Source: Acuticoccus yangtzensis (GTDB taxonomy: Bacteria; Pseudomonadota; Alphaproteobacteria; Rhizobiales; Amorphaceae). From it: a DNA stretch of 64,000 nt. How positions within the stretch are numbered: the stretch's first letter is position 1; each line of letters opens with the position of its first letter. The stretch is taken from assembly GCF_001927245.1 (NCBI RefSeq), contig NZ_MJUX01000001.1, positions 496,001 through 560,000 on the forward strand. The letters run 5' to 3'. The notes beneath the pieces were generated by a model. That model was not told where the DNA came from. It did no database searches and saw only the letters and a list, made by a program, of their open reading frames with translations. Below, piece after piece: positions 1 to 64,000 of the stretch. The position numbers and the translations under genes were made by a program.

Positions 1-193
1 GAGCCTCATCGTCGGCCTCTTCAAGGGGTTGAGGCTGCTGTTCGACGGCCCCTTGTCCACAGCCTGGCCCACGGCGGCCAACAGCGGCGCCTTCTTCGCC
101 GGCCGCCGCCCGGTGGATGTGATGATCGACGGCGGCATCCCGGCGATGATGCGCGTGCGCCAGCATATCGACGCCCTGCGCGGCGGCCTGTGA
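1..193 (+). CDS. Xre/MbcA/ParS-family antitoxin, C-terminal end only
   Basis: The window opens inside this gene; the visible frame starts at base 2 and ends with TGA at 191-193, giving about 63 residues. The tail contains a GLFKGLRLLF stretch, then FAGRRPVDVMIDGGIPAMM and a final HIDALRGGL. This is the hallmark of the toxin-binding domain of Xre/MbcA/ParS antitoxins (DUF2384), whose C-terminal half binds and neutralises RES-domain toxins. The N-terminal helix-turn-helix expected in this family lies outside the window. The RES gene begins 22 bases downstream, so the two form a type II toxin-antitoxin pair. The antitoxin end looks intact, unlike its partner. Confidence 0.85.
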   Translation, partial: SLIVGLFKGLRLLFDGPLSTAWPTAANSGAFFAGRRPVDVMIDGGIPAMMRVRQHIDALRGGL

Positions 194-214
194 GGGACGT
201 GAAGTGACGCGCCT

Positions 215-913
215 GTGGTGACCGACACGTTCCGGATTCCGACGCGCACCTTCACCGACCCGGCGACGGTCCGCCTCATCAACACCGCCTATCTGACCGA
301 GCCGGCGCTGGCCCCTCTCGCCGACAGCGATGCCGAACGGGCGATCCTCGAGGCGCTGGAAGGGCTCACCTCCTCCCGCCGGGCGCCGATGGCGCGGCCC
401 GCGGGCGTCGCCGACGACGAGCTTTTGACCCAGGCGGCGGGCTACGGCTGGAGCTACGTCAACGCCGCATTCTGCTACACGCGCACCGGCGGCAACCGCT
501 TCAACGACGAGACGCGCGGCGCATGGTACGCCTGTTGGGGGCCTGACGCTGCGGTCACCGCCCAGCGCGAGATCGTCTTCCACCTGACGCGGGAGCTGGA
601 CGCGGTGGGGGTGTACGAGAACCGCACCGCCTATCGCGAGCTGGTGGCCGGCTTCACCGCCACCTTCCACGACCTCACCGCCGACCGCGGCGCGCCGTGA
701 CTGAACGCGGACCCTGCGCAAGGCTACTCGGCGGGCCAGGCGCTGGCGGCGACGATCCGCTCTGCCGGCGGCAACGGCGTTCTCTACCCATCCGTGCGGC
801 ATGACGGGGGCTACTGCCTCGCCGCCTTCCGCCCGGCGCTGGTGCAGAATGTGCGCCAGGGGCGGACCTTCGCCTTCGTGTGGGCCGGGCGGCGGGAACC
901 GTACATCCAGTAA
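215..913 (+). pseudogene. RES-domain toxin (NAD+ phosphorylase type) with an in-frame TGA
   Basis: From GTG 215 the frame gives 161 residues with the RES signature NRFNDETRGAWYACW, then TGA at 698-700. Reading on in the same frame gives 70 more residues that are clearly the missing part of the same domain (AGQALAATIRSAGGNGVLYPS, then VRHDGG and AAFRP), ending at TAA 911-913. The family degrades NAD+; the lost part includes the strongly conserved YPSVR region, so the 161-residue product should be inactive. The stop follows the residues RGAP; family members often have Cys here, so a TGC to TGA change would explain it. Alternatives are a sequencing error or, less likely, readthrough. No SECIS-like argument can be made from sequence alone. 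Confidence 0.85.
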
Positions 914-1044
914 TGGTGCCGGGCGGGGGCAATCGGCGGCGCGGCGGCGGGGCGACTTGATCCGGCGGGGCGGCCGCCCCAATGTCCGCCAGCCCGGCCC
1001 GAGCCGGGATGGCGCGCCCTCCGCGCGCCGTGCGGAGGACCACG

Positions 1045-3978
1045 ATGAGCGACCTGACACCCCCCGGCCCCGGCGACACCGTCTTCCTGGTGGACGGCTC
1101 CTCGTTCGTCTTCCGCGCCTACTTCCAGTCCATGAACCAGGACCGCAAGTATAATTACCGGGCGGACGGGCTGCCCACCGGGGCCGTCCGCCTGTTCTGC
1201 AACAAGCTCTACCAGTTCATCAAAGACGGCGCGGCGGACATCATGCCGTCCCACCTCGCGATCATCTTCGACAAGTCGGAGGATTCCTTCCGCAAGGAGA
1301 TGTACCCGGAGTACAAGGCCAACCGCTCCGCCCCGCCGGACGATCTGATCCCGCAATTTCCGCTGATGCGCGCCGCGGTGGAGGCGTTCGGCCTCACGCC
1401 GATCGAGAAGGCCGGGTTCGAGGCGGACGACATCATCGCCACCTATGCGCGCCAGGCCGCGGAAGCGGGGGCGGACGTTCTCATCGTCTCCGCCGACAAG
1501 GACCTGATGCAGCTCGTCAACGAGCGGGTGTCGATGTACGACCCCGCGTCCGGCGAGGGGCGGCGCGGCGGCTCCAAGATGGGCGTGCGCGAGGAGCGGC
1601 GCATCAGTGTGGACGAGGTGGTCGACTATTTCGGCGTCACGCCCGACAAGGTGGTCGACGTTCAGGCGCTGATCGGCGATGCGACGGACAACGTTCCGGG
1701 CGTCCCCGGCATCGGCAAGAAGACCGCCGCCCAGCTCATCGCCGAGTTCGGCGACCTCGACACACTGCTGGCGCAGGCGGAAACGATCAAGCAGCCCAAG
1801 CGGCGGGAAAACCTCATCGAATTCGCCGACCAGGCCCGTCTGTCGCGCCAGCTCGTGAAGCTGGACGACCATGTCGAGCTGGAGCAGGAGCTGGGCGCGC
1901 TGACCTTGAAGCCGGTGCCGCCGCAGCCGCTGGTCGCCTTCTTCAAGGCGATGGATTTCGGCACCCTCACCCGCCGCGCGGCCGAGGATTTCGGCATCGA
2001 CCACGCCAAGGTCGAGGCGGACGCGCGCTACCTCAACATCGGCCCGGCGGAGGCGGCGCCCGAGGAGACCGCCGAGGAGATCACCGCGACGCTGACGCCG
2101 TCCGACCTCGCGCTGCAGATGGAGCGCGGCCTGATGGGCGCCGCCGTCGACCTCGACGCCTACGAGGCGGTGACGACGGCGGATCGGCTCGCCGAGTGGA
2201 TGGAGGCGGCGCGGGCGACGGGCGTCATGGGCATCGCGGTGCGGCTGGCGAGCGGGCCGGTGATGCGCTCGCCCCTCGCCGGGATCGCGATCGCGGTGGG
2301 GCCGAACAAGGCGTGTTACGTGGCGATCGGCCAGCAGGCGGTGGACCTGATGCACGAGCCGCAGGGGATGGCGCTGGAGGATGCGCTGCCGCTTCTGGCG
2401 GGGCCGCTCGCCGACCGCAGCATCGCCAAGGTGTCGACGGCGATGAAGCGGGACTATCTGGCGCTGCGCCGGGCGGGGCTGGAGGTGACGCCGCTCGACG
2501 ATGTGGGGCTCCTCTCCTACACCGCCGATTCCGGCAACGGGCTGCATGATTATCCCGGCCTCGCCAAGCGCTATCTCGCCCACACGCCGATCGACGACCG
2601 TGACGTGATGGGGACCGGGCAGAAGAAGATCAGCTTCGCCGAGGTGCCGCTGGACGCCGCCACGCGCCACGGCGCCGAGGAGGCCGACATCGCGCTGCGG
2701 CTATGGCCGGTGCTACGCCAACGGGTGATCGCCCAGCGGGTGAGCCGGGTTTACGAGACGCTGGAGCGGCCGCTGGTGCCGGTGCTGGCGCGCATGGAGG
2801 AGACGGGAGTCCTCGTCGACCGCAACATCCTGTCGCGCATGTCGGGCGATTTCAGCCAGACCTTGGCGCGGATCGAGGAGGAGATCTACGCGGCGGCGGG
2901 CGAGAAGTTCAACATCGGCTCCACCAAGCAGCTTTCGGAAATATTGTTCGACAAGCTGGGCCTGCCGGGGGGCAAGAAGACCAAGACCGGCGCCTGGTCG
3001 ACGGGGGCGCAGGTGCTGGAAGATCTTGCCGCGGCGGGGCACGAGTTGCCCGTGAAGCTTTTGGAATGGCGGCAGATTTCCAAGCTGAAATCGACCTATA
3101 CTGATGCGCTGCCGAACGAGATCAACCCGGAGACGGGGCGTGTCCACACCACCTTCATGATGGCGTCGACCACCACGGGACGGCTCTCCTCGACCGATCC
3201 GAACGTGCAGAATATTCCCATCCGCACCGAGGAGGGGCGCAAGATCCGCACCGCCTTCGTCGCCGCGCCGGGGACGACCTTGATCGCCGCCGACTACGGC
3301 CAGATCGAGCTGCGGGTTCTGGCTCACATGGCCGACATCCCGCAGCTTCGCGAGGCCTTCGCGGAGGGGCAGGACATCCACGCGATCACCGCGTCGGAGA
3401 TGTTCGGCGTGCCGGTGGAGGGCATGGACCCGATGGTGCGCCGCCGCGCGAAGGCGATCAATTTCGGCATCATCTACGGCATTTCCGCCTTCGGTCTCGC
3501 CAACCAGCTCGGCATCCCGAACGGCGAGGCGTCGGCCTATATCAAGAAATATTTCGAGCGCTTCCCCGGCATCCGCGACTACATGGAGGCGACGAAGAAG
3601 ACCGTGCGCGAGCTCGGCTACGTGGAAACATTGTTCGGCCGGCGGGCGCATTATCCGGAGATCGACACCTCCAACCCGTCGCTGCGCGCCTTCTACGAGC
3701 GGGCGGCGATCAACGCGCCGATCCAGGGGTCCGCGGCCGACATCATCCGCCGGGCGATGGTGCGGATCGAGCCGGCGCTGGCCGAGGCGGGCCTTGCCAC
3801 CCGTATGATGCTGCAGGTGCACGACGAACTGTTGTTCGAGGCGCCGGTGGACGAGGCGGACCGGGCGATCGCGGTGATCTCCACGGTGATGAAGGGCGCG
3901 GCCGAGCCTGCGGTGAAGCTCGCCGTTCCGCTCGACGTCGACGCGCGTGCCGGAGCGAGCTGGGCCGAGGCGCACTAA
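1045..3978 (+). CDS. polA: DNA polymerase I
   Basis: 977 residues. It fills gaps and removes primers in replication and repair. The ATG at 1045 has GGAGG at 1034-1038; an in-frame ATG at 982 lacks a site and would add 21 unrelated residues. The 5'-3' exonuclease domain (about 10-300) carries the FLVDGSSFVFRAYF and FEADDIIAT motifs. The family A polymerase domain (about 590-977) has motif A DYGQIELR (D750), the O-helix with RRRAKAINFGIIYG (from R799) and motif C QVHDELLFE (D927, E928), so polymerase activity should be intact. The middle 3'-5' exonuclease domain (about 370-550) is present but its catalytic motifs are degenerate: the Exo I Asp and Glu positions are A398 and R400, and the Exo III Tyr and Asp are H542 and E546. 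A single-gene unit. Confidence 0.97.
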   Translation: MSDLTPPGPGDTVFLVDGSSFVFRAYFQSMNQDRKYNYRADGLPTGAVRLFCNKLYQFIKDGAADIMPSHLAIIFDKSEDSFRKEMYPEYKANRSAPPDDLIPQFPLMRAAVEAFGLTPIEKAGFEADDIIATYARQAAEAGADVLIVSADKDLMQLVNERVSMYDPASGEGRRGGSKMGVREERRISVDEVVDYFGVTPDKVVDVQALIGDATDNVPGVPGIGKKTAAQLIAEFGDLDTLLAQAETIKQPKRRENLIEFADQARLSRQLVKLDDHVELEQELGALTLKPVPPQPLVAFFKAMDFGTLTRRAAEDFGIDHAKVEADARYLNIGPAEAAPEETAEEITATLTPSDLALQMERGLMGAAVDLDAYEAVTTADRLAEWMEAARATGVMGIAVRLASGPVMRSPLAGIAIAVGPNKACYVAIGQQAVDLMHEPQGMALEDALPLLAGPLADRSIAKVSTAMKRDYLALRRAGLEVTPLDDVGLLSYTADSGNGLHDYPGLAKRYLAHTPIDDRDVMGTGQKKISFAEVPLDAATRHGAEEADIALRLWPVLRQRVIAQRVSRVYETLERPLVPVLARMEETGVLVDRNILSRMSGDFSQTLARIEEEIYAAAGEKFNIGSTKQLSEILFDKLGLPGGKKTKTGAWSTGAQVLEDLAAAGHELPVKLLEWRQISKLKSTYTDALPNEINPETGRVHTTFMMASTTTGRLSSTDPNVQNIPIRTEEGRKIRTAFVAAPGTTLIAADYGQIELRVLAHMADIPQLREAFAEGQDIHAITASEMFGVPVEGMDPMVRRRAKAINFGIIYGISAFGLANQLGIPNGEASAYIKKYFERFPGIRDYMEATKKTVRELGYVETLFGRRAHYPEIDTSNPSLRAFYERAAINAPIQGSAADIIRRAMVRIEPALAEAGLATRMMLQVHDELLFEAPVDEADRAIAVISTVMKGAAEPAVKLAVPLDVDARAGASWAEAH

Positions 3979-4078
3979 GGTGCGCCATTCGCCCCGCTCC
4001 GCCGGCACTTTACCTCGATTGACAGGCCAGGCCGCAACTTAAAGTATCACCCATCGCGGATGCAGATGGGGCATTTCA

Positions 4079-4555
4079 ATGTCGGGCGGATCCTTCGAGG
4101 TGACGCGGAAGCGCGGCTTTTTCGGCCAGATCTTCAAGTGGCTGTTCATTCTTTTCAATCTCGTGATGTTTGCGATGTTCCTCGCGATGATCGGCAGCGT
4201 GGACGAGGTCGCGAGCAATGCCGTGACCGATGCCGAGCGGGCGGGAGCGGCCATCGGCGGGTCGCTCGCCCTCGGCTCGCTCATGGTGATGTGGGCCGTC
4301 GGCTCCGCGATCCTCGGCATCCTCGTGGTGGTGACGCGCGGCAAGCTGCAGTTCCGGCACGATGCGCCGAGCATCAACGTCAACGTGGTCAATCAGGTCG
4401 GGTCGGGCCCCAAGCTCGCGGCTGCAGGGCGGACCGGCCCACGCCAGCCGCGCCACCTGCCCCGTTATGACGATGAGGACGACGACGCGATGGACGACTT
4501 CTACGTACCCGCGCGACGCGAGCCGCGGTTCAGGGAGCGGCCGAGCGGCTATTGA
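4079..4555 (+). CDS. small membrane protein, unknown function
   Basis: 158 residues. I do not recognise a named family. There are two hydrophobic segments, about 16-39 (WLFILFNLVMFAMFLAMIG) and about 58-87 (a Gly/Ala-rich stretch running into VMWAVGSAILGILVVV), separated by a short polar link. A soluble C-terminal tail of about 70 residues follows; it begins LQFRHDAPSINVNVVNQV and then becomes rich in Arg, Pro and Asp (YDDEDDDAMDDFYV). The start ATG 4079 lies 100 bases after polA. The gene is convergent with modC, ending 43 bases from it, with no clear terminator between them. It is probably an inner-membrane protein with a cytoplasmic tail. Confidence 0.7.
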   Translation: MSGGSFEVTRKRGFFGQIFKWLFILFNLVMFAMFLAMIGSVDEVASNAVTDAERAGAAIGGSLALGSLMVMWAVGSAILGILVVVTRGKLQFRHDAPSINVNVVNQVGSGPKLAAAGRTGPRQPRHLPRYDDEDDDAMDDFYVPARREPRFRERPSGY

Positions 4556-4598
4556 GAGGCGGCATGGGCACCTCTCGCCGCTCCGCGCCTGACGCCGC

Positions 4599-5684
4599 TC
4601 AGCTCAGCACCGTCACGTCCTCGGGCGGGACGGCGATGGCCTTCAGCACCGCCGCACAGGCAACGCCGGGGGCAAGGCCGAGCGTGCGGACCGACCTTTG
4701 GGTGAGCCTGGCGATCAGCCGGTCCGCACCGCATTCGAGGCCGACGAGCGCGCCGGGCCCCTCTCCCTCGCGCACGAAGGCCACGGTCGCGGGCATGACG
4801 TTGTGGGTGGACAACCCCTCCGTCGCGCCGACGGCGACGATGATGTCGGTCGCCCTCAGCCGCATGCGCACGCGCGTGCCGACGGGCGCATCGACCAGCG
4901 GCAGACTGAGGCGGGTGGACGACAGCGCCACCTCCGTCAACCCATCGTCCGGCCGGTGCAGCGCGATCGTCCCCTCCAGGATGGCGCCCGCATCGCGCGG
5001 CCCCATGATCGCGGCGGTGGCCGCATCGGCGAACACTTCGGTCACCGGGCCGGCGGCGACGCTGCGCCCCCCCTGAAGCATCACCACCCGGTCGGCGAGC
5101 CGGGCAACCTCGCTGACGGCGTGGCTGACGTAGATCATCGGCAAGCCCGCCTCGGTCCGCAGACGTTCCAGATAAGGCAGGATCTCCGCCTTGCGCGCCT
5201 CGTCCAGCGCGGCGAGAGGCTCGTCCAGCATCAAGAGGTCCGGCGAGGAGGCGAGCGCACGGGCGATCGCGACGCGCTGCTTCTCGCCGCCCGAGAGGCC
5301 GCCCGGCCGCCGGCGCATCAGATGGCCGATGCCCAGAAGGTCCACGATCGGCCCCAGCGCAGCAGGCTTGCCGCCGCCGAAGCGCTGCGCGAAGGCGAGG
5401 TTGCCCGCCACGGACAGATGCGGAAAGAGCCGCCCGTCCTGAAAGACCACCGGCGTGCGGCGTGCGTGCGGGGCGACGTCGATCCCCTTGGCGCTGTCAT
5501 AAAGCACCCGCCCGCCGACGCTGACGTGTCCGCAATCCGCACGTTCCAGCCCGGCCAGCATGGCGATGAGGGTGGACTTGCCCGCCCCCGAGCGGCCGAA
5601 CAGTGCGGTCACGCCGCCGTCCGCTTCGAAGGCGACGTCGATCGGAAAGCCGGCCGCGCGGCTCAGGCGGACGGACAGCGTCAT
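4599..5684 (-). CDS. modC: molybdate ABC transporter ATP-binding protein
   Basis: 361 residues, third gene of modABC. It hydrolyses ATP to drive molybdate (or tungstate) import through ModB. Visible motifs are Walker A GRSGAGKST (30-38), Q-loop Gln82, signature LSGGEKQ (130-136) and Walker B LLMLDEP (150-156), followed by a D-loop LAALD and a switch His in IYVSHAVSE. The C-terminal third (about 285-361) fits the TOBE/Mop oxyanion-binding domain typical of ModC, with repeats around MRLRATDIIVAV and GLECGADRLIARL. The ATG at 5684 overlaps the modB stop as ATGA, implying translational coupling. Confidence 0.94.
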   Translation of the reverse strand: MTLSVRLSRAAGFPIDVAFEADGGVTALFGRSGAGKSTLIAMLAGLERADCGHVSVGGRVLYDSAKGIDVAPHARRTPVVFQDGRLFPHLSVAGNLAFAQRFGGGKPAALGPIVDLLGIGHLMRRRPGGLSGGEKQRVAIARALASSPDLLMLDEPLAALDEARKAEILPYLERLRTEAGLPMIYVSHAVSEVARLADRVVMLQGGRSVAAGPVTEVFADAATAAIMGPRDAGAILEGTIALHRPDDGLTEVALSSTRLSLPLVDAPVGTRVRMRLRATDIIVAVGATEGLSTHNVMPATVAFVREGEGPGALVGLECGADRLIARLTQRSVRTLGLAPGVACAAVLKAIAVPPEDVTVLS

Positions 5685-6364
5685 GCGCCGCGCACCCACC
5701 GCGCGGCGCGGCCGGCCAGCACCTCGGACCCGACGAGGGCAACGACGGAGATGGCGACGGAAATGCCGACGAGAACGGCCGCCCCCGCCTCCCCGCCCGG
5801 CACCTGAAGCTCGGTATAGATGGCGAGCGGCAAGGTCCGCGTCACGTCAGGAATGTTGGAGACGAAGGTGATCGTCGCGCCGAATTCGCCCAGCGCCTTG
5901 GCAAAGGCGATGATGATCCCGGCGAGGATGCCGGGCGCGATCAACGGCAGCGTCACGCACACGAAGGTTGCGACGGGCCCGGCACCGAGATTGCGCGACG
6001 CGGCCTCGACGCGCGGATCCACAGCGTCCACCGCGAGACGGATCGCCCGCACCATCAGCGGGAACGACATCACCCCCGCCGCCAGCGCCGCGCCGGTCCA
6101 GTTGAAGGCGAAGACGATGCCGATGTCGGCGAGCCAGGCGCCGACGGCCCCGCGGCGCCCGAACAGGACCAGAAGCAGATAACCCGTCACCACAGGCGGA
6201 AGGATGAGCGGCAGATGGACGATGACATTGACGACCCACAGGCCCGGCAGGCGGCTGCGCGACAGGAGCACCGCCACGGCGAGCGCCAGCGGCAGCGCCG
6301 CCACCGTCGCCGTCAGCGCCACCTTGAGTGACAGGGTGACGACCGGCCAGACGCTGGGTTCCAT
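5681..6364 (-). CDS. modB: molybdate ABC transporter permease
   Basis: 227 residues, about five to six membrane spans (for example VALTATVAALPLALAVAVLL and LILPPVVTGYLLLVLFG). The EAA-type coupling loop recognised by ModC is visible as EAASRNLGAGPVATFVCVTLP, with the usual conserved Gly and following Pro. ModB forms the membrane channel for molybdate received from ModA. It starts 27 bases after the end of modA and its stop overlaps the modC start. Length and order match the standard modABC arrangement. The molybdenum would supply molybdenum-cofactor enzymes elsewhere in the genome; none is in this window. Confidence 0.94.
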   Translation of the reverse strand: MEPSVWPVVTLSLKVALTATVAALPLALAVAVLLSRSRLPGLWVVNVIVHLPLILPPVVTGYLLLVLFGRRGAVGAWLADIGIVFAFNWTGAALAAGVMSFPLMVRAIRLAVDAVDPRVEAASRNLGAGPVATFVCVTLPLIAPGILAGIIIAFAKALGEFGATITFVSNIPDVTRTLPLAIYTELQVPGGEAGAAVLVGISVAISVVALVGSEVLAGRAARWVRGA

Positions 6365-6391
6365 CAGGTGCGGGCTTCCATCACGCGGAGG

Positions 6392-7156
6392 TCACGGCTG
6401 GGGCGCGTGGCGGAAACCGGCCGCCTGAAACACCGGCCACGCCGCGTCGCTGCGCAGATAATCGTAGACGGCGCGGGTCTCGGCCCGGTCGGCACCGTCC
6501 ACGATGGCGATGGGGTAGATGATCGGCGTGTGACTCTGCGCCGGGAAGGTGCCGACGATATGCACCTCCGCGACCGCGGCGTCGGTCTTGTAGACGATGC
6601 CGAAGCGCGTCTCGCCGCGGGCGACGAGGGCGAGCGCGGTGCGCACATTGTCGGACTGGGCGACCTGCGGCGCGAGCTCGTCCCACACGCCGAGGCTGCG
6701 CATGGCCTGCGCGCCGTAGATGCCGGCGGGAACGGCGTCGACCAGCGCCATGGCGATCCGCTCGCCGCCGACGAGGGCGCGAAGACGTTCAGCCGACAGG
6801 TCCGCATCGTCGCCGGGCGCCTCACCGTTCTCGACCAGCACGAGCGAGTTGGCGAGAAGATCGGCGCGGGTGTTCAGGACCACGGCGCCAGTCTGCGAAA
6901 GACGCTCCATCCACTCCACGTTGGCGGAGATGAAGATGTCGGCCGGTGCACCGGACTCGATCTGGCGCGCGAGGAGGGAACTCCCCGCGTAGGAGACGGC
7001 GACGTCAATCCCCTCGGCGGTCTCGATCTGCCGGACGATCGCGTCCACCGCCTCGCGCAGGCTGGCGGCTGCGAAAATGGTCACGTCCTGCGCGCTGGCG
7101 GTGCCGGCGGTGAGGAGGAGGAACGTCGCGGTGAGCGCGCGGCGGAAGGTTTTCAC
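6392..7156 (-). CDS. modA: molybdate-binding periplasmic protein
   Basis: 254 residues from GTG 7156. This start places a clear signal peptide first (residues 1-22, hydrophobic core ALTATFLLLTAGTASA, cleavage after TASAQ). The mature protein starts DVTIFAAASLREAV, the classical ModA opening whose Ser/Ala residues bind the oxyanion, followed by YAGSSLLARQIESGAPADIF and the late motif YDYLRSDAAWPVFQAAGF. It captures molybdate in the periplasm and delivers it to ModBC. The open frame extends further upstream, but those residues are Arg-rich with no export signal and were excluded. I saw no ModE-type operator in the upstream 160 bases. Confidence 0.93.
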   Translation of the reverse strand: MKTFRRALTATFLLLTAGTASAQDVTIFAAASLREAVDAIVRQIETAEGIDVAVSYAGSSLLARQIESGAPADIFISANVEWMERLSQTGAVVLNTRADLLANSLVLVENGEAPGDDADLSAERLRALVGGERIAMALVDAVPAGIYGAQAMRSLGVWDELAPQVAQSDNVRTALALVARGETRFGIVYKTDAAVAEVHIVGTFPAQSHTPIIYPIAIVDGADRAETRAVYDYLRSDAAWPVFQAAGFRHAPQP

Positions 7157-7233
7157 GATACGACCCGGCAGTGCCGTCCCTGTTGGCACGAAGGGCTTAA
7201 ACCAATTTCGCGACTGCCGGAATCTTGAAGGGG

Positions 7234-7266
7234 AACGAAAATGCCGCGCCGTGGGGACGGCGCGGC
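7234..7266 (-). terminator. rho-independent terminator after rpoH
   Basis: A perfect 10-bp stem with arms at 7243-7252 (GCCGCGCCGT) and 7257-7266 (ACGGCGCGGC) encloses a GGGG loop. Read on the minus strand the hairpin is followed at once by TTTTCGTT (complement of 7235-7242), a good U-tract. It sits 54 bases past the rpoH stop and separates it from modABC. Confidence 0.8.
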
Positions 7267-7319
7267 GGGAGAGCGGGCGGGTGCGCGCGAGCGATGCCCG
7301 CAATGAAGCGGCGTGAGGA

Positions 7320-8186
7320 TCAGCCGAGGAAGACCGCGGGTTCATGCTCGCGCAGGAGAGCCGAGCGGAGCTTCTGCAGCGCCCTATTCTCGATCTGCCG
7401 CACGCGCTCCTTGGAGATGCCGAGCTTTTCGCCCAGCGACTCCAGCGTAGCACCCTCTTCGGACAGGCGCCGCTCGCGCACGATGCGCAATTCGCGCTCG
7501 TTCAGCTCATGCAGCGCGCTTTCGAGCCAGCGGACACGTCGGTCCGTGTCGATGTGGTCGGACACGGTCTGATCCTGCAGCGGCGCGCTGCAGGGGATGA
7601 AATCCTGGCGGTCCGCGGCCGTGGAATCGCTTTCGATCACCGGCGCATTGAGCGAGGCGTCGGGCGCGGAGAGGCGCGAGTTCATCAGCTCCACATCGGC
7701 CTTGGACACGCCGACGGCCGCGGCGATTTCCTCGTACATCGCAGCGTCAGGCGCGCCGGTCCCGTTGCGCGCCATCTTCGCGCGCAGGCGCCGCAGATTG
7801 AAGAAGAGCGCCTTCTGGGTGGACGACGTTCCGCCCCGCACGATCGACCAATTGCGCAGGATGTAGTCCTGGATCGAAGCGCGGATCCACCAGGTCGCGT
7901 AGGTCGAGAAGCGAACGTTGCGTTCCGGCTCGAACCGGGCGGCGGCTTCGAGCAATCCGACGTGACCTTCTTGGATGAGATCGCCCATCGGCAGGCCGAA
8001 ATGGCGGAAGCGGGAGGCAATGGAAATGACGAGGCGCATATGAGCGGCGGTCAGTTTGCTGAGCGCCCGCTCATCCCTCTCGTCGCGCCACTTGAGAGCG
8101 AGGTCGTGTTCTTCGTCGCGTTCAAGGTAGGGGGCGCTCATCGCAGCCTTGACGAAGTGACGCGGTGAACCATTTTCGGAGGTCAT
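7320..8186 (-). CDS. rpoH: RNA polymerase sigma-32 (heat-shock) factor
   Basis: 288 residues from ATG 8186. It directs RNA polymerase to heat-shock and stress promoters. Region 2 is complete: GDLIQEGHVGLLEAAARFEP, then RFSTYATWWIRASIQDYILRN. The next segment, WSIVRGGTSSTQKALFFNLR, contains the RpoH box (QKALFFNLR) that distinguishes RpoH from other group sigma-70 factors. Region 4 ends with the helix-turn-helix TLESLGEKLGISKERVRQIE. Many alphaproteobacteria carry two RpoH paralogues; which one this is cannot be told here. An upstream extension of the frame adds 21 residues without family resemblance. It has its own terminator and no operon partner. Confidence 0.94.
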   Translation of the reverse strand: MTSENGSPRHFVKAAMSAPYLERDEEHDLALKWRDERDERALSKLTAAHMRLVISIASRFRHFGLPMGDLIQEGHVGLLEAAARFEPERNVRFSTYATWWIRASIQDYILRNWSIVRGGTSSTQKALFFNLRRLRAKMARNGTGAPDAAMYEEIAAAVGVSKADVELMNSRLSAPDASLNAPVIESDSTAADRQDFIPCSAPLQDQTVSDHIDTDRRVRWLESALHELNERELRIVRERRLSEEGATLESLGEKLGISKERVRQIENRALQKLRSALLREHEPAVFLG

Positions 8187-8411
8187 TGAGAGGCACCTTC
8201 CCCAGCTCGATCGTATCGTGGCGTTTGGGAAAGTCGCGTGCCGTACCAATCGTTCCCGAGAATTTCAGATTCCGGACGATAAAGTTGTTTCAGTTTAAAT
8301 CGTGCGCACTTCGCCATGCTCGTAGGCAGCGCGCGCTGGAACCATAGGCAGCGCGCGCCGAAAAGGTGTGCCCCGCTCCGAACCACTCACATGGCCAGAG
8401 CGGGTGCATCG

Positions 8412-9860
8412 TCAAGGCTTGAGGATCGATTCGGGCGCGGTGCCCTCCTCCACCCAGGCCTCTATCGGCGTGATGAGGTCGAGCCGTGACTGGCCGATGC
8501 CGGCGGCGTCGGAGTAGATGCCGCAATGATCCATGCCGGGGATCATGAAGAGGCGCGCGGTGTCGGCGAAGGCCTCGCCGCCGTTGGCCGCCTTGGCCGC
8601 CTCGTACCATTCGACCGTCTTGTAGGGCGTCACCAGCGGGTCCGCCCACCCGTGATAGACGATCATCTTGCCGCCGGCGGCGATGAAGGCGGAGAGGTCC
8701 GGATCGTCGGCGTTGTAGACCTCGTTCATCTTGGCGACCTCGGCGGGGTCGGTCTCGAAATCGAAATCCGTGGTCGTCCAGTCCGGGCCGGGATCGTTCG
8801 GGAAGGCCATGTAGCGGCCGAAGTTGGTGGCGAATGCGCCCATGGCGGGCATCCACTTGGCCCAATAGGCCTCTGACCCTTCCGGAATCCCGCCCGGATA
8901 GAGCGGGTCGCCGGCGGCGTTGCGCGGTCCCTCGCGCCAGGCGGCGAGGACGTCCATCTTCGCATCGGTCAGGCAGCCTTCGGTGCTGCCGGCGGTGCAA
9001 GCGAGCGCGGACAGGTCGGCCTTGCACTGGCGCGGGTCGGCGATGACGCCGTCCGCCGTGCCGTCCTTTGCGTCGCACGATTCCATGACCGCGGCACCGA
9101 TCAGGGCATAGTCGTCCGCGGTGAGGATGGGCGCGCCCGATGCGTCCAGGTTGGCGTTGACGAAGAAGGAGAAGGCGGTGGCGACGAGGCCCGGATAGTC
9201 GAGCGCCGGGGCGCCGGAGATGATGCCGTCGAACATCTCCGGGTAGGTGAGCGCGGCGCGGTTGGCCATGCGGCCACCGGTGGAACAGCCCTGGAAGTAG
9301 GCTCTGGCGGGGGCTTCACCGTAGAACGCCTCGATCAGCGCGCCGGCGATGCGGTTGGTTTCGCCGATGGAGCGCCAGCCCCAGTCGCGCTCGCCGTCCG
9401 GATTGTCGTGGGCGAAGGTGGCGTCGACGACGCTTTCCCCGGTGTGGCCGCTGTCGGACGTTGCGGTCGCGTAGTGCTTTTCGAGGCCGGGGCGCATGGC
9501 GTTGACGACGCCGGGGCCGGAATCGGCGCGGCCGAGGACGCCGCAGAAGCCGCCGCAACCGGCTTGGTAGAGCTTGCCGTTCCAGCCCTCCAGCGGCAGG
9601 CGGACTTCGATTCCGATGTCCGCTTCGGCCTTGACCTGCACCTTGCAGAACGCGGGCAGCCCCTCCCCTTCGCCGACTTCGGCGAGGGTGACGGCGGCAT
9701 GGTCGATGGCGGTACCGGCGAGTGCGGCGCAGGCGGCGGCGTCCTTCACGGGCGCTTGCGCGGCCGCCGGCCCCGCGAGGGCGAGCGCGGCGGCGAGGGC
9801 CGCGGTTGCCGCTGCGGCGTTGACTGCGGTTTGACGGCGATTCTCAGTCAGGTTCATCAT
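8412..9860 (-). CDS. secreted tannase/feruloyl esterase family hydrolase
   Basis: About 482 residues. Family members hydrolyse ester bonds of gallate or hydroxycinnamate in plant-derived polymers. The N-terminus is a long Ala-rich signal peptide (hydrophobic AAAATAALAAALALAGPAAA, cleavage near AAAQAP). The catalytic arrangement of the family is visible: nucleophile Ser193 inside GCSTGGR, Asp in HGWADPLVT and His in MDHCG. Cysteines directly next to the Ser and the His form the family's CS-D-HC pairing. Two ATGs (9860, 9857) follow a G-rich site; spacing favours the second. It stands alone between rpoH and rpsA. Actual substrate is unknown; related members include MHETase-like polyester-fragment hydrolases. 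Confidence 0.88.
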   Translation of the reverse strand: MMNLTENRRQTAVNAAAATAALAAALALAGPAAAQAPVKDAAACAALAGTAIDHAAVTLAEVGEGEGLPAFCKVQVKAEADIGIEVRLPLEGWNGKLYQAGCGGFCGVLGRADSGPGVVNAMRPGLEKHYATATSDSGHTGESVVDATFAHDNPDGERDWGWRSIGETNRIAGALIEAFYGEAPARAYFQGCSTGGRMANRAALTYPEMFDGIISGAPALDYPGLVATAFSFFVNANLDASGAPILTADDYALIGAAVMESCDAKDGTADGVIADPRQCKADLSALACTAGSTEGCLTDAKMDVLAAWREGPRNAAGDPLYPGGIPEGSEAYWAKWMPAMGAFATNFGRYMAFPNDPGPDWTTTDFDFETDPAEVAKMNEVYNADDPDLSAFIAAGGKMIVYHGWADPLVTPYKTVEWYEAAKAANGGEAFADTARLFMIPGMDHCGIYSDAAGIGQSRLDLITPIEAWVEEGTAPESILKP

Positions 9861-10035
9861 TCCCCCCAATATTTTGATCTTATTGAGGGGAACTCTACCA
9901 CCGCGTGCGCTGCCGCCAATGGTCGAATTGCGGGCTGCGTCCGGCCGCGGCGAGATGATGTGGGATAGCTGTTGAGACGGTCGCAAGCCCGGCTCGGAGT
10001 GGGATCGGTCCGCCCGGCACAGCGCCCCAAACGAA

Positions 10036-10061
10036 AAAAGGCGGGCCGAGGCCCGCCTTTT
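10036..10061 (-). terminator. bidirectional terminator after rpsA
   Basis: Arms AAAAGGCGGGCC (10036-10047) and GGCCCGCCTTTT (10050-10061) are perfectly complementary around a two-base centre. The A and T tracts flank the GC stem on both sides, so it can terminate in either direction. It lies 24 bases beyond the rpsA stop and ahead of the tannase-like gene. Confidence 0.88.
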
Positions 10062-10084
10062 CCGTCACCAAGAGGCGTGGCCTC

Positions 10085-11803
10085 TTAGTTGTTCTCGGTG
10101 TTGCGGGCGCGCAGAGCGGCGCCCAGGATGTCGCCCAGCGAGGCGCCGGAGTCGGTCGAACCATACTGCTCGACGGCCTCCTTCTCCTCGGCGATTTCGA
10201 GCGCCTTGATGGAGACCTGCACGCGGCGCGCCTTGCGGTCGAACTGCGTGACGCGGGCGTCGAACTGCTGGCCCACGGAGAAGCGGGTCGGCTGCTGGTC
10301 GTTGCGGTCGCGCGCCAGCTCGGAGCGGCGGAGGAAGGTGGCGAGCTCGGTGCCCACGATCTTCACTTCCAGGCCCGCGTCCTTCACTTCCAGCACTTCG
10401 CAGGTGACGATGGCGCCGCGCTTCACGGCCTCGCCGCCGGCACCGCCCTCGGCGGCCTCGGTGAACGGATCGGAGCCGAGCTGCTTGATGCCGAGCGAGA
10501 TGCGCTCCTTGTCGGCGTCCACTTCAAGGACGACCGCCTTCACGACGTCACCCTTGTTGTACTCTTCCATGACCTCTTCGCCCGGACGGTTCCAGTCGAG
10601 ATCGGAGAGGTGGACCATGCCGTCGATGTCGTTCTCAAGGCCGATGAACAGACCGAACTCGGTCTTGTTCTTGACCTCGCCCTCGACGGTCGAGCCGACG
10701 GGGTTGGCATCGAGGAAGGCTTCCCACGGATTGTCCATGACCTGCTTGAGGCCGAGCGAGATGCGGCGCTTCGCGGCGTCGACCTCGAGGATCATGACCG
10801 TCACTTCCTGGGAGGTGGCGACGATCTTGCCCGGATGGACGTTTTTCTTGGTCCACGACATCTCGGAGACGTGGATCAGGCCTTCGATGCCGGGCTCCAG
10901 CTCCACGAACGCACCATAGTCCGTGATATTCGTGACGCGGCCGGTGAAGCGGGCGTCGATCGGGTACTTCGCCTCGATGCCTTCCCACGGATCGGCCTGA
11001 AGCTGCTTCATGCCGAGCGAGATGCGGTGGGTTTCCTGGTTGACGCGGATCACCTGCACCTTGACCGACTGACCGATGGACAGGATCTCGGTGGGGTGAT
11101 TGACGCGGCGCCAGGCCATGTCGGTGACGTGCAGCAGGCCGTCGATGCCGCCGAGGTCGACGAACGCACCATAATCGGTGATGTTCTTGACCACGCCTTC
11201 GATGATCTGACCTTCCTCGAGGGACTGGACGATCTCGTGACGCTGCTCGGCGCGGGTCTCTTCGAGGACGACGCGGCGGGACACGACGATGTTGCCGCGG
11301 CGCTTGTCCATCTTGAGGATCTGGAACGGCTGCGGGGTGTTCATCAGCGGGGTGACGTCGCGCACCGGGCGGATGTCCACCTGGGAGCGCGGCAGGAAGG
11401 CCACGGCCCCGTCGAGGTCGACGGTGAAGCCGCCCTTGACCTGATTGAAGATCTTGCCGGTGACCTTCTCGTTCTTTTCGAACGCGGCCTCCAGGCGCAC
11501 CCAGGATTCCTCGCGGCGTGCCTTCTCGCGCGACAGCACGGCCTCACCGAGCGCATTTTCGACGCGCTCAAGGTAGACCTCGACGATGTCGCCGATGGAC
11601 ACTTCGGCTTCGTCGTTGCGGGCGCCGAATTCCTTGGCGGGGACGCGGCCTTCGACCTTCAGGCCCACGTCGATGACGACGAGGTCCTTCTCGAAACCGA
11701 CGACGGTGCCTTTGACGACGGAGCCTTCGGCCATCTCCGTCTGGTTGAGCGACGCTTCGAGGAGAGCTGCGAAATCGTCGCGGGTGGGGGTTGATAAGCT
11801 CAT
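10085..11803 (-). CDS. rpsA: 30S ribosomal protein S1
   Basis: 572 residues. It binds mRNA on the small ribosomal subunit and supports initiation on weak or structured leaders. Six S1 (OB-fold) repeats can be followed; the clearest carry ITDYGAFVDLGGIDGLLHVTD, ITDYGAFVELEPGIEGLIHVS and FGLFIGLENDIDGMVHLSDL. The length fits the usual alphaproteobacterial S1. The start ATG 11803 is preceded by GGAGATTGA, a good ribosome-binding site. It is the last gene of the aroA-cmk-rpsA series, a conserved order, with 195 bases between cmk and rpsA. Confidence 0.97.
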   Translation of the reverse strand: MSLSTPTRDDFAALLEASLNQTEMAEGSVVKGTVVGFEKDLVVIDVGLKVEGRVPAKEFGARNDEAEVSIGDIVEVYLERVENALGEAVLSREKARREESWVRLEAAFEKNEKVTGKIFNQVKGGFTVDLDGAVAFLPRSQVDIRPVRDVTPLMNTPQPFQILKMDKRRGNIVVSRRVVLEETRAEQRHEIVQSLEEGQIIEGVVKNITDYGAFVDLGGIDGLLHVTDMAWRRVNHPTEILSIGQSVKVQVIRVNQETHRISLGMKQLQADPWEGIEAKYPIDARFTGRVTNITDYGAFVELEPGIEGLIHVSEMSWTKKNVHPGKIVATSQEVTVMILEVDAAKRRISLGLKQVMDNPWEAFLDANPVGSTVEGEVKNKTEFGLFIGLENDIDGMVHLSDLDWNRPGEEVMEEYNKGDVVKAVVLEVDADKERISLGIKQLGSDPFTEAAEGGAGGEAVKRGAIVTCEVLEVKDAGLEVKIVGTELATFLRRSELARDRNDQQPTRFSVGQQFDARVTQFDRKARRVQVSIKALEIAEEKEAVEQYGSTDSGASLGDILGAALRARNTENN

Positions 11804-11998
11804 TCAATCTCCGGGTGCGCCTCACGGCGCGGCGGCGTGGTTGGTGTTGATGGAGCACCCGCCGGGCGGTGGTCGCCGCAGTCCGTGAGCGGGGGCGCTG
11901 TTTTCGGATGCGCTTCGGCCGAGACCACGAATGAGGAGCAAGGCCATTCAAGCGCAAAAAGCGAAGTCGGCGGATGCCGTCTTCGCATCCGGTTGCAT

Positions 11999-12637
11999 TT
12001 ACGCGACGGCCGCGCGTTCCACAACCCTGACGGCTGCGGAAAATGCCGCCTCCGCGTCCATATGCGTCGTGTCGAGGAGGTAGGCGTCGGCCGCCTGGGC
12101 GAGCGGACTGGCGGCGCGGCCGGTGTCGCGCGCATCGCGGCGCTTGAGATTGGCGAGCAGCGCCTCGAAATGCGGTCCCTCCGCCTCGCCGTGGAGTTCC
12201 AGGGCGCGGCGGCGGGCGCGCTCGGCCACGTCGGCGGTGACGAAGAGCTTCACGTCCGCGCCGGGCAGGATGACGGTGCCGACGTCGCGCCCGTCGAGCA
12301 CGGCGCCGCGGCCGGCCGCGCGGGCCTCCTCGGCGAAGGCGCGCTGGCGTTCCACCAGCGAGGCGCGCAGGCGCGGCATCACGGCGATCTGCGAAGCGCC
12401 CTCCCCCGCTTCGGCGCTGGTGATGGCGGGATCGTCGATCAAGGCGAAGTCGAGCGCGGCGGCGGCGGCGACGGCGGCCTCCTCGTCGTCGAAGGCGGCG
12501 CCGCTGCGCTGCATGGCGAGCGCGACGGCCCGGTAGGTGCGGCCGGTGTCGAGATAGGCGAGGCCGTAGGTGGCGGCGAGACGGCGCGCCAGGGTGCCCT
12601 TGCCGGACGCGGCCGGACCGTCGACGGCGATGATCAT
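11999..12637 (-). CDS. cmk: (d)CMP kinase
   Basis: 212 residues. It phosphorylates CMP and dCMP to the diphosphates in pyrimidine nucleotide metabolism. The protein opens with the P-loop [18 protein letters not shown] and the substrate-binding [15 protein letters not shown]. The later [20 protein letters not shown] and a lid rich in Arg ([13 protein letters not shown]) match the family. It overlaps the end of aroA by four bases (12634-12637), so the two are probably translated together. Confidence 0.95.
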
Positions 12638-13992
12638 GGCGCCACCGCCTCGATCGTCCCGCCGAGGCGGCGGAAGAGGTCGACGAAGCCGGGGAAGCTC
12701 GTTTCCATCACCGAAGCGTCGTCCACGGTGACGGGCGCGTCGGCGGCGAGACCCATGACGAGGAAGCTCATCGCGATGCGGTGGTCGAGGTGGGTGACGA
12801 CGGTGCCGCCGCCGATCTTGGCGGCGCGGCCGGTGACGGTGAGCCAGTCGGGGCCGGTCTCGTGCGGCACGCCGTTGGCGTCGAGGCCCGCGGCGACGGC
12901 GGCGAGGCGGTCGCTTTCCTTCACGCGCAGCTCGTCGAGCCCGGTCATGCGGGTGGTCCCCTCGGCGAACGCGGCGGCGACGGCGAGGACGGGATATTCG
13001 TCGATCATCGACGGGGCGCGCTCGGCCGGAACGTCGACGCCCTTGAGGCGGCTCGCGGTGACGCGGATGTCGGCGATCGTCTCGCCGCCCGCGTCGCGCT
13101 CGTTCACCGTCTGAAGTTCACCACCCATCTCGATGAGCGTCGTCATCAGGCCGGTGCGGGACGGGTTGAGCATCACGTCCTTCACCACGAGCTCGGATCC
13201 CGGAACGATGAGCCCCGCCACGATGGCGAAGGCGGCGGACGAGGGGTCGGCCGGAACGGTGACGTCGCACGCTTTCAGCGGCCGGCGCCCGGCGACGGTG
13301 ATCCTGAGGCCGTCCGGCGACGGCTCGCGGCGGACCTCGGCCCCGAAGGCGGTGAGCATGCGCTCGGTGTGGTCGCGGGTGGGGACGGGTTCGATCACCG
13401 TGGTCTCGCCCGGCGCGTTGAGGCCGGCGAAGAGCACCGCCGACTTCACCTGCGCCGAGGCGACCGGCAGGCGGTAGTCCATCGGGGCGAGGCTTTCGGG
13501 GCCGCGAATCGTGAGCGGCAGCCGGTCGCCGGAGCGGGCCACCACCTCGGCCCCCATCAGCCTGAGGGGACCCGCGACCCGGCCCATGGGGCGACGCGAC
13601 AGGGAGGCGTCGCCGACGAAGGTGGCGGCGATCGGATGGCCGGCGACGATGCCCATGGTGAGGCGGATCCCGGTGCCGGCGTTGCCGAAATCGATCACGC
13701 TTTCGGGCTCGGCGAGGGCGCCGAGGCCCGCACCGTCGACGGTCGCCGCCGTGCCGTCGATGGTGATCGTGGCGCCGAGGGCCCGCATGGCGCCCGCGGT
13801 GGCGAGAACGTCTTCGGCGGTGAGAAGGCCGGTGACGCGGGTGCGGCCGAGGGCGAGCGTCCCCAGCATCAGCGCGCGGTGGGAAATCGACTTGTCGCCG
13901 GGGACGCGGACCTCGCCGCGCAAAGGTCCGCTCTGGTGCGCGCTGGCTGCGCGATTTTGCGCCGTGCCCGCTCCGCCGTGTGTGCCGCTCAT
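12634..13992 (-). CDS. aroA: 5-enolpyruvylshikimate-3-phosphate synthase
   Basis: 452 residues from ATG 13992. It transfers the enolpyruvyl group of PEP to shikimate-3-phosphate in aromatic amino-acid synthesis. Visible motifs are [14 protein letters not shown] (PEP and S3P binding), [21 protein letters not shown] and [28 protein letters not shown] contains the catalytic Asp/Glu region. The motifs [11 protein letters not shown] (Ala after NAG in place of the class I NAGTAMR pattern) and SAQVKSA fit a class II, glyphosate-tolerant-type enzyme, common in rhizobia. An upstream in-frame ATG adds 42 residues that do not resemble the family. Confidence 0.95.
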
Positions 13993-14166
13993 AGGGTGCT
14001 CGCTCCGTCCTCGACGCCCTCTTAGGCAGTCCCGGCGCCGCGATCCACCCTCGCCGGCTGCGATCGTCAGAACATATACGCGCTTTACAGAGCCGCGTGA
14101 GGTATGCCATGGGGCCACGCCTCATACGACGATCTAGAAATCTGACGACGCGAACGGAGCTTGTCC

Positions 14167-14559
14167 TTGGCAAAACCCGAACTCGGCACAAAGCGGCTGT
14201 GTCCCAATTGCGGGGCCAAGTACTACGACCTCAACCGCGAGCCCATCACGTGCCCCAAATGTCATTCCCTCTTCGCCCCGAATGCGGTGGTGACGCGGGC
14301 CACCGCCCGTCCTGACAACGATACGGACGAGGAGACCGAGAACGAGGAGGACGAGGGCGTCGAGCTGGTCGCCCTGGAAGACGCCGAGGAGGATACCTCG
14401 GACGATGACGACGACGCGGTTGACGCACAGATCGATGTCGACGATGACGACGACGACGTCACGGTCGACACCGACGACGATGTCCTGGTCGACGACGAGG
14501 ACGACGACGAGGTGTCGGATGTGGTTCGCGGCTCCGGTGACGAAGACGACGAACACTAG
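14167..14559 (+). CDS. FYDLN acid family protein (TIGR02300)
   Basis: 130 residues. TTG 14167 is preferred because a GGAG at 14156-14159 is correctly spaced and the product then opens with the family's AKPELGTKR; a TTG at 14161 is only one base from the site. The N-terminal 40 residues carry two zinc-ribbon pairs, CPNCGAKYYDLN and CPKC. The rest (about 60-130) is overwhelmingly Asp and Glu, for example DDDDAVDAQIDVDDDDDDV, and must be disordered and highly negative. The family is nearly confined to Alphaproteobacteria and its function is unknown. Its stop abuts the tRNA promoter. Confidence 0.9.
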   Translation: MAKPELGTKRLCPNCGAKYYDLNREPITCPKCHSLFAPNAVVTRATARPDNDTDEETENEEDEGVELVALEDAEEDTSDDDDDAVDAQIDVDDDDDDVTVDTDDDVLVDDEDDDEVSDVVRGSGDEDDEH

Positions 14560-14588
14560 TTGACAGGGGGGGCGGACCCGGTTACATC
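14560..14588 (+). promoter_or_regulatory. sigma-70 promoter of the tRNA-Ala gene
   Basis: A consensus -35 TTGACA (14560-14565) is followed by a 17-base spacer and a weaker -10 TACATC (14583-14588). The tRNA begins 16 bases later at 14604, where a short leader is expected. The -35 box directly follows the TAG stop of the upstream gene. Confidence 0.7.
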
Positions 14589-14603
14589 CGCCTCCACCGA
14601 CGG

Positions 14604-14679
<76 letters not shown>

Positions 14680-15248
14680 CCCCAACGGTCAGCCTTCTGA
14701 CAGTTTGGAATGCATCGGGTCCCGCCTGCGACCCTCGCCTGTGACGCAGTCCCGAAGTCACCGTTCCGACTTGCGTCTGGCAATCTCGTCCTTCGCTGAA
14801 CGCCCGCTCAGACTCGCACCGTCGCAGTTGATCTACGCCGGTCCCGGTCTGGCATGACCCGTCGCGCCAGCGCGTCGCGGATGACATCGCGGCGGGACGA
14901 TCGTGCCACGGCGCGTGGAAGCGCCATTCTCCTTCACCCGGCGGCACCACCGCCCTTTACGGCGCCTCCTCCGCGCGCGGGCTGATTGGCGCATGTTCGG
15001 GCCGACGCCCGCGCGGGTCGATGGGACGTTGACGTCGTTACGCTGCTCATCGACGCGCCCTTCGGGACGCGGGCGCAAGGTCGGACCAAGGCGCCATCGC
15101 GCTTTCCGGAACGCCGGGGCCGGGTGCGGGCCTTGCATGGCGGGGCGATAAGCCGTCGGATGGCGCGAGGGCGCCCGCGGGTCGCCCGATCGCAGAGACG
15201 AACGCGCCCCGAGGCCCCTGCGCCGCGGGCGACAGGAACACGCGGCCG
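14680..15248. other. gene-free stretch between tRNA-Ala and PPK2
   Basis: 569 bases with no convincing gene. A weak hairpin GTCAG-CCTT-CTGAC followed by AGTTT lies about 14688-14706 and might end the tRNA transcript. Open frames on both strands here are Arg/Pro-rich products of high GC. Nothing else stands out. Confidence 0.5.
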
Positions 15249-16139
15249 ATGACTGAAAGAGACCTCGCCTATCTTGCCGACCGGCACCGCATCACCGACG
15301 GCAAGACGTTCCGCCTGGCGGCGGTGGATCCGTTCGACACGGACGGGATCGACATCGCCAAGGGCGAGGCCAAGAGCCAGCTCGAGGCGAATGTCAGGAT
15401 CCTGCGCGACCTTCAGGAGCGGCTGTTCGCGGCCCGCCGCCACGCGGTTCTCATCATCCTGCAGGCAATGGACACGGCGGGAAAGGACAGCGCGATCGAA
15501 CACGTCATGTCCGGCCTCAACCCGCAGGGCTTCCAAGTGCGGTCCTTCAAAGCGCCGAGCCACATCGAACTCGACCACGACTTTTTGTGGCGCCACCAGG
15601 TGGCGCTTCCACCGCGCGGGCTGATCGGCATCCACAACCGTTCCCATTATGAGGAGGTGCTGGCGGTGCGCGTGCATCCGAACCTTCTGGAGGCGGAACG
15701 GATCGACTATCATCCGGACCTGTGGGCCGAGCGCTACAAGAGCATCCGCCGGTTCGAGCGCCATCTGACGGGCAACGGCACCCTGGTGCTGAAGTTCTTC
15801 CTCCACATCTCCAAGGACGAGCAGGCGCGGCGCATTCTGGCCCGCATCGACGATCCCCAGAAGAATTGGAAATTCTCCGTCGCCGACATGGCCGAGCGCG
15901 AGCACTGGGCCGATTATCAGCTCGCCTATGACGAGGCGATCCAGGCGACCGCCCGCCCCGCGGCACCCTGGTATGTCGTCCCCGCGAACGACAAGTGGTA
16001 TGCCCGGCTGGTGATCTCGAGCGTCGTCACGAAATCGCTTGAGGCGCTCGACCCGCGCTTTCCGAGCCTGCCGCCTGAGGATCTGGAACGCATGAAGACC
16101 GCCCGCGCCGCGCTTGAGCAGGAGCTCGGGCTCACCTGA
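15249..16139 (+). CDS. PPK2-family polyphosphate:nucleotide phosphotransferase
   Basis: 296 residues. The family uses polyphosphate to phosphorylate AMP, ADP or GDP, or the reverse. The fold is visible from its P-loop variant IILQAMDTAGKDSAIEHVMS (about 70-90), followed by NPQGFQVRSFKAPS, the DFLWR lid motif, the Walker B-like region around GIHNRSHYEEVL and the KFFLHISKDEQ strand. The sequence fits the single-domain subgroup named PPK2-related 1. The nucleotide preference cannot be set from sequence alone. It is 450 bases upstream of the kai operon on the same strand; energy-charge sensing by KaiC makes this proximity suggestive but no more. Confidence 0.9.
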   Translation: MTERDLAYLADRHRITDGKTFRLAAVDPFDTDGIDIAKGEAKSQLEANVRILRDLQERLFAARRHAVLIILQAMDTAGKDSAIEHVMSGLNPQGFQVRSFKAPSHIELDHDFLWRHQVALPPRGLIGIHNRSHYEEVLAVRVHPNLLEAERIDYHPDLWAERYKSIRRFERHLTGNGTLVLKFFLHISKDEQARRILARIDDPQKNWKFSVADMAEREHWADYQLAYDEAIQATARPAAPWYVVPANDKWYARLVISSVVTKSLEALDPRFPSLPPEDLERMKTARAALEQELGLT

Positions 16140-16589
16140 CGCCCGTCCTCCCCGCGGCACCTCGGCGAAGGGAGTGGCTGCCCGCGATCCGCCGCAGCGT
16201 GATCGTGCGTCGGAGGGCGCTTTTTGCGGCCGGTCCCGGCGGCGCGTCGCCCGTTCGGCAGCGGCGGTGTCGGCGCGCGGCGGACACGCCGGCCTTCGCG
16301 GACGCAAGTGCGGCCGGCCGACACGCGGCGCTAAGGATATCATCCTCTCTCAGCCGAGCCTAAATCACGGGACGATCTCCCGTATTTTGTCTCAGCAACA
16401 ATTCAGGAACCCCAGAAGTGGCCTGGCCTTGTGCCAGAAATGAGCCACCACGCGACCTTCCGCCCTCACGTTCGGGTTGGGACAGATGGACGTACAGGTT
16501 GAGTGAGGGATGCGGATGTGAAATGTTTCGCTGCACCTCGCAGAACGGCGCGGACCCACGCTTCGCCGGAACTTGGATAAGGCAGAACG
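16140..16589. other. intergenic region ahead of the kai operon
   Basis: 450 bases with no gene I would defend. A short hairpin, arms ACGGGA (16367-16372) and TCCCGT (16378-16383) followed by ATTTTGT, could terminate the PPK2 transcript. The kai promoter must lie in the remaining 200 bases; I found no clear sigma-70 pair and no properly spaced GGAAC/CGTT general-stress promoter. Confidence 0.45.
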
Positions 16590-17435
16590 ATGGCGCGCAA
16601 GCCCGGAGCACCCGCTCGGACACAGACTTTCGACGTGCTCCTGGTCGAGGATGCGGACGGCGATGCCAAGCTCATCGCCGACTATCTGGAAGGCAGCGGC
16701 GATGCGCGATTTCGCGTCGTGCGCGTCGCCACTTTGACCGAAGCACTCGAGACCGCGCGCCACTCGCGGTTCGACGCGATCGGCCTCGACCTGTCGCTTC
16801 CCGATTCGCACGGCCCGTCCGGCGTGCGCGCGCTCTGCGACTTGTCGCGCGCCCCGGTTCTGGTCCTCACCGGCCACAACGAGGAAGATTTGGCGATCGA
16901 GTGCCTGCAGTCGGGCGCCGACGACTATCTGCGCAAGGCGGAGATGGAGCCGCGGTCCCTGGCGCGGGCCTTCGGCTACGCCATCCTGCGGCGGCGCGAA
17001 GAGGAATTGCGGACCCTGGCGGAAGCGCGCAACAGCTACACCGCGATGACCTCGAGCCCCGTCGCGACAGGCCAGCCGCGCCTCAGCAGCCTCCAGGCCC
17101 GTGACCCCGGCGGCTTCCACCAGGTGGTGATGCGCTATTACGAGACGCTCATCGCCTATACCGCCGCCGCCCGCGACGGCCTGCCCAAGCCGCGGGAAGG
17201 AATGGCCGACATCGCCCAGCGTCTGTTTTCCGCAACCTCGTCCACCCGGGACCTGATCATCCTTCACACGAAGGCGCTCGACATCGTGACCAGCGAACTC
17301 CCGCTGGCTCATCAGGCTGAAATCGTTGTCGAAGGGCGTCTTTTCGCGCTCGAAATGATGGGCGCGGTCCTCGAACTCTACCGGACCGACGTGGCGGGTA
17401 AAGTGACGGAGTCATCGCGTGCAGTTCCGACTTAG
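16590..17435 (+). CDS. response regulator with a KaiA-like (RsbU_N-like) C-terminal domain
   Basis: 281 residues in two domains. Residues 14-130 are a receiver: acidic pocket LLVEDADGD, phospho-acceptor D67 in GLDLSLPDSHG, the conserved Thr in VLTGHN and Lys in DDYLRKAEM, so it should be phosphorylatable. Residues about 176-268 form a helical domain with the motifs MRYYETLIAY, RLFSATSSTRDLIILHTKAL and EGRLFALEMMGAVLELYR. From memory of cyanobacterial KaiA, its C-terminal KaiC-binding bundle has the same order of key residues: Y..I..Y, ID..F, FF/LF, S, IH...LD, E..R, and a closing YR. RsbU N-terminal domains share this fold. The stop overlaps kaiB by 17 bases. I infer a KaiA-like activator of KaiC gated by phosphorylation; an RsbU_N-type partner-binding role is the alternative. 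Confidence 0.75.
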   Translation: MARKPGAPARTQTFDVLLVEDADGDAKLIADYLEGSGDARFRVVRVATLTEALETARHSRFDAIGLDLSLPDSHGPSGVRALCDLSRAPVLVLTGHNEEDLAIECLQSGADDYLRKAEMEPRSLARAFGYAILRRREEELRTLAEARNSYTAMTSSPVATGQPRLSSLQARDPGGFHQVVMRYYETLIAYTAAARDGLPKPREGMADIAQRLFSATSSTRDLIILHTKALDIVTSELPLAHQAEIVVEGRLFALEMMGAVLELYRTDVAGKVTESSRAVPT

Positions 17436-17709
17436 CCTTTACATCAGCGGCGAGACGGCGCGCTCTCTCGCCGCCATTCGCAACGTTCGCCTCATCGTCG
17501 ATACAGAGTTGCCCGAGGGTTACCAGCTCGAATGTATTGACGTGCAAAAGGACCCGGAACGGGCGGAGCGTGACAAAATCATGGCAACTCCAACACTTGT
17601 CCGCGAGCATCCTGCCCCGAAAAAGAAGATTATGGGCGAGTTCACGAATCATCGCGCCGTTGTCCTCGCCCTCGAGATCGACCGCCTCCAGCAAGAAACC
17701 CGCATTTGA
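17419..17709 (+). CDS. kaiB: circadian clock protein KaiB
   Basis: 96 residues from GTG 17419, inside the end of the preceding gene. It is a thioredoxin-like protein that in cyanobacteria changes fold to bind the CI ring of KaiC and sequester KaiA. Recognisable features are the first strand FRLSLYISGETARSL, the CIDVQKDPERAERDKIMATP helix-strand turn with its TPTL cis-Pro segment, and the following KKKIMGEF. The length is normal. It is followed four bases later by kaiC. KaiB-KaiC pairs occur in other alphaproteobacteria such as Rhodopseudomonas, where they act as an hourglass timer. Confidence 0.95.
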   Translation: MQFRLSLYISGETARSLAAIRNVRLIVDTELPEGYQLECIDVQKDPERAERDKIMATPTLVREHPAPKKKIMGEFTNHRAVVLALEIDRLQQETRI

Positions 17710-17713
17710 CGTC

Positions 17714-19237
17714 ATGAGTGTTGAGACCGCTTTCGACCTTCCCAAATTGCCCACCGGCGTCGCCGGATTCGACGCTATTTCCTTCGGTGGACTGGCGGTC
17801 AATGGATCGACCTTGATCGCCGGCGCATCGGGCGCAGGCAAGACCGTGTTCGCGCTGCAGTTTCTCTACGCCGGCGCGACGGACTACGGCCAGAACGGCG
17901 TCTTCGTGACGTGCGAGGAGCGCCCGAGCCGGCTCATCCGCAACGTGCGCGGGTTCGGCTGGGACCTTCAGACGCTGATCGACAAGGACGCTTTCGCCAT
18001 CGTCGACCTGTCGCCCGAGCCGCAGGAAGAAACGATCGACCTGGGGGGCAGCCAGCTCTCGGCGCTCATGGTGCGCGTGGAAGCGGCGGTCAAGCGCGTC
18101 AACGCCAAGCGCGTCGTCCTCGATTCCATCGGCTCGCTGCTGCCCCAATTCGCCGATGCGGGGATGGTGCGGCGCGAGCTTCTGCGCGTCATCTCACGCC
18201 TACTCGATCTCGACACGACCGTCATCATCACGATCGAGCGGGACGAGACGGACGAAGTGATCGGCCGCTTCGGTGTCGAGGAATATATCGCCGACAACGT
18301 CGTCATTCTGCGCAACCGGCTGGAGCGCGAAACGCGCCGCCGCACGGTGGAGATCCTGAAGACGCGCGGCACCGCCCACCAGCGCGGCGAATTCCCCTTC
18401 ACGATCGACAATCTGGACGGCGTGAACGTCGTACCCTTGTCCTCCACCACGCTCTATCAGGCCGCGCCGACGACCCGCATCTCGTCCGGGCTGGAGCCGC
18501 TCGACCAGATGACCGGGGGCGGACTGTTCGAGGCCTCCATCATCCTCGTCTCCGGCGCGACTGGCACCGGCAAGACGCTGATGGTGGCCGAGCAAGTGCG
18601 CGCGGCGATCGCCAATGGCGAGAGGTTCCTCCTGTTCGCCGCCGAGGAAGGGCGCGAGCAGCTCTGCCGCAACGCCGCCTCCTGGGGCGTCGACTTCGTC
18701 AAGGCCGAGGAGGACGGCCTGTTGAAGATCGCCAACCACTCGCCCGAGGAGTTCGGCCTGGAGGACCACCTCCTGCGCATGAAGCGACTCATTTCCGAAT
18801 TCAAGCCGAACCGCATCGCCGTCGACAGCCTTTCGGCGTTCGAGCGCGTGTCGACACCCAAATCCTTCCGCGAGTTCGTGATCGGCCTGACCGCCTTCAT
18901 CAAGGTGCAGCGCGTCACGGCGATCTTCACCAACACGACCTCGCTGTTGATGGGCACCCAGTCGGTCACCGAGACGCACATCTCGACCATCACCGATTCC
19001 ATCATCCTGCTGCGCTATGTCGAGATCAACGGCGAGATGCGGCGCGGCATCATGGTGCTGAAGATGCGCGGCACCTGGCACGAAAAGGCGATCCGCGAAT
19101 ACGTGATCGACGGGATGGGCATGCGCATCCTCGGCGCCTTCACCGGCGTGCACGGCATCCTGTCGGGCGTACCGAGCTACAGCTTCAGCGCCGAGTCCGA
19201 ACGCCTGGCCTCGATCATCTCCGAAGACGGGATCTGA
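17714..19237 (+). CDS. kaiC: circadian clock ATPase KaiC
   Basis: 507 residues, two RecA-like domains. CI: Walker A GASGAGKT (37-44) and catalytic E68/E69. CII: Walker A GATGTGKT (281-288) and E311/E312. The autophosphorylation pair of cyanobacterial KaiC is preserved as S424 and T425 in THISTITDSIILL, so this is a full KaiC with kinase/phosphatase potential. The C-terminus (AESERLASIISEDGI) resembles the A-loop and is a few residues shorter than the Synechococcus tail that binds KaiA. ATG 17714 is chosen because kaiB ends just before it; the frame is open upstream only as overlap. The next gene starts two bases after the stop. Confidence 0.96.
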   Translation: MSVETAFDLPKLPTGVAGFDAISFGGLAVNGSTLIAGASGAGKTVFALQFLYAGATDYGQNGVFVTCEERPSRLIRNVRGFGWDLQTLIDKDAFAIVDLSPEPQEETIDLGGSQLSALMVRVEAAVKRVNAKRVVLDSIGSLLPQFADAGMVRRELLRVISRLLDLDTTVIITIERDETDEVIGRFGVEEYIADNVVILRNRLERETRRRTVEILKTRGTAHQRGEFPFTIDNLDGVNVVPLSSTTLYQAAPTTRISSGLEPLDQMTGGGLFEASIILVSGATGTGKTLMVAEQVRAAIANGERFLLFAAEEGREQLCRNAASWGVDFVKAEEDGLLKIANHSPEEFGLEDHLLRMKRLISEFKPNRIAVDSLSAFERVSTPKSFREFVIGLTAFIKVQRVTAIFTNTTSLLMGTQSVTETHISTITDSIILLRYVEINGEMRRGIMVLKMRGTWHEKAIREYVIDGMGMRILGAFTGVHGILSGVPSYSFSAESERLASIISEDGI

Positions 19238-19239
19238 CG

Positions 19240-21030
19240 ATGGCCCAGGCCGCTCCCCTCCCCATCGTGCGACTGGTGCGCACCGAGGGTGCGGCCTGGG
19301 AGACGTCGCTCTTCAGGGACGGGCAGTCGATCGTCGGCGGATGCCGCGTGGAGGTGACGACCAGGCCGTCCCTCAAGGCCGCCTACGAGAGCTTGGCGTT
19401 CGACGACATCCTGGTCCTCGCCGATCACGATCTCGAGGATGGGGCAGTGCCGGAGCGCATCGCCGCCTGGGCCGAGCGCGCGGTGGTGATGGCGGTCGGC
19501 GCGATGACGGACCTGCCGGCCGCAGTCGCCGTCGTGCCGGGCGAGGACGCGCTCGCGAACGCGCTTCCCATCGTCGGCCGGCAAGCGGGCCTGTTGCGCG
19601 ACGCGCGGCGCCACCAGCGCAACCTCACCCACCTCATCAACGTCACGCCGGACGCGCTCATCGTCATCGGTGAAGAGGGCGTGGTGCAGCGGGCGAACGC
19701 GACGGCACGGCAATGGTTCGCGCCGGAGGGCGAGGACCTGGCGGGCGAGCACATCACCTTTTCCGTCGGCCCGGAGGGGGCGGAACTCGACGTCACGGTC
19801 GACGGGGAGCCGCGCATCGGCGACGTGCGCCTCGCCGAGATCGAGTGGGACGACCGGCCGGCGACGCTGGCCCTCGTGCGCGACATCACCCTCATGAAGA
19901 CGCTGCAGGACAAATTGGCCGAGGCGCAAAAGTCCGACGCCATACGCCTGATGGCCGGCGGCATCGCGCACGAGTTCAACAACATGCTCGTCGTGGCGAT
20001 GACCAACCTCTATTTCCTGCGCGAACAGGTGCAGAGCCCGGAGGCGCAGCGCCAGCTCGACGGCGTCGACAAGATCATCGAGCGGGCGCGCAGCCTCGCC
20101 AATCAGATGCTGATCCTCTCCCAGGCGCACGCGTCCGCGCCCGCCCGGCTCGACATCGCCAACACCCTCAGCGACCAGTATGCGCTGTGGCGCACCACCA
20201 TCCCCAGCAACATCACGCTGGAGGTGAACGCGGGCGATGCATCGCGTTACATCCTGGTGGACGAGGTGGAGCTGCGCCAGGTCCTCAACAACCTGATCCT
20301 GAACGCGACGGCGGCGACCGGACCGGGCGGCAAGATCACCGTCTCCACCGGCGCCACGACCGGCTCGCCCAACGGCCTGCCCCGCGGTGACTATGCCACC
20401 ATCACCGTGCGTGACACCGGCAGCGGGATCGACCCCGACGTTCTGCCGCGGATTTTCGACCCCTTCTTCACCACGCGGCCCACCGGGCAGGGTCAGGGGC
20501 TCGGCCTGTCGGTCAGCCGCGGCTATGTGAGGAAGTGCGGCGGCACGATCAAGGTGTCCTCCACGGTCGGCGAAGGCACGGCGATCACGCTCTACTTCCC
20601 GCGCGACGAAGGCCCTGCGGAGAGCGCGATGGCCGCCGCCATCCGCACCCACGGCAAGCCTCACATCCTGCTGCTCGAGGATGACGACGACGTCGCCCAC
20701 GTCATGCGGCGCGTGCTGGAGCGCGGCGGCTATCAGGTGACGCGGCGGGACAACGGGCTCGACGGGCAGGCGCTGATCCGCCGCGACAAGACGATTTCGC
20801 TGGTGGTGAGTGACGTGGTGATGCCGAAATTCGGCGGGCGGGAGCTGGCCGCCTGGCTGTTCCGCTCGCGCCCGGAGCTGAAGCTGATCCTGGTGACGGG
20901 CTACAGCGACAGCGTGGAGTGGCTGGAAGCCATCAAGGACGACACGCGCGACTACCTTCTGAAGCCCTTCCCGCCGACCGTCCTCCTGAAAGAAGTGCGG
21001 CGGATGCTGAACGGGGCCGTTGCCGAGTAG
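19240..21030 (+). CDS. hybrid histidine kinase of the kai operon (PAS-HisKA-HATPase-receiver)
   Basis: 596 residues, no membrane segment. Residues 1-125 form an alpha/beta domain that looks receiver-like (alternating strands such as DDILVLADHD and RAVVMAVGAM) but lacks a phospho-acceptor; they do not look KaiB-like. A PAS domain follows (about 128-240, with NVTPDALIVIGEEGVVQRAN), then HisKA with H244 in GGIAHEFNNML, and HATPase_c boxes NLILNATAATG, VRDTGSGIDP and GQGQGLGLSVSRG. A C-terminal receiver has LLLEDDDDV, D525 in VVSDVVMPKFGG, and the Lys in LLKPF. In cyanobacteria SasA and CikA read KaiC and KaiB; by position this kinase is the likely output, and its phosphorelay partner could be the receiver of the first gene. 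Confidence 0.92.
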   Translation: MAQAAPLPIVRLVRTEGAAWETSLFRDGQSIVGGCRVEVTTRPSLKAAYESLAFDDILVLADHDLEDGAVPERIAAWAERAVVMAVGAMTDLPAAVAVVPGEDALANALPIVGRQAGLLRDARRHQRNLTHLINVTPDALIVIGEEGVVQRANATARQWFAPEGEDLAGEHITFSVGPEGAELDVTVDGEPRIGDVRLAEIEWDDRPATLALVRDITLMKTLQDKLAEAQKSDAIRLMAGGIAHEFNNMLVVAMTNLYFLREQVQSPEAQRQLDGVDKIIERARSLANQMLILSQAHASAPARLDIANTLSDQYALWRTTIPSNITLEVNAGDASRYILVDEVELRQVLNNLILNATAATGPGGKITVSTGATTGSPNGLPRGDYATITVRDTGSGIDPDVLPRIFDPFFTTRPTGQGQGLGLSVSRGYVRKCGGTIKVSSTVGEGTAITLYFPRDEGPAESAMAAAIRTHGKPHILLLEDDDDVAHVMRRVLERGGYQVTRRDNGLDGQALIRRDKTISLVVSDVVMPKFGGRELAAWLFRSRPELKLILVTGYSDSVEWLEAIKDDTRDYLLKPFPPTVLLKEVRRMLNGAVAE

Positions 21031-21060
21031 TCCCCTCCCCCTGCTGGCCGGGTCGCGTGC

Positions 21061-22356
21061 CTATCCCTGATAGCCGAACACGCGCGGCAGCCACAGCGTC
21101 ACGTCCGGCACGAAGATGAGGACGAGAAGCGCCGCGACGAGAACGGCGAGGAAGGCCCAGATCTCGCGGATGATTTCGGCCAGCGGAATGCGCGTCACCG
21201 CGTTGATGACGAAGAGCAGGATGCCGTAGGGCGGGGTGATCAGCCCAATCATGCAATTGACCACCGCGACCACGCCGAAGTGCACGAGGTCGATGCCGAG
21301 TTCGCGGCAGGTGGGCATGAAGAGCGGGATGATGACGAGGATGATCGTCGTCGCATCGAGCAGGCAGCCGAGGATCAGCAGCAGCAGGTTGACGCCGAGC
21401 ATGAAGACGATCGGCGACACGTCGAGTTCGACCAGCACGGCGGCGAGCTGGCTCGGGATGTTTTCCGACGCCACGACGTAATTGAGGATGAGCGCGCCGC
21501 CGATGACGATGCCCACCGCCGCCGACGAGCGCGCGCTGTCCACCAGGATGGAATAGAGCGCCTTCACCGAAAGCGCCCGGTAGAAGACCCCCGCCAGCAC
21601 CAGCGCATAGGCCGCCGCCACCGCCGCGGCTTCCGTCGGCGTGGTGACGCCGCCATAGATGCCGTAGAGCAGGATCGCCGGCATGAGCAGCGCCGGGAAG
21701 GCGTTCAGCGTGCGCTTGGGGAGTTCGGAAAGCGGCACCACCTCGTCCGTCTCGAAGCCGCGGCGGGTGGCGATGATCGCGTTCATCATCATCAGCACCA
21801 CACCCATGAAGAGGCCGGGCACGATGCCGCCGAGGAAGAGGTAGCCGATGGAGGAGTTTGAGACGAGCGCGTAGAGCACCATCGGGATGGACGGCGGGAT
21901 GATCGGCCCGATGGTGGCCGAGGCCGCGGTGATCGCCGCCGCATAGCCGCGCGAATAGTGTCCGGAGCGCACCATCATGTCGATGATGACCTTGCCGATG
22001 CCGGACGCGTCGGCCACCGCAGAGCCCGACATGCCCGAGAAGATCAGCGACGCCACGACGTTGACGTGGCCGAGGCCGCCCTTGAAGCGCCCCACCACGG
22101 CGACGCAGAAGCCGAGCAGCCGGTCCGAAATGGTGCCGGCGTTCATGATGTTGGCGGCAACGATGAAGAGCGGCACGGCGAGCAGCAGGAAGGACTGGTA
22201 GATGCCGTCCACCAAGGTCTTGCCGACGATGCCGATCGACTGCCCGGCGGCCGCCACATAGGCCATCGACGCCACGATGATGGCATAGGCGATCGGCACC
22301 CCGATGCCGGCGAGGACGAAGAGCGTCCCGACGAGAAAGAGGATTTCGACGCTCAT
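21061..22356 (-). CDS. TRAP transporter large permease
   Basis: 431 residues, about 12 membrane segments, the DctM/SiaM-like subunit that catalyses sodium-driven solute import. Typical stretches are LVGTLFVLAGIGVPIAYAI at the start, SGMSGSAVADASGIGKVIID, ITAASATIGPIIPPSIPMV and VNCMIGLITPPYGILLFVI. ATG 22356 overlaps the stop of the small permease (ATGA). It ends the dctPQM-type operon and is convergent with the kai kinase, 30 bases away. Confidence 0.94.
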   Translation of the reverse strand: MSVEILFLVGTLFVLAGIGVPIAYAIIVASMAYVAAAGQSIGIVGKTLVDGIYQSFLLLAVPLFIVAANIMNAGTISDRLLGFCVAVVGRFKGGLGHVNVVASLIFSGMSGSAVADASGIGKVIIDMMVRSGHYSRGYAAAITAASATIGPIIPPSIPMVLYALVSNSSIGYLFLGGIVPGLFMGVVLMMMNAIIATRRGFETDEVVPLSELPKRTLNAFPALLMPAILLYGIYGGVTTPTEAAAVAAAYALVLAGVFYRALSVKALYSILVDSARSSAAVGIVIGGALILNYVVASENIPSQLAAVLVELDVSPIVFMLGVNLLLLILGCLLDATTIILVIIPLFMPTCRELGIDLVHFGVVAVVNCMIGLITPPYGILLFVINAVTRIPLAEIIREIWAFLAVLVAALLVLIFVPDVTLWLPRVFGYQG

Positions 22357-22901
22357 TCGTCGGTGATCTCGAGGTGGTGGTGGGGCTCCGGCTTCACGCC
22401 ATGGCGGATCGTCTCGACGATGCGCCAGCCGTAACGCAGGCCGACGACGGCGAGGAACAGGAAGTAGATCGAGTAGATCGGCAGCATCTTCACCGGCAGC
22501 GTGGCCGAGGACTTGATGCGCAGGATCCGCATCTTGCCGTAGGTCGGCTCGATGGAGAGCCACAGCGCCGCCATGATGGCGAGCGAGCCGACGATCACGA
22601 ACACCCGCCTGAGACCAGGACCGGCGGCGAAATAGAGGATGTCGAAGGTGACGTGGTCACGCTCGCGCACGATGAAGGCGTTGCCGAAGAAGATCACCCA
22701 CAGCCACAGCACCATGATGAATTCGAGCGTCCAGCCGAAGGAGGCCGCATCCACCAGGGTGCCGAAATGGGCCGTGAACCACGCCGAGCCGACGATGTAG
22801 CGCACCGCGATCTGCAGCACGAAGGTGAGGAAGATGGCCGCCATCATCAGGGCGGCGATCCCTTCCGTCACGCCGCGGAAGGCGCGTGCGATTGTGCGCA
22901 T
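22353..22901 (-). CDS. TRAP transporter small permease
   Basis: 182 residues with four hydrophobic segments (MMAAIFLTFVLQIAVRYIV, FIMVLWLWVIFFGNAFIV, VIVGSLAIMAALWLSI, IYFLFLAVVGLRYGW), the DctQ arrangement. The VRERDHVTFDIL stretch after the second segment is characteristic. It supports the large permease structurally. It lies 125 bases downstream of the binding-protein gene, with no clear terminator in the gap. Confidence 0.9.
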   Translation of the reverse strand: MRTIARAFRGVTEGIAALMMAAIFLTFVLQIAVRYIVGSAWFTAHFGTLVDAASFGWTLEFIMVLWLWVIFFGNAFIVRERDHVTFDILYFAAGPGLRRVFVIVGSLAIMAALWLSIEPTYGKMRILRIKSSATLPVKMLPIYSIYFLFLAVVGLRYGWRIVETIRHGVKPEPHHHLEITDE

Positions 22902-23026
22902 GGCGGTCCTCTCCCGCGGCGGTCAGGCGTGGTCGTTCAGGCGTGGTCGGGCAGGGTTGGTCGGTCGGGCGCGGCGGCCGGGCATGAGGGGCCCGCCGCG
23001 GCACGCCCCCTCGCCTCAAGCCCGCG

Positions 23027-24034
23027 TCAGTTACCGAGCGCGTTCACCTTGTCGAGCACACCGTCCGGCCAGGTCTGGGCGAACTCCGACTTCAGATATT
23101 CTTCCTGAACATGGGTGCGGAAGGCGGCGACGTCGGGCTCGTAGACGGTGAGACCGTTCTCTTCCAGGAAGGAGACGAGTTCCTCTTCCTTCTTCAACTG
23201 GTTCTCGCGGCCGAAGTCGGCGGCGGCCCACGCGGCGTCGCGCACGGCTTGCTGCTGATCCTCGGTCAGCTCCTCGAACACGGCCTTGGAGAAGGCGATG
23301 AAGTTCCAGTCCACCAGATGCGAGGTGAGCGCGATCTGGCAGGTGACCTCGTAGAACTTGGCGTCGACGACGGTCGGAAGCGGGTTGTCCTGCCCGTCCA
23401 CCGCGCCGGAGGAGAGCGCGGTATAGACTTCCGTGAAGGCCATCGGCGTCGGGTTCGCGCCGAGCGCGCGGCCGAGGAACTGCCACGCATCGGTGCCCGG
23501 CATGCGCAGGTTCACGCCTGCGAGGTCGGCCGGCGTCTTCACGTCCAGCTCGTCCTTGCACTGGCGCAGGTTCACCTGGCGGCGGCCGAGATACATCGGC
23601 GCCAGCAGCATCACGCCCAGCTCGTCCTCGGCCTTCTGCTTGAAGGCGTCGAACACCTCGTCGTTGAAGACGCGGACCTGATGGTCGGCGTCCTGCAACA
23701 CGTAACCGGCTGTGAAGATGGAGAATTCGGGGAAGAAGGTCGCCAGTTCCTGCGCCGAGGTGATCGACATCTCGAGGTCGCCGGTGGCGATCGCCTCGAG
23801 CTCCGCGCCTTGCGCGAAGAGGGTGGCGTTGTAGTGCGGCTCGTAGCTTGCGAAGTCCGCCACGGCGGGTCCGAACTTCTCGGCGAGGGCGACGGCGCGC
23901 TGGTCGGTCTCCGAGCTGACGGCGGAGAGACGCAGCTGCACCTTGTCCTGCGCGGTGGCATGGCCGACGAGCGTCGCCGACAAGAGGGCAACCGCGGACG
24001 CGGACAACAGCCGGCGCCTGATCATCTGATTCAT
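23027..24034 (-). CDS. TRAP transporter solute-binding protein (DctP family)
   Basis: 335 residues. ATG 24034 has GGGAGGA just upstream. A signal peptide covers residues 1-28 ([14 protein letters not shown]). The mature protein has the conserved organic-acid-binding Arg in [14 protein letters not shown], followed by the signature [26 protein letters not shown]. It captures a carboxylate in the periplasm. The divergent neighbours, a dehydroquinase and dehydrogenases, suggest a cyclic or sugar-like carboxylate such as quinate or shikimate; this is inference from context, not from the binding site. Confidence 0.93.
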
Positions 24035-24229
24035 TGTGGTCCTCCCAAGGTCTATTTTTTTGCAAGCGTTATCGAACCTTGGTCCGGGAAGCAACGCGCA
24101 AGGCCTTCGCTGCGCGGCGCCTTGGGCGCTGGTGTTTCGGCGGACTTCGCCGCAACAGGGCGTGCCCCTCTTCACAAACCCCCCCTCGCGCGGCGATACC
24201 ATCGCCTCATAACAACAAACGAGTGTGCG

Positions 24230-24673
24230 ATGAGCCGCCTGATCACCATCCTCAACGGCCCCAACCTCAACCTTCTCGGGAAACGCCAGCCGCACATTTA
24301 CGGCTACGACACGCTGGAGACGGTCGAAAACAACTGCCGCACCCTGTGCCGCGACGATTTCGAGGTGGAGTTTCTCCAGTCCAACCATGAGGGCCAGCTC
24401 GTCGACTGGATCCACCGTGCGCGCGAGACGTCCTGCGGCATCGGCATCAACGCGGGCGCCTACACCCACACCTCCGTCGCCATCCTCGACGCGCTGAACG
24501 CCTTCGAGGGCCCGGTGATCGAGATCCACATCTCCAACGTCCACAAGCGCGAGAGCTTCCGCCACCATTCCTATATCTCGCTGAGGGCGGACGGGGCGAT
24601 CGTCGGCTTCGGCATCGAGGGTTACGAGGCGGCTGTCCGGCGCATCATGACCGTCGTCGAGGCGCAGAAGTGA
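24230..24673 (+). CDS. aroQ: type II 3-dehydroquinate dehydratase
   Basis: 147 residues. It interconverts 3-dehydroquinate and 3-dehydroshikimate. Family residues are all visible: [13 protein letters not shown] with its Asn and Arg, the catalytic Tyr in [35 protein letters not shown] (here Ala in place of the usual Pro of INPGAYTHTS), HISNVHKRE and RHHSYISL. The gene heads a five-gene plus-strand run with dehydrogenases and an aldolase and is divergent from a TRAP importer, so a catabolic role in quinate or shikimate use is more likely than biosynthesis. The next start overlaps its stop (GTGA). Confidence 0.93.
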
Positions 24674-25707
24674 CTCGGATCGGCCTCGCCGGTGCGGGGC
24701 TGATCGGCGCACGCCACGCCGACGCGATCCAGGTGGCCGACGGGGTGACGCTCGCCGCCGTCGCCGACCCGTCGGAGGCCGTGGGGCGCCCGGTCGCCGA
24801 AAAGCACGGCGTGCCGTGGCTTTCCTCGCTGGACGACCTAATCCCCCGCGACGACGTGGACGGCATCGTCCTCGCCACCCCGAACCAGGTCCACGTCGAG
24901 GGGGGCCTTTCCTGCATCGCCGCCGGCAAGCCGGTGCTGGTGGAGAAGCCTCTCGCGACGGACCTTGCCGAAGCGCGCCGTCTTGTCGAGGCGGCGGAGG
25001 CGGCGGGCGTGGTTCTGATGGCCGGTCATCACCGCCGCCACAACCCGTTGATGACGAAGGCGAAGGAGATCGTCGACGAGGGGCGTCTCGGCACCATCGC
25101 CAGCGTGCAAGCGACCACCTGGTTCATGAAGCCCGACGATTATTTCGACACCCCGTGGCGCCGCAAGAAGGGCGCGGGGCCGGTCTACATGAACCTCTCC
25201 CACGACATCGACCTTCTGCACATGCTGTGCGGCCCCGTCGTCACCGTGCACGCGATGGACTCCAATGCGGTGCGCGGCAACGAGGTGGAGGAGACCGCGG
25301 TCGTTCTCCTGCGCTTCCAGTCCGGCACGCTCGGCACTGTCAACATCTCCGACACGGTGGTGACGCCCTGGTCGTGGGAGATGACGGCGCGCGAGAACCC
25401 GGTGTACCCGGCCACCTCCGAGGATTGCTACTGGCTCGCCGGGACACACGGCTCGCTCGCGATCCCGTCCCTCTCCTTCTGGGCCAACCCGGCGAAACGA
25501 TCGTGGTGGGAGCCGCTTTCGGCGACGCGCTTCCCCTACCCCTTCGCTGACCCTCTGGTGTGCCAGATGGCGCAGTTCGGCGCCGTCATCCGCGGCGAGG
25601 AAGCGCCAAAGGTGACCGGGCGCGACGGGCTCGCGGCGCTGGAGGTCATCGAGGCGGTGAAGACATCGGCGGCCACCGGCGCGCCGGTGCATCTGGCGCG
25701 GCCCTGA
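24670..25707 (+). CDS. Gfo/Idh/MocA family oxidoreductase
   Basis: 345 residues from GTG 24670, overlapping the aroQ stop. The N-terminal Rossmann fold opens [18 protein letters not shown]; the family motif [12 protein letters not shown] carries the catalytic Lys. The C-terminal half, with [17 protein letters not shown], is the substrate domain with the expected Asp-His pair. Members oxidise or reduce sugars, inositols and related cyclic polyols with NAD(P). Here it probably oxidises a hydroxyl of the compound imported by the neighbouring TRAP system. Substrate is not predictable from sequence. Confidence 0.92.
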
Positions 25708-25720
25708 GGAGGCGCGCGGC

Positions 25721-26563
25721 ATGACCCGGCTCATCTCGGGACGCACCCGCCTCATCGCCCACCTCGGCGTGCCGACCGAGAGCTTCAAGGCGCCGATGAT
25801 CTACAACCCCTACTTCGCCGACCGGGACATCGACGTCACCGTGATGCCGATGGGGGTGACGGCGGAGGATTTCGCTGCCTTCCTGCCGCTCCTCTTCCGC
25901 CTCACCAACATCGCCGGCGCGCTCATCACCATGCCGCACAAGGTGAGCGTGGTGGACCTTCTGGACGAGGCGTCAACCACGGTGAAGGTGTGCGGGTCCT
26001 GCAATGCGGTAAAGAGGGCGGCGGACGGCCGCCTCGTCGGCGACATGTTCGACGGTGAGGGTTTTGTTCGCGGCGTCCTCGCCAAAGGGTGCACGATCGC
26101 CGGCGCGTCGGCCTTCGTCTGCGGTTCGGGCGGTGTGGGGTCGGCCATCGCCGCCTCACTCGCCAAGGCGGGTGCCGCGCGGATCGCCCTTTACGACGCG
26201 CGGGGTGCCGCGGCCGAGCGCCTCGCCGCCAGCCTGTCCGCCCACTACCCCGGTCTGGCGGTGGCGACCGGCGCCAACGACCCGGCCGGACACGACATCG
26301 TCGTCAACGCGACGCCGCTCGGCATGGCGGAGGGCGATCCGCTGCCGATGGACCTGTCGGCGGTCACGGCGGCGACCTTCGTGGGCGAAGTCGTGATGAA
26401 GGCGGAAGAGACGCCGTTCCTGAAGACGGCCCGCGAAAAAGGCTGCATGACACAGATCGGGACGGATATGCTGTTCGAGCAGATTCCGGCATATCTGGAA
26501 TTCTTCGACCTCCCCTCGACCACGCCCGACGCGCTCCGCCGCCTGGCCAAGATCAAATACTGA
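25721..26563 (+). CDS. shikimate dehydrogenase-like (AroE family) oxidoreductase
   Basis: 280 residues, AroE fold. Catalytic Lys is kept in ALITMPHKVSV and the catalytic Asp in GDMFDGEGF; the nucleotide site is VCGSGGVGSAIAASLAKAG. Two features differ from true AroE. The usual S-K-S-P motif that binds the shikimate carboxylate reads SFKAP (25776-25800 region), so both serines are gone. The usual N-T-D triad before the catalytic Asp reads M-F-D. It is therefore likely to act on a related but different substrate, or to be a quinate/shikimate dehydrogenase-like paralogue. It is 13 bases downstream of the Gfo/Idh gene. Confidence 0.85.
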   Translation: MTRLISGRTRLIAHLGVPTESFKAPMIYNPYFADRDIDVTVMPMGVTAEDFAAFLPLLFRLTNIAGALITMPHKVSVVDLLDEASTTVKVCGSCNAVKRAADGRLVGDMFDGEGFVRGVLAKGCTIAGASAFVCGSGGVGSAIAASLAKAGAARIALYDARGAAAERLAASLSAHYPGLAVATGANDPAGHDIVVNATPLGMAEGDPLPMDLSAVTAATFVGEVVMKAEETPFLKTAREKGCMTQIGTDMLFEQIPAYLEFFDLPSTTPDALRRLAKIKY

Positions 26564-26575
26564 GGAACCAACCCC

Positions 26576-27340
26576 ATGGACTTGCGTCGCAACGCCTTCA
26601 AGGCCGCCCTTCAACGCGGCGAGCGGCAGATCGGCCTCTGGTGCTCAATGGCCGACACCAACGTCGCCGAAATGCTGGCCGGCTGCGGCTACGACTGGCT
26701 GCTGTTCGACGCCGAGCACGCCCCGCTGGACCCGCTCTCGGTCATGCCGCTGCTGCAGGCGGTGGCGCCCTACCCGGTGTCGCCCATCGTGCGGCCGAGC
26801 TCGCTGAACCCGGCCGAGATCAAGAAGCTGCTCGACTGCGGCGCGCAGTCCCTGCTCATCCCCTATGTGCGCGACGCCGAGGAGGCCAAGCTCGCCGCCG
26901 CCGCCGTCGCCTATCCGCCGCACGGTTTCCGCGGCGTCGCCGGCATTACCCGCGCGACCGGCTACGGCGCGGTGAAGGGCTATGCGGCCGCCGCGCGCGA
27001 GGACATCTGTCTTCTGGTGCAGATCGAGACCAAGTCCGCGCTCGACGATCTGGAAGCCATCTGCGCCGTGGACGGTGTGGACGGCGTGTTCATCGGCCCG
27101 GCGGACCTCGCGGCCAGCCTCGGCTATGCGCACGACCCGTCCCACCCGGATGTGAAGGCCGCCGTGGCGGACGCGATCAAGCGCATCGTCGCCTGCGGCA
27201 AGCCGGCCGGGTTCCTGTCGCTCAACGACGAGTGGAACCGCGAGGTGGACGCGCTCGGCAGCCTCTTCACCGCGGTGGACGTGGACATGGCGATCCTGCG
27301 CAACGGGGCCGCAGCCCGCGCCGCCGCGTGGAAGAAGTGA
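26576..27340 (+). CDS. HpcH/HpaI family class II aldolase
   Basis: 254 residues. These metal-dependent aldolases split 2-keto acids, for example 2,4-dihydroxyhept-2-enedioate or 2-keto-3-deoxyglucarate, into pyruvate and an aldehyde. Motifs are GLWCSMADTNVAEMLAG, FDAEHAPLDP with the catalytic His, the Arg in PIVRPSS, metal ligands Glu in LLVQIETKSA and Asp in VFIGPADLAASLG. It would supply the ring- or chain-splitting end of the pathway encoded by the operon. The stop overlaps the next gene's start. Confidence 0.92.
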   Translation: MDLRRNAFKAALQRGERQIGLWCSMADTNVAEMLAGCGYDWLLFDAEHAPLDPLSVMPLLQAVAPYPVSPIVRPSSLNPAEIKKLLDCGAQSLLIPYVRDAEEAKLAAAAVAYPPHGFRGVAGITRATGYGAVKGYAAAAREDICLLVQIETKSALDDLEAICAVDGVDGVFIGPADLAASLGYAHDPSHPDVKAAVADAIKRIVACGKPAGFLSLNDEWNREVDALGSLFTAVDVDMAILRNGAAARAAAWKK

Positions 27341-28044
27341 AAGAGCTTGCGGCGCTGATCGCCCCGGACGGGCGGCTCGGTGCCGCGATCAACACCGGCA
27401 ACAAGGCGCTGGTGCAGGACGAGGGCGGGCGGCTTTCGGGCATCAGCCCCGCCCTTGCCGCGCGTCTGGCGGAAGAACTCGGCGCCGAGCTTGTCCCCGT
27501 CGTCTATCCCGGTGCGGGCAAGGTGGTGGCGGATGCGGACACCGGGCGCTGGTCCGTCGCCTTCCTCGCCGTCGATCCTGAGCGCGAAGACCGCGTCGCC
27601 TTCACCCGGCCCTATGTGACGATCGACACCACCTACGCCGTGCGCCCCGGCGGTCCCGCGACGGTGAAGTTCGTCGACGCGCCGGGCATGACGATCCTGT
27701 CGGCGGCGGGCTCGGCCTACGATCTCCACCTCGCCAAGACGATCCGCCACGCAACCATCGTGCGGGCGGACAGCCCCGGCGCGTCGATGGACCGTTTCGC
27801 CGCGGGCGAGGGCGATGCGGTGGCGGGCGTGCGTGCCTCGCTGCTCGCGCGGTTCGCGGAGGATACGCAGGCGGTCATCCTGGCCGAGGCGCTGGCGTCG
27901 GTGGGTCAGGCGATGGCGGTGCCGGTGGCGCTGGCCGCCGCCCTCCCAGCGCTCGACGCCTTCCTGGTGCGGGCGAAGGTGGACGGGTTCATCGCCAGCG
28001 CGATCGACGCCGGCGGAGCGAAGGGACTGACGGTGCCGGCATGA
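27337..28044 (+). CDS. solute-binding-like protein (SBP family 3) without signal peptide
   Basis: 235 residues from GTG 27337 (GTGA overlap with the aldolase stop; GTG 27328 is an alternative). The sequence has the outline of family 3 amino-acid-type binding proteins: APDGRLGAAINTGNKALV, then ISPALAARLAEELGAEL, WSVAFLAVDPEREDRVAFT and RPYVTIDTTYAV. No hydrophobic export signal precedes it, so a cytoplasmic location is likely. Similar signal-less proteins accompany catabolic operons; whether they bind a pathway intermediate is unknown. It is the last gene of the run, 15 bases from the convergent LysR gene. Confidence 0.75.
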   Translation: MKELAALIAPDGRLGAAINTGNKALVQDEGGRLSGISPALAARLAEELGAELVPVVYPGAGKVVADADTGRWSVAFLAVDPEREDRVAFTRPYVTIDTTYAVRPGGPATVKFVDAPGMTILSAAGSAYDLHLAKTIRHATIVRADSPGASMDRFAAGEGDAVAGVRASLLARFAEDTQAVILAEALASVGQAMAVPVALAAALPALDAFLVRAKVDGFIASAIDAGGAKGLTVPA

Positions 28045-28059
28045 GCGCGCGCTTCCCCC

Positions 28060-28953
28060 TCATGCGGGCAGGAACAGCGCCCTGTCGCGCCGCATGATGG
28101 CGGCGAGGAAGTCGACCACCGCCGCCAGCCGCCGCGAGCCGGCCAGGTTCTCGTGCCACACGGCGACGTAGCGGCGCACGGGCCTCCGGTCGGCGAGCAC
28201 CGGCACCACGCGCGCGTCGCCCGCCACCATGAAGTCGTGCAGGAGGCCGATGGCGGCGCCCGACAGCACCACCTCGCGCTGGCCGATGGCGGTCGACACC
28301 TCGATGGCGGACACCCAGTCGCGCCACACCTCCTCGGCATAGTTGAGCTCGGGCGTGGCGATGAGATCCTCCACGTAGCCGACGAGCCTGTGGGCGGCGA
28401 GGTCCTCCACCGCGGCGGGCGTGCCATGGGCGGCGAGGTAGCCGGGCGTCGCATAAAGGCCGAGCGTATAGTCGGACAGGACGCGCGCCCTGAGCCGCCC
28501 CTTGGTGGGACGCCCGACCATCACCGCCACGTCCGCCTCGCGCTGGGAGAGGGAGAAGCTGCGGGTCAGCGGAACGATCTGCACGCGCAGCGCCGGATAA
28601 CGGGCGGCGAGCTCGCCGAGACGCGGGGCGAGGTAGGCGCTGCCGAACCCGTCGGGCGCGGCGATGCGCACGGTGCCGGTGGGGGCCGCCTCCGCCGCGC
28701 TCAGCCGCTCCATGGCGGTCAGCATTTCGGCCTCCACCCGCTCGGCGGTGCCGAGGAAGAGGCGGCCGGCGTCGGTCAGCGTGGCGCCGCGGGTGGACCG
28801 CTCGAACAGGCGCGCCCCGACCGCCTTCTCCAGGGCGGCAACGCGGCGCGACAGGGTCGCCTGGCTGAGCCCCAGGCGGCGCGCGGCGGCCAGCACTTGC
28901 CCCTCGCGCGCAACGGCCAGAAAATGCTTCGCGTCGTTCCAGTCCATCGCCAT
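28060..28953 (-). CDS. LysR family transcriptional regulator
   Basis: 297 residues. The N-terminal winged helix-turn-helix reads MDWNDAKHFLAVAREGQVLAA followed by RRLGLSQATLSRRVAALEKAVG. The effector domain (about 90-297) starts GTVRIAAPDGFGSAYLAPRL and keeps the two-lobed outline. It is divergent from mmsA and separated from it by 98 bases, the usual layout for a LysR regulator and its target. ATG 28947 could replace 28953. The family resemblance is to regulators of amino-acid or semialdehyde catabolism genes, but the effector is unknown. Confidence 0.93.
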   Translation of the reverse strand: MAMDWNDAKHFLAVAREGQVLAAARRLGLSQATLSRRVAALEKAVGARLFERSTRGATLTDAGRLFLGTAERVEAEMLTAMERLSAAEAAPTGTVRIAAPDGFGSAYLAPRLGELAARYPALRVQIVPLTRSFSLSQREADVAVMVGRPTKGRLRARVLSDYTLGLYATPGYLAAHGTPAAVEDLAAHRLVGYVEDLIATPELNYAEEVWRDWVSAIEVSTAIGQREVVLSGAAIGLLHDFMVAGDARVVPVLADRRPVRRYVAVWHENLAGSRRLAAVVDFLAAIMRRDRALFLPA

Positions 28954-28954
28954 C

Positions 28955-28974
28955 TTATCGCAAATTCCGCATAA
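28955..28974. promoter_or_regulatory. imperfect inverted repeat, candidate LysR operator
   Basis: The sequence TTATCGCAAATTCCGCATAA has outer TTAT/ATAA arms and inner GC pairs around an AT-rich centre, resembling a LysR-type dyad. It lies directly upstream of the regulator start and about 78 bases before mmsA. No experimental support; spacing differs by one base from the ideal T-N11-A. Confidence 0.4.
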
Positions 28975-29051
28975 CGGAGCGCCAAGGTTGGCGGTTTATA
29001 TTCACGAATGAAGACCCCAGAGAAGGGTCGATGCTCGAACGGGAGGATTCG

Positions 29052-30551
29052 ATGACCGAGATTGCCCATTATATCGGCGGCGCGAAGGTCGCCGGCACGT
29101 CCGGCCGCAGCCAGCCGGTGTGGAACCCCGCGACCGGGGAGAGCGACAAGACGGTGGCGCTGGCGACCACGGCCGAGGTGGGCGCGGTGATCGAGAATGC
29201 CGCCGCCGCGTGGCCGGCCTGGGCCGCGACGCCGCCGCTGCGCCGCGCGCGCATCCTCGACAGGTTCAAGTCCATCCTGTGGGACCGCGCGGGGACGCTC
29301 GCCGAGGCGATCTCCGCCGAGCACGGCAAGACGCACGAGGACGCGCTGGGCGAGGTCACGCGCGGCCTGGAAGTCGTAGAGTTCGCGGTCGGCATCCCGA
29401 CCCACCTCCAGGGCGACTTCTCGGCCAATGTGGGAACGGGCGTCGATTCCTTCTCGGTGCGTCAGCCGCTGGGCGTCGTGGCGGGCATCACGCCGTTCAA
29501 CTTCCCCGCCATGGTGCCGATGTGGATGTTCCCCGTCGCGCTCGCCTGCGGCAACTGCTTCGTTCTGAAGCCGTCGGAGCGTGATCCGTCCGCCTCCCTC
29601 CTCATCGCCGAGTGGCTCACCGAGGCGGGCCTGCCGGACGGCGTCTTCAACGTCGTGCAGGGCGACAAGGAGGCGGTCGACGCCATCCTGACGCACGCGG
29701 ACATCAAGGCGGTGTCGTTCGTCGGCTCCACGCCGATCGCCCAGTACATCTACACGACCGCGACGGCGAACGGTAAGCGCTGCCAGGCGCTTGGCGGCGC
29801 GAAGAACCACATGGTGATCATGCCCGACGCCGACCTCGACATGGCGGTGGGTGCGCTGATGGGCGCGGCCTACGGCTCGGCGGGCGAGCGGTGCATGGCG
29901 GTCTCCGTCGCGGTGCCGGTGACGGACGCGGTGGCGGACGCCTTGATCGGCAAGCTGGTGCCGAAGATCGAGGCGCTGAAGGTCGGCCCGGCGGCGGACA
30001 AGGCGTCGGAGATGGGCCCGGTGGTGACGAAGGCGGCGCAGGAGAAGATCCTCGGCTACATCACCAAGGGCGAAGAGGAAGGCGCGAAGATCGTCGTCGA
30101 CGGGCGCGGCTTCACCCCGCCCCAGGGCTACGAGAACGGCTATTATGTCGGCCCGACGCTGATCGACAACGTGACGCCGGACATGTCGATCTGGCAGGAT
30201 GAAATATTCGGCCCGGTGCTGTCGGTGGTGCGCCGCAACTCGTATCAGGACGCGGTGGATCTCATCCACTCGCACCGCTACGCCAACGGCACGGCCGTCT
30301 TCACCCGCGACGGCGACGTGGCGCGGTCGTTCGCGCAGGACATCGAGGTCGGCATGGTGGGCATCAACGTGCCGATCCCGGTGCCGATGGCCTTCCACTC
30401 CTTCGGCGGCTGGAAAGATTCCATCTTCGGCGACCACGCGATGCACGGCATGGAAGGTGTGCGCTTCTACACCCGCATCAAGACGACGACGATGCGCTGG
30501 CCCAACGGCATGCGCGCCGACGCACAGTTCTCGATGCCGACGCTGGGCTGA
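29052..30551 (+). CDS. mmsA: CoA-acylating methylmalonate-semialdehyde dehydrogenase
   Basis: 499 residues. ATG 29052 has GGAGGAT nearby; an earlier ATG adds seven residues. The enzyme converts malonate or methylmalonate semialdehyde to acetyl- or propionyl-CoA with NAD+, in valine, inositol or beta-alanine breakdown. Motifs are GITPFNFPAMVPMWMFPVAL, KPSERDPSAS, the NAD-binding SFVGSTPIAQYIY, and catalytic C281 in SAGERCMAVS. The fit to MmsA/IolA is strong along its length. As the divergent target of the LysR gene it may receive semialdehydes produced by the HpaI aldolase operon. Confidence 0.93.
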   Translation: MTEIAHYIGGAKVAGTSGRSQPVWNPATGESDKTVALATTAEVGAVIENAAAAWPAWAATPPLRRARILDRFKSILWDRAGTLAEAISAEHGKTHEDALGEVTRGLEVVEFAVGIPTHLQGDFSANVGTGVDSFSVRQPLGVVAGITPFNFPAMVPMWMFPVALACGNCFVLKPSERDPSASLLIAEWLTEAGLPDGVFNVVQGDKEAVDAILTHADIKAVSFVGSTPIAQYIYTTATANGKRCQALGGAKNHMVIMPDADLDMAVGALMGAAYGSAGERCMAVSVAVPVTDAVADALIGKLVPKIEALKVGPAADKASEMGPVVTKAAQEKILGYITKGEEEGAKIVVDGRGFTPPQGYENGYYVGPTLIDNVTPDMSIWQDEIFGPVLSVVRRNSYQDAVDLIHSHRYANGTAVFTRDGDVARSFAQDIEVGMVGINVPIPVPMAFHSFGGWKDSIFGDHAMHGMEGVRFYTRIKTTTMRWPNGMRADAQFSMPTLG

Positions 30552-30625
30552 CGAACGACCGGCCCCGCACCACCCACGGGGCCGCACACTCTTTCCGGCA
30601 CGGCCGCACCGTCTGACGGGATGTG

Positions 30626-30713
30626 GCGGGGTCAAGTGGGCGCCCGGAGCCACGCGCAGTGCCCTCTCCCAAGAGAGGGCGCGAGCATGGCGAGGACGGC
30701 CGCTTGACGCCGC
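30626..30713. repeat. 88-base imperfect palindrome
   Basis: Outer arms 30626-30641 and 30698-30713 match at 13 of 16 positions when one is reverse-complemented. At the centre a perfect 8-bp stem GCCCTCTC/GAGAGGGC surrounds CCAA (30661-30680). The structure looks like a REP- or MITE-type intergenic element. Confidence 0.6.
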
Positions 30714-30736
30714 CGCATCCCGTCGCAGCCTTGCAT

Positions 30737-30785
30737 CAGGTGTTCAGAGGGAAGGTGCTCTTCGCACCTTCACACTGAACACCTG
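30737..30785. repeat. 49-base nested hairpin
   Basis: Perfect 11-bp outer arms CAGGTGTTCAG (30737-30747) and CTGAACACCTG (30775-30785) enclose a second perfect 8-bp stem GAAGGTGC/GCACCTTC with a five-base loop. The total of 19 paired bases with a symmetric three-base internal loop is very unlikely by chance. No T-tract follows. Confidence 0.75.
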
Positions 30786-30867
30786 CCCATCGGCGAGATG
30801 GGGGAGCGCGAGGGGGAACGCCTCGCGGGGCGCTCCCACCGGGCACGCCCCCGCTAAAGCGCCCCGT

Positions 30868-32442
30868 CTAGAACGAATTCCACGCCAGCACGGCGAGGCT
30901 GATCGCCCCCACCCACAGCGCGGTCAGCCGCACGGCGGAGCGGCTCACGGCGTAGCGTCCCAGGTGCTCGATCGATTGGTCGGAGATGGGCAGGCCGCGC
31001 TCCAGAGCGATCTCCAAGTCCTTGGAGAGGCGCTCCACACGCTCGGCGAGGACGGGCGCTGCGAGCACGGCCCGCGTGACGGCGCTGAACGAATCCTGCG
31101 CTTTGCGCACGGTGGCCTCGGGGCCGATCTCCTTCACCATCCAGTCGCGCACGACGGGTTCGGCGGTCTGCCAGATGTTGAGGTTGGGGTCCAAAGACCG
31201 CGCCACGCCCTCCACGACCACCATCGTCTTCTGCAGCATGATCAGTTGCGGCTGCGTGCGCATCTGGAAGAGGTCGGTGGTCTCGAAGAGGTGCGCCAGG
31301 AGGCGGCTCATCGACAGCTCCTGCGCGGTCGCGTCGCGGATCGGCTCGCCCACCGCACGCAGCGCCTGGGCGAACAGGTCCACGTCCTGCGTCATCGGCA
31401 CATAGCCGGCGCGGAAGTGGATCTCGGCCACGCGGTGGTAGTCGCGCTCGATGAAGCCGTACAAAATCTCCGCCAGGAACCCCCGCTCCTCGCGCGACAG
31501 GCGGCCGGTGATCCCGAGGTCGACGGCCACCAGCGTCCCGTCGGCCTCGGCGAACAGGTTGCCCTGGTGCATGTCGGCGTGGAAGAAGCCGTCGCGCACG
31601 GCGTGGCGCAGGAAGGTCTGCAGGACGTGGCGGCCGAGGGTCGGCAGGTCGAACCCCGCGTCGCGCAGCTCGGAAACGCGTGACAGCTTGATCCCGTCGA
31701 TCCACTCCATCGTGAGAACGGTGCGGGAGGTCTTCGCCCATTCGACGCGCGGGACGCGGAAGCGCTCGTCCTCGGCGGTGTTCTCGGCCATCTCGGAGAT
31801 GGCGGCGGCCTCCAGACGCAGATCCATCTCGAACCGCACGGAGGCGGCCAGCGTGTCGACCACGGCGACGGGCCGCAGGCGGCGGGATTTGGGAACGAAC
31901 CGCTCCATGAAGCGGGCGGCGGTGTAGTAGGCTTCCAGATCCTTCTCGAACCGGCGGGCAACACCGGGGCGCAGCACCTTCACGGCGACCTCGCGGCGGC
32001 CGTGCACCTCGTCGTCCAAGGTGGCGCGGTAGACCTGGGCGATGGAGGCGGCGGCAACGCAGTCGCCGAACTCGGCGAAGACGGCCTCCACAGGCGCGCC
32101 CATGGCCTCCTCGATGGCGGCTTTCGCCTCGGCGTCCGGCACCGGCGGCACCTGGTCCTGAAGGAGCGCCAGCTCGGCGGCGACCTCTTCGCCCACCACG
32201 TCGGCGCGGGTGGCGAGGAACTGGCCGAGCTTGATGTAGGACGGGCCGAGCCGGTCGAACGCCAGCGACATGCGCGCCGCCATGTCCCGCTTGCGGGCGG
32301 ACGGGCGCTCGATGGTGCGGATCAGGCGCACGGCGAGCTTGGCGGGGGCCGGCGCATCCTGCAGCGGGACGATGGCGAAGACGCCCTCCCGCGCCATGAC
32401 GAAGCCGGCGTGGAGGAAGCGCCAGTAGGGTAATAGGCCCAT
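30868..32442 (-). CDS. ubiB: UbiB-family protein for ubiquinone biosynthesis
   Basis: 524 residues from ATG 32442, sharing one base with the ubiE stop. It is an atypical kinase-like ATPase that supports the aerobic ubiquinone pathway. Visible are the KxGQ motif in LGPSYIKLGQFLATRAD, the A-rich loop CVAAASIAQVYRATL replacing the P-loop, the conserved Lys in REVAVKVLRPG, and the DGFFHADMHQGNLF and VAVDLGITGRL catalytic segments. The C-terminus has one or two membrane segments (VRLTALWVGAISLAVLAW). The start of the open frame lies further upstream but overlaps ubiE in a different frame. Confidence 0.95.
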   Translation of the reverse strand: MGLLPYWRFLHAGFVMAREGVFAIVPLQDAPAPAKLAVRLIRTIERPSARKRDMAARMSLAFDRLGPSYIKLGQFLATRADVVGEEVAAELALLQDQVPPVPDAEAKAAIEEAMGAPVEAVFAEFGDCVAAASIAQVYRATLDDEVHGRREVAVKVLRPGVARRFEKDLEAYYTAARFMERFVPKSRRLRPVAVVDTLAASVRFEMDLRLEAAAISEMAENTAEDERFRVPRVEWAKTSRTVLTMEWIDGIKLSRVSELRDAGFDLPTLGRHVLQTFLRHAVRDGFFHADMHQGNLFAEADGTLVAVDLGITGRLSREERGFLAEILYGFIERDYHRVAEIHFRAGYVPMTQDVDLFAQALRAVGEPIRDATAQELSMSRLLAHLFETTDLFQMRTQPQLIMLQKTMVVVEGVARSLDPNLNIWQTAEPVVRDWMVKEIGPEATVRKAQDSFSAVTRAVLAAPVLAERVERLSKDLEIALERGLPISDQSIEHLGRYAVSRSAVRLTALWVGAISLAVLAWNSF

Positions 32443-33209
32443 CAGAGCTTGTAGCCGGAGTGGATGGCGGCGATGCCGCCGGTGAGCTTGCGCACCTTCA
32501 CCTGGTCGAACCCGGCGCGCTCGATCTCGGCGGCGAAGCGCCCGGCATTGGGGAACATGCGGATCGATTCCACGAGGTAGCGGTAGGGCTCGCCGTCGCC
32601 GGCGATCCACTGGCCCATGCGCGGGATCATCTCGAACGAATACCGCTCGTAGATCTGCTCCATCAGCGGGATGTCGACGTTGCTGAACTCCAGGCACATG
32701 AACCGCCCGCCGCGCTTCAGCACGCGGTAAGCCTCCTCCAGCGCCTGCTGCCGGCGGGTGACGTTCCGGATCCCGAAGGCGATGGTGTAGACGTCCTGCG
32801 AGCCGGTCGGCAGCGGCATCGTCTCGGCGTTGGCGGCGACGAAGCGGCAGGGCGTCGTCGGCTTGATGCGCTTGGCGTCCCGCTTGGCGCCGACGCCGAG
32901 CATCTCGGGATTGATGTCGCAAACGGTGATCGAACCGTTGACCTCGATCTGGCGGGCGATACGAAAGGCGATGTCGCCGGTGCCGCCGGCCACATCCACC
33001 ACGCGAAAAGGCCTCGCCGGGCTGCGCGGGGGGGCGAGCCAGGCGACCATGGCGTCTTTCCACACCCGGTGGAGCCCGCCCGACATCGCATCGTTCATCA
33101 CGTCGTAGCGGCTGGCGACGGTGTCGAACACGGTGTTGACGAGTCCCTGCTTCTCCTCTTCCGGGACGGTGCGGAAGCCGAAGGACGTTTCCATGGACTG
33201 GCCTTTCAT
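32442..33209 (-). CDS. ubiE: ubiquinone/menaquinone methyltransferase UbiE
   Basis: 255 residues. It is the SAM-dependent C-methyltransferase of ubiquinone synthesis. Diagnostic sequences are [35 protein letters not shown], the SAM site [16 protein letters not shown], and [13 protein letters not shown]. The C-terminal SGYKL end is also typical. ATG 33209 is used; ATG 33194 is a possible alternative. It is divergent from mutM and coupled to ubiB. Confidence 0.97.
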
Positions 33210-33289
33210 TACGAACGGGCGAACACATAGCCGGGTCCGCGCCGCATCGCCATACGGGGGTGCGGGATCCGGCGGGAGTGCGACACGAC

Positions 33290-34159
33290 ATGCCTGAGTT
33301 GCCGGAGGTGGAGACGGTGCGCCGGGGGCTGGCGCCGGTGATGGAGGGCCAGCGCATCGAGCAGGTGCAGCTCGCCCGGCTCGACCTGCGGTTCCCGTTC
33401 CCGGACGGGTTCGGCCAGCGCCTGACCGGCCGGCAGATCACCACGCTCGGCCGCCGCGCCAAATATCTGCTGGCCGATCTCGACGATGGGACGACGCTGA
33501 TCGCCCATCTCGGCATGTCCGGCGCGTTCAGGGTGGAGGGGCAGATGCCGCCCGGCATGTTCGCTTTTCCGAAGGGCAAGATCGCCGCGCACGACCATGT
33601 GACGCTGCGGCTGACCCGCTCGACGATCATCTACAACGACCCGCGCCGCTTCGGCTTCATGACGCTGGCGGACACGGCGCTCCTCGACCAGCACCCCTTC
33701 TTCGCCCATCTCGGCGTTGAGCCGATGGCGGGGCTTCTGACGGCGGAAGGCCTCGCCGCCGCGATGGCGGGCAAGAAGACGCCGCTGAAAGCCGCACTGC
33801 TGGACCAGAGGGTGATCGCGGGGCTCGGCAACATCTATGTCTGCGAGGCGTTGTGGCGGGCGCGCCTGTCGCCGCGGCGGCTGGCCGGCACGCTGGTGAG
33901 GAAGGACGGCGGCCCGACCGAGCGGCTCGTCCGACTGACGGCGCACATCATCGCCGTCATCGAGGACGCGATCGCCGCGGGAGGCTCGTCGCTCAGGGAC
34001 TATGTCGCCGCGGACGGGTCCCTCGGCCGCTTCCAGCACACCTTCGCGGTCTATGGGCGGGAGGGCGACCCCTGTGCGCGGGCGGACTGCGGCGGGGTGG
34101 TCGGCCGCATCGTGCAGGGCGGGCGCTCGACCTTTTATTGCCCATCCTGCCAGCGGTGA
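33290..34159 (+). CDS. mutM: formamidopyrimidine-DNA glycosylase
   Basis: 289 residues. It excises 8-oxoguanine and FaPy lesions. ATG 33290 is required because the catalytic residue is Pro2 ([13 protein letters not shown]), which must follow the initiator Met; a frame-open ATG 30 bases earlier would bury it. The conserved [12 protein letters not shown]-like region reads [11 protein letters not shown], the helix-two-turn-helix has [14 protein letters not shown], and the C-terminal zinc finger has CARADCGG and CPSC. The gene is oriented away from ubiE, with 80 bases between them. Confidence 0.96.
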
Positions 34160-34196
34160 GGATCGGCCGGGGCTGACGCCGCAGCACGTTACCGAT

Positions 34197-34214
34197 CCGT
34201 CATAAACCTATCAT
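34197..34214 (+). promoter_or_regulatory. Pho box upstream of the phytase-family gene
   Basis: The 18-base site CCGTCATAAACCTATCAT consists of two 7-base repeats (CCGTCAT, CTATCAT) separated by AAAC. The PhoB consensus is CTGTCAT-4-CTGTCA(T/C), matched except for one base in each half and the last spacer base. It lies 46 bases before the ATG of the next gene, a normal distance for a PhoB-activated promoter; a weak -10 (TAACAG, 34225-34230) follows. Confidence 0.72.
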
Positions 34215-34260
34215 CAACCGGACGTAACAGGAGCAAAACACCACTTCCGGGGATCTGCGG

Positions 34261-36423
34261 ATGAAGACGACCACTCTTGTGACGGCGGCGCTGTTGTGCG
34301 CCACGGCGGGTACGGCTCACGCCGACGCCTTCAACCGCGTCTCGGCCTTCGCGGTGCCGGGCAACCTCCCCGAAGGCGCGGAGATCACCACCGAGACGTC
34401 GGCCGAGATCATCGCCGCCACGGCGGACGGGATGATGGTCGTCTATTCGGACAGCCCGCTGAACGCGATCGGCTTCATCGACATTTCGGATCCCGCGGCG
34501 CCGGTGGCGGGCGGCTCGGTGGAGATGCTGGGCGAGCCGACCTCCGTCGCCGTGCTCGGCGGGACGGCTTATGCGGCCGTCAACACGTCGGAGAGCTACA
34601 CCAATCCGTCGGGCCTGCTGCAGCTCGTGGACATTGCGACGCGCGGCGTCAACCCATCGTGCGATCTGCCGGGCCAGCCCGATTCCATCGCGCTCGCGAA
34701 GGACGGCAGCTTCCTCGCCATCGCCATCGAGAACGAGCGCGACGAGGACCTGAACGACGGTGCCTTGCCGCAGATGCCGGCGGGCAGCCTCGTCATCGTT
34801 CCGCTGGCGGACGGCGCGCCGGACTGCGACGGGCTGAAGACCGTCGACCTGACGGGCCTCGCCAAGATCGCACCGGAAGATCCCGAGCCGGAATTCGTCT
34901 CGATCAACGAGGCGGGCGACATCGCGGTGACGCTCCAGGAGAACAACCACATCGTCATCCTGTCGGCGGACGGCACGGTGACGAGCCATTTCTCCGCCGG
35001 CACGGTGACGCTCGAAGGTGTCGACACGGCCGAGGAAGGCGCGCTCGACTTCACCGGCACCATCACCATGGCGCGTGAGCCGGATGCGATCGTGTGGATC
35101 GACGAGGACCACGTGGCGATCGCCAACGAGGGCGACTACGAAGGCGGCAGCCGCACGGTGTCGATCTTCCACCGCGACGGCACCTTGGTGTGGGACTCCG
35201 GCACGGCGCTCGAATACGCCGTCGTGCGCGCGGGCCACTACCCGGAGAAGCGGTCCGAGAACAAGGGCATCGAGCCCGAGGGCCTGGCGTTCGGCGTCTA
35301 TGACGGCGTTCCGACCCTCTTCGTCCTTTCCGAGCGCGGCTCCATGGTGGCGGTGTTCGACCTTTCCGGCGACACGCCGGAGCTGACGCAGGTACTCCCG
35401 TCCGGCATCGCGCCCGAGGGGGCGGTGGCGATCCCCTCGCGCGGCCTTCTGGTGGTCGCCAACGAGGCGGACCTCGTCGAGGACAACGGCCCGCGCAGCC
35501 ATGTGATGGTGTTCGCCAAAGAGGACGGCGCGCCCGCCTATCCGACCATTGTGTCGGACCCCGCGGCCAACCCGCCGATCGGCTGGGGCGCGCTGTCGGG
35601 CCTCGCCACCGACCCGGAGGCCGAGGGCACGCTCTACGCGATCAACGACTCGTTCTACGCCGCGCAACCGTCGATCTTCACCATCGACGCGGCGCGGACG
35701 CCGGCGGTCATCACCGCGGCGACGCCGGTGACGCTGGACGGCGCGCCCGCCACGGGGCTCGACCTCGAAGGCATCACGCCGGACGGAAATGGCGGCTTCT
35801 GGCTCGCCTCGGAAGGCAACGCCGAGAAGGACGTCGCTCACCAGCTCATCCACGTCGCGGCGGACGGCGCGATCCAGGAGCAGGTGGCCTTCCCGGACAG
35901 CCTGCTGGAGGGTGAGAAGCGCTTCGGCGCCGAGGGTATCGCGATGGTGGACGGCACCTTGTGGGTGACCATGCAGCGCGAGTGGGGCGACGACCCGAAG
36001 GGCATGGTAAAGCTCCTCGCCTACACCCCGGCGTCCGGCGAATGGGGCGCGGTGCACTACCCGCTGGAGACGGCCGAGACGGGGTGGATGGGCCTTTCCG
36101 ACATCGCCGTCCACGGTGACGACGCCTACATCCTGGAGCGTGACAACCAGATCGGCGCGGCGGCGAAGGTGAAGGCGATCTACGCCGTGCCGCTCGCCGA
36201 CCTCGTCCCGGCTCCCTTGGGCGGGGAACTCCCGGAAGTGAGCAAGACGCTGGTGCGCGATCTGATCCCGGACCTTCAGTCCTTCAACGGCTACGTGGTC
36301 GACAAGGCGGAGGGCCTCGCGATCGCCGCCGACGGCACCGGCTATGTGGTGACGGACAATGACGGCGTGGACGATTCGTCCGGCGAAAGCTTCTTCTTCG
36401 CCATCCCCAACCTCGCCGACTGA
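34261..36423 (+). CDS. secreted esterase-like phytase-family protein
   Basis: 720 residues. A signal peptide covers residues 1-22 (TLVTAALLCATAGTAHA). The N-terminal half (to about 400) shows beta-propeller repeats such as PTSVAVLGGTAYAAVNTSE and PEFVSINEAGDIAVTLQENN. The C-terminal half (about 430-720) matches the esterase-like-activity-of-phytase domain, with GLDLEGITPDGNGGFWLASE, GAEGIAMVDGTLWVTMQR and AEGLAIAADGTGYVVTDN carrying acidic residues likely to bind Ca2+. It probably releases phosphate from organic esters in the periplasm or outside the cell, which fits the Pho box ahead of it. No operon partner; a strong terminator follows. Confidence 0.87.
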   Translation: MKTTTLVTAALLCATAGTAHADAFNRVSAFAVPGNLPEGAEITTETSAEIIAATADGMMVVYSDSPLNAIGFIDISDPAAPVAGGSVEMLGEPTSVAVLGGTAYAAVNTSESYTNPSGLLQLVDIATRGVNPSCDLPGQPDSIALAKDGSFLAIAIENERDEDLNDGALPQMPAGSLVIVPLADGAPDCDGLKTVDLTGLAKIAPEDPEPEFVSINEAGDIAVTLQENNHIVILSADGTVTSHFSAGTVTLEGVDTAEEGALDFTGTITMAREPDAIVWIDEDHVAIANEGDYEGGSRTVSIFHRDGTLVWDSGTALEYAVVRAGHYPEKRSENKGIEPEGLAFGVYDGVPTLFVLSERGSMVAVFDLSGDTPELTQVLPSGIAPEGAVAIPSRGLLVVANEADLVEDNGPRSHVMVFAKEDGAPAYPTIVSDPAANPPIGWGALSGLATDPEAEGTLYAINDSFYAAQPSIFTIDAARTPAVITAATPVTLDGAPATGLDLEGITPDGNGGFWLASEGNAEKDVAHQLIHVAADGAIQEQVAFPDSLLEGEKRFGAEGIAMVDGTLWVTMQREWGDDPKGMVKLLAYTPASGEWGAVHYPLETAETGWMGLSDIAVHGDDAYILERDNQIGAAAKVKAIYAVPLADLVPAPLGGELPEVSKTLVRDLIPDLQSFNGYVVDKAEGLAIAADGTGYVVTDNDGVDDSSGESFFFAIPNLAD

Positions 36424-36444
36424 ACCACCCTCCCCCGCACAACA

Positions 36445-36471
36445 AAAAAGGCGCCCCAGTGGCGCCTTTTT
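36445..36471 (+). terminator. rho-independent terminator after the phytase-family gene
   Basis: Arms AAAAAGGCGCC (36445-36455) and GGCGCCTTTTT (36461-36471) around loop CCAGT, 21 bases beyond the stop. A and T tracts on both sides allow bidirectional action, but no minus-strand transcript from purH needs to end before the palindrome that follows. Confidence 0.9.
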
Positions 36472-36525
36472 CCGTCTCTGCACGGCCGCCCCCCCCCCTT
36501 GCAGCGTCACAGCGGGACGGTGCCC

Positions 36526-36670
36526 GTGCCTGTTCCTCGGAGCCACCCTCGCTGAAGCAGACTGGCGGCGGAGCGGCGGGGTGGGCAAGGGTTCAAGCGG
36601 AGCGGCCCTTGCCCACCCCGCCGCTCTGTCGCAGGGAGGCGCGGCGAGGGTGGCGCCGAGGGACAGGCGC
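36526..36670. repeat. 145-base palindromic intergenic element
   Basis: Inner arms 36572-36591 and 36606-36625 are perfectly complementary over 20 bases, with a 14-base loop. Outer arms 36526-36552 and 36644-36670 match at 24 of 27 positions. The segments between inner and outer arms (about 19 bases) do not pair well. No coding function. The remaining 60 bases to the end of purH contain nothing recognisable. Confidence 0.8.
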
Positions 36671-36729
36671 GCCCCTGTTCCTAGGTGAACCGGAGCGCCC
36701 CCTTTCGGACGCGCCCCGGCGGCGCAAGG

Positions 36730-38307
<1,578 letters not shown>

Positions 38308-38385
38308 CGAGACTTCCTAGAGTGCTGGCCGCGCGGCGAGGGCGTTGCGGCGTCAAACGACAAAAGCAGCCCGCCGGGCGCCGGG

Positions 38386-40068
38386 TCAGGCGTCGTCGCT
38401 CACAGGCTGTGCATGGCGGGCGATGTGCCAGCGGACGGTGTCATCGGTCAACGTATTACCGGAAATCACCAGTTGAGATGTGCGCCGCGCGCGGTACGGG
38501 GCGTTGACGAGGATCGATTCCTCCACCGCGATCTGCGGCCCCTGGTCGACGGCGAAGAGCCAGATGGAGCCGTCCGGCAGCACAAGGAGCACCTTCTTGC
38601 GGCTCTTCTCGATCTTCAGCTTCACCTCCGGCCCGACATGGAAGCGGATGGCGAAGGGGCGCCCGTCCAGCCGGTCCTGGCCGATGAGCTGGTCCTCACC
38701 GATCAGCGCCAGACCGTCCTCGCCCAAGGTGATGCGCCGCTCGTGGGTGAGGCCGAAGGCGGAGACGTAGCCGTCGTGGGCGGCCTTCACCGTGAGGGCG
38801 GAGCGGCGCACGTCGACCGCGGTGGGGCCGGCATAGAGGGTGGGGCCGAACCAGCGCACCAGCGGCCAGCGGGAGACGAGGCGGGCGGATGACGTATCGT
38901 CCACCACCAGGGTGGACTGGGCGGCGGTGGCGCGGCCGACGGCGGTCCACTCCTCGCGCAGATCGCCCAGCGCGCCGCAGCTCACGAACAGGCGGTGCGG
39001 TCCGTGCGACATCTCGATGGCGAGAGCGGAGGCATGGGCGCGCCCGGCGAAGGGCGGCGGCGGGGCGACGCCGGTGTCGAGCAGCACCACCGTTCGATCG
39101 GCGGCGAGGCGCTGGTAGCCGCTATAGCGCGCGTTCTCGATCGGCGCGCCGCCCACGTCGTCGTAGGCGAAGGCGCCTTCCAGGGTGGACGGCGGCAAGG
39201 GACGGGCGCCGTGGAAGGTGGCGAGAGCGCCGTCGCTGTGGACGAAGAAGCGCAGCATCGGCAGCATCCGGTCGACGCACTCACGCAGGGGCTCGGGCAC
39301 GGCCTGCTGGCGGCGGGCCAGCGCCTCACGCACAGGGATGAGGAAGGCGAGCGCCTCGAACAGGGTTTCGGGCGAGCGGGAGACGTGGCCGCCATCGGGC
39401 AGGATGTCGGCGGCGACGACGTCGCCCAGGATGCCGAGCGCCCAGCGCGCCAGGCGCTGCTCGTTGGCGATGGAGGTGCCGGCGACCACAAGCGCCGCGG
39501 CCACCTTGAGCCGCGCCATGCCGCGCGGCTGCGACGGCAGCGTCCTCTCCAACCGGCGCATGTGGCGGCCGAGGGCGCGCATGTAGCGCTGACGGAAGGC
39601 GGGATCGGCACCGTTCAGAAGCAGCGGCGACTGGACGAGCCAGTTGAGAAGCCGCTCGGCGGTGACGCCGGGCCGGTGGGCGACTTCGCTGACGGAGGCG
39701 TGGGCGAACCACTCGTCGACCAGGGCGCGGGCGTTGGTGGACGACAGCTCGGTGGCGTTGGCTTCGAGGTGGTGGAGCCAGCCGAAGCCGTGCAGGGCGA
39801 CCGCCCATTCCTCGGACGGCGGGTCGGCGGAGAAGGGCGAGCGGCCGCCGGTGTCGACCGACTGTCCGGCGAGGGCGAAGACGCCGGCATAGATGTCGCC
39901 CGCCACGGCGGCGTCCGCTTCGGCCAGCGTCTCGGGCGCGAAGAGGACGCGGTGGGGGATGCCGGCGGCGGGTCTGCGCCACAGGGAGGCGCGGAGCGTC
40001 GCGACGATGCGGTCCAATGTCCGGCGGGCCCCATAGCCGAGGAGCGATGCGAGCGTGGTCTGGGGCAT
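38386..40068 (-). CDS. heparinase II/III family protein
   Basis: 560 residues from ATG 40068; the frame is open further upstream but the extra residues are Pro/Arg-rich. The N-terminal part is an alpha-helical toroid-like region (GFGWLHHLEANATE, RLLNWLVQSPLLL). The C-terminal beta-sheet domain (about 320-560) is the Heparinase_II_III domain, starting DGALATFHGARPLPP and continuing FAGRAHASALAIEMSHGPHRL. The family cleaves uronic-acid polysaccharides by elimination, but this alphaproteobacterial member is always next to rsmB and purH and its substrate is not known. I see no signal peptide with the chosen start. Confidence 0.88.
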   Translation of the reverse strand: MPQTTLASLLGYGARRTLDRIVATLRASLWRRPAAGIPHRVLFAPETLAEADAAVAGDIYAGVFALAGQSVDTGGRSPFSADPPSEEWAVALHGFGWLHHLEANATELSSTNARALVDEWFAHASVSEVAHRPGVTAERLLNWLVQSPLLLNGADPAFRQRYMRALGRHMRRLERTLPSQPRGMARLKVAAALVVAGTSIANEQRLARWALGILGDVVAADILPDGGHVSRSPETLFEALAFLIPVREALARRQQAVPEPLRECVDRMLPMLRFFVHSDGALATFHGARPLPPSTLEGAFAYDDVGGAPIENARYSGYQRLAADRTVVLLDTGVAPPPPFAGRAHASALAIEMSHGPHRLFVSCGALGDLREEWTAVGRATAAQSTLVVDDTSSARLVSRWPLVRWFGPTLYAGPTAVDVRRSALTVKAAHDGYVSAFGLTHERRITLGEDGLALIGEDQLIGQDRLDGRPFAIRFHVGPEVKLKIEKSRKKVLLVLPDGSIWLFAVDQGPQIAVEESILVNAPYRARRTSQLVISGNTLTDDTVRWHIARHAQPVSDDA

Positions 40069-40305
40069 TGTTGGGGGGACCGGTGCGTGGGCTCGCTGGG
40101 TGGTGGATGGGCGCTTGCGGACAGGCGCCTCTGGAGGGGCGCTTCTGGATGGCGATGGCGGGGCCTTCGCCGGTGCCGCGCCCGTCCGCGAGGCGGGGCG
40201 GGCATGACGCCGGATGCGGCGACCGTTGAGGGGCAATGAGTACAGCGACCCGCCGCCCGCCCGCAAGCCGCGAGCGACATTGGTCCAAAAGGACGATCGG
40301 CCCCC

Positions 40306-40335
40306 GCGTCACGCCTGGTGCGTGGCGCGTGACGC
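40306..40335. repeat. hairpin between rsmB and the heparinase-like gene
   Basis: Arms GCGTCACGC (40306-40314) and GCGTGACGC (40327-40335) are perfectly complementary over nine bases with a 12-base loop. There is no T-tract, so termination is uncertain. The rest of 40069-40361 shows no gene. Confidence 0.45.
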
Positions 40336-40361
40336 CCGGCGGGTCAGGCGGCTGAGGCGGG

Positions 40362-41687
40362 TCAGCCGGTGCGGGTGAAGCGGGCGGCGAAGAAGCCGTC
40401 CAGCCCTTGCGCCTCGCCGACCGGCATGAAGGGGAGCGTGCGCATCACCCCGGCCTCGGTCGCGAAGGGCGCGGCGGGACCGTCGGTGATCGGCGAAAGG
40501 GCGAGCTGAGGCAGATGCTTGCGCGCATACTCCACCTGCCGCTCACCCTCCTCCGGCTCGATCGAGCAGGTGGCGAACACCAGCGTGCCGCCCGGCGCCA
40601 GGCACCCGGCGGCGCGCTTCAGTAGCTCCCGCTGGAGATGCGACAGAAGGCCGATGTCCTTCTCGGTCTTGGACCAGGCGACATCGGGCTGGCGGCGCAT
40701 CGTGCCGGTCGCCGAGCACGGCGCGTCGAGGAGGATCGCATCATAGGTGCCCTCCGCCTTCAGCGCATCGCCCACGACGACCTCGACGCGGTCGGCCAGG
40801 CGGGTGCGGGCGAGGTTTTCGGCAAGGCGGGCGGCGCGGTCGGCATCGAGCTCCAGCGCGGTGACATGGGCACCGGCGGCGGCGAGCTGCATCGTCTTGC
40901 CGCCGGGCGCGGCGCACATGTCGAGCACGCGCTTGCCGGCGACGTCGCCTAGAAGCACCGCCGGAAGCTGGGCGGCGGCGTCCTGCACCCACCATCCGCC
41001 CTCGGCATAGCCGTCGATGGCGGTGACGTCGGAGACCGGGAGGCGCACCCCGCCGGTCGGAAGCGGGACGGCGCCTTCCGGCCGGGCGACGTCGGGACCG
41101 GCGAAGGCGAGGTCGAGCGACGCTTCCTCGCGGTGGGCGGCGGCGAGCTTGGCGGCCCCTTCGGAGCCCCACGCTCTGACCCACCGGGCGTAGAGCCAGG
41201 GCGGGGTGTTGGCGTCGGCGGGAAGCGCGGCCAAAAGCTCGTCCCGCTCGCGGATGAGGCGGCGCAGGACCGCATTGGTGAGGCCGGAGAAGCCCGCCGT
41301 GCCGGGGTCGCCCTTAAGGAGAGTGACGGCGAGGCTCACGGCCGCATGCTCGGCCTGGCGCATGAAGAGAAGCTGGGCGGCGGATATGCGCAGGACCGCA
41401 CGCACCTCGACCGCCTTCTTCGGCAGCGCCTTCGTCATCAGGCGCGACAGGCACCAGTCGATATCGCCGCGGCGGCGCACGGTGACGCGGGCGATGGCGC
41501 GGGCGAGCGCGGCGTCGCGCGGGTCGAGCTTGGCCGTTGCGGGAACGGCGGCTTCGAGCGCGGCGGCAAGGGGTGTGTGCCGCTCGCACACGGAGGCGAC
41601 GATGTCGGCGGCGATGGCGCGCGGGTCGCTGCCTGCCGGTTTCGGCGGGGCTTTGCGGCCGCGCCGATGCGGGTGTGTCTGAGCCAT
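40362..41687 (-). CDS. rsmB: 16S rRNA (cytosine-C5) methyltransferase, RsmB/NOP family
   Basis: 441 residues. An N-terminal NusB-like helical domain (about 20-160, SLAVTLLKGDPGTAGFSGLT) is fused to a SAM-dependent methyltransferase. In the latter are VLDMCAAPGGKTMQLAAAG (SAM site), the motif IV DAPCSATGTMRRQPD with its catalytic Cys, and ATCSIEPEEGE with the second Cys of motif VI. This architecture is that of RsmB/Fmu, which methylates C967 in Escherichia coli 16S rRNA. It lies 108 bases after htpX on the same strand. Confidence 0.94.
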   Translation of the reverse strand: MAQTHPHRRGRKAPPKPAGSDPRAIAADIVASVCERHTPLAAALEAAVPATAKLDPRDAALARAIARVTVRRRGDIDWCLSRLMTKALPKKAVEVRAVLRISAAQLLFMRQAEHAAVSLAVTLLKGDPGTAGFSGLTNAVLRRLIRERDELLAALPADANTPPWLYARWVRAWGSEGAAKLAAAHREEASLDLAFAGPDVARPEGAVPLPTGGVRLPVSDVTAIDGYAEGGWWVQDAAAQLPAVLLGDVAGKRVLDMCAAPGGKTMQLAAAGAHVTALELDADRAARLAENLARTRLADRVEVVVGDALKAEGTYDAILLDAPCSATGTMRRQPDVAWSKTEKDIGLLSHLQRELLKRAAGCLAPGGTLVFATCSIEPEEGERQVEYARKHLPQLALSPITDGPAAPFATEAGVMRTLPFMPVGEAQGLDGFFAARFTRTG

Positions 41688-41795
41688 GGCGCTATAGCGG
41701 TGACGGCGCGGGCGGCGTCAAGCCCCTCGCCGTGCGCCGGGGCGGTGGAGGCTCGGCGTCGGCTCAGCGGCCGCGGGGCTCAGCGGCGGCGGGGT

Positions 41796-42818
41796 TCAGC
41801 CCCAGGGGCCGGAGCCGCGCTTCTTGCCGCCGCGGTTCCAGCCGCCGGAGCCGCGCGGGCCGGCCGCCGGTCGCCCGCCGGACGCGCCGCGCGATCCGCC
41901 ACCGGCGGGGCCGCCGCCCCACGGCCCGCGCGGCGCCGTAGCTGACGGCGCGGCGGGAGCGGGTTGGAGGCGCGCCGCGCCGCCGCCCCACTCGGCCGCG
42001 AAGGCGCGCAGGGCGGCGATGCGGTTCTGGGTGTTCGGGTGGGTGGAGAAGAGGTTGTCCATCCGCGCGCCCGACAAGGGGTTGATGATGAACATATGCG
42101 CCGTCGCAGGCACCGCCTCGGCCTCCTCGTTGGGGATGCGCCGTCCGCTCTCCAGCTTGCCGAGTGCGGAGGCCAGCCACATCGGGTCACCGCAGATCTC
42201 CGCCCCGCGCCGGTCGGCCGAATATTCGCGTGTGCGGCTGATCGCCATCTGCACCAGCATCGCCGCGATCGGCGCGACGATCATCGTCAGGATCAGCCCG
42301 ATGGCGCCGAGCGGATTGTCCCGCCGGCCGAACAGGAAGGCGAAGTTGGCGAGCATCGAGATGGCACCGGCCAGGGTCGCGGTGATCGTCATGATCAGCG
42401 TGTCGCGGTTCTGGATGTGCGCCAGCTCGTGCGCCATCACGCCGGCGACCTCTTCGCGGCTCATCATGTTGAGGAGGCCGCGGGTGGCGGCGACGGCGGC
42501 ATTTTCGGGGTTACGGCCGGTGGCGAAAGCGTTCGGCTGGTCCTCGTCGAGGATGTAGACGCGCGGCATCGGCAGGCTCGCGCGGGCCGCGAGGTCGCGC
42601 ACCATCGTGTAATATTCCGGCGCGGTCCGGGCATCAACCTCGCGCGCATTGTGCATGCGCAGCACGAGCTTGTCGGAATTCCAGTAGGCGAAGGCGTTGG
42701 TGGCGATGGCGACACCGAAGGCGATCACCATTCCCTGCGGCCCGCCGATCACGTAGCCGACGCCCATGAAGATGGCCGTCATCGCGGCCAGAAGAAGCCC
42801 CGTGCGGAACACGTTCAT
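41796..42818 (-). CDS. htpX: membrane zinc metalloprotease HtpX
   Basis: 340 residues from ATG 42818. It degrades damaged membrane proteins together with FtsH. Two N-terminal membrane segments ([38 protein letters not shown]) precede the catalytic HELAH (H130-H134), and two more follow ([37 protein letters not shown]); the third zinc ligand Glu is in [15 protein letters not shown]. The last 65 residues are an unusual Gly/Arg/Pro-rich tail ([29 protein letters not shown]), longer than in the E. coli enzyme. An upstream start adds 14 polar residues and was rejected. Confidence 0.95.
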
Positions 42819-42917
42819 CGAATTGGTTCGCCCCCGTTGTTGCAGCCTTTGGCAGATCAACAGGATATCTGTTCGCCGGGTTCCGGGTTCAACGGACGAT
42901 GGGGCGCAGATGTTCCG

Positions 42918-43580
42918 TTAGAGCGCGGTTTCGTCCTTGCCCTCGCTCACCGGCGGCTCCCAGACGAGGACGGTGAATTTCGGCCGGTCGGCGATGCGGC
43001 CGATGGGTCCGAGATTGACCGTCTTCGTGGGTTTCGCTCCGACGCCTTGGTAGACCCGCATCGCCGGCGCGGCCGTCACCGAGGCTTCGGTGCGCCAGCG
43101 GGCCTTGCCACGGCGCACGACCTCGGCCCCCAGCCAATGGAGGAGCGAGGTGCCGATGCCGCGTCCGCGCGCCGCCGGGTCCACCTTGAAGCCTTCGAGG
43201 TAGAGCTCCTCGGGCGTGCCGCGGCGCAGGGTCGCCTCGGCGAGGAGATAGCGAACGGTGCCGCCGACGGGGCCGAACACTTCGCGAAACCGCTTGGGGT
43301 CCGGCCACACGCTGCCCTCCCCGTCCATGCGGTAGGAGATGCACCCGGCGATCTCGCCCTTGACGATGGCCACGCACAGCCGGTCCTGGCGCATCCGGTT
43401 GCCGACCACCTTGCGGCGCATCTCCTCCGGCCCGACGATGTGCTTCAACGTGGCCCGCTGGGCAGCGGAATAGGCCGCCACCTCGCCGGCGATGAAGTCG
43501 GGAATCGGCGAGACCAGCATCCAATCATCCCCCTGTTTGACGATGCATTCGGCGGGGATGGCGGACATGTCGATGGGCAT
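42918..43580 (-). CDS. GNAT-family N-acetyltransferase-like protein
   Basis: 220 residues from ATG 43580 (ATG 43568 is possible). The acetyl-CoA-binding motif A is visible in FKVDPAARGRGIGTSLLHWL, with the R-x-x-G-x-G/A pattern RGRGIG. Preceding strands include CVAIVKGEIAGCISYRM. Acceptor unknown. The frame is open about 350 bases further upstream, but that part is Arg/Pro-rich without family match. It stands alone between htpX and cca on the same strand. Confidence 0.82.
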   Translation of the reverse strand: MPIDMSAIPAECIVKQGDDWMLVSPIPDFIAGEVAAYSAAQRATLKHIVGPEEMRRKVVGNRMRQDRLCVAIVKGEIAGCISYRMDGEGSVWPDPKRFREVFGPVGGTVRYLLAEATLRRGTPEELYLEGFKVDPAARGRGIGTSLLHWLGAEVVRRGKARWRTEASVTAAPAMRVYQGVGAKPTKTVNLGPIGRIADRPKFTVLVWEPPVSEGKDETAL

Positions 43581-43750
43581 GGGCGTTCCGTAGGGCGTTC
43601 CGAGGGCGTACCGGGGCTGAGGCTGAGGCCAGAGCCACCATGGCGGACGGCTCTGGCGGACAACCGCCGGTGGCGGCCGTCCGCCCGCACCCATAGCCGC
43701 CCGGCGGGCGGTTGCACAATCCGTCCCGGTGAGGCCGGCCCCTTCGCGCC

Positions 43751-45055
43751 TCAGTCCTTCGGCTGGCGAAGCTGCCGGTCGATGGCGAGAAGATGCGCCT
43801 TGTCGAGCATGAAGTCGGACTGCCGCCAGACCTTTTCCAGATGGGCGAGGCGCTCTCCAAGCTCGGGGCCGGGCGCCCCTCCCTGCTCCAAGAGGTCGGT
43901 GCCCGACACGGGGAGGCGCGGCCGGCGCCATTGGCGTGCGGCGGTGACGAGGTGCGGAAGGTCGATGATGTCGGCCCCGCGCGCCGCCCCCACCAGAAGA
44001 CCGTCGACGAAGGCCTCTGTGCCGTGCTCGTAGAGAAGGGCGTGGGTCTGAGGCACGGAAAGCGGCGGCATCCCGCGCGATGCGGCCATGGCGTCGAGCG
44101 CGCGGGCGCGGTCGCGGCGGGAGAATTTCAGCGCGTCGGCCGCGGACTGGAAGGCGGCCTCGTCGAAGTTCAGAAGGGCGGCGATGGCAAGTGCGGGTGT
44201 CGGCTCACGCCCCGCCCGGCGCTCCAGTCCGGCGAGGGCGCGGTAGGCGTCCACGTTGTAGGGGCCGGGGAGAAACCCGTCCAAGAAGCCTTCCGCGCCG
44301 ATGAGGCCGAGAACGTTGCCGGCATTCTGCGCGACGACGATCCGCATCACCTCGTGGCAGATCCGCTCGGCGGCGAGGTCGGCGATGCGCGCCTTGTGGC
44401 GGCGCGTGGCGTCGAGGCCGGCCGGGTCCAGCGGACCGCGCCCATAGGCGGCGTTGAAGCGGAAGAAGCGCAGGATCCTGAGATGATCTTCGACGATGCG
44501 CTGGTCCGCGTCGCCGATGAACCGCACCCGGCGCGCCAGACAGTCGGCATATCCGCCCACGGTGTCGAGGCCGCGCCCATAGCGGTCGAGATAGAGGGCG
44601 TTCATGGTGAAGTCGCGCCGCTCGGCGTCGAGGCTCCAATCGCGGGTGAAGCGCACCGTGGCGCGGCGCCCGTCGGTGGAGACGTCCTCGCGCAGCGTCG
44701 TCACCTCGTAGGCGATTCGATCGGCGACGAGCGTGAGGGTTCCGTGTTCGATCCCCGTCTCGTGAACCCTGATGCCGGCCTTCTGTGCGGCGGCAGCCAC
44801 CTCGTGCGGTTCGGCTTCGGTCGCAAGGTCGATGTCGCTGATCGCCTCGCCGAGGATCGCGTTGCGCACCGCCCCGCCGACGACACGGATCCGCCCGACC
44901 GGCTCGATGGCGTCGAAAACGGCGGTGAGGCCGGGAGACGACAGCCAGAAGGCGTTGACCATGAAGGCACTCGCCGACGGGGACGTGGTGCCGGTCATAA
45001 CCGACGTCGCGGCAAGAGCTGGGGTCGAGGCCGTGTCATCAGGCGTTAAGGTCAA
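43751..45055 (-). CDS. cca: CCA tRNA nucleotidyltransferase / poly(A) polymerase family protein
   Basis: 434 residues from TTG 45055, which sits inside the preceding stop (TTGA); ATG 44998 or 44962 would remove 19 or 31 poorly conserved residues. It adds or repairs the CCA end of tRNAs. The nucleotidyltransferase core reads RVVGGAVRNAILGEAISDIDLATEAEP with the two catalytic Asp; RRDFTMNALYLDRYG and VEDHLRILRFFRFNAAYG follow, as in class II enzymes. The C-terminal helical part binds RNA. It is the last gene of a minus-strand operon DUF1285-NUDIX-DUF6111-cca. Confidence 0.93.
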   Translation of the reverse strand: MTLTPDDTASTPALAATSVMTGTTSPSASAFMVNAFWLSSPGLTAVFDAIEPVGRIRVVGGAVRNAILGEAISDIDLATEAEPHEVAAAAQKAGIRVHETGIEHGTLTLVADRIAYEVTTLREDVSTDGRRATVRFTRDWSLDAERRDFTMNALYLDRYGRGLDTVGGYADCLARRVRFIGDADQRIVEDHLRILRFFRFNAAYGRGPLDPAGLDATRRHKARIADLAAERICHEVMRIVVAQNAGNVLGLIGAEGFLDGFLPGPYNVDAYRALAGLERRAGREPTPALAIAALLNFDEAAFQSAADALKFSRRDRARALDAMAASRGMPPLSVPQTHALLYEHGTEAFVDGLLVGAARGADIIDLPHLVTAARQWRRPRLPVSGTDLLEQGGAPGPELGERLAHLEKVWRQSDFMLDKAHLLAIDRQLRQPKD

Positions 45056-45315
45056 TTCTCATAGCGGCCCGGTACTAGTTCGCCGTCGATATATTGTGCA
45101 GGAATGTAACGTCCCCCGGTCCCGTCGCCAATAACGGCGAAGTAAATAAATCCAGCAATGACAAATGCACCACCTGTGAGGATGAGGGCGAACATCGGCT
45201 TGCTGAGGTCCGCGACGGCGGCGCCCGTTGGGCCGCGGGTGGCGACACGATAGGCGAAGAAGGCGATGAACGGCATCGCGAACAGGATGAGCTGGGTGAT
45301 GATGATGCGGATCAT
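45052..45315 (-). CDS. small membrane protein of the DUF6111 type
   Basis: 87 residues from ATG 45315, overlapping the NUDIX stop by four bases. Two membrane segments are obvious: IIITQLILFAMPFIAFFAYRV and MFALILTGGAFVIAGFIYFAV. A polar C-terminus GRYIPAQYIDGELVPGRYEN follows, typical of the family. The function is unknown. Position between NUDIX and cca is a conserved feature of Rhizobiales. Confidence 0.85.
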   Translation of the reverse strand: MIRIIITQLILFAMPFIAFFAYRVATRGPTGAAVADLSKPMFALILTGGAFVIAGFIYFAVIGDGTGGRYIPAQYIDGELVPGRYEN

Positions 45316-46163
45316 GGGCCGTAGAGTCGCTCGCTGACGAGTTTGAAGATCCCTGCCGTCACGCCCCATACGCGCCGTTCGCCGACCATGGTTTCGTAGA
45401 AGCGGCGGGGCCGCCCCTCTAGCATGACTTCGCGCTCTTCCCGGTGTGCCGTGTCCATCAGCCGCGCCCACGGGGCGAGGAAGATGGTGGCGACCTCGCC
45501 GGGATCGGGGGTGAGGGTGACGGGGGCCGTCAGACGGGCGAGCACGGGGACGACGCGGAACCCCGTTCGGGTGAGGTAGGCTTCGGTGAGGCCGAGGAGT
45601 TCGACCGCGCCCGGCGGCATCGCCACCTCTTCGTCGGCTTCCCTGAGGGCGGCCATGGCGGGGGTTTCGCCGGGCTCGATCTTGCCGCCGGGGAAGGCGA
45701 TCTGCCCGGCGTGGGCGTTGAGGTGGGAGGCCCTCTCGGTGAGGACGACGCCGATTTCACCGCCGGGCATGCGGCCGAGGGCGATGAGAACGGCAGCATC
45801 GCGCGCAGGCGTGGCCGGACCGCGGTGCCACTCCGGATTGAGGATGTGATCGCCGAAGAGCGGGGCGTCCGCGGCGAGATAATCGCGCGCCGGACGCAGG
45901 CCGCGGGCGCGCTCCAGAAGGGTGACACCTGCGGGATCGGCGGTGTCGAACGGGGCGATGGTGAGGGCCCCCTCGCCGTTGCGCGCCGCCGGCCTCCGCT
46001 TGGCGCGGTTCAACGCCGTGGCCATGGCGCGGGCGGTCTCGTCGCCGGCCGTCGGACCGCCGCCGGCCGTCGCATCACGCGGGATGGTGCCGTCCTTCGC
46101 CGGATCGCCGGGCGCGTCGTTCTCCGGCCGCGCCGCGGCGCCGGTTTGTCGTCCCGCCGTCAC
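45312..46163 (-). CDS. CoA pyrophosphatase-type NUDIX hydrolase
   Basis: 283 residues from GTG 46163 (GTGA overlap with the DUF1285 stop). The Nudix box is GKIEPGETPAMAALREADEEV (residues within 165-190), with its catalytic READEE Glu residues. The preceding LTERASHLNAHAGQIAFPGG matches the CoA pyrophosphatase signature (LLTxRxxxLxxHxGQIAFPGG), so hydrolysis of CoA to phosphopantetheine is the expected reaction. The first 60 residues are Gly/Ala/Arg-rich and not part of the fold; a shorter product beginning near ATG 46026 (residue 47) cannot be excluded. Confidence 0.9.
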   Translation of the reverse strand: MTAGRQTGAAARPENDAPGDPAKDGTIPRDATAGGGPTAGDETARAMATALNRAKRRPAARNGEGALTIAPFDTADPAGVTLLERARGLRPARDYLAADAPLFGDHILNPEWHRGPATPARDAAVLIALGRMPGGEIGVVLTERASHLNAHAGQIAFPGGKIEPGETPAMAALREADEEVAMPPGAVELLGLTEAYLTRTGFRVVPVLARLTAPVTLTPDPGEVATIFLAPWARLMDTAHREEREVMLEGRPRRFYETMVGERRVWGVTAGIFKLVSERLYGP

Positions 46164-46819
46164 CGGGCGGCCTGGGCGGTCTGGGCAGGTTCGGCGGCCG
46201 CGAGGGGGAAGCGGGCACCGTCGCTCCAGCAGGTGAGGCTGCCGTCGTCGCCCAGGGTGGCGAGCTCGGCAAGCTCCAGCGCGGCCGAGCGGGTGAGCCG
46301 CGCGTCGAGAAGTCCGCGGACGCGCACGTAGGGGATGAAGCCGTCGTTGGCGGTGTCGCGCCGGGCGGTGAGCGGGTGGTCGGGCCCTGCGGTGACGACG
46401 TCGCCGACATTGGTGCGCAGGGTGAGGCGCATTGCCTCGCCCTCCCCCTCGGCGGCGATCTCCACCGCCTGGAACGGTGCGTCCTCGACCTCGATGCCGA
46501 CCTTCTCCACCGGCGTCACGAGCACGAATTCGCCGTCCGGCTCGCGCCGCAGGATGGTCGCGAAGAGCCGCACCAAGCGCTCTCGGCGGATCGGGGTGCC
46601 GTTATAGAACCACGTTCCGTCGGCGGCGATGCGCATGGGGATCGGGCCGCAATGGGCGGGGTTCCACTTGTCCACCGGCGCCGCTCCGCCGCCGAGTTCG
46701 GAGGCGCGGGCGATCAGTGCGGCAAGGGGGCTCACCGCGGCCGGATCGCCCGGTTCGCCGCGCGCTGAGGGGGCCTCATCGTCGAGCCTTTTGTCCACCG
46801 ACCAAACCTTTCGTTGCAA
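46160..46819 (-). CDS. DUF1285 domain protein
   Basis: 219 residues from TTG 46819. Family features are CGPIPMRIAADGTWFYNGTP, the IRRERLVRLFATILRRE helix, and FVLVTPVEKVGIEVEDAPF. The family folds into two barrels and has no assigned activity. It starts the four-gene minus-strand operon and is divergent from the moxR gene. TTG is chosen because no ATG precedes the conserved domain; a GTG seven codons in is possible. Confidence 0.85.
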   Translation of the reverse strand: MQRKVWSVDKRLDDEAPSARGEPGDPAAVSPLAALIARASELGGGAAPVDKWNPAHCGPIPMRIAADGTWFYNGTPIRRERLVRLFATILRREPDGEFVLVTPVEKVGIEVEDAPFQAVEIAAEGEGEAMRLTLRTNVGDVVTAGPDHPLTARRDTANDGFIPYVRVRGLLDARLTRSAALELAELATLGDDGSLTCWSDGARFPLAAAEPAQTAQAAR

Positions 46820-46977
46820 CCGGAGAGCGGATGAGCGAGTCTGCCACGAGATCTAAGGCACGCTGAGTGGATCGCCAAACCATGGACAAATGGTTAGGCG
46901 ACGGCGGCCCGCGAGTTGCATTTACTGGCGGGATCGGGCCGCCTGCCACAAGCGGCGCACGAAGGGTGAAAAGCGTT

Positions 46978-47979
46978 ATGAGCATGGACAATGTCCTCGA
47001 ACGCGAGGATGGCTTCGACGAAGTGAAGGCCATCGAGGCCGCCGTCGACCGCCTCGGCTCCGCCAAAGCCGAGATCGAGCGGATCATCTTCGGACAGGGC
47101 GACGTCGTGGAACGGTCGCTGATCGCGGTGCTGTGCGGGGGGCATGCGCTCCTCGTAGGCGTGCCGGGCCTTGCGAAGACGCGTTTGGTCGCCACCCTCG
47201 GCACCGTCCTCGGCCTCAGCGAAAACCGCATCCAGTTCACGCCCGACCTGATGCCGTCCGACATTCTGGGCGCCGAGGTGCTGGAGCAGGCCGCCAGCGG
47301 TGAGCGCGCCTTCCGCTTCATCAAAGGCCCCGTCTTCGCCCAGCTTCTGATGGCGGACGAGATCAACCGTGCCTCGCCGCGCACCCAGTCGGCGCTGCTT
47401 CAGGCGATGCAGGAAGGCTTCGTCACCGTGGCGGGCGAAGCGCATGACCTGCCGACCCCGTTCCACGTTCTGGCCACCCAGAACCCGCTGGAGCAGGAAG
47501 GCACCTACCCCCTCCCCGAAGCCCAGCTCGACCGCTTCATCATGCAGGTCGACGTGGTCTATCCGGACCGCGAGGCCGAGCGGCGCATCCTCCTCGAAAC
47601 CACGCTGACGAGCGATGCGACGCCGAACGCGGTGCTGTCGCGCGACGAGCTGATGGACATTCAAAAGCTCGTCCGCCGCATGCCGGTGGGCGAGAGCGTG
47701 GTGGACGCGATCCTCGACCTCGTCCGCTCCGCCCGCCCGCACGAGAATCCCGAGATCGAGGGTGTCGTCGCCTGGGGTCCGGGGCCGCGCGCTTCGCAGT
47801 CGTTGATGCTGGCGTGCCGCGCCCGCGCGCTCTTGCAGGGCCGTCTCGCCCCGTCGAAGGACGATATCGTGGCGCTGGCCGAGCCGGTGCTGCAGCACCG
47901 CATGGCGCTCAGCTACAGCGCCCGTGCCGATGGCAAGACCATCAAAGGCGTCATCGCCGAGCTGGCCGGCAAGCTCTGA
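46978..47979 (+). CDS. MoxR-family AAA+ ATPase
   Basis: 333 residues from ATG 46978 (next ATG 46984). MoxR proteins act as chaperones with von Willebrand-like partners. Walker A is GVPGLAKT, Walker B region MADEINRASPRTQSALLQAM, sensor 1 ATQNPLEQEGTYPLPEAQLD with the family's QEGTYPL, and arginine finger in AQLDRF. The C-terminal lid includes AWGPGPRASQSL. It is followed with one-base overlap by DUF58. A longer frame from 46867 lacks family resemblance at its N-terminus. Confidence 0.95.
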   Translation: MSMDNVLEREDGFDEVKAIEAAVDRLGSAKAEIERIIFGQGDVVERSLIAVLCGGHALLVGVPGLAKTRLVATLGTVLGLSENRIQFTPDLMPSDILGAEVLEQAASGERAFRFIKGPVFAQLLMADEINRASPRTQSALLQAMQEGFVTVAGEAHDLPTPFHVLATQNPLEQEGTYPLPEAQLDRFIMQVDVVYPDREAERRILLETTLTSDATPNAVLSRDELMDIQKLVRRMPVGESVVDAILDLVRSARPHENPEIEGVVAWGPGPRASQSLMLACRARALLQGRLAPSKDDIVALAEPVLQHRMALSYSARADGKTIKGVIAELAGKL

Positions 47980-48890
47980 TGTTCGAGCGCTTCCGCGCCG
48001 ACACACCGGAGGACGACGGCGCCGACACGATGATCGCCGCCAAGGCGGCGTCGGCGAACCTGCCCGACCTGTTGGTCGAGGCGAAGCGGATCGCCGGCAC
48101 GGTGGCCGCCGGCTGGCACGGCCGCCGCCGGGCCGGCACCGGCGAGACCTTCTGGCAGTTCCGCCCGTTCGACTTCGGCGAGCCCGCCCGGCGGATCGAC
48201 TGGCGCCGCTCCGCCCGCGACGACACTCTTCTCGTGCGCGAGCGCGAGTGGGAGGCCGCCCACACCATGCTCCTTTGGGTCGACCGCACCGCGTCCATGC
48301 GGGCGATGTCACGGCTGGCGCAGGGGTCGAAAGAGCAGCGCGGCGTGGTGCTTCTGCTGGCGCTGGCCGACCTCCTCGCCCGTGGCGGCGAACGGATCGG
48401 CCTCGTCGACGGTCCGCCGCCGACCGCCCGGCGCAACGCCGCCGACAAGATCGCCGAGGCGCTGGCCGAGACGGAGGCGACCACCACCTCACCGCCCGCG
48501 ACCGCCAATTTGCGCCGCCACTGCGACGTGGTTCTGATCAGCGATTTCCTGGATCCGGTCGAGACCTGGGAGGATACCCTCGGCGCCTTGGCGGCGAGCG
48601 CGGCGCGAACCCATCTCGTGCAGATCCTGGACCCGGTGGAGGAGCGTTTTCCCTTCGGCGGGCGCAACCGCTTCGTCGATCCGGAATCAGGCGTCGCCTT
48701 CCTGGTGGGTAAGGCCGAGGCGTGGCGCACCGGCTATGTCGACGCGCTGGCCGCGCAGAAGGCGGCGCTGGCGACCGCGGCGCAGCGGCTCGGCACCTCG
48801 CTGATCGTGCATCACACGGACCGGCCCGCGGCTCCGGCGCTGCTCGCCTTGTCGGCCGGTCTCTCCGGCCATCTGGACCGCGCCGCTTGA
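47979..48890 (+). CDS. DUF58 domain protein (MoxR partner)
   Basis: 303 residues. ATG 47979 shares its A with the moxR stop (TGATG). The DUF58 motif is the R-rich region FRPFDFGEPARRIDWRRSAR followed by the LVREREWEAAHTMLLWVDRT strand, a VWA-like start with the MIDAS-type D-x-T-x-S (here DRTAS). Later KIAEALAE and HCDVVLISDFLDP continue the VWA fold. It is thought to act with MoxR in cell-envelope or stress functions; the substrate is unknown. Confidence 0.92.
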   Translation: MFERFRADTPEDDGADTMIAAKAASANLPDLLVEAKRIAGTVAAGWHGRRRAGTGETFWQFRPFDFGEPARRIDWRRSARDDTLLVREREWEAAHTMLLWVDRTASMRAMSRLAQGSKEQRGVVLLLALADLLARGGERIGLVDGPPPTARRNAADKIAEALAETEATTTSPPATANLRRHCDVVLISDFLDPVETWEDTLGALAASAARTHLVQILDPVEERFPFGGRNRFVDPESGVAFLVGKAEAWRTGYVDALAAQKAALATAAQRLGTSLIVHHTDRPAAPALLALSAGLSGHLDRAA

Positions 48891-49450
48891 GCCGCGCCGC
48901 CCCGCACGGCGCTCCGGCGCGGCGGGGACCGGCCTTCGCACCGCGTCCGCACTGCGCGGTGCGGACGGGGGGCGCAGGACGGGCCGCGGCGTCCAGCCTG
49001 GACTTGCTCCCGCAGCGGGTCGGGGTCGCCGCTTCCAACCAGGTGCGCAGCCCGGAGGATGGGCAGCGACGCCGCCCGGAACGCCTAGGCGAACGTCCGC
49101 CGCAGCGGCAAAGCGATGTCCGCCCGGAGCGGCATCGTCAACGCCGTTCGGGGTACAGCGGCGCACGTGGCACGGGGTGCATCGGCGCCCGCCGCCTGGG
49201 GTACAGCGGCCCGCGCGGCGTGGGGTGCATTCGCGCACGGCGCCTGGGGTGCAGCGGCGCACGCAGCCTGGGCTGCATCGGCGCACGCAGCCTGGGCTGC
49301 ATCGGCGCCCGCCGCCGGGGATGTAGGGGCGCTCGCCAGCCGGAGCGCCGCCTGGAGCGCCGGGCGCTGCGGGAGAACGCCGCACGGCGAAGACGACGGT
49401 TGTGAGTATGATCCCGCCGGTCAGCGTTCGGCGAGGAGGACGGGAGACGA
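48891..49450. other. 560-base interval inside the moxR operon
   Basis: The DUF4159 gene usually follows DUF58 closely; here 560 bases intervene. They have no convincing gene. The first 250 bases are GC-rich without recognisable features; the next 192 are the minisatellite listed separately. An open plus-strand frame 49116-49454 spans the repeat with an ATGA junction to the next gene, but its composition is simple (Ala-rich). Confidence 0.65.
49146..49337. repeat. 24-bp tandem minisatellite, about eight copies
   Basis: Eight successive 24-base units follow the pattern GCCTGGGGTGCAGCGGCGCA plus four bases (CGCA or variants); the fifth to seventh units differ at only a few positions, the outer ones at more. 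Because 24 is a multiple of three, all frames encode eight-residue repeats, for example LGCIGARS on plus and RRCSPGCV on minus, so no frame is favoured by the repeat itself. Confidence 0.85.
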
Positions 49451-52261
49451 ATGATGACCGCACTGGGGTTCGGCGCGCCGCTGGTTCTGTGGGCGCTCCT
49501 CCTTCTGCCGGTCCTGTGGTGGCTGATGCGTTCCACGCCGCCCAGACCGCGCGACATCACCTTCGCGCCGACGCGCCTTCTGATGACGCTCGCCAAGCGG
49601 GAGGAGACCCCGTCGCGCACGCCCTGGTGGCTGATGCTGCTGCGGTTGACGCTGGCGGCCGTCGTCATCATCGCCCTCGCCCAGCCCGTCCTGCGGCCGG
49701 ACGCCGCGCCCGCCGCCGGTGACGGCCCGGCCCTCATCCTCGTCGACAACACCTACGGCGCCGCCGCCGACTGGCAGATCCGCCAGGACACCGCGCTCAG
49801 GCTGATCGACGAGGCGGAGGCGGCCAACCGCACCGTGATCCTCGCCGGGACCGCCGATGCCGCCGCCCCCCTCACCGGCCGCAGCCCGGCCGAGGCGCGC
49901 GACCTGTTGCGCTCGCTGGAGCCCGAACCGTGGCCGGCCGCGCGCGCCGCCTTCGCAGCCCGCCTCGGCGATATCGCCGCAGGCAGCGCCGCCTGGCTGA
50001 GCGACGGCCTCGCCACCGACGCAGACGCCGACTTCTGGACCGCGCTCGACACGAGCACCGACGGCCCCGTGCGCGTCTTCTCGCCCGAACCGGGTCAGAT
50101 CGTCGGCATCGCCGGTGCCGCCCCCAGCGCCGACGGCATGGAGGTGACCCTCACCGCCGACGCTTATCCGGGCACCCTCCCCCGCACCGTGCGCGCGCTC
50201 GACCCGCGCGGCTTCGTCCTCGCGGAAGGGACCGCCACGTTCGCCCCCGGCGACACCACCGCCACCGCCGACCTCACACTGCCGACCGAGCTGCGCAACG
50301 ACGCGCTGCGCGTCACCGTCGCGGGCGAGCGGAGCGCCGCTGCCGTGCGCCTGCTCGACGAGCGTTTCCGCCGCCGCACCGTCGGCCTCATTTCCGGCGG
50401 CGCGCTGGAGCAGGAACAGCCGCTTCTGTCGCCGCTGCATTATCTCAGCGCCGCCCTCGCCCCGTCCTCTGACGTGCGCGAGCCGACAGCGCTCGACCTC
50501 CCCGGCGCCATCGCCGAGCTGATCGACGCCGGCACCTCCGTCATCATCCTCGCCGACGTCGGCACCCTGCTGCCGGACACGCAGGACGCCCTCGCCCGCT
50601 GGATCAACGCCGGCGGCGTGCTCCTGCGCTTTGCCGGCCCGCGCACCTCGGACGGGACCGACGACCTCTTCCCCGTCCCGCTGCGGGCCGGTGCCCGCAC
50701 CCTCGGCGGCACCTTGTCGTGGAGCGATCCGCAGCCGCTGTCCGACTTCTCCGACAACGGCCCCTTCGCCGACCTCGCCGTCCCGTCCGACGTCACCGTC
50801 ACGCGCCAGCTCCTCGCCGAGCCGTCGCTGGCACTGACCGAGCGGACCTGGGCCTCGCTGGCGGACGGAACGCCCTTCGTCACCGGCCGCAATGTCGGCG
50901 GCGGGTGGATCGTCTTCTTCCACGTCACCGCCGATACGAGCTGGTCCTCTCTGCCGTTGTCGGGCAGCTTCGTCGAAATGCTGCGCCACGTCGTGCAGCT
51001 CTCCAGCGCGTCCGCCGACCGGAGCGGCGAGGACGGCCCTTCGCTGCCGCCTTACCGCGTGCTCGACGGGACCGGCCGCCTCGTCGCTCCGGGCCCCAAC
51101 GTTCAGCCGGTGGCGGGCGAGGCGGTGCTGGGGCCGCGCACCCCGCCCGGCCTCTACGGGGCGGACGGCGCCTTCCGCGCGATCAATCTCCTGGACGATG
51201 GCGAGACTCTCGCCTCGCTTAACCCGGATGCGTTCGTCGGCGCCTCGCTTTCACGCTACACTTCGGATGGTCCGACCGAATTGAAAGGTCCGCTGATGAC
51301 GTTGGCCGCCGCCCTCCTCCTCGCAGACGCGCTCGCCATCCTCCTTCTGATGGGCAGCTTCCGGCGCCGCGTCGTCGCCTCGCTGGCGGCGGGCCTCCTC
51401 GTCACCGCGGGCCTCGCCGTCACCGGCGCGCCGCCCGCCGCCGCCCAATCGTCCGGCGCCCAATCGTCCGGCGGGCCGGAGGCCGCGGACCCCGCCGCAG
51501 TCACCCGTTCGGCCGACATCGCCTTCGCCATGCGCGCATCGCTGCAGACCCGTCTCGCCTTCGTCTCCACCGGCAATGCGGATGTGGACCGGGTGTCGGA
51601 GGCCGGCCTCACCGGTCTCAGCCAGGCGCTGACCGCACGCACAGCGGTCGAACCGTCCGAGCCGATGAGCGTGAACGTCGAGACGGACGAGCTGGCCTTC
51701 TTCCCGCTCATCTACTGGCCGGTGACCGCGGATGCGCCGCGCCCGTCCGATGCCGCGATCGCCCGTGTCGACGCCTACATGAAGAACGGCGGCACCATCC
51801 TCTTCGACACGCGCGACCAGGCGGGCTCGCTCTCCGGCTCCACCACCACCGCCGCCACCATGGCGCTCCGCCGCATTCTCGACGGGCTGGACATCCCGCC
51901 GCTGGAGCCGGTCCCCGAAGACCACGTCCTCACCAAGACCTTCTACCTGCTCGACGCCTTCCCCGGCCGCTGGTCCGGCTCGCCGCTGTGGGTGGAGGCG
52001 AGTCTCGGTGAAAGCCGCGGCGACCGCCCGGCCCGCGCCGGTGACGGCGTGTCGCCCATCATCATCACCGCCAACGACCTCGCAGGCGCCTGGGCCGTGA
52101 GCCCGAACGGCGGCTTCCTTCTGCCCACCTCGCCGGCCGATCCCTATCAGCGTGAGCTCGCCTATCGGGCCGGCGTCAACATCGCCATCTACACGATGAC
52201 GGGGAACTACAAGGCCGATCAGGTCCACATTCCGGCGCTTCTCGAGCGGCTCGGACAGTAG
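49451..52261 (+). CDS. DUF4159 domain large membrane protein (BatA-like N-terminus)
   Basis: 936 residues. GGAGG lies 13 bases before ATG 49451. Residues 1-100 are an aerotolerance BatA-like start: a membrane segment APLVLWALLLLPVLWWLMR followed by FAPTRLLMTLAKREETPSRT and a second segment LAAVVIIALAQPVL. A VWA-like domain with LILVDNTYG and a long periplasmic region follow. Another membrane segment occurs at about 620 and a signal-like stretch at 640-665. The C-terminal 230 residues are DUF4159 (ADIAFAMRASLQTRLAF, LAFFPLIYWPVTADAP, NGGTILFDTRDQ). It belongs to the conserved moxR-DUF58-DUF4159 operon, whose role is unknown. Confidence 0.9.
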   Translation: MMTALGFGAPLVLWALLLLPVLWWLMRSTPPRPRDITFAPTRLLMTLAKREETPSRTPWWLMLLRLTLAAVVIIALAQPVLRPDAAPAAGDGPALILVDNTYGAAADWQIRQDTALRLIDEAEAANRTVILAGTADAAAPLTGRSPAEARDLLRSLEPEPWPAARAAFAARLGDIAAGSAAWLSDGLATDADADFWTALDTSTDGPVRVFSPEPGQIVGIAGAAPSADGMEVTLTADAYPGTLPRTVRALDPRGFVLAEGTATFAPGDTTATADLTLPTELRNDALRVTVAGERSAAAVRLLDERFRRRTVGLISGGALEQEQPLLSPLHYLSAALAPSSDVREPTALDLPGAIAELIDAGTSVIILADVGTLLPDTQDALARWINAGGVLLRFAGPRTSDGTDDLFPVPLRAGARTLGGTLSWSDPQPLSDFSDNGPFADLAVPSDVTVTRQLLAEPSLALTERTWASLADGTPFVTGRNVGGGWIVFFHVTADTSWSSLPLSGSFVEMLRHVVQLSSASADRSGEDGPSLPPYRVLDGTGRLVAPGPNVQPVAGEAVLGPRTPPGLYGADGAFRAINLLDDGETLASLNPDAFVGASLSRYTSDGPTELKGPLMTLAAALLLADALAILLLMGSFRRRVVASLAAGLLVTAGLAVTGAPPAAAQSSGAQSSGGPEAADPAAVTRSADIAFAMRASLQTRLAFVSTGNADVDRVSEAGLTGLSQALTARTAVEPSEPMSVNVETDELAFFPLIYWPVTADAPRPSDAAIARVDAYMKNGGTILFDTRDQAGSLSGSTTTAATMALRRILDGLDIPPLEPVPEDHVLTKTFYLLDAFPGRWSGSPLWVEASLGESRGDRPARAGDGVSPIIITANDLAGAWAVSPNGGFLLPTSPADPYQRELAYRAGVNIAIYTMTGNYKADQVHIPALLERLGQ

Positions 52262-52272
52262 ACGTATCAGGT

Positions 52273-54327
52273 ATGACAGATTTCGAGTTCGCGTTTAGTC
52301 CTTACCTTCCCGTCTGGCTCATCGCGCTGTTCGCGGTGGTGGGGCTGGGGCTGGCCGGCTTCGGTCTCGCCCGCCGGGTCCGCGGGTCTACACTGCGCCT
52401 CGCCGCCGTGGCGCTGTTCGCCGTCGCCCTCCTCAACCCGGCTTTGCAGCGCGAGGTGCGCGAGCCCCTCTCCGGCATCGTCGCCGTGGTGGTGGACCGT
52501 TCGCAGAGCCAGCGCACCGCCGGCCGCGTGGAGGAGACCGACGCGATCGCCGCCGACGTCATCGCCCGGCTGGAGGCGACACCACAGCTCGAGGTGCGCA
52601 CCCTCACCGTGGACCGTCCGCAGGCCGACCGTGACGGCACCGTCCTGTTCGAGCCGCTCGCCGACCTCCTCGGCGACGTTCCGCCGGACCGCATCGCCGG
52701 CGCCATCATCGTCACCGACGGTCAGGTCCACGATGCGCCGGCGAGCGCGCCCTTCAACGCCCCCGTCCACGCCCTCATCACCGGCAGCGAGGACGAGCGC
52801 GACCGCCGGGTCGAGATCGTCGCCGCACCCCGCTTCGGCCTCGTCGGATCGGAGCAGACGATCGTCGTCACCGTGCACGACGCCTCCGCCGAGGGCGCTG
52901 CGGTGGAGCTGAGCGTGCGCGCCGACGATCAGCTCACCGAGCAGCGCATCGCCACCATCGGCGAGCCGCTGGCAATCACCGTGGACATCGGCCACGGCGG
53001 CGACAATTTCTACGAGTTCGAGGTCGCGCCGGTCGACGGCGAGTTGACGACGGTGAACAACGCCGCCGTCGCCATCGTCGAAGGGGTGCGGGAGAACCTG
53101 CGCGTTCTGCTGGTCTCCGGCGAGCCGCACGCGGGCGAGCGCACCTGGCGCAACCTCTTGAAGTCCGACGCGTCGGTCGACCTCGTCCACTTCACCATCC
53201 TGCGCCCTCCGGAGAAGCAGGATGGCACGCCGATCAACGAGTTGTCGCTGATCGCCTTCCCGACCCGCGAACTGTTCAGCCAGAAGATCGACGAGTTCGA
53301 CCTCATCGTCTTCGACCGCTACCACCGGCGCAACGTTCTGCCGGCGCTCTATTTCGACAACATCGCGCAGTACGTTCTCAACGGCGGCGCGGTGCTGGTG
53401 GCGGCCGGGCCGGACTATGCGGGAGCGCGCTCGATCTACCACACGCCGCTGGCGGCGACGCTTCCGGTCGCCCCGTCGGGCGGCATCCTTGAGCAGCCCT
53501 TCCGCCCCACCGTCTCGGCGCTCGGCAAGAGGCACCCGGTGACGCGCGACCTTCCCGGCAGCGAGGAGGACCCGCCCGCGTGGAGCGATTGGTTCCGCCT
53601 CGTCGAGGCCGTGCCCACCGCGGGCGAAACGGTGATGACCGGCGCCGGCGACAATCCCCTCCTCGTCCTCTCGCGCGAGGGTGAGGGGCGCGTCGCCACC
53701 ATGCTGTCCGATCACATCTGGCTGTGGGCGCGCGGGTTCGACGGGGGCGGCCCGCACGTGCCCTTGATGCGCCGCCTGTCCCACTGGCTGATGAAGGAGC
53801 CGGAGCTGGAGGAAGAAGCCCTGCGCCTCATCACCGGCAACGGTGCGCTGGTGATCCAGCGGCAGACGCTGGCCGACAGCGCCGCCCCGGTGACGCTCAC
53901 CACCCCGTCCGGCGAAACCCAGGAGCTGACCCTGGAGGAGGCCGAGCCCGGCCTGTGGCGCGCCACGGTGGACACGCCCGACATGGGCCTTTACCGCGCG
54001 ACCGACGGTGTACTGACCGCCCTCGGCCACGTCGGCCCGGCCAACCCGCTGGAGGCGCGTGACCTCACCTCCACGACCGAGAAGCTGCAGCCGGTCGCCG
54101 ACGCCACCCGCGGCTCTGTCCGGCGCGTCGAGACGGCGGACGCGGCGCCGCGCATTCTGATGCGACCGGACGGCCGCTCGACCAGCGGCGGCGACTGGAT
54201 CGGCCTGAAGCGCTCCGAAGCCAGCGAGCTGACCGGAGTCGAGCGGGTGCCCCTCTTCGCCGGACTTCTCGGCCTTGCAATTTTGCTCTCCGCGCTCTCC
54301 TCAACGTGGTGGCGTGAGGGGCGTTGA
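52273..54327 (+). CDS. membrane-anchored glutamine-amidotransferase-like/VWA-like protein
   Basis: 684 residues, 11 bases after the DUF4159 stop. Two N-terminal membrane segments (LPVWLIALFAVVGLGLAGF, LRLAAVALFAVALLNPAL) and one near the C-terminus (VPLFAGLLGLAILLSALSS) bracket a long extracytoplasmic part. Residues about 60-200 look VWA-like (SGIVAVVVDRSQSQRT, GAIIVTDGQVHD). Residues about 275-480 resemble the class I glutamine amidotransferase-like fold (RVLLVSGEPHAGERTWRN, YVLNGGAVLVAAGPD, RVATMLSDHIWLWARG), without the catalytic Cys. It is the usual last partner in this operon and is followed by a terminator. Confidence 0.87.
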   Translation: MTDFEFAFSPYLPVWLIALFAVVGLGLAGFGLARRVRGSTLRLAAVALFAVALLNPALQREVREPLSGIVAVVVDRSQSQRTAGRVEETDAIAADVIARLEATPQLEVRTLTVDRPQADRDGTVLFEPLADLLGDVPPDRIAGAIIVTDGQVHDAPASAPFNAPVHALITGSEDERDRRVEIVAAPRFGLVGSEQTIVVTVHDASAEGAAVELSVRADDQLTEQRIATIGEPLAITVDIGHGGDNFYEFEVAPVDGELTTVNNAAVAIVEGVRENLRVLLVSGEPHAGERTWRNLLKSDASVDLVHFTILRPPEKQDGTPINELSLIAFPTRELFSQKIDEFDLIVFDRYHRRNVLPALYFDNIAQYVLNGGAVLVAAGPDYAGARSIYHTPLAATLPVAPSGGILEQPFRPTVSALGKRHPVTRDLPGSEEDPPAWSDWFRLVEAVPTAGETVMTGAGDNPLLVLSREGEGRVATMLSDHIWLWARGFDGGGPHVPLMRRLSHWLMKEPELEEEALRLITGNGALVIQRQTLADSAAPVTLTTPSGETQELTLEEAEPGLWRATVDTPDMGLYRATDGVLTALGHVGPANPLEARDLTSTTEKLQPVADATRGSVRRVETADAAPRILMRPDGRSTSGGDWIGLKRSEASELTGVERVPLFAGLLGLAILLSALSSTWWREGR

Positions 54328-54362
54328 CAACGCTAAGCCCCCAAATCGCAACCCGAAATAGC

Positions 54363-54396
54363 GATGCCCCGCCCCTTGCGCGGGGCATCCGCTTTT
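54363..54396 (+). terminator. terminator of the moxR operon
   Basis: A 10-bp stem GATGCCCCGC (54363-54372) and GCGGGGCATC (54380-54389) with a seven-base loop is followed by CGCTTTT. It lies 36 bases past the stop. Confidence 0.8.
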
Positions 54397-54476
54397 AGGC
54401 CTCGCCATGCCTGAACGCCGCGCCATATGCCACGAGGCCGCGGGTCGCGGCTATAGGCATCGCTTGGAGATCCCGC

Positions 54477-54854
54477 GTGAGTTATAAGCCGGACGGCCAT
54501 ACCAGCCTCGCCCCGTTCCTCATCGTCCGATCCGTCGAAGAGACCCTCTCCTTCTTGGAGATCGTGTTCGGCGCCCAGCGTTTGCAGGTGAAGATCGGCT
54601 GCGACGGGTCGGTCAGGCACGCCGAGGCGATGGTGGACGATACCGTCTTGATGATCGGCGAGATGGCCGAGCCCGTGCCCGCCCATGTTCATATCTATGT
54701 GCCCGATGTCGACCGCGCGTATGCGCGCGCGCTGGAGATGGGGTGCATCAGGGTCCTCGCCCCGACCGAGCCGATCTGCGGCGACAGGCGCAGCGGCGTG
54801 CGCGACAAGGACGGGATCACCTGGTGGCTCGTCACGCAGCAGCGGGCCGCCTGA
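54477..54854 (+). CDS. VOC-superfamily (glyoxalase/bleomycin-resistance fold) protein
   Basis: 125 residues from GTG 54477 with GGAGA upstream. Paired beta-alpha-beta modules are visible: SLAPFLIVRSVEETLSFLEI, then HAEAMVDDTVLMIGEM, VHIYVPDVDRAYARALEMG and GVRDKDGITWWLV. This fits the PhnB-like group with an overall two-module layout; the metal ligands are only partly conserved (an His in RHAEAM, an Asp near the end). No activity can be assigned. It is convergent with the propeller-like gene. Confidence 0.82.
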   Translation: MSYKPDGHTSLAPFLIVRSVEETLSFLEIVFGAQRLQVKIGCDGSVRHAEAMVDDTVLMIGEMAEPVPAHVHIYVPDVDRAYARALEMGCIRVLAPTEPICGDRRSGVRDKDGITWWLVTQQRAA

Positions 54855-54959
54855 GGGTCCCGCGGGCCTCGCCACGGCCCCGTGTCCGCCGGCATCCTCC
54901 GCACGCGCCGGCCTCGGCCGCGGCGCGCACCGCATCCCTCGCCGCGCGGTCGCCCCGGC

Positions 54960-56342
54960 TCAGAGGCCGACGAGAACGCTGAACCCGCCGGGAAGCTTGG
55001 TATCGTCGCGCGTGCGGCCGAGGAGGCGCAGGATGCGGCTCTGGTTCTGCGTCCCCACCGCCAGACCCGCGGGTGTCGACAGAAGCGCGCGCACCGCAAC
55101 GTCCGCCGGGTTGCCGTTGCCGTCCTCCAGCACGAGGTCGAACGCCTCGCCGTCCTCAGTGCGCCACACCTGGGCGCCGCCGACGATCGCGTCCGCACCG
55201 TTCTCGATCGCCTGGAAGGCCTCCCACTGGTGGGTGCCGACATAAAGCGCGCCGTCGTGCACGCCGAGCGCGGCGACCGATGCGTTGAAGAAATCGTCGA
55301 AGCCCGGCCCCATCAGCGAGGTCGGCACCTTCAGCCCCTGGGGCGAGAAGCGAGGGCGCCCGGCGATCAGCTCCCACGCGCCGCCCGCGTCCACGCGCAT
55401 CAGCTCGGCCGATGCGGGGCCGACATTGCGCACCCTGTCGCTGCCGTTGTCCGGCACGCCGCTGCCGACATAAAGGGCCCCGGCGAACTCGGCCATCGCG
55501 GTGACGGTGAGGTTCTGGTTGTAGGCCGCGCCGCCATCGGTCACGATCCTGTCCCAGGTGAAGGGGGCCTCGCCGGCGCCATCGCTGGCCCAGAGCTGGA
55601 AGCCGCGGGCGGCGTTGAACGTCCCCGCATAGAGCTTGCCGTGGGCGCAGCACAGGGCGCTGACGGCAAGGTTGGCGGCGTCACCGAAGCCGGCCGGTGC
55701 CGCCTCCTCCCACACCATCGCGGCCGGGTCGGCGGACACGTAGAGCCGCGCGGCCGGCGGCACTTCGCGGTCGAGCGCATCGTCGGTGACGGTGCCCGCG
55801 GGCGCGGCGAAGAGGCGGCCCCCGAACGCGGTCAGACTGCGCAGGGCGAAGACGGAGCCATCACCCATGCCGGGCGCGCAGACGGGCTCGAAGGTCGTGC
55901 CATCGGTCGAGCGCAGGATCAGCGCCCCGTCGCGCGACATCGTTCCGGCATAGAGTGCCGGGGCCGGGTCGGACGGGCCTTGGAACACGGTGAGCGACGC
56001 GTAGCCGACCTCACGCGGGACGAGGCCGCCTGCGCCGGCCTGGCGGGTCAGCGTGGCGAGCGCGCCACCGCCCAGCGCCGACAGTTGCACGTCGGGCGCA
56101 TTGGTGCGGGCGCTTGCCGGGACAAGCGGCGCCTCGAATGCGGTCGTCCATGTTTCGTCTGCGAAATCGTAGCGCATGATGCGCGGCGCCTGGGCGGCGG
56201 TGCGCGCCACCGGCGATCCCGTGCCGACGTAGAGCGCGCCGTTGAAGAGCGCCATGGCGTAGGCGCTGGTGGCGCCCGGCCGCTCCAGCCCGCCGCTGGC
56301 GATCGCGCTGAACAGCGCCCCGTCGAACAACTCGTCCATCAT
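54960..56342 (-). CDS. propeller-like repeat protein of unknown function
   Basis: 460 residues. I recognise no named family. The sequence is built of repeats of the kind (F/H)-x-G-x-LYVGT: FNGALYVGTGSP, ALYAGTMSRDG, HGKLYAGTFNAARG, FAGALYVGSGVPDNG, HDGALYVGTHQWE. Most repeats are followed by a polar strand such as GFQLWASDG or GAQVWRTEDGE. About seven units suggest a beta-propeller. There is no signal peptide. Its start overlaps the stop of the sulfotransferase gene (ATGA), so the two are co-translated and probably functionally linked. Confidence 0.78.
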   Translation of the reverse strand: MMDELFDGALFSAIASGGLERPGATSAYAMALFNGALYVGTGSPVARTAAQAPRIMRYDFADETWTTAFEAPLVPASARTNAPDVQLSALGGGALATLTRQAGAGGLVPREVGYASLTVFQGPSDPAPALYAGTMSRDGALILRSTDGTTFEPVCAPGMGDGSVFALRSLTAFGGRLFAAPAGTVTDDALDREVPPAARLYVSADPAAMVWEEAAPAGFGDAANLAVSALCCAHGKLYAGTFNAARGFQLWASDGAGEAPFTWDRIVTDGGAAYNQNLTVTAMAEFAGALYVGSGVPDNGSDRVRNVGPASAELMRVDAGGAWELIAGRPRFSPQGLKVPTSLMGPGFDDFFNASVAALGVHDGALYVGTHQWEAFQAIENGADAIVGGAQVWRTEDGEAFDLVLEDGNGNPADVAVRALLSTPAGLAVGTQNQSRILRLLGRTRDDTKLPGGFSVLVGL

Positions 56343-57229
56343 TGGTAACCGAACGCCGTGGCGAGCTTGCGGGTGCGCGGTCCGAACAGGCTGCCGTCCT
56401 CACGCCAGGACAGCGGATCGTCGAGCGTCGGCAGTTTCATGCGCTTCAGCCGTTCCTGGTCGATGGACGGACCGTCGAGGAAGTTGGGGTCGTTGCCGAG
56501 CGGTGCCCCTTTCGGCCCGCGGCAGGCGTAGGGCGAGTTCTCCGGGTGCATCATCTCAGCCATCGCGGCGGGCGAGGCGTCGATGTCGAGCCATTCGCAG
56601 ATCTGCGGCAGGTAGAGGTCGAGGTTGGCGAGCAGCGTCTCGCCCTGGATGCGCATCGTCTGGCCGAGGGGAAGGTCTTCGGTCGCCGCCAGAATCAGCT
56701 CGTGGCAGCGGTCCCACATGTTCTCGGGGTCGGAGGCCTTGCCGCGCGCCACGAGCTGAAGCTGCTCGTAACGGTTGCGCAGGCCGATGATGGACTCGCC
56801 GTTCGCGTGGGGATGGCGCGTCAGATGCAGGAGGTTCGCATCCGGAAACGCGGCGAGGAGGCGCGCCAGAGACTCCGGCCGCGACACGATGCTGGGGCTC
56901 TTCTCGACCAGGATCTTCGGCCCGACGCATTCCTGGATGTGAGCCACCAGCGTGGGGATGTCCCAATGCAAATGGGCGGTGATGAAACTGCGCGCGCGCA
57001 GCACCGTGTCCTCGGTCTGCACACCGTCATGAAGCTGTGCGATGGCACGCAGCAGACCGTCGCGAAAGATCGGCAGGGACATCGGGCCGTGCCACAGGGA
57101 TTGAAGATCGTCCGCCAGGAAGAGGTTCAGCTCGGGCAGGCCGTAACACTCGGGGTGTTGTCCCAATATCCCGCATACGATAGACGAAAAGGACCGCGGC
57201 GGGCACAGGATGAACAGGGGTTCTGGCAT
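56339..57229 (-). CDS. sulfotransferase family protein
   Basis: 296 residues. PAPS-dependent sulfotransferase: the 5'-phosphosulfate loop is FILCPPRSFSSIVCGILG (P-P-R-S-F-S-S), and the 3'-phosphate site is LLHLTRHPHANGES with its Arg and Ser. The closing AAFGYQ and MMHPENSPYACRGP are shared with the plus-strand paralogue at 58430. The acceptor is unknown; a surface polysaccharide is possible given the O-antigen ligase-like gene about 2 kb away. It is divergent from the esterase gene and coupled to the propeller gene. Confidence 0.86.
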   Translation of the reverse strand: MPEPLFILCPPRSFSSIVCGILGQHPECYGLPELNLFLADDLQSLWHGPMSLPIFRDGLLRAIAQLHDGVQTEDTVLRARSFITAHLHWDIPTLVAHIQECVGPKILVEKSPSIVSRPESLARLLAAFPDANLLHLTRHPHANGESIIGLRNRYEQLQLVARGKASDPENMWDRCHELILAATEDLPLGQTMRIQGETLLANLDLYLPQICEWLDIDASPAAMAEMMHPENSPYACRGPKGAPLGNDPNFLDGPSIDQERLKRMKLPTLDDPLSWREDGSLFGPRTRKLATAFGYQ

Positions 57230-57314
57230 TGCCTCGCTTCAACTCCGGTCCGCGCTTCAACTCTTGCCGGCACCGGCCGCGTGCCGCGTCGTCCCTCTTG
57301 GCACGCACGTTGTA

Positions 57315-57363
57315 GCACTGCAACTGAACCCTTGTTGACCCATATGTGCAGTGCGCGATGAAT
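57315..57363 (+). promoter_or_regulatory. promoter candidate with an 8-bp inverted repeat in a divergent region
   Basis: Arms GCACTGCA (57315-57322) and TGCAGTGC (57347-57354) are perfectly complementary and separated by 24 bases. A plus-strand -35-like TTGACC (57335-57340), 17 bases and an ATGAAT -10-like box (57358-57363) lie across the right arm. The region serves the sulfotransferase on minus and the esterase on plus, so the repeat could be an operator for both. Confidence 0.45.
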
Positions 57364-57485
57364 CAATGTTCTCATACTGGGAATGGACGTTCCGGTGTGA
57401 TGAGTAACCGAAACGGCCGTCCGAATTTCAGTGAATGCGGTGCGGTGCGCTGGTGCGGCCGCTGTGCGGGGATGACATCCAGACC

Positions 57486-58433
57486 ATGAATCTCACCAAC
57501 TTCTTGTGCGTTCTGCTTCTTGTCGTCGTGGGTGGCATGATCGCGCTGGCTCAGCCCAGCCGCGCGGCGCCGGTGTCCCAGTCGGAGACGATCCGCACGC
57601 CGGATGGGCGGCGGACTTATTACATGGTGCGCCCGGCCCGCACCGTGCCGAACGGCACCACCTATCCCATCGTGGTGATGTTGCATGGCGGCTACGGCAA
57701 CGGGAAGAACATGGCCAACGCCACGGGCATCGAAAGCTACGTGGCGGAGAGCGGCTTCATCGCCGTGTTCCCCAACGCCTCGCGCAATCATTGGAACGAC
57801 GGGCGCAGCACCACCGCCGACGGGCCGGACGATGTGGCCTTCATCTCGCGCGTGGTCGCCGACGTTGCGGAGAGGTTCGGCGGCGATCCCGCGCGCGCCT
57901 TCGTGGCCGGCATGTCGAACGGCGGCATGCTCACCCACCGCCTCGCCTGCGAAGCGCCGAACGCCTTCCGCGCCTTCGCCACGGTGACGGCGAACATCCC
58001 CGAGGATCTCTACAGCGCGTGCACGCCGACCGTTCCGGTGCCGATCGTCATGTTCGCCGGCACCGACGACGAGTTGATGCCCTATAATGGCGGTGCAATC
58101 CCGCGCTCGCGCCTGTTCGGCGGCAAGGGCGGCAACGTCATCTCCGCCGCGGCGACGTTCGAGGTCTATCGCACGCTGGACGGCTGCAGCGGGCAGACCT
58201 CGTCCGCGCTTCCCGATACAGAGAACGACGGCACCACCGTCACCCGGATCACGGGCACGGGCTGCAGCGACGAGCTGGCGGTGGAGCTCTACCGCATCGA
58301 CGGCGGCGGCCACACCTGGCCCGGAAGCGAGGGGCGGCGCGGCCCGCTGGCCCGGCGCATGCTCGGTCAGACCTCCTACGACATCGAGGCGACCGACATC
58401 ATCGTAGATTTCTTCCGCAACTACGGCCTGTGA
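57486..58433 (+). CDS. extracellular PHB-depolymerase-type esterase (LpqC-like)
   Basis: 315 residues from ATG 57486. The signal peptide covers residues 1-25 (NFLCVLLLVVVGGMIALAQP). The alpha/beta-hydrolase core shows PIVVMLHGGYGNGKNMANAT (oxyanion hole), the nucleophile in AGMSNGGMLTHRLAC (G-x-S-x-G), Asp in VMFAGTDDELMPYNGG, and His in IDGGGHTWPGS. This is the esterase family of short-chain polyhydroxyalkanoate or feruloyl esterases; no starch- or PHB-binding domain is attached. It is coupled to the following sulfotransferase-like gene (GTG/TGA overlap). Confidence 0.9.
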   Translation: MNLTNFLCVLLLVVVGGMIALAQPSRAAPVSQSETIRTPDGRRTYYMVRPARTVPNGTTYPIVVMLHGGYGNGKNMANATGIESYVAESGFIAVFPNASRNHWNDGRSTTADGPDDVAFISRVVADVAERFGGDPARAFVAGMSNGGMLTHRLACEAPNAFRAFATVTANIPEDLYSACTPTVPVPIVMFAGTDDELMPYNGGAIPRSRLFGGKGGNVISAAATFEVYRTLDGCSGQTSSALPDTENDGTTVTRITGTGCSDELAVELYRIDGGGHTWPGSEGRRGPLARRMLGQTSYDIEATDIIVDFFRNYGL

Positions 58434-59344
58434 CGATGGACAGCCGAAGCCGTCCGATTTTCGTGCTCGGCGTTCCGTCGACGGCGATGGCGGTGGCGAG
58501 CGCGATGATCGGCGCGAACCCGGGCGTGTTCGGCGTGCCGGACCTCAACATCTTCGCCGAGGACCGTCTGGAGACGGCGTTCAGCGAGATGCAGCGCCTC
58601 GGCCCGGCCCATGCGGACGGGCTGTTGCGCACGGTCGCCCTGCTCTATGCGGGCGACCAGTCCATCGAGGCGCTGCAGATGGCGAAACGCTGGGTCTTCC
58701 GGCGCTATTTCTGGCCGTCGGAGATGGTGTTCGCCGAGCTGTGCGCCCGCGTCGCGCCGCGCCGACTGGTCGACCGCAGCCGCGTCTATGGTGTGCGCGC
58801 GGCGGCGGTGGAGCGCATCCGCGCCGCCTATCCCGAGGCGGATTTCGTCCACCTCGTCAGCCATCCGCTGCGGGCGGCCCAGAACCCGTTCGCGCGGCGG
58901 CCTAAGCGGGACGATCCGCCGCCTGTTCCGGGTGCCGCCTGGGCCGAGGGGAACGCGGCCATCCTCGCATCGCTGAAGGATGTGGCGCCGGCGCATGTGG
59001 CGACGGTGCGCCTGGAGGACATCGCCGCGACGCCCGAGACGGCGCTCGCCGAGGTGTCGGCCCGTCTCGGCCTGCGGGCGGACGGCGCAGCGGTCGCGGC
59101 GATGATGCGGCCCGAAGACGGCCCCTTCGCGCGGCCCGGCCCCGCGGGCGGCGCCTTCGGAGACGACCGCGCCTTCCTGCGTGACCCGGCCGCCGCGCAC
59201 CGCGACTTCACCGCCGCGATGACGGCCCCCCTTCCCGACGAAGCGGTGACGCCGGACGTTGCGGACCTCGCCGCACGCTTCGGCTACACGGTCCGGGCCG
59301 AGGCGCCCGCAACCCCCGCCGCCCCCGCGCCCACCGACGCCTGA
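58430..59344 (+). CDS. sulfotransferase-like protein with degenerate PAPS site
   Basis: 304 residues from GTG 58430 (ATG 58436 possible). It is a paralogue of the protein encoded at 56339-57229: the C-terminal MMRPEDGPFARPGPAGGAFGDD parallels MMHPENSPYACRGPKGAPLGND, and both end near an AA(R/T)FGY motif. In this copy the P-loop-like stretch is LGVPSTAMAVASAM with no Arg or Ser-Ser, and the 3' site is LVSHPLRAAQN, without the Arg and Ser. Catalysis on PAPS is therefore doubtful; a carrier or regulatory role is possible. Codon use is like its neighbours. Confidence 0.8.
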   Translation: MTMDSRSRPIFVLGVPSTAMAVASAMIGANPGVFGVPDLNIFAEDRLETAFSEMQRLGPAHADGLLRTVALLYAGDQSIEALQMAKRWVFRRYFWPSEMVFAELCARVAPRRLVDRSRVYGVRAAAVERIRAAYPEADFVHLVSHPLRAAQNPFARRPKRDDPPPVPGAAWAEGNAAILASLKDVAPAHVATVRLEDIAATPETALAEVSARLGLRADGAAVAAMMRPEDGPFARPGPAGGAFGDDRAFLRDPAAAHRDFTAAMTAPLPDEAVTPDVADLAARFGYTVRAEAPATPAAPAPTDA

Positions 59345-59463
59345 GCCCCAGTCGGGGCCGTCGCCGCCCCCGCCGCTGTGTGGCAAAGGCGCTCTGACAC
59401 ACACGCGATCCGTCGTCGCGCGGGCGGCCCGGCTGGGCGGGGCGCCCGCGCGGGGGCGCGGCC

Positions 59464-60915
59464 TCACACGTCGGCGCGGCGCCTTTCCGGCATGCTCGCG
59501 CGGGACGAGCGGCGGCTCTTCTGCTCCGGCTTCGTCGCCTGGGAGAAGCCGAGGCCGAGGATGAAGGCGAACATCACCGTGATCGCCGGGATCTGAAGGC
59601 TGAAGTCGAACAGCGAGTGAACGCCGGCGGCCAGCGCGCAGCCTGCCGCCGCCAGCGGCACCACGCGGCCCCGCCGCTCGGTCGCAGCGCTCGCCACGAT
59701 GCGCACCACCACGAGCAAGATCCCTGTGAACAGCGCCAGAGCGGCGGGAAGGCCGAGCTCGAAGATCAGCTCCAGATAGGTGTTGTGCGCCCGGTCCCAG
59801 TCGAACCGGCCGGCCGCTTCGGGAACGTAGACGCGGAACATGTCCCAATAGGCGCCGAGGCCGTGCCCGATGAGCGGCTTGTCGGCGATCCCCTCGATCG
59901 TCGCCATGTAGATGACGCTGCGCATGTCGTCCCCGGGCGTCGTCGCCATCAGACGGTCGAGCACACCCGCCGCGCTGATGGTGAAGACGAAGACGGCGAG
60001 CACCACCACCAGGATCGCCGCCGGGATGGCGCGTCCGCGGTCACCCTTGGAGGTGGCGGTGAGGGCGAAGACGAAGGCCGAGCCAAAGACACCCGCCAGC
60101 GCACCGCCGCGCGACTGCGAGCCGAGCAGCGCCACCGCGCAGATGGCAAAGCCGAGGCCGAAGAGCCAGCCGCGCGCGATGAGCTGCTCCAGGAAGTTGC
60201 GCAGCGCCTTCGACTGGCTGGGAACGGCTTTGCCGGCCATCGCGTCGGTCAAGAGGACGAGATTGATGATCACCCCGAAGGCGGCATAGGTGCCGAAGGA
60301 GTTGCGGTTGATGAAGGTGCCGGTGAGAGTGCCGCCGAGGCCGGCGTCTTCACCGAGGACCGGGTTGACCCCCGTCGTCGCCGCGAACAGGGCGAAGGCG
60401 CACATAAGCGTGATTCCGGCGGCTGCCGCCATCAACATCATGCGGCCGCGGGCTGTGTCGCGCCCGGCCTGCACCGCCAGCCAGAAGACGGCGACGTAGC
60501 ACGTCATCCGCAGCGCCGTGTGGTGCCCGTCGATCGGGTCGGCGCTGATGGTTCCGGGCATGTCCACCGTGCTCCACACCGGGTGAATGAGGTCCGGCGC
60601 CGGCAGCGACAACAGCGCGGCGATCTGCCCGGCGATCGCCTGAGCGGCGGCCGAGAGGGCGGGAATGGTTTGCACGAAACCCCAGCCGATGGCCGCCATC
60701 ACCAGGATGGCCGACGGCCACAGCTTGGCCGAGCGGATGGAAGGCTTCCACAGCTCGATCAGGATACCGATCGAGAAAAGAGCGAAGGTGACCATGGAAA
60801 GACCGACCCAGCTCACGGGCCGGTTGGACCCCAGCGGGATCGCGGACGCCAGGGTGACGGCGAGCATCACCCAACCCAGGATGCCCATTCCCCTCGCGGT
60901 AACAGTGCCGCTCAT
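59464..60915 (-). CDS. O-antigen ligase/polymerase family membrane protein
   Basis: 483 residues from ATG 60915. About 11 to 12 membrane spans surround a large periplasmic loop after residue 320. The Wzy_C/O-antigen ligase signature is present: SQSRGGALAGVFGSAFVFAL, GHGLGAYWDMFRVYVPEAAG and AHNTYLELIFELGLPAAL, with the conserved RAHN. Members join O-antigen to lipid A-core or polymerise polysaccharide units. The neighbouring sulfotransferases may modify the same polymer (inference). It stands alone on the minus strand. Confidence 0.87.
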   Translation of the reverse strand: MSGTVTARGMGILGWVMLAVTLASAIPLGSNRPVSWVGLSMVTFALFSIGILIELWKPSIRSAKLWPSAILVMAAIGWGFVQTIPALSAAAQAIAGQIAALLSLPAPDLIHPVWSTVDMPGTISADPIDGHHTALRMTCYVAVFWLAVQAGRDTARGRMMLMAAAAGITLMCAFALFAATTGVNPVLGEDAGLGGTLTGTFINRNSFGTYAAFGVIINLVLLTDAMAGKAVPSQSKALRNFLEQLIARGWLFGLGFAICAVALLGSQSRGGALAGVFGSAFVFALTATSKGDRGRAIPAAILVVVLAVFVFTISAAGVLDRLMATTPGDDMRSVIYMATIEGIADKPLIGHGLGAYWDMFRVYVPEAAGRFDWDRAHNTYLELIFELGLPAALALFTGILLVVVRIVASAATERRGRVVPLAAAGCALAAGVHSLFDFSLQIPAITVMFAFILGLGFSQATKPEQKSRRSSRASMPERRRADV

Positions 60916-61083
60916 ATGCAATTATCCAATTCGACTTTAATTCATCAGTCTTTGTAGCCATGGACCGATGCCACAATCCATGCCCACCATCCGATTGTGG
61001 CAAAATATCTGCCGACGCGCGCGGGGGCGATCTGCGCCACGGATTCCCCGTTTCCGGGGGATATGCCGCGAAAGCCACTCCCA

Positions 61084-62874
61084 TCACAGGGGGAAGACCA
61101 GCGGGATCGTAAACACCACGGCGAGACCGACGATCACGTTCATCGGAACGCCGATCCGCAGGAAATCGGCAAAGCGATAGTTGCCGGCGCCGTAGACCAG
61201 GGTGTTGGTTTGATAGCCGATCGGGGTGGCGAAGCTGGCCGATGCGCCCATCATCACGGCAACCACCATCGGCCGCGGGTCCACTCCGGTCTCGGCTGCG
61301 AGACCGATCGCGAGCGGCGTCATCACCACGGCGACCGCGTTGTTGGTCACCGTCTCGGTCAGCACGGAGGTGACGATGTAGACGGCGGCGAGCATGACGA
61401 TCGGCGGCAACCCGCCGATCACGGGTCCCAGCGCGCCGACGAGGAGCGACACGGCGCCCGTCTCCTGCAGCCCCGCCCCGACGATGAGCATCGAGAAGAT
61501 GAGGACGAGGATGCCGGCGTCGATGGAGCCCCACGCCTCGTCGTTGTCGATGCAGCGCAGGAGAAGGATCGCGGCCACCGCCACCATGGAGGCGATGCTG
61601 ATCGGCGCCATGCCGAAGGTCGACAGAGCGACCACCGCCAAGAGCGCGCCGAGGGCGAGCGGCGCCTTGCGCCTTTTGTAGGCGCGCCCGCCCGTTTCGC
61701 TGATGGCGGCGATCTCGCGCGCTTCCCTCAATGCGGCGACGCCCTCTTCCGTGCCCTCCAGCAGCAGCCGGTCCGCCGGGCGCAGGAGCACGCCCGACAG
61801 GCTGGGCCCCAGCCGCTGACCGTGCCGATGCACGCCGAGCACGCGAACCCCATAGCGCCGGCCGACGGCGATCTGCGTCAGCCGCACGCCCTGGCTGCGG
61901 CGCGACAGGGTGACCAGCGCCTCGGCCACGGTCAACGTCTCACCCTTGCGGGTCTGCGGACCCGTCCTGAGGCCGACGCTGAGCCCGTTGATGTCCCGCA
62001 GCGTGAGAAGCTCGGACGTCGTCACCTCGGCCACGAGGCGGTCCCCCGCCTCCAGCACGCGCTCGGCCACGTTGCCGCGGGTGACGTTCGCGCCCTCCAG
62101 CACGCCGAGAATGCGGATCCCCTCGCGCTGGAACGCGCCGACCTCGCCGATCGGCCGGCCGAGGGAGTCGAAGTCGGCCCCGGCACGGATTTCGGTGAGG
62201 TAGGCGGGCTCGGCTTTTTCTTCGGCCTGGCCCCTCTCGTGCCGGTCCGGCAGCAGGCGCGGGCCGAGGAGCAGCAGCGTCGCGATGCCGACGGCTGCGG
62301 CGACGATGCCCACAGGCGCGATCTCGAAGATGCCGAAGGGTGCGAGGCCGTTCGACTGGGCCACACCGTCGACAAGGAGGTTGGTGGAGGTGCCGATCAG
62401 CGTCCACGTCCCGCCAAGCACGGCGACATAGGACAGCGGGATCAGGAATTTGGTGGCCGCGAGCCCAAGCCTGCCGGCCAGCCGGACGACGACCGGGATG
62501 AGGATGATGACGACGGGCGTATTGTTCATCAACCCCGACGCGGTGACCGTCGCGAGGAGGAAGGCGCCGGTGGTGAGGAGCGGCCGCCTTTCCGCGCCCT
62601 TGATGACGAGTTGGGCGAAGGCGTCGAGCAGGCCGGTGCGCACCAGCGCGCCGCTGATGACGAACATCGCCGCGATGGTGATCGGCGCCGGGTTGGAGAA
62701 GACCCCCAGCGCCTTGTCCGCGGGGACGAGGCCGAGGACGACGAAGAGCGCCGCACCGGCGGCGGCGATGACGTCCGGTGGCCACCGCTCGGAGATGAAG
62801 GCGGCGAAGAGAAGAACCAGCAGCGCGAGGGCGATGAGGGCCTGATGGTCGGCGATGAAGGCGGGAACGTCCAT
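61084..62874 (-). CDS. SLC13/DASS-type transporter with internal TrkA-C domains
   Basis: 596 residues from ATG 62874. Two transmembrane halves each carry the sodium/substrate signature: SGLMNNTPVVIILIPVV with GTWTLIGTSTNLLVDG, and LTETVTNNAVAVVMTPLAIG with SASFATPIGYQTNTLVYG. Between them, residues about 215-400, are two cytoplasmic RCK C-terminal (TrkA-C) domains (REGIRILGVLEGANVTRGN, GVRLTQIAVGRRYGVRVLG). This is the bacterial SLC13 group that includes sulfate and citrate-type importers; the internal TrkA-C domains may bind a nucleotide or the ion. Substrate unknown. Confidence 0.9.
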   Translation of the reverse strand: MDVPAFIADHQALIALALLVLLFAAFISERWPPDVIAAAGAALFVVLGLVPADKALGVFSNPAPITIAAMFVISGALVRTGLLDAFAQLVIKGAERRPLLTTGAFLLATVTASGLMNNTPVVIILIPVVVRLAGRLGLAATKFLIPLSYVAVLGGTWTLIGTSTNLLVDGVAQSNGLAPFGIFEIAPVGIVAAAVGIATLLLLGPRLLPDRHERGQAEEKAEPAYLTEIRAGADFDSLGRPIGEVGAFQREGIRILGVLEGANVTRGNVAERVLEAGDRLVAEVTTSELLTLRDINGLSVGLRTGPQTRKGETLTVAEALVTLSRRSQGVRLTQIAVGRRYGVRVLGVHRHGQRLGPSLSGVLLRPADRLLLEGTEEGVAALREAREIAAISETGGRAYKRRKAPLALGALLAVVALSTFGMAPISIASMVAVAAILLLRCIDNDEAWGSIDAGILVLIFSMLIVGAGLQETGAVSLLVGALGPVIGGLPPIVMLAAVYIVTSVLTETVTNNAVAVVMTPLAIGLAAETGVDPRPMVVAVMMGASASFATPIGYQTNTLVYGAGNYRFADFLRIGVPMNVIVGLAVVFTIPLVFPL

Positions 62875-63214
62875 GAAGACGCCTTGAAGAGAACGCGAAG
62901 GGCGTGACGGGCCGGACGCATGAGCCGCCCCGGCCTGTGACGGTCTCGTGCGATGTAGAGCGCGGCGGCCCGCTGTCACCGGCCGACCGCCCTGGACCGA
63001 CGATCGAGCCGAGCCTCACGGCCGGCCAGCGGGACGCGGCTACGGTCTCACCGCCGGCCCGCGGGCGCAATCGTGCGCGGCCCGCTTGCCGGTTGGCGCG
63101 GCGCCGAAGACGTTTTCCGTCGCGGGTCAGGCATCCCTCGGTGGCGCTTATGCGGGCTTTCGGCCTGTCCTAAAGAGGCCGCACAGTCCGGCCCCACGCG
63201 CAGGAGAGACCCCT
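62875..63214. other. intergenic region between SLC13 transporter and glyoxalase-like gene
   Basis: 340 bases upstream of two divergent genes. Promoters for both must lie here, but I found no clear boxes, repeat or RNA structure. Confidence 0.4.
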
Positions 63215-63610
63215 TTGGCCAAAGCCATCCACTCCATGATCCGCGTCCTCGACGAGGCGCGTTCGGTTTCATTCTACGACGAGGCCTTCGGCCTGAAGAT
63301 CGCCGACCGCCTCGACTTCGACACCTTCACCCTGGTCTACCTCTCCAACCCGGAAGCCGATTTCGAGCTGGAATTGACGATCAACAAAGGCCGGACCGAG
63401 CCCTACGACCTCGGCGACGGCTACGGCCACCTCGCCTTCGCGGTGGACGACCTCACCGCGGAGCATGAACGGTTCGCCGCCGCCGGGTTCGCCCCGCGTC
63501 CGATGGTCGACTTCGCGCCGGGCGGCGAGGTGATCGCGCGCTTCTTCTTCGTGGCCGATCCGGACGGCTACCAGATCGAAGTGCTGCAACGCGGCGGCCG
63601 CTACAGGTAA
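63215..63610 (+). CDS. lactoylglutathione lyase-type VOC protein
   Basis: 131 residues from TTG 63215, chosen because GGAGAG lies seven bases upstream and the product then starts AKAIHSMIRVLDEARSVSFYD, as in glyoxalase I (first metal His in the HSMIRV strand). The motif LVYLSNPEADFELELTIN carries the first metal Glu, GYGHLAFAVDDL the second His, and DPDGYQIEVLQRG the second Glu, so all four ligands are kept. Glyoxalase I detoxifies methylglyoxal as the glutathione adduct. An ATG lies upstream but gives a long unrelated leader. Confidence 0.88.
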   Translation: MAKAIHSMIRVLDEARSVSFYDEAFGLKIADRLDFDTFTLVYLSNPEADFELELTINKGRTEPYDLGDGYGHLAFAVDDLTAEHERFAAAGFAPRPMVDFAPGGEVIARFFFVADPDGYQIEVLQRGGRYR

Positions 63611-63732
63611 GGCGGCGGGCGGTTGAGGACGGACGCGCGAGGGCAGTGGTGCCCCCTGGAATCGTGTGTCACTACACCTATACTTTAGCGGCCCCCTGAC
63701 CGGGGGCCCCTGCCTGCCACCACGGAGCCACC

Positions 63733-64000
63733 ATGCCGCCAGCCTTGTTCACCCCCGGCCAGATGGGGGCGCTGACCCTCGCCAACCGCATCGTCATCGC
63801 CCCCATGTGCCAATATTCGGCCGTCGACGGGCAGTTGACCGACTGGCACCTGATGCACCTCGGCCAGCTCGCCATGTCGGGAGCCGGGCTCCTCATCATC
63901 GAGGCGTCGGCGGTGGAGCCTGAGGGGCGCATCACCTACGCCGATGCCGGGTTGTGGGACGACGCCACCGAGGCCGCCATGGGCCGCGTCCTCGAAGGCG
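63733..64000 (+). CDS. OYE-family NADH:flavin oxidoreductase, 5' part
   Basis: The gene runs off the window end; 89 residues are visible from ATG 63733. LFTPGQMGALTLANRIVIAP and APMCQYSAVDGQLTDWHLMHL match the N-terminus of YqjM-like old yellow enzymes (the Cys in CQYSA and the Trp/His of DWH near the FMN), followed by GQLAMSGAGLLIIEASAVEP. The reaction would be reduction of an activated C=C bond with NAD(P)H. A small GC-rich hairpin GGCCCCC/GGGGGCC (about 63690-63708) lies between this and the glyoxalase-like gene. Confidence 0.9.
   Translation, partial: MPPALFTPGQMGALTLANRIVIAPMCQYSAVDGQLTDWHLMHLGQLAMSGAGLLIIEASAVEPEGRITYADAGLWDDATEAAMGRVLEG

Follow-up and report, generated by a model that had tools for sequence, protein, structure and literature searches.

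In Acuticoccus yangtzensis, the first gene of a kai operon encodes a receiver fused to a KaiA-like four-helix domain. We consider it probable that the protein is a KaiC activator of the KaiA3 type whose strength would depend on whether D67 is phosphorylated, the likeliest kinase being the hybrid one of its own operon, and that the genome runs two such systems in parallel. The operon lies in a stretch of 64,000 nucleotides, the window, whose features are collected in Table 1 together with the related locus of the second operon.

Table 1. Features of the kai operon in the window and the second-operon kaiA locus.
Feature	Position	Strand	Basis
kaiA3-like gene, 281 aa: receiver and KaiA-like C-terminal domain	16590..17435	+	ORF, families, model, fold matches
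Receiver domain, about residues 13-136	16626..16997	+	PF00072 E 3.6e-17; strands and helices of the model
D67 codon, predicted phosphate acceptor	16788..16790	+	alignment of 32 receiver-KaiA proteins, this one included
KaiA-like C-terminal four-helix domain, residues 164-268	17079..17393	+	profile-to-PDB; domain model; KaiA fold matches
kaiB, GTG start, 17-base overlap with kaiA	17419..17709	+	Pfam KaiB E 1.4e-20
kaiC, ATG at 17714, 4 bases past kaiB	17714..19237	+	Pfam KaiC E 6e-111; NCBIfam KaiC over cut-off
HISTITD motif of KaiC	18977..18997	+	tail and genus alignments
KaiC C-terminal tail VPSYSFSAESERLASIISEDGI, presumably bound by KaiA	19169..19234	+	KaiC tail comparison
Hybrid histidine kinase, 2 bases past kaiC	19240..21030	+	Pfam; genus alignment
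Second-operon pseudo-receiver KaiA locus (L002, L009)	G000:C12:361794-362555

A kai operon headed by a receiver-KaiA gene

The genes kaiA, kaiB, kaiC and a hybrid kinase follow each other on one strand (16590-21030), the first three adjacent in the synteny of the kaiA3-kaiB3-kaiC3 type, and the four look like one transcription unit because an overlap of 17 bases is followed by gaps of only 4 and 2. The location inside a kai operon, already proposed in the original prediction, is borne out by these neighbors. The kaiA gene opens with ATG, is real and is read in the correct frame. Its product matches the Pfam Response_reg family over residues 16-119 and holds all the key residues of a receiver in the alignment: D67, T94 (the first residue of TGHN, 94-97) and K116, on which the prediction of an intact receiver was based, and besides them the pocket acids E20 and D21. 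The best NCBIfam matches of this receiver are KdpE, CreB and BaeR (1e-13 to 4e-12), NarL, the receiver type expected of a KaiA3, being weaker (2.8e-7).

The serine and threonine of HISTITD in the window KaiC presumably stand where autophosphorylation of KaiC is known to occur. The kinase is composed of a decayed N-terminal receiver, PAS, HisKA and HATPase domains and an intact C-terminal receiver, the sole receiver that Pfam detects in it. A polyphosphate kinase 2 gene (PPK2, E 5e-63; 15249-16139, + strand) precedes the operon, about 450 bases away, and linking it to ATP/ADP sensing by KaiC would be speculation.

A KaiA-like domain behind the receiver

The full-length AlphaFold model of the window KaiA (alignment of 28 rows) has a mean pLDDT of 91.8 and a pTM of 0.76, with C-terminal helices at residues 173-196, 202-214, 219-236 and 239-277. 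Among the matches listed for this model in a fold search there were receiver-bearing structures only, and the domain (164-268) was therefore modelled by itself (alignment of 15 rows; pLDDT 93.1, pTM 0.85). For this second model, Foldseek gives KaiA in all 12 top places, with 14-20 percent sequence identity in the structural alignments with cyanobacterial KaiA. From a single sequence the likeness is weak: the domain alone scores 13.4 bits (E 0.09) against Pfam KaiA (PF07688), under the gathering cut-off of 22.2 bits; the same Pfam model has no match at E up to 1 in the whole genome; and in a PDB search with the window protein the best 60 of 92 matches are of receiver type, uninformative on the C-terminal domain. 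It is more than chance, though, since a profile built from 54 relatives has KaiA chains as its eight best matches in the PDB (E 4.2e-5 to 3.3e-3). The KaiA-like domain that had been predicted is thus upheld by profile, model and fold search, all nearest to KaiA. Unrelated helical families are not the best matches, and an ordinary response regulator with an unrelated tail is rejected.

The second-best relative by profile is RsbU (E 0.075), and the domain could alternatively be a partner-switch domain of the RsbU_N type with no action on KaiC. The N-terminal domain of RsbU and the KaiA domain have the same fold according to the available part of Kobler et al. (2024, PMC11372060), 7 of the 54 profile members touch RsbU_N (PF08673) at E up to 1, a paralogue does so at E 0.5, and three genomes hold a receiver-KaiA with no detectable kaiB or kaiC. 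However, in two profile searches KaiA ranks above RsbU and aligns across the whole domain, while RsbU (PDB 1w53) aligns over the first 60-75 positions only. In the fold search KaiA comes first, and the lack of RsbU among the matches listed there excludes nothing. The window protein, encoded in a kai operon, has no Pfam match to RsbU_N at E up to 10 and no fused PP2C phosphatase domain in Pfam, its only fused domain being the receiver. An RsbU_N-type function is very improbable.

Conservation of the aspartate and linked kinases

Of 32 aligned receiver-KaiA proteins, counted with the window one and after removal of duplicates of its own genome and of L014/L066, 30 retain the aspartate, as do 14/14 further ones from a later survey (28 matches, 15 fetched, one of which was the own genome), several of the sequences counted being close relatives of each other; it is also present in the genus genomes G388 and G390. 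A kinase on the same strand ends at most 2 kb upstream of 17 of 25 receiver-type KaiA genes, versus 4 of 19 other KaiA genes (p 0.003, five loci lacking 2.5 kb of upstream sequence left out). For a separate single receiver upstream, the difference between these two kinds of KaiA gene is not significant (13/25 versus 6/19, p 0.23). The window operon is the exception, with its kinase downstream, and a rule by which every receiver-KaiA has a kinase upstream fails at the window itself.

The hybrid kinase of the window operon could also be read as an output. It would then read the state of KaiC, and the KaiA receiver would close a feedback loop with no outside signal, by analogy with SasA, the KaiC-reading kinase of cyanobacteria. 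The position of the kinase directly after kaiC in the window, and downstream of kaiC in many relatives, is in keeping with this, as is the intact C-terminal receiver that the window kinase has of its own. Yet we found no KaiB-like sensor domain in the window kinase, and at other loci the kinase precedes kaiA, in many cases together with a single receiver, so that a kinase acting as output seems rather improbable. Input and output by the kinase are compatible and do not exclude each other.

A second operon with reciprocal receivers

The genome encodes a second full-length KaiA relative (34 percent identity to the window protein) in an operon ordered kinase-receiver-kaiA-kaiB-kaiC-hybrid kinase. 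This protein has a histidine at the position of D67 and four residues are gone from the next loop. In a set of 41 related genomes, the domain is found in 5 of 8 from the genus and in 0 of 33 others; both operons are present in G000, G387 and G389, while G388 and G390 have a single copy. In G000, G387 and G389 alike, the window-type operon has kept the aspartate of KaiA, and its kinase has A, N or T in place of the N-terminal receiver aspartate, has lost the N-terminal acidic pocket and has one Pfam receiver instead of two. In the second-type operon of the same three genomes, KaiA has the histidine and the N-terminal receiver of the kinase is intact. Both receivers are intact in G388. As this pattern comes from three genomes, those of three species of one genus, the reciprocal decay represents perhaps only one or two events. 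The KaiC tails of the two types differ consistently (..RLxxLI or II in the window type, ..RMETMF in the second), and in the KaiC tree the two types adjoin, with support of 92/93 that falls short of what the tree tool counts as firm, and the window type sits on a long branch (0.77). A plasmid search with the C-terminal stretch of a genus mate gave no match.

The second operon bears on another alternative. The pseudo-receiver of cyanobacterial KaiA binds quinone, and in the window protein too the receiver could be a scaffold for dimerization or ligand binding, in a KaiC activator to whose activity receiver phosphorylation is irrelevant. A pseudo-receiver KaiA (D to H, four-residue deletion) in an otherwise complete operon, in 3/3 two-operon genomes, would fit such a scaffold, and so would the existence of KaiA-like proteins in kai operons with PAS domains or with no sensor at all, or the fact that cyanobacterial KaiA functions without the receiver aspartate, as stated in the accessible text of PMC11372060. 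Against this stand the near-constant aspartate and the kinases often found upstream, and we regard a receiver indifferent to phosphate as unlikely. Together with the reciprocal receivers of the genus, the same observations lend comparative support to the original prediction of a KaiA-like activator whose activity would be set by phosphorylation.

KaiC tails and orphan genes

The window KaiC has I-I in its tail where most relatives have [LM]F. This motif, picked after the tails had been viewed and counted over related rows, occurs in 48 of 49 KaiA-bearing rows, the window KaiC being the single exception, versus 2 of 21 KaiA-less rows, or 2 of 15 when only KaiA-less rows with short tails are taken; L002, L003 and three KaiA-less rows at contig edges were dropped, and two edge rows with KaiA kept. 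The KaiA-less short-tail rows form six groups in the KaiC tree, four without [LM]F and two with it. In the rows of KaiC2 type, where kaiC precedes kaiB, tails are 82-101 residues long and KaiA is absent (8/8).

The link of the domain to KaiC may not be exclusive. Three genomes carrying a receiver-KaiA (G298, G195 and G390, 91-99 percent complete; loci L121, L122 and L123) gave no match to kaiC (E up to 1e-10) or kaiB (E up to 1e-3), which counts against an exclusive link; a partner other than KaiC is possible for these orphans. In G298 and G390 the gene is part of a kinase-receiver-KaiA cassette, and the G298 orphan adjoins a gene of receiver-GGDEF type, as read from its translation.

Breadth of the domain across bacteria

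We collected 80 loci as the nearest relatives by KaiB. The KaiA-like domain is present in 46 of them, from Thermodesulfobacteriota, Nitrospirota, Planctomycetota, Chloroflexota, Pseudomonadota and others, and from one Helarchaeota MAG; the remaining 34, searched again without filters, gave nothing below E 3. By our own receiver profile, 26 of the 48 domain ORFs in these loci have a receiver. Other copies are fused to one PAS (L023, L024, L025, L048, L091), two (L040, L049) or three (L078). In a Nitrospinaceae MAG (L034, 372-2051, -) the domain sits behind a chemoreceptor-type four-helix sensor with HAMP-PAS, and in a Candidatus Kuenenia hertensis MAG (L097, 5933-7915, +) domain and HAMP-PAS follow a Cache-like stretch that scores under the Pfam cut-off, both beside kaiB-kaiC.

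The view of proteobacterial kai loci as free of kaiA, with this one as the first exception, is outdated and finds no support: KaiA3 orthologues were reported in five non-cyanobacterial genera, including Rhodospirillum and Bradyrhizobium, with kaiA3B3C3 synteny (PMC11372060, in the part available), and in our sample of 398 Pseudomonadota genomes 22 have the domain (13 among the 338 good ones). An earlier class-level sample, searched with a weaker two-row profile, had given 7 of 385, one of them unconfirmed; L016 (G175, E 0.0075) was dropped, as the larger profile gave no confirmation. The domain of L014 (G335, a genome of the same class as that of the window) is identical in sequence to that of L066, from the alphaproteobacterium Denitrobaculum tricleocarpae.

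Several loci deserve mention in their own right. In the alphaproteobacterial genome G163, a KaiA-like gene with a decayed receiver and two PAS precedes kaiB-kaiC (L015:289-1854, +). The Helarchaeota MAG has a receiver-KaiA followed by two kaiB-kaiC pairs (L042:5052-9814, +), and its archaeal placement could be a binning error or contamination. Short KaiA-like ORFs without a receiver match (165-223 aa, stop to stop) lie upstream of kaiB-kaiC in four Planctomycetota loci (L031, L035, L072, L073). Beyond the usual kaiB, an additional KaiB-like ORF is found just upstream of the KaiA-like gene at L040:6077-6721, L055:6410-6727 (Accumulibacter) and L097:5413-5868.

Discussion

In the mechanism that we favor, the C-terminal four-helix domain, expected to dimerize as in KaiA, would bind the tail of the KaiC whose gene lies two places further on and promote autophosphorylation of this KaiC, KaiB counteracting later. 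Input would come through the receiver, where a histidine kinase, in all likelihood the hybrid one of the operon, would phosphorylate D67 and so raise or lower the strength of the KaiA domain, in what may be a timer. In the window operon the phosphate input would thus act on KaiA, and the second operon would pair a pseudo-receiver KaiA with a kinase bearing an intact N-terminal receiver; the differing KaiC tails may keep the two KaiA-KaiC pairs apart.

The receiver-KaiA chimera as such is not new, because KaiA3 of Synechocystis (Sll0485) has been described, in the accessible part of Kobler et al. (2024), as a receiver with a KaiA-like domain, oscillating in vitro with KaiB3 and KaiC3. Likened by description, both proteins have a phosphorylatable aspartate (D65 there, D67 here), a KaiA-like four-helix domain, a length of about 280-300 aa and a gene upstream of kaiB and kaiC. 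The window operon differs in ending with a hybrid kinase, and its genome in having another kai operon, whose KaiA has a pseudo-receiver; the cognate kinase of KaiA3 was not identified, according to the same text. Canonical cyanobacterial KaiA (PDB 1q6a, 1r8j, 5c5e), in contrast, has a pseudo-receiver without the aspartate, and the window domain is distant from it in sequence, as seen above. KaiA-less timers of the KaiC2 type, such as that of Rhodobacter sphaeroides (PMC11372060, in the part available), share KaiB and KaiC in proteobacteria with our operon, whose KaiC differs from the KaiC2-type loci of our set by its short tail. Cyanobacterial KaiA variants that bear other domains at the N terminus, along with two records of KaiA from outside cyanobacteria, appear in the available part of Dvornyk and Mei (2021, PMC8113500). 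In the open-licence PMC literature, we found nothing on a second operon with reciprocal receivers, on the aspartate count, on [LM]F in KaiC tails or on the other sensor fusions and orphans of the domain.

Our survey points to KaiA-type control of KaiC as something common in non-cyanobacteria, with connections to many sensors. More tentatively, and with slightly less than even confidence, the KaiA C-terminal domain could be an old exchangeable output module that in bacteria, and perhaps in archaea too, connects phospho-receivers, PAS, HAMP- or Cache-bearing or chemoreceptor-like sensors to KaiC. The KaiA of cyanobacteria would then be a branch that lost the phosphate input, the window genus would have split the input between KaiA and the kinase, and the orphans may have a target other than KaiC. 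Since the window operon includes a candidate KaiA kinase, and the sister operon, whose KaiA has no phosphate site, offers a natural control, the setting of a Kai timer by a two-component system is directly testable in non-cyanobacteria.
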